A DNA stretch of 6,030 nt from Anaerolinea sp. (GTDB taxonomy: Bacteria > Chloroflexota > Anaerolineae > Anaerolineales > Anaerolineaceae), in contig PNNU01000224.1 in assembly GCA_013824385.1 (NCBI GenBank), forward strand, positions 1 through 6,030. Reading direction: 5' to 3'. Below the pieces are notes generated by a model that was given only the letters and a program-made list of their open reading frames with translations, ran no database searches and was not told the origin of the DNA. How positions within the stretch are numbered: the first letter of the stretch is position 1; each line of letters starts with the position of its first letter. The translations under genes and the position numbers were made by a program. This document shows positions 1 to 6,030 of the stretch, in pieces.

Positions 1-118
1 CTCCCGAATACATGTCACATTCTGAATCGGGTATTCTCTGTTGACCAACCATTGACCAAGTCCCCCAAAAAGCAACAGAGGATTAACCGATGAATCAGCC
101 AACCCCCCGTTTTTCTTA
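1..118. other. Left flank of the tRNA scar, no gene recognised
   Basis: This stretch lies beyond the CCA end of the tRNA fragment, so by attachment-site geometry it should be flanking chromosome or a neighbouring tandem element. A plus-strand frame is open from base 1 to a TGA at about 91-93 (about 30 codons, ending in a basic KKQQRINR tail) and could be the last part of a gene starting outside the window, but nothing in it is recognisable. Two exact direct copies of TTGACCAA lie at 41-48 and 52-59, one helical turn apart (11 bp). Confidence 0.3.
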
Positions 119-146
119 TGGTGCCGAAGCCGGGATTTGAACCCGA
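119..146 (-). other. 3' end of a tRNA-Leu-like gene, probable att site of an integrated element
   Basis: Read on the minus strand this is a T-stem, a TTCAAAT loop, the closing T-stem CCCGG, the acceptor 3' strand CTTCGGC, discriminator A and an encoded CCA. An acceptor strand that would pair with GCCGAAG, with discriminator A, fits tRNA-Leu. No D-arm or anticodon arm follows at higher coordinates, so this is a fragment and not a tRNA gene. Tyrosine recombinases of islands and prophages commonly use tRNA 3' ends, leaving a full tRNA at one end of the element and a 3' fragment at the other. With the CCA end pointing left, the element should lie to the right. The integrase and the matching full tRNA are not in the window. 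Confidence 0.65.
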
Positions 147-574
147 AAATATGAGAACCTGAAACCATTGATATTTCGGCATTTTTCTCTGCTTTCAATA
201 CGTTAGCTCAAATGGAAAAAGCATAATACGTTCAACAAATTCAATAAATGCGGACACATTTAACATATTGAAGTTATTAGACAATATTTTATATTAATAT
301 TGCAACTATCTTATTTTATGGACTATCTTAAAATTTCTAAAAAGTACAACAAAGGTACAACACAAAAAAGAAAGTATTTTGATGCAGACCATCAGTGGAA
401 ATGGGCATTATCAAATATTTTTATGTTATCGCGGGGATTGATTTTATATTATCCGCGGCAGTTTTTACCAGCGAATAATAAACTAAGCCGCAAATATTGT
501 ATTTATTGAATTACAGAGGAAAAGCGTACAAGTGCGAACAAAGAAGTTTGGGCAAATCTAATATCTTCAAAGCC
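147..574. other. AT-rich stretch without a supportable gene
   Basis: The region is strongly AT-rich, with many TATT/ATTA runs. The only notable open frame (TTG at 300 to stop at 509, plus strand) has no Shine-Dalgarno sequence and no recognisable content. A short inverted repeat (GGAT at 435-438 with ATCC at 451-454, flanked by imperfectly paired GC bases) could form a weak hairpin about 120 bp past the stop of the minus-strand peptidase gene, but it lacks a U-tract. TTTCGGC at 174-180 is partly complementary to the tRNA acceptor strand. Nothing else is seen here. Confidence 0.5.
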
Positions 575-2269
575 TTACCATTCTGGCCTCGTTGGTTCAT
601 CAGGCAACCTAAACAGTGGGTAATGGCTCGTAACTGAAAGATCATATACCGACTCTCCTGATGCGGTTCTTTTTATCAGGGCTTCCGGAAACCTAATTTG
701 AATCCATCTCGAATATATATCCTTAAGTGAAGTCGCTAAATTACAGGGATAAAAGAAATCTATCAACTTTGTTTTATTTGCCGTGTACAAATCTGGTAAT
801 GTAATCTCGGAAAGCCAGAAAAGATCCGGAAGATCTATGGTCAGTTCTCGCTTTTCGCTGTCGGTGAATGAATGCCCTTCAAAGTCCATCGCATTGATGC
901 TTTGCAAATAATCTGCTTTCCTGACAAGTAGAGTTCTTACTACAGAAATCGAGCTTAAACTATCTGAAAGGAGTAGGCGCTCGAGCCAATCATTGAGAAC
1001 GATGGCTGATTGTTTTTGCCTCAAGAGAAAACCTTTTGTAATTTTTATGCTTGCGTATTCAGCTTCGTAGACAAATGTCTGCACATCATCTGGCGTAATC
1101 ATTACTGCATGAACTGCTCTGAATTCTGGATCAGTCTTAATATCTGTTGACCGTTTTAAGGAATCAGTTTGTAAACATTGATACATACCAAAATTGTCGT
1201 CATGAATAATAAGATTATCTGCCCATTCAGATGCTGGTCTACAGGCTAGTTGGTCATCAGGAAAACGAGCGTTAATATATGCGTACTCTGCTTCTGGTCT
1301 CCATAGATCCGTATTCAGTGTGTGCCCAAGCACAGTAACTACATGCAAATCAGTACCGACCGTTCGGAATATTAGAAGGGCAGGACGGCCACTTTCAAGA
1401 TATTTATGGATGACGTCATCATATTCAATTTTGGATGGAAGTAATTCGAAATTCATATCACGATATTTAATTCCCAAACTGTCTAATGTTGTATAAAAAT
1501 TATCTAAGGATAAACCAACACCTGATTCTGATCCCAATTTTATCGTCTTATGGTCAATTCCAATTAACTTGTTCACATCTTCGGGCGTGATCAATTTCCC
1601 TGCATAGATAGGCATATTATTGATCGCCATGCAAAGGGCTGCATGACCGCAAACGGAAGTAGAATCATTTTGTTGGCTGAAATAAGTTCCGACAATATTA
1701 AAAGTATGAATGCAAGATTCAGATATCCTAATCTCGCAGGTAAATGTTCTATAGACATGTATATAATTATTCAATAATAAATCTCTATTGCTTTTTCGTT
1801 TTTTCCCGTAGAGATTTGCGATAATTCTGAAAAAACGACCATACCAGTGACCATCATTTTCTGCTTTTTGCTTTGTTCCGGGAAGGGCAATAATGGCCCT
1901 GAAAATATAAGATTTCGATATCCCACTGGCATCGAAATTAATTATAATAACACTTGCCAAAAATTGGCTGTCATCGATCTCAGTGATTTTCTTTATATGA
2001 TCTATTCTCTCTGAAGTAAAAGATATCTTGAAGGAATTGATGTTTATTGTAGATCCTTCGTAATGTTCCTTGAGTGCGGCATATTCTTCTTTTACTTCAG
2101 AGAAATTTTCATCTATGTTCTCAATGATAGCAGTTTCCGCCCCCATTTTTCTCATCAAAGAGCATAGTCGATGAATGGACCGATTAGCAGATTTTTTTTC
2201 TGAAGGACAATAATCCTCGATAAAGGTAAAAAAGGATTGACCTTCACCTACGGGTCTTAAAAGAGTCAT
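575..2269 (-). CDS. Papain-fold, C39-like cysteine peptidase protein (564 aa)
   Basis: A large protein with a cysteine peptidase core in its middle. The pattern SQQNDSTSVCGHAA (residues about 198-211) gives an oxyanion Gln (199 or 200) and a probable nucleophile Cys207. DLHVVTVLGH offers His309 as the general base, and IIHDDNFG offers Asp357/358 as the third member. This Cys-His-Asp order matches C39-like and papain-fold peptidases. Residues 1-190 and about 390-564 are unrecognised. No signal peptide, transmembrane segment or ABC-transporter domain is seen, so this is not a bacteriocin exporter and is probably cytoplasmic. I chose ATG 2269, preceded by a purine-rich GAGGGA; a TTG at 2293 would add eight residues. 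The gene starts just after a terminator hairpin and is AT-rich compared with the right side of the window. The substrate is unknown; defence effector, processing enzyme or deconjugase are all only possible. Confidence 0.8.
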   Translation of the reverse strand: MTLLRPVGEGQSFFTFIEDYCPSEKKSANRSIHRLCSLMRKMGAETAIIENIDENFSEVKEEYAALKEHYEGSTININSFKISFTSERIDHIKKITEIDDSQFLASVIIINFDASGISKSYIFRAIIALPGTKQKAENDGHWYGRFFRIIANLYGKKRKSNRDLLLNNYIHVYRTFTCEIRISESCIHTFNIVGTYFSQQNDSTSVCGHAALCMAINNMPIYAGKLITPEDVNKLIGIDHKTIKLGSESGVGLSLDNFYTTLDSLGIKYRDMNFELLPSKIEYDDVIHKYLESGRPALLIFRTVGTDLHVVTVLGHTLNTDLWRPEAEYAYINARFPDDQLACRPASEWADNLIIHDDNFGMYQCLQTDSLKRSTDIKTDPEFRAVHAVMITPDDVQTFVYEAEYASIKITKGFLLRQKQSAIVLNDWLERLLLSDSLSSISVVRTLLVRKADYLQSINAMDFEGHSFTDSEKRELTIDLPDLFWLSEITLPDLYTANKTKLIDFFYPCNLATSLKDIYSRWIQIRFPEALIKRTASGESVYDLSVTSHYPLFRLPDEPTRPEW

Positions 2270-2295
2270 TGCTCTCTTTCCCTCTTCTCCCAAAG

Positions 2296-2330
2296 AAAAA
2301 CCGGCTTTATATCCAACTAAAGCCGGTTTT
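2296..2330 (-). terminator. Rho-independent terminator hairpin after the 62-aa gene
   Basis: CCGGCTTTA (2301-2309) and TAAAGCCGG (2318-2326) form a perfect 9-bp stem with an 8-nt loop. On the minus strand it is followed by TTTTT (2300-2296), giving a strong intrinsic terminator about 25 bp past the stop of the 62-aa gene. On the plus strand TTTT also follows, so it may work both ways. It sits only about 30 bp before the ATG of the peptidase gene, so that gene needs read-through, a promoter in or very near the hairpin, or regulated termination. Confidence 0.8.
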
Positions 2331-2350
2331 CTGACTGCACATAGCCTCGG

Positions 2351-2539
2351 TCAAATTTGTCTCCCTAACACGAGTCTCCTTTGTTTCGATTTCTCTTCCG
2401 CGTTTTCTATTTTTTCGAACCACTCCTTTTCTCGTTCAGTAAATCCGCCTGCAATCCCCTCCTGGGATATCCGCCTCAGGCCCTCGGCAAAGGAAACTTT
2501 GTTAACACCAACAACCTCCTTTTGTTTCCCGGCCTCCAT
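2351..2539 (-). CDS. Small hypothetical protein (62 aa) with a double-glycine-like motif
   Basis: A short, highly charged protein with no recognised domain. The start is well supported: ATG at 2539 follows AGGAGGG (2548-2554) at 8 nt and a second GGAGGAG closer in, and the gene ends at a terminator. A predicted helix around residues 16-28 leads to Gly31-Gly32, and the rest (about 30 residues, rich in Glu, Lys and Arg) looks like another amphipathic helix. The segment LRRISQEGIAGG has Leu at -12, Ile at -4 and GG at -2/-1, as in double-glycine leaders, but lacks the usual Glu -8 and Leu -7. It lies directly upstream of the C39-like peptidase gene, so it could be a substrate or partner. It could equally be an unrelated small regulator. 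Confidence 0.7.
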   Translation of the reverse strand: MEAGKQKEVVGVNKVSFAEGLRRISQEGIAGGFTEREKEWFEKIENAEEKSKQRRLVLGRQI

Positions 2540-2554
2540 GATCTCCTCCCTCCT

Positions 2555-2925
2555 AAGTGTTGTCTAATTTCGCCACCTCACAAAAAAATTACCCGTAACT
2601 GATGCACCACTGAACCGAATAATGATATACCTCTTTATATAAAACAAAGCCCCGTTCTCTTCATGAGCGCGGGAGCCTCCGCTAAGAAAGGTACCTCTGA
2701 TCAGAGATTGCATAGCCATACCCAATCAGTTATAGCCTTTTGGCTGGCCTATGGACATATTTTTAGCGGTTTGTCAAGATATTTTTTACATTGTAACCGA
2801 TCATCTTTCTTTACGGAAAATACGTGAACGATGATCTTTTTAATACATATAACGGCTCATTTCCAGAAAAACTATAGTAATAAATTAATAATATATTGGT
2901 ACAGTACTACTACCACCATATGTTT
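2555..2925. other. Intergenic stretch with small palindromes only
   Basis: No supportable gene is seen. A perfect 12-bp palindrome CTCTGATCAGAG lies at 2695-2706. GATCATC (2799-2805) and GATGATC (2830-2836) can form an interrupted stem, with ACG/CGT pairs inside, followed by TTTTT on the plus strand; this is at best a weak terminator. The minus-strand part nearest the 62-aa gene (about 2610-2650) is AT-rich and should hold that gene's promoter, but no convincing -35/-10 pair stands out. Confidence 0.45.
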
Positions 2926-3363
2926 TCATGATCCATCATCATAGTGTTTATCCACCTCTCCCATGATCACAGCATCTGGTAGGTCCTTCACGCTCGTCCT
3001 TGTAATCATTCTAAAACATCATCAACATTGCCCGTGTGGGCATAGCAACGGCATCGATGTAGAGCACCGGCATCCCTGAATGAATTTCAAATAGAGCTTT
3101 TTCGAGATTCCCACACAATCGAGGATCTACTGGCGCATGTCCATTCGGGATTCTCTTTTTTGACCTGCTTCGAAATAGGCCAATGCAAAGCCAGCAGTAA
3201 GTACACTGGGGAAAACGGGGGCGATCGTCTCTCGGCCTGAGTGAAGGTCGGCGATGGTGGGCACAGGCGGGACTTCCACTTAGCTCTAATAACCGAGGAC
3301 CAAGATTGCAATCCGCTGGGCGATCAGATCATTCGTAGACGCAAATGTAGCGCCGAAATAATC
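2926..3363 (-). pseudogene. Decayed coding region downstream of the ImmA-like gene
   Basis: Protein-like sequence runs on the minus strand but is broken. One frame reads SDSDYFGATFASTNDLIAQR, meets two stops near 3285-3295, continues as PVPTIADLHSGRETIAPVFP and on to YFEAG, then stops. The coding look then shifts to another frame with NGHAPVDPRLCGNLEKALFE and GMPVLYIDAVAMPTRAM, and returns to the first frame for RTSVKDLPDAVIMGEVDKHY before a TGA at 2926-2928. A run of six A's near 3160 is a likely frameshift site. The first frame already overlaps the 3' end of the ImmA-like gene, as the next gene of that operon would. No usable start codon or family is recognised. It might be a lost third gene, or sequence that only looks coding by chance. 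Confidence 0.4.
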
Positions 3364-3364
3364 G

Positions 3365-4252
3365 CTATCGCTTAAACCGGGGTGCCCATGAGTCTCTTAG
3401 GTCTTCCTCCTCCTCAAGCTCCTCGGGATCCTCCGCAAGTGTAAGTAGCGTCAGACGGTATCCATCGCTTTGGTGAAGAACCTGTTCGTAAATCATCGGG
3501 GATCGCCTTCCACGCTGCATGGAGAGCCAAATACTGCCATCCAGTTCTTCCTGTTCTGAAGGGACCCCTTTTGTAAGATCAGGTTTATGAGTGAGTGACC
3601 CCTGTGGCACTGGGTTTCCACACCTCACGTCAAGATAGGGAAAGTCCTCGGCTTTGTAAAACCTTAAAATACGGCCATTCTGCGAAACAAGTATTGCGAG
3701 CGGCTCGTCCTGAACATCGACGTATCGGCGAGCGGTAGCTTCCTTACTGGTTTCATAACGCCGGGCAAGAGAAAGAATGTGCTCGATGTCCGCCCCTTTG
3801 TGAAGACGCAAATCCTTACGAAAGTGTGGAAGGGGCATCAGCAAGGAGGCAGCGAAACGATTGGCTTCAAGTTCCATGCGGACAGCACGACCTTGTTCGC
3901 GCGCAGACGTTAGCAACATATCATCAGAAGAGCAAAGAAACTGGTTGCCGCTTATCGGTCTGTGGGAAGGACAAAGGAAATGGCCCAACTCATGGCCGAT
4001 GGTGAAGCGGCGACGCTGTACAGGAGTAACCATGTTAACTAAGATGAAACCCTTCGATTTCTCGACATCGGTTACAAGCGCACCTTCATATCCCTCGGTT
4101 TCCAGCTCCTTAATGCTAATGATGTCCAGCATCAGGGCTATTTCTTCAACGGGAACAGGGACTGGAAGATCGGGTATTTTACAGATGATTCCCTCCACGA
4201 TCCGCTCGGGTGAAGCAAAATCAGCTATATCGAATCTATTAATTTCTATCAC
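3365..4252 (-). CDS. ImmA/IrrE-family zinc metallopeptidase (295 aa)
   Basis: The gluzincin motif HELGH at residues 87-91 gives zinc ligands His87 and His91 and catalytic Glu88. The downstream ELEANRFAASLLMP (127-140) supplies the third ligand, Glu129, in the typical E-A-N-x-F-A setting of the ImmA/IrrE (DUF955) family. Residues about 180-275 form a second, probably sensory domain like the GAF-like part of IrrE, and the acidic tail ending in SWAPRFKR is common in these proteins, so the gene looks complete. The start is GTG 4252, overlapping the TGA of the repressor gene (GTGA), with AAGGAG at 4258-4263 spaced 5 nt. Family members cleave a partner XRE repressor (ImmA-ImmR, IrrE-DdrO, CapP-CapH). 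The immediate upstream XRE gene is the inferred substrate here, in the cytoplasm. Confidence 0.9.
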   Translation of the reverse strand: MIEINRFDIADFASPERIVEGIICKIPDLPVPVPVEEIALMLDIISIKELETEGYEGALVTDVEKSKGFILVNMVTPVQRRRFTIGHELGHFLCPSHRPISGNQFLCSSDDMLLTSAREQGRAVRMELEANRFAASLLMPLPHFRKDLRLHKGADIEHILSLARRYETSKEATARRYVDVQDEPLAILVSQNGRILRFYKAEDFPYLDVRCGNPVPQGSLTHKPDLTKGVPSEQEELDGSIWLSMQRGRRSPMIYEQVLHQSDGYRLTLLTLAEDPEELEEEEDLRDSWAPRFKR

Positions 4253-4578
4253 TTTTTCTCCTTTGTCTGCTCCCTTAGTACTTTCATAATATTACGGATT
4301 GTTTGTCGATCATTACTTTCAAGCCCTTTAAAGTCACGATACATCGTAATGAGTTCAGGATCTTCACCGATTACGTTAGGGTTCTCACCAACCAAGGTCG
4401 CAATAGGCACATCAAAATATCTTGCTAGTCCCGAAAGCAATTCAACGGATGGATTTTTGCTCTTGCCGGTCTCCAATTCCCAGATGTGAGCCTTTGACGC
4501 GCCAACCGAATCAGCTACATGCTGGAGAGATGAACCTTTCCGCAACCTCAATTCTTTCAGCCTTGAACCAAGCGCCAC
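4249..4578 (-). CDS. XRE-family helix-turn-helix repressor (109 aa)
   Basis: Residues about 4-62 are a Cro/C1-type helix-turn-helix: a first helix with RLKELRLRKG, then LQHVADSVGASKAHIWELET as the DNA-reading part, then SVELLSGLARYFDV. The C-terminal part (about 65-109) is probably a dimerisation and cleavage segment. The start is GTG 4578, because AGGAGG at 4585-4590 sits 6 nt upstream of it. The ATG at 4593 lies before that Shine-Dalgarno sequence and has none of its own. The stop overlaps the start of the ImmA-like peptidase gene. The palindrome at 4650-4665 in the divergent control region is the obvious candidate operator, so the protein should repress the plus-strand ubiquitin-like operon and possibly itself. 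Confidence 0.9.
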   Translation of the reverse strand: MALGSRLKELRLRKGSSLQHVADSVGASKAHIWELETGKSKNPSVELLSGLARYFDVPIATLVGENPNVIGEDPELITMYRDFKGLESNDRQTIRNIMKVLREQTKEKK

Positions 4579-4618
4579 ACCACACCTCCTCATTTCCGTG
4601 TCTGATTTATCAGATGGA

Positions 4619-4627
4619 ATTGTAACA
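4619..4627 (-). promoter_or_regulatory. Extended -10 promoter of the XRE-ImmA pair
   Basis: On the minus strand TGTTACAAT is an extended -10 (TG-N-TACAAT). At 17 bp upstream there is only a weak -35 (TTTCTA, 4642-4647), which suits an extended -10 promoter. Transcription would start near 4612, leaving about 33 nt before the GTG start. The polymerase site would overlap the plus-strand -35, so the two promoters probably compete. Confidence 0.5.
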
Positions 4628-4633
4628 TAACGC

Positions 4634-4662
4634 TTGACAAATAGAAAGAGTAAGATTAATCT
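4634..4662 (+). promoter_or_regulatory. Sigma-70-type promoter of the ubiquitin-like operon
   Basis: A perfect -35 TTGACA (4634-4639), a 17-bp spacer and a weak -10 TAATCT (4657-4662) precede a leader of about 70 nt to the ATG at 4740. The -10 is buried in a 16-bp palindrome. A strong -35 with a weak -10 covered by an operator is typical of a promoter kept off by a repressor. Confidence 0.55.
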
Positions 4663-4665
4663 TAC
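4650..4665. promoter_or_regulatory. Perfect 16-bp palindromic operator
   Basis: GTAAGATTAATCTTAC reads the same on both strands. It covers the plus-strand -10 and lies just upstream of the weak -35 of the XRE gene, so it is well placed as the binding site for a dimer of the XRE protein. Nearby are a direct repeat of AGATTAAT (4653-4660 and 4675-4682, 22 bp apart), a direct repeat of CATAACG (4626-4632 and 4666-4672) and inverted TGTAACA / TGTTACA (4621-4627 and 4683-4689) nearly centred on the palindrome. Confidence 0.65.
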
Positions 4666-4739
4666 CATAACGGCAGATTAATTGTTACAGCATGGCGGAG
4701 GCCGTGCTTGCCGAAAACGAATCTTGTAGGAGGTTTATC

Positions 4740-5543
4740 ATGGGAAACAAAGACGTTGAGGAAGTGAAAGAAAGCGGTTTTGAGCAGGCGGAAGCCCATC
4801 TCAAAAAGGCGGAAGCCGATTTGAAAGCGGCCAGGATCGCCGAAGAGGCTGCGGAGCATGAGGTCGAAGAAGCACTGCAAGAAATAAAGGAGGCAAAGGC
4901 TCATAACCATCATGAAATTCATTTCACCGTCGATGGGGAGCCGGAGGAAACGGAAAGGAAGGAGATGACGCCCGATGAAATCATCCGTGAATTTGGCAAG
5001 AAAGACCCGTTAACCAATTACCTGGTTCAGATCAAAGGGGGGCATCAAACGGTTAGCTACAGAGATAAAGGCAGTGTACCTATTAAGCTCCATAATGGGA
5101 TGCACTTTCAGATCATTTCGCTGGAGCCAACCCCGGTCTCGGACGGCCCAATCCGTACCGGTGTCGAGCTATTTGTCAAAGGTCTGCACGATCTCGGTTA
5201 CAACCCGATGGCGCTGCCTGGAAAACCCGATCACATAGTCATTGATTACGAGGTCCTAACCGGCCGCTTCTCTGGTCAGAAGGTACGACACGGTTTTGTC
5301 GTGCCTTCTGATTTTCCTGTGACGGTACCGAGCGGCCCGCATGTCTCTCCTCATATTCACCCCATTAATACAGGTGGCGGTCATCCCACGGGAGCAGTGC
5401 ACCACACGCAAGCTCAACCCTTCGAGGCTGGGGCAGGTGGCGCTTGGCAATACTGGTCACGCCCCTTTCCCAATTGGGGCCAGAGCAAAAAAACGGTCGC
5501 AGCCTATATGAGCCACATTTACCGTTTGTGGGACTCACAATGA
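4740..5543 (+). CDS. Coiled-coil / ubiquitin-like (Multi_ubiq-type) / E2-like fusion protein (267 aa)
   Basis: Three parts are visible. Residues 1-55 are a charged Ala/Glu/Lys helix, likely a coiled coil. Residues about 57-130 look like a beta-grasp domain of the bacterial multiubiquitin type: strands HEIHFTVDGEPEE, helix TPDEIIREFG, then strands ending in GMHFQIISLEP. Residues about 138-267 resemble prokaryotic E2 family E: a start like TGVELFVKGLHDLGY, GFVVPSDFPVTVPSGP, HPIN (207-210, recalling the HPN of E2 enzymes), then a His-rich segment and WQYWSRPFPNW. There is no cysteine anywhere, so it cannot form a normal E2 thioester, and the ubiquitin-like domain has no free C-terminal glycine. 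The start is ATG 4740, with AGGAGG at 4728-4733 spaced 6 nt; the ATG at 4692 has no such site. The stop overlaps the start of the JAB gene. A scaffold or non-catalytic role in a ubiquitin-like pathway is inferred. Confidence 0.8.
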   Translation: MGNKDVEEVKESGFEQAEAHLKKAEADLKAARIAEEAAEHEVEEALQEIKEAKAHNHHEIHFTVDGEPEETERKEMTPDEIIREFGKKDPLTNYLVQIKGGHQTVSYRDKGSVPIKLHNGMHFQIISLEPTPVSDGPIRTGVELFVKGLHDLGYNPMALPGKPDHIVIDYEVLTGRFSGQKVRHGFVVPSDFPVTVPSGPHVSPHIHPINTGGGHPTGAVHHTQAQPFEAGAGGAWQYWSRPFPNWGQSKKTVAAYMSHIYRLWDSQ

Positions 5544-6030
5544 GCCGGGCCGCACGCAGTGTGGCGATGACAGAGGAGGTGGCTTGCGTGGCACGCACCC
5601 ACCTCTTGCGTGCTGATCGCCAAGAGGATCTGTGTTTCGCCCTGTGGTACCCCAGCCATGGCCAGCACCGTACAACCGCCCTCATCCAGCGATTGATCCT
5701 CCCGGGAAAAGGAGACCACAATGTCCATGGCAATGCGAGTTTCAAACCAGAGTATTTTGAGAGAGCTCTGACCACAGCAGCCAAGGCTCGTGCCGGACTG
5801 GCATTGCTCCACAGCCATCCATGTGGGCGAGGGTGGCAAGGCATGAGTGATGACGATGTTAATGCCGAACATGGAAACGCCAGTGCTGTCTTCGGTGCGA
5901 CACGCTTACCTTTTGTAGGTCTAACGCTAGCAGGCGACAGCTCATGGAGCGCGCGCTTTTGGGAACGAGCAGCACCTCGGGCCTATTCACGTGTTTGGTG
6001 CTCCACGGTCCGTATTGTAGGGAACCGCCT
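5540..6030 (+). CDS. JAB/JAMM-family metallopeptidase, N-terminal part, cut by the window edge
   Basis: The ATG overlaps the previous stop (ATGA) and has no clear Shine-Dalgarno sequence, so translation is probably coupled to the E2-like gene. About 163 codons are present and the frame is still open at 6030. The JAMM zinc site is clear: a candidate catalytic Glu29 in RQEDLCFALW, then HSHP (His91, His93) and, after CGRGWQGM, SDDD (Ser103 and Asp104-106). The gap to the Asp is slightly longer than in the textbook motif if Asp106 is the ligand. JAB proteins remove or trim ubiquitin-like proteins. In bacterial ubiquitin-like operons, JAB domains often sit beside or are fused to a ThiF-type E1. 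The visible end (RVWCSTVRIVGNR) lies past the JAB core, where such a fusion could begin, but this is not shown by the window. Confidence 0.85.
   Translation, partial: MSRAARSVAMTEEVACVARTHLLRADRQEDLCFALWYPSHGQHRTTALIQRLILPGKGDHNVHGNASFKPEYFERALTTAAKARAGLALLHSHPCGRGWQGMSDDDVNAEHGNASAVFGATRLPFVGLTLAGDSSWSARFWERAAPRAYSRVWCSTVRIVGNR

Follow-up and report, generated by a model that had tools for sequence, protein, structure and literature searches.

A very probable Bub-type operon beside a CapH-CapP-like regulator pair in an Anaerolinea contig

The window, the whole 6,030-nt stretch of Anaerolinea sp. contig PNNU01000224.1 analysed here, carries a gene pair that is very probably a bacterial ubiquitination-like (Bub) operon. 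We consider it probable that this Bub-type operon, composed of a Ubl-E2 fusion and a JAB-E1 fusion, is repressed by CapH and released through the cleavage of CapH by CapP. This reading is based on profile and structure identities, a divergent and overlapping gene layout, HELGH and JAMM motifs, and a promoter-like site under a palindrome. With somewhat less assurance, we favour placing the operon in a branch of its own within the Bub systems, one without a DUF6527 partner, in which the Ubl ends in Val-Ser (Val-Ala in some members) rather than Gly, and in which the JAB-E1 protein must cut the fusion before serine conjugation.

Two divergent gene pairs were identified from the open reading frames, the XRE and M78 peptidase genes on the minus strand and the Ubl-E2 and JAB genes on the plus strand (Table 1). 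The Ubl-E2 start is preceded by AGGAGG at 4728-4733, and the stop of this gene overlaps the JAB start by ATGA. The XRE gene begins with GTG after an AGGAGG, with alternative ATG starts possible at 4593 or 4668, and its stop shares a GTGA overlap with the GTG start of the capP-like gene. The sequence-only reading had assigned the module to 4249..6030, a range that holds the operon and the XRE gene and leaves the peptidase gene outside except for its first bases. Elsewhere in the window, the 3' end of a tRNA-Leu gene lies at 119-145. A C39-like gene of 572 aa (575-2293) was considered as a linked effector and found no support, with no homologue at E<0.01 among the ORFs of the genome loci L001-L011.

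Table 1. Positions of the genes and predicted protein features of the regulator pair and the operon
Feature	Position	Strand	Basis or remark
M78 peptidase gene, capP-like	3365-4252	-	ORF list and junction check
XRE gene, capH-like	4249-4578	-	ORF list and junction check
Ubl-E2 fusion gene, bubAB-like, 267 aa	4740-5543	+	ORF list and junction check
N-terminal long helix	4752..4904	+	residues 5-55, AlphaFold2 model
Ubl domain, one beta-grasp, ending Thr-Pro-Val-Ser	4914..5141	+	residues 59-134
Ser134/Asp135, predicted release site of Ubl from E2	5139..5144	+	separate Ubl genes of relatives stop here
E2/UBC-like domain	5154..5540	+	residues 139-267; candidate active-site Ser240 within WSR
JAB/JAMM gene, bubCD-like, 5' part	5540->6030	+	cut by window end

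The family membership of the Ubl-E2 and JAB proteins was established from relatives and structure. On the window proteins themselves, Pfam returned no JAB family and an E2 below threshold only (0.041), PADLOC (2023) contained no family matching either protein, and neither the Ubl-E2 sequence nor its alignment retrieved a Bub entry from the PDB by sequence search. The Ubl-E2 protein had 248 homologues at E<=1e-3 among 1168 candidates. A contig search with the single protein gave no match, and a search of genome contigs with the alignment yielded 11 loci (L001-L011). The genome searches were sparse, with matches at 1e-3 in 6 of 396 genomes in one search and in 4 of 385 in another, several of them weak, and no relative of the protein was found in phage records, plasmid records or viral contigs at the limits used. 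The predicted Ubl domain matches the fold of bacterial multi-ubiquitin proteins, as a Bub member would, and the E2 domain that of BubB and eukaryotic E2s, as a domain of the Prok-E2_E type would. When the Ubl-E2 model was compared with the PDB in Foldseek, no match reached E<=0.001 and the best were multi-ubiquitin proteins (5.0e-3); BubB was absent from the best 50 matches and was found in a second comparison with VIA. A viral fold library gave no match at E<=0.001.

The JAB gene encodes the JAB/JAMM motif HSHP...SDDD, and HSHP and SxDD were present in all 12 aligned JAB rows. In L002, a full-length relative, the gene continues into a ThiF/E1 domain (ThiF 4.1e-29). Because JAB is fused to ThiF/E1 in relatives, an E1 may well follow past the window end at 6030. 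The best solved match of the L002 protein is Citrobacter BubCD (5.3e-23), and the assignment of the operon to Bub follows from this match, from the fit of the Ubl to multi-ubiquitin proteins and from that of the E2 to BubB. The Ubl-E2 fusion and the overlapping JAB gene named by the sequence-only reading were thus both borne out, the former by its homologues and fold matches and the latter by the ATGA overlap, the motif and the relatives. Bil and type II CBASS share E1, E2 and JAB parts, and Cap2 was also among the E1 matches of L002 (2.2e-7). That the operon is a relative of one of these systems instead of Bub is nevertheless highly improbable, as BubCD leads the matches by many orders of magnitude, JAB is fused to E1, and Ubl is fused to E2. 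Bil has four separate genes and a Cys-dependent E2, whereas the Ubl-E2 of the window is one gene without Cys. Type II CBASS combines a CD-NTase with Cap2 and Cap3; a scan of six proteins of the window revealed no CD-NTase, in a locus cut at 6030.

Natural gene splits among the relatives point to the mature end of the Ubl without experiment. Separate Ubl genes end in TPVS-stop in five of five loci (L001, L003, L004, L010, L013) and in VA-stop in seven of seven actinobacterial plasmid loci (L023-L026, L029, L030, L043), three of which are close relatives and two of which (L023, L024) carry Ubls annotated as hypothetical and recognised by place and sequence. All 12 separate Ubl genes of the Val-Ser/Val-Ala group therefore end in one of these two pairs, aligned with the Val-Ser of the window. 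All 121 rows of fused homologues carry Ser134 and 118 carry Val133, and positions 136-139 are variable and frequently gapped; the conservation has no sharp stop at Ser134 because Asp135 is also fairly constant (102/121). The distant and fused L020 has Val-Ala at the junction. In the AlphaFold2 model, residues 131-138 have a pLDDT <50, and the linker after Val-Ser is disordered. From these sequences we infer that the working Ubl end is Val-Ser, freed by JAB. For L001, L003, L004 and L010, where the stops initially seem to be in frame, we considered whether the ribosome might read through from Ubl to E2 in a programmed way. One or two stops are followed there by a new ATG at which homology to E2 resumes, and L010 encodes its E2 in another frame than its Ubl; these are therefore separate genes and not read-through.

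The whole 267-aa Ubl-E2 protein contains no Cys. Among the fused homologues, the position beyond residue 134 where Cys occurs most often is residue 243, three places past Ser240 (26 of 121 rows), and Ser240 itself is present in every row (121/121). Across 29 E2s from both Bub branches, the Ser (28) and Arg (26) of WSR are the most constant positions, and 10 of these E2s are without any Cys. Bub conjugation reportedly proceeds via oxyester intermediates, with serine-based transfer. The Cys-free window protein and the constant Ser240 are compatible with conjugation of the oxyester type, and Ser240 is the putative active site of the E2.

The separate branch was delineated by a BubCD tree (IQ-TREE, 35 rows, midpoint root), in which the window row fills 32% of the columns and the placement of five long rows (L031, L033, L037, L038, L040) is unsure. 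One group (100/98) united the 21 rows whose Ubl end is Val-Ser or Val-Ala. The window was placed among 14 of them (97/92), 13 with Val-Ser and one, L020, with Val-Ala, and the seven actinobacterial rows stood apart in a group of their own (100/100). No DUF6527 gene (BubE) was found in any of the 18 loci of the window's branch with downstream sequence (L001-L011, L023-L026, L029, L030, L043); L013 and L020 end too soon to be counted. Of the remaining 14 plasmid loci fetched, 12 carry such a gene, and all 12 lie outside the 21-row group; the DUF6527 model was built from four of these 12. Neither L031, on the Val-Ser/Val-Ala side, nor L038, on the other, has DUF6527 or one of these two Ubl ends. 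DUF6527-like matches also occurred in the weak genome matches L021 and L022, outside the branch counts. The branch features, namely the absence of DUF6527 and the Val-Ser or Val-Ala end, are probably real and possibly unreported so far.

The regulators of the window were recognised by profile and by structure. The M78 peptidase matches PADLOC capP (4.5e-58) and Pfam M78 (1.3e-15), and its top PDB match is CapP 7t5t (3.3e-16). It has the HELGH motif of the M78 zinc site, and its downstream Cys (FLC) was aligned with the FQC of the solved CapP; we take this Cys after HELGH to be the regulatory Cys of CapP. The XRE protein matches PADLOC capH (1.2e-22) and the HTH protein of PDB 7t5u (1.1e-9). 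The divergent XRE-ImmA switch of CapH-CapP kind was therefore correctly named in the sequence-only reading, which had held its pairing with the Ubl-E2 and JAB genes to be the most novel feature. The parts were rightly named and the novelty was not, because an association of Bub with CapW or CapH+CapP is already in print: the accessible part of PMC13373217 (EMBO J 2026) gives it for 219 of 544 Bub operons, as one joint figure. The same portion of the paper describes CapP as ssDNA-activated and as cleaving CapH (PMC13373217). The pairing in the window is one more case of this published association.

A promoter-like TTGACA-17-TAATCT at 4634-4662 on the plus strand reads towards the Ubl-E2 gene, and a perfect 16-bp palindrome, GTAAGATTAATCTTAC, at 4650-4665 covers its -10 box. 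When the 161-nt intergenic stretch was shuffled by mononucleotides, 19 of 5000 trials produced an equally long gapless palindrome. The palindrome is a candidate CapH operator. Identical hexamers with the same spacing precede the operon of L007, where another inverted repeat, a gapped one, takes the place of the palindrome. Six of eight further loci searched, all but L009 and L011, showed a looser version of the promoter-like pattern. These occurrences stand without a chance control, and a generic promoter scan reported no promoter.

Nine of the 11 genome loci were scored for flank, as L005 starts partway through the operon and L010 breaks off in the gene upstream of it, and the positions of M78 neighbours were matched to loci by hand. 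An M78 gene adjoins the operon in all nine, so the consistent absence of the XRE-ImmA pair from homologous operons, which the sequence-only reading had named as refuting it, did not occur. A helix-turn-helix part was recognised in seven (L001, L002, L003, L004, L007, L009, L011); in L006 an ORF reads like that of L011, and in L008 the ORF adjoining the peptidase matched no Pfam family. For the most part, the M78 neighbours of the relatives fall into families of M78 peptidases distinct from CapP proper. In a PADLOC check of 10 neighbour proteins from seven genome loci, L007 gave CapP and CapH matches as strong as those of the window and L008 a CapP match; the neighbour of L002 was nearer RmrA, that of L009 nearer PD-Lambda-2_B, and those of L001 and L006 were weakly CapP. 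Near the 21 plasmid loci (L023-L043), an annotated ImmA/IrrE gene was found at 10, a HigA-type gene at four and neither at seven. A PADLOC scan covered three of these four HigA-type proteins, and all three match PD-Lambda-2_B. PD-Lambda-2_B-like M78 neighbours occur at L009, L024, L025, L029 and L030, and Pfam M78 was detected in L029, L030 and L043 and not in L025.

The variety of families among these neighbours (RmrA-like, PD-Lambda-2_B-like, weakly CapP-like) would suit a toxin-antitoxin or mobile-element switch independent of the operon that it adjoins, as would the codirectional M78 neighbours of L006, L009 and L011, the plasmid loci with neither gene annotated, and the tRNA-Leu end, which suggests an island. 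Such a switch is nevertheless unlikely given that an M78 gene fills the position in every flanked genome locus, that the profiles identify the window pair as CapH-CapP, and that the palindrome lies over the promoter-like site of the operon.

In the favoured reading of a CapH-controlled Bub operon, CapH would repress the operon and the cleavage of CapH by CapP would release its expression. The JAB domain would cut the Ubl-E2 fusion after Val-Ser134, the E1 part would activate the Ubl at the new Val-Ser end, and the Cys-free E2 would transfer the Ubl to target proteins by way of Ser240; removing the Ubl from targets may be a second task of that JAB domain. This mechanism is compatible with stress-response protein tagging in place of phage defence, a use that we regard as a serious possibility without calling it probable. 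PMC13373217 leaves the use of Bub open and states that protection against phage had yet to be demonstrated for Bub operons, and a DNA-damage switch would serve either use. Restriction, anti-phage dCTP deaminase or CBASS-like genes near four of the 21 plasmid loci (L026, L036, L037, L041) speak for defence instead, a count that has no background control. If the branch reading is true, a modifier ending in Ser or Ala would widen the range accepted by ubiquitin-like E1 enzymes, and a two-gene operon with a Cys-free E2 would be a compact model in which to study serine-based conjugation.

Among known systems, CapH+CapP (7t5t, 7t5u) likewise consists of an HTH repressor and an M78 peptidase encoded by overlapping genes divergent from the controlled operon, and the window keeps HELGH and the nearby Cys. 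The window pair differs in sitting at a Bub operon instead of CBASS, a placement already published (PMC13373217). The actinobacterial plasmid operons (Ubl, E2-like and ThiF) resemble the window in their neighbouring tree group, the absence of DUF6527 and the HTH and/or M78 neighbour, and differ in their separate Ubl and E2 genes and their Val-Ala end. Citrobacter BubAB and BubCD (9ea4, 9ea8, 9eae) share with the window's branch the gene order, the JAB fused to ThiF/E1 (in the relatives of the window) and the Ubl and E2 in one chain; the PDB numbering (BubA 155-229, BubB 239-359) implies a continuous BubA-BubB chain, so the Ubl-E2 fusion, which the sequence-only reading had counted towards the novelty, would not be new either. 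The Citrobacter protein has several Ubl domains, whereas that of the window has one Ubl domain and an N-terminal helix. The window Ubl ends in Val-Ser, in contrast to the Citrobacter construct, which ends at residue 229; provided that the numbering is the same, its relative L028 has Gly there. Finally, the branch of the window differs from Citrobacter Bub in being without DUF6527 (18 of 18 testable relatives) and in its separate, supported place in the BubCD tree.

The left end of the window carries the 3' end of a tRNA-Leu (27 nt, including the CCA), a stretch in which ARAGORN detected no recognisable tRNA gene. A complete tRNA-Leu (CAG) on the viral contig L044 terminates in a string identical to it. 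By its appearance, this remnant looks like an integration site, which may place the window on the border of a genomic island. The G+C content was ∼35–39% across positions 1–2400 as against 44–58% across positions 3001–6000, and the window is perhaps a mosaic of parts of differing origin. No relatives of the 572-aa protein encoded near this end were found in the loci from the genome scan (L001–L011).

Features located in the window and in related loci
Sequence	Feature	Positions	Strand	Remark
Window	tRNA-Leu 3' end	119–145	minus	
Window	572-aa protein gene	575–2293	minus	sole match weak, C39-like peptidase (0.02)
L007	JAB-E1 gene	10603–12105		two ORFs
L002	HTH-M78 gene and neighbour	2666–4288		6 bases apart
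L041	Bub operon and the genes after it	3039–8936		

The Ubl genes of two of the scanned loci, L007 and L009, presented an additional multi-ubiquitin-type N-terminal sequence where the window protein has its helix. On the other Bub branch, the plasmid locus L042 encodes a separate Ubl with a charged N-terminal stretch, which reads closely similar to that of the window. The JAB-E1 gene of L007, from a metagenome-assembled genome, appeared split over different frames; either the gene is genuinely broken or the assembly is at fault.

Gene neighbours of other Bub operons were also observed. In the scanned locus L002, an RmrA-like HTH-M78 gene adjoins one whose PIN-domain match falls below the threshold (0.0036), an arrangement reminiscent of toxin-antitoxin pairs. 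In the plasmid locus L041, the nucleotidyltransferase and SAVED-domain genes that come after the Bub operon display a likeness to CBASS.
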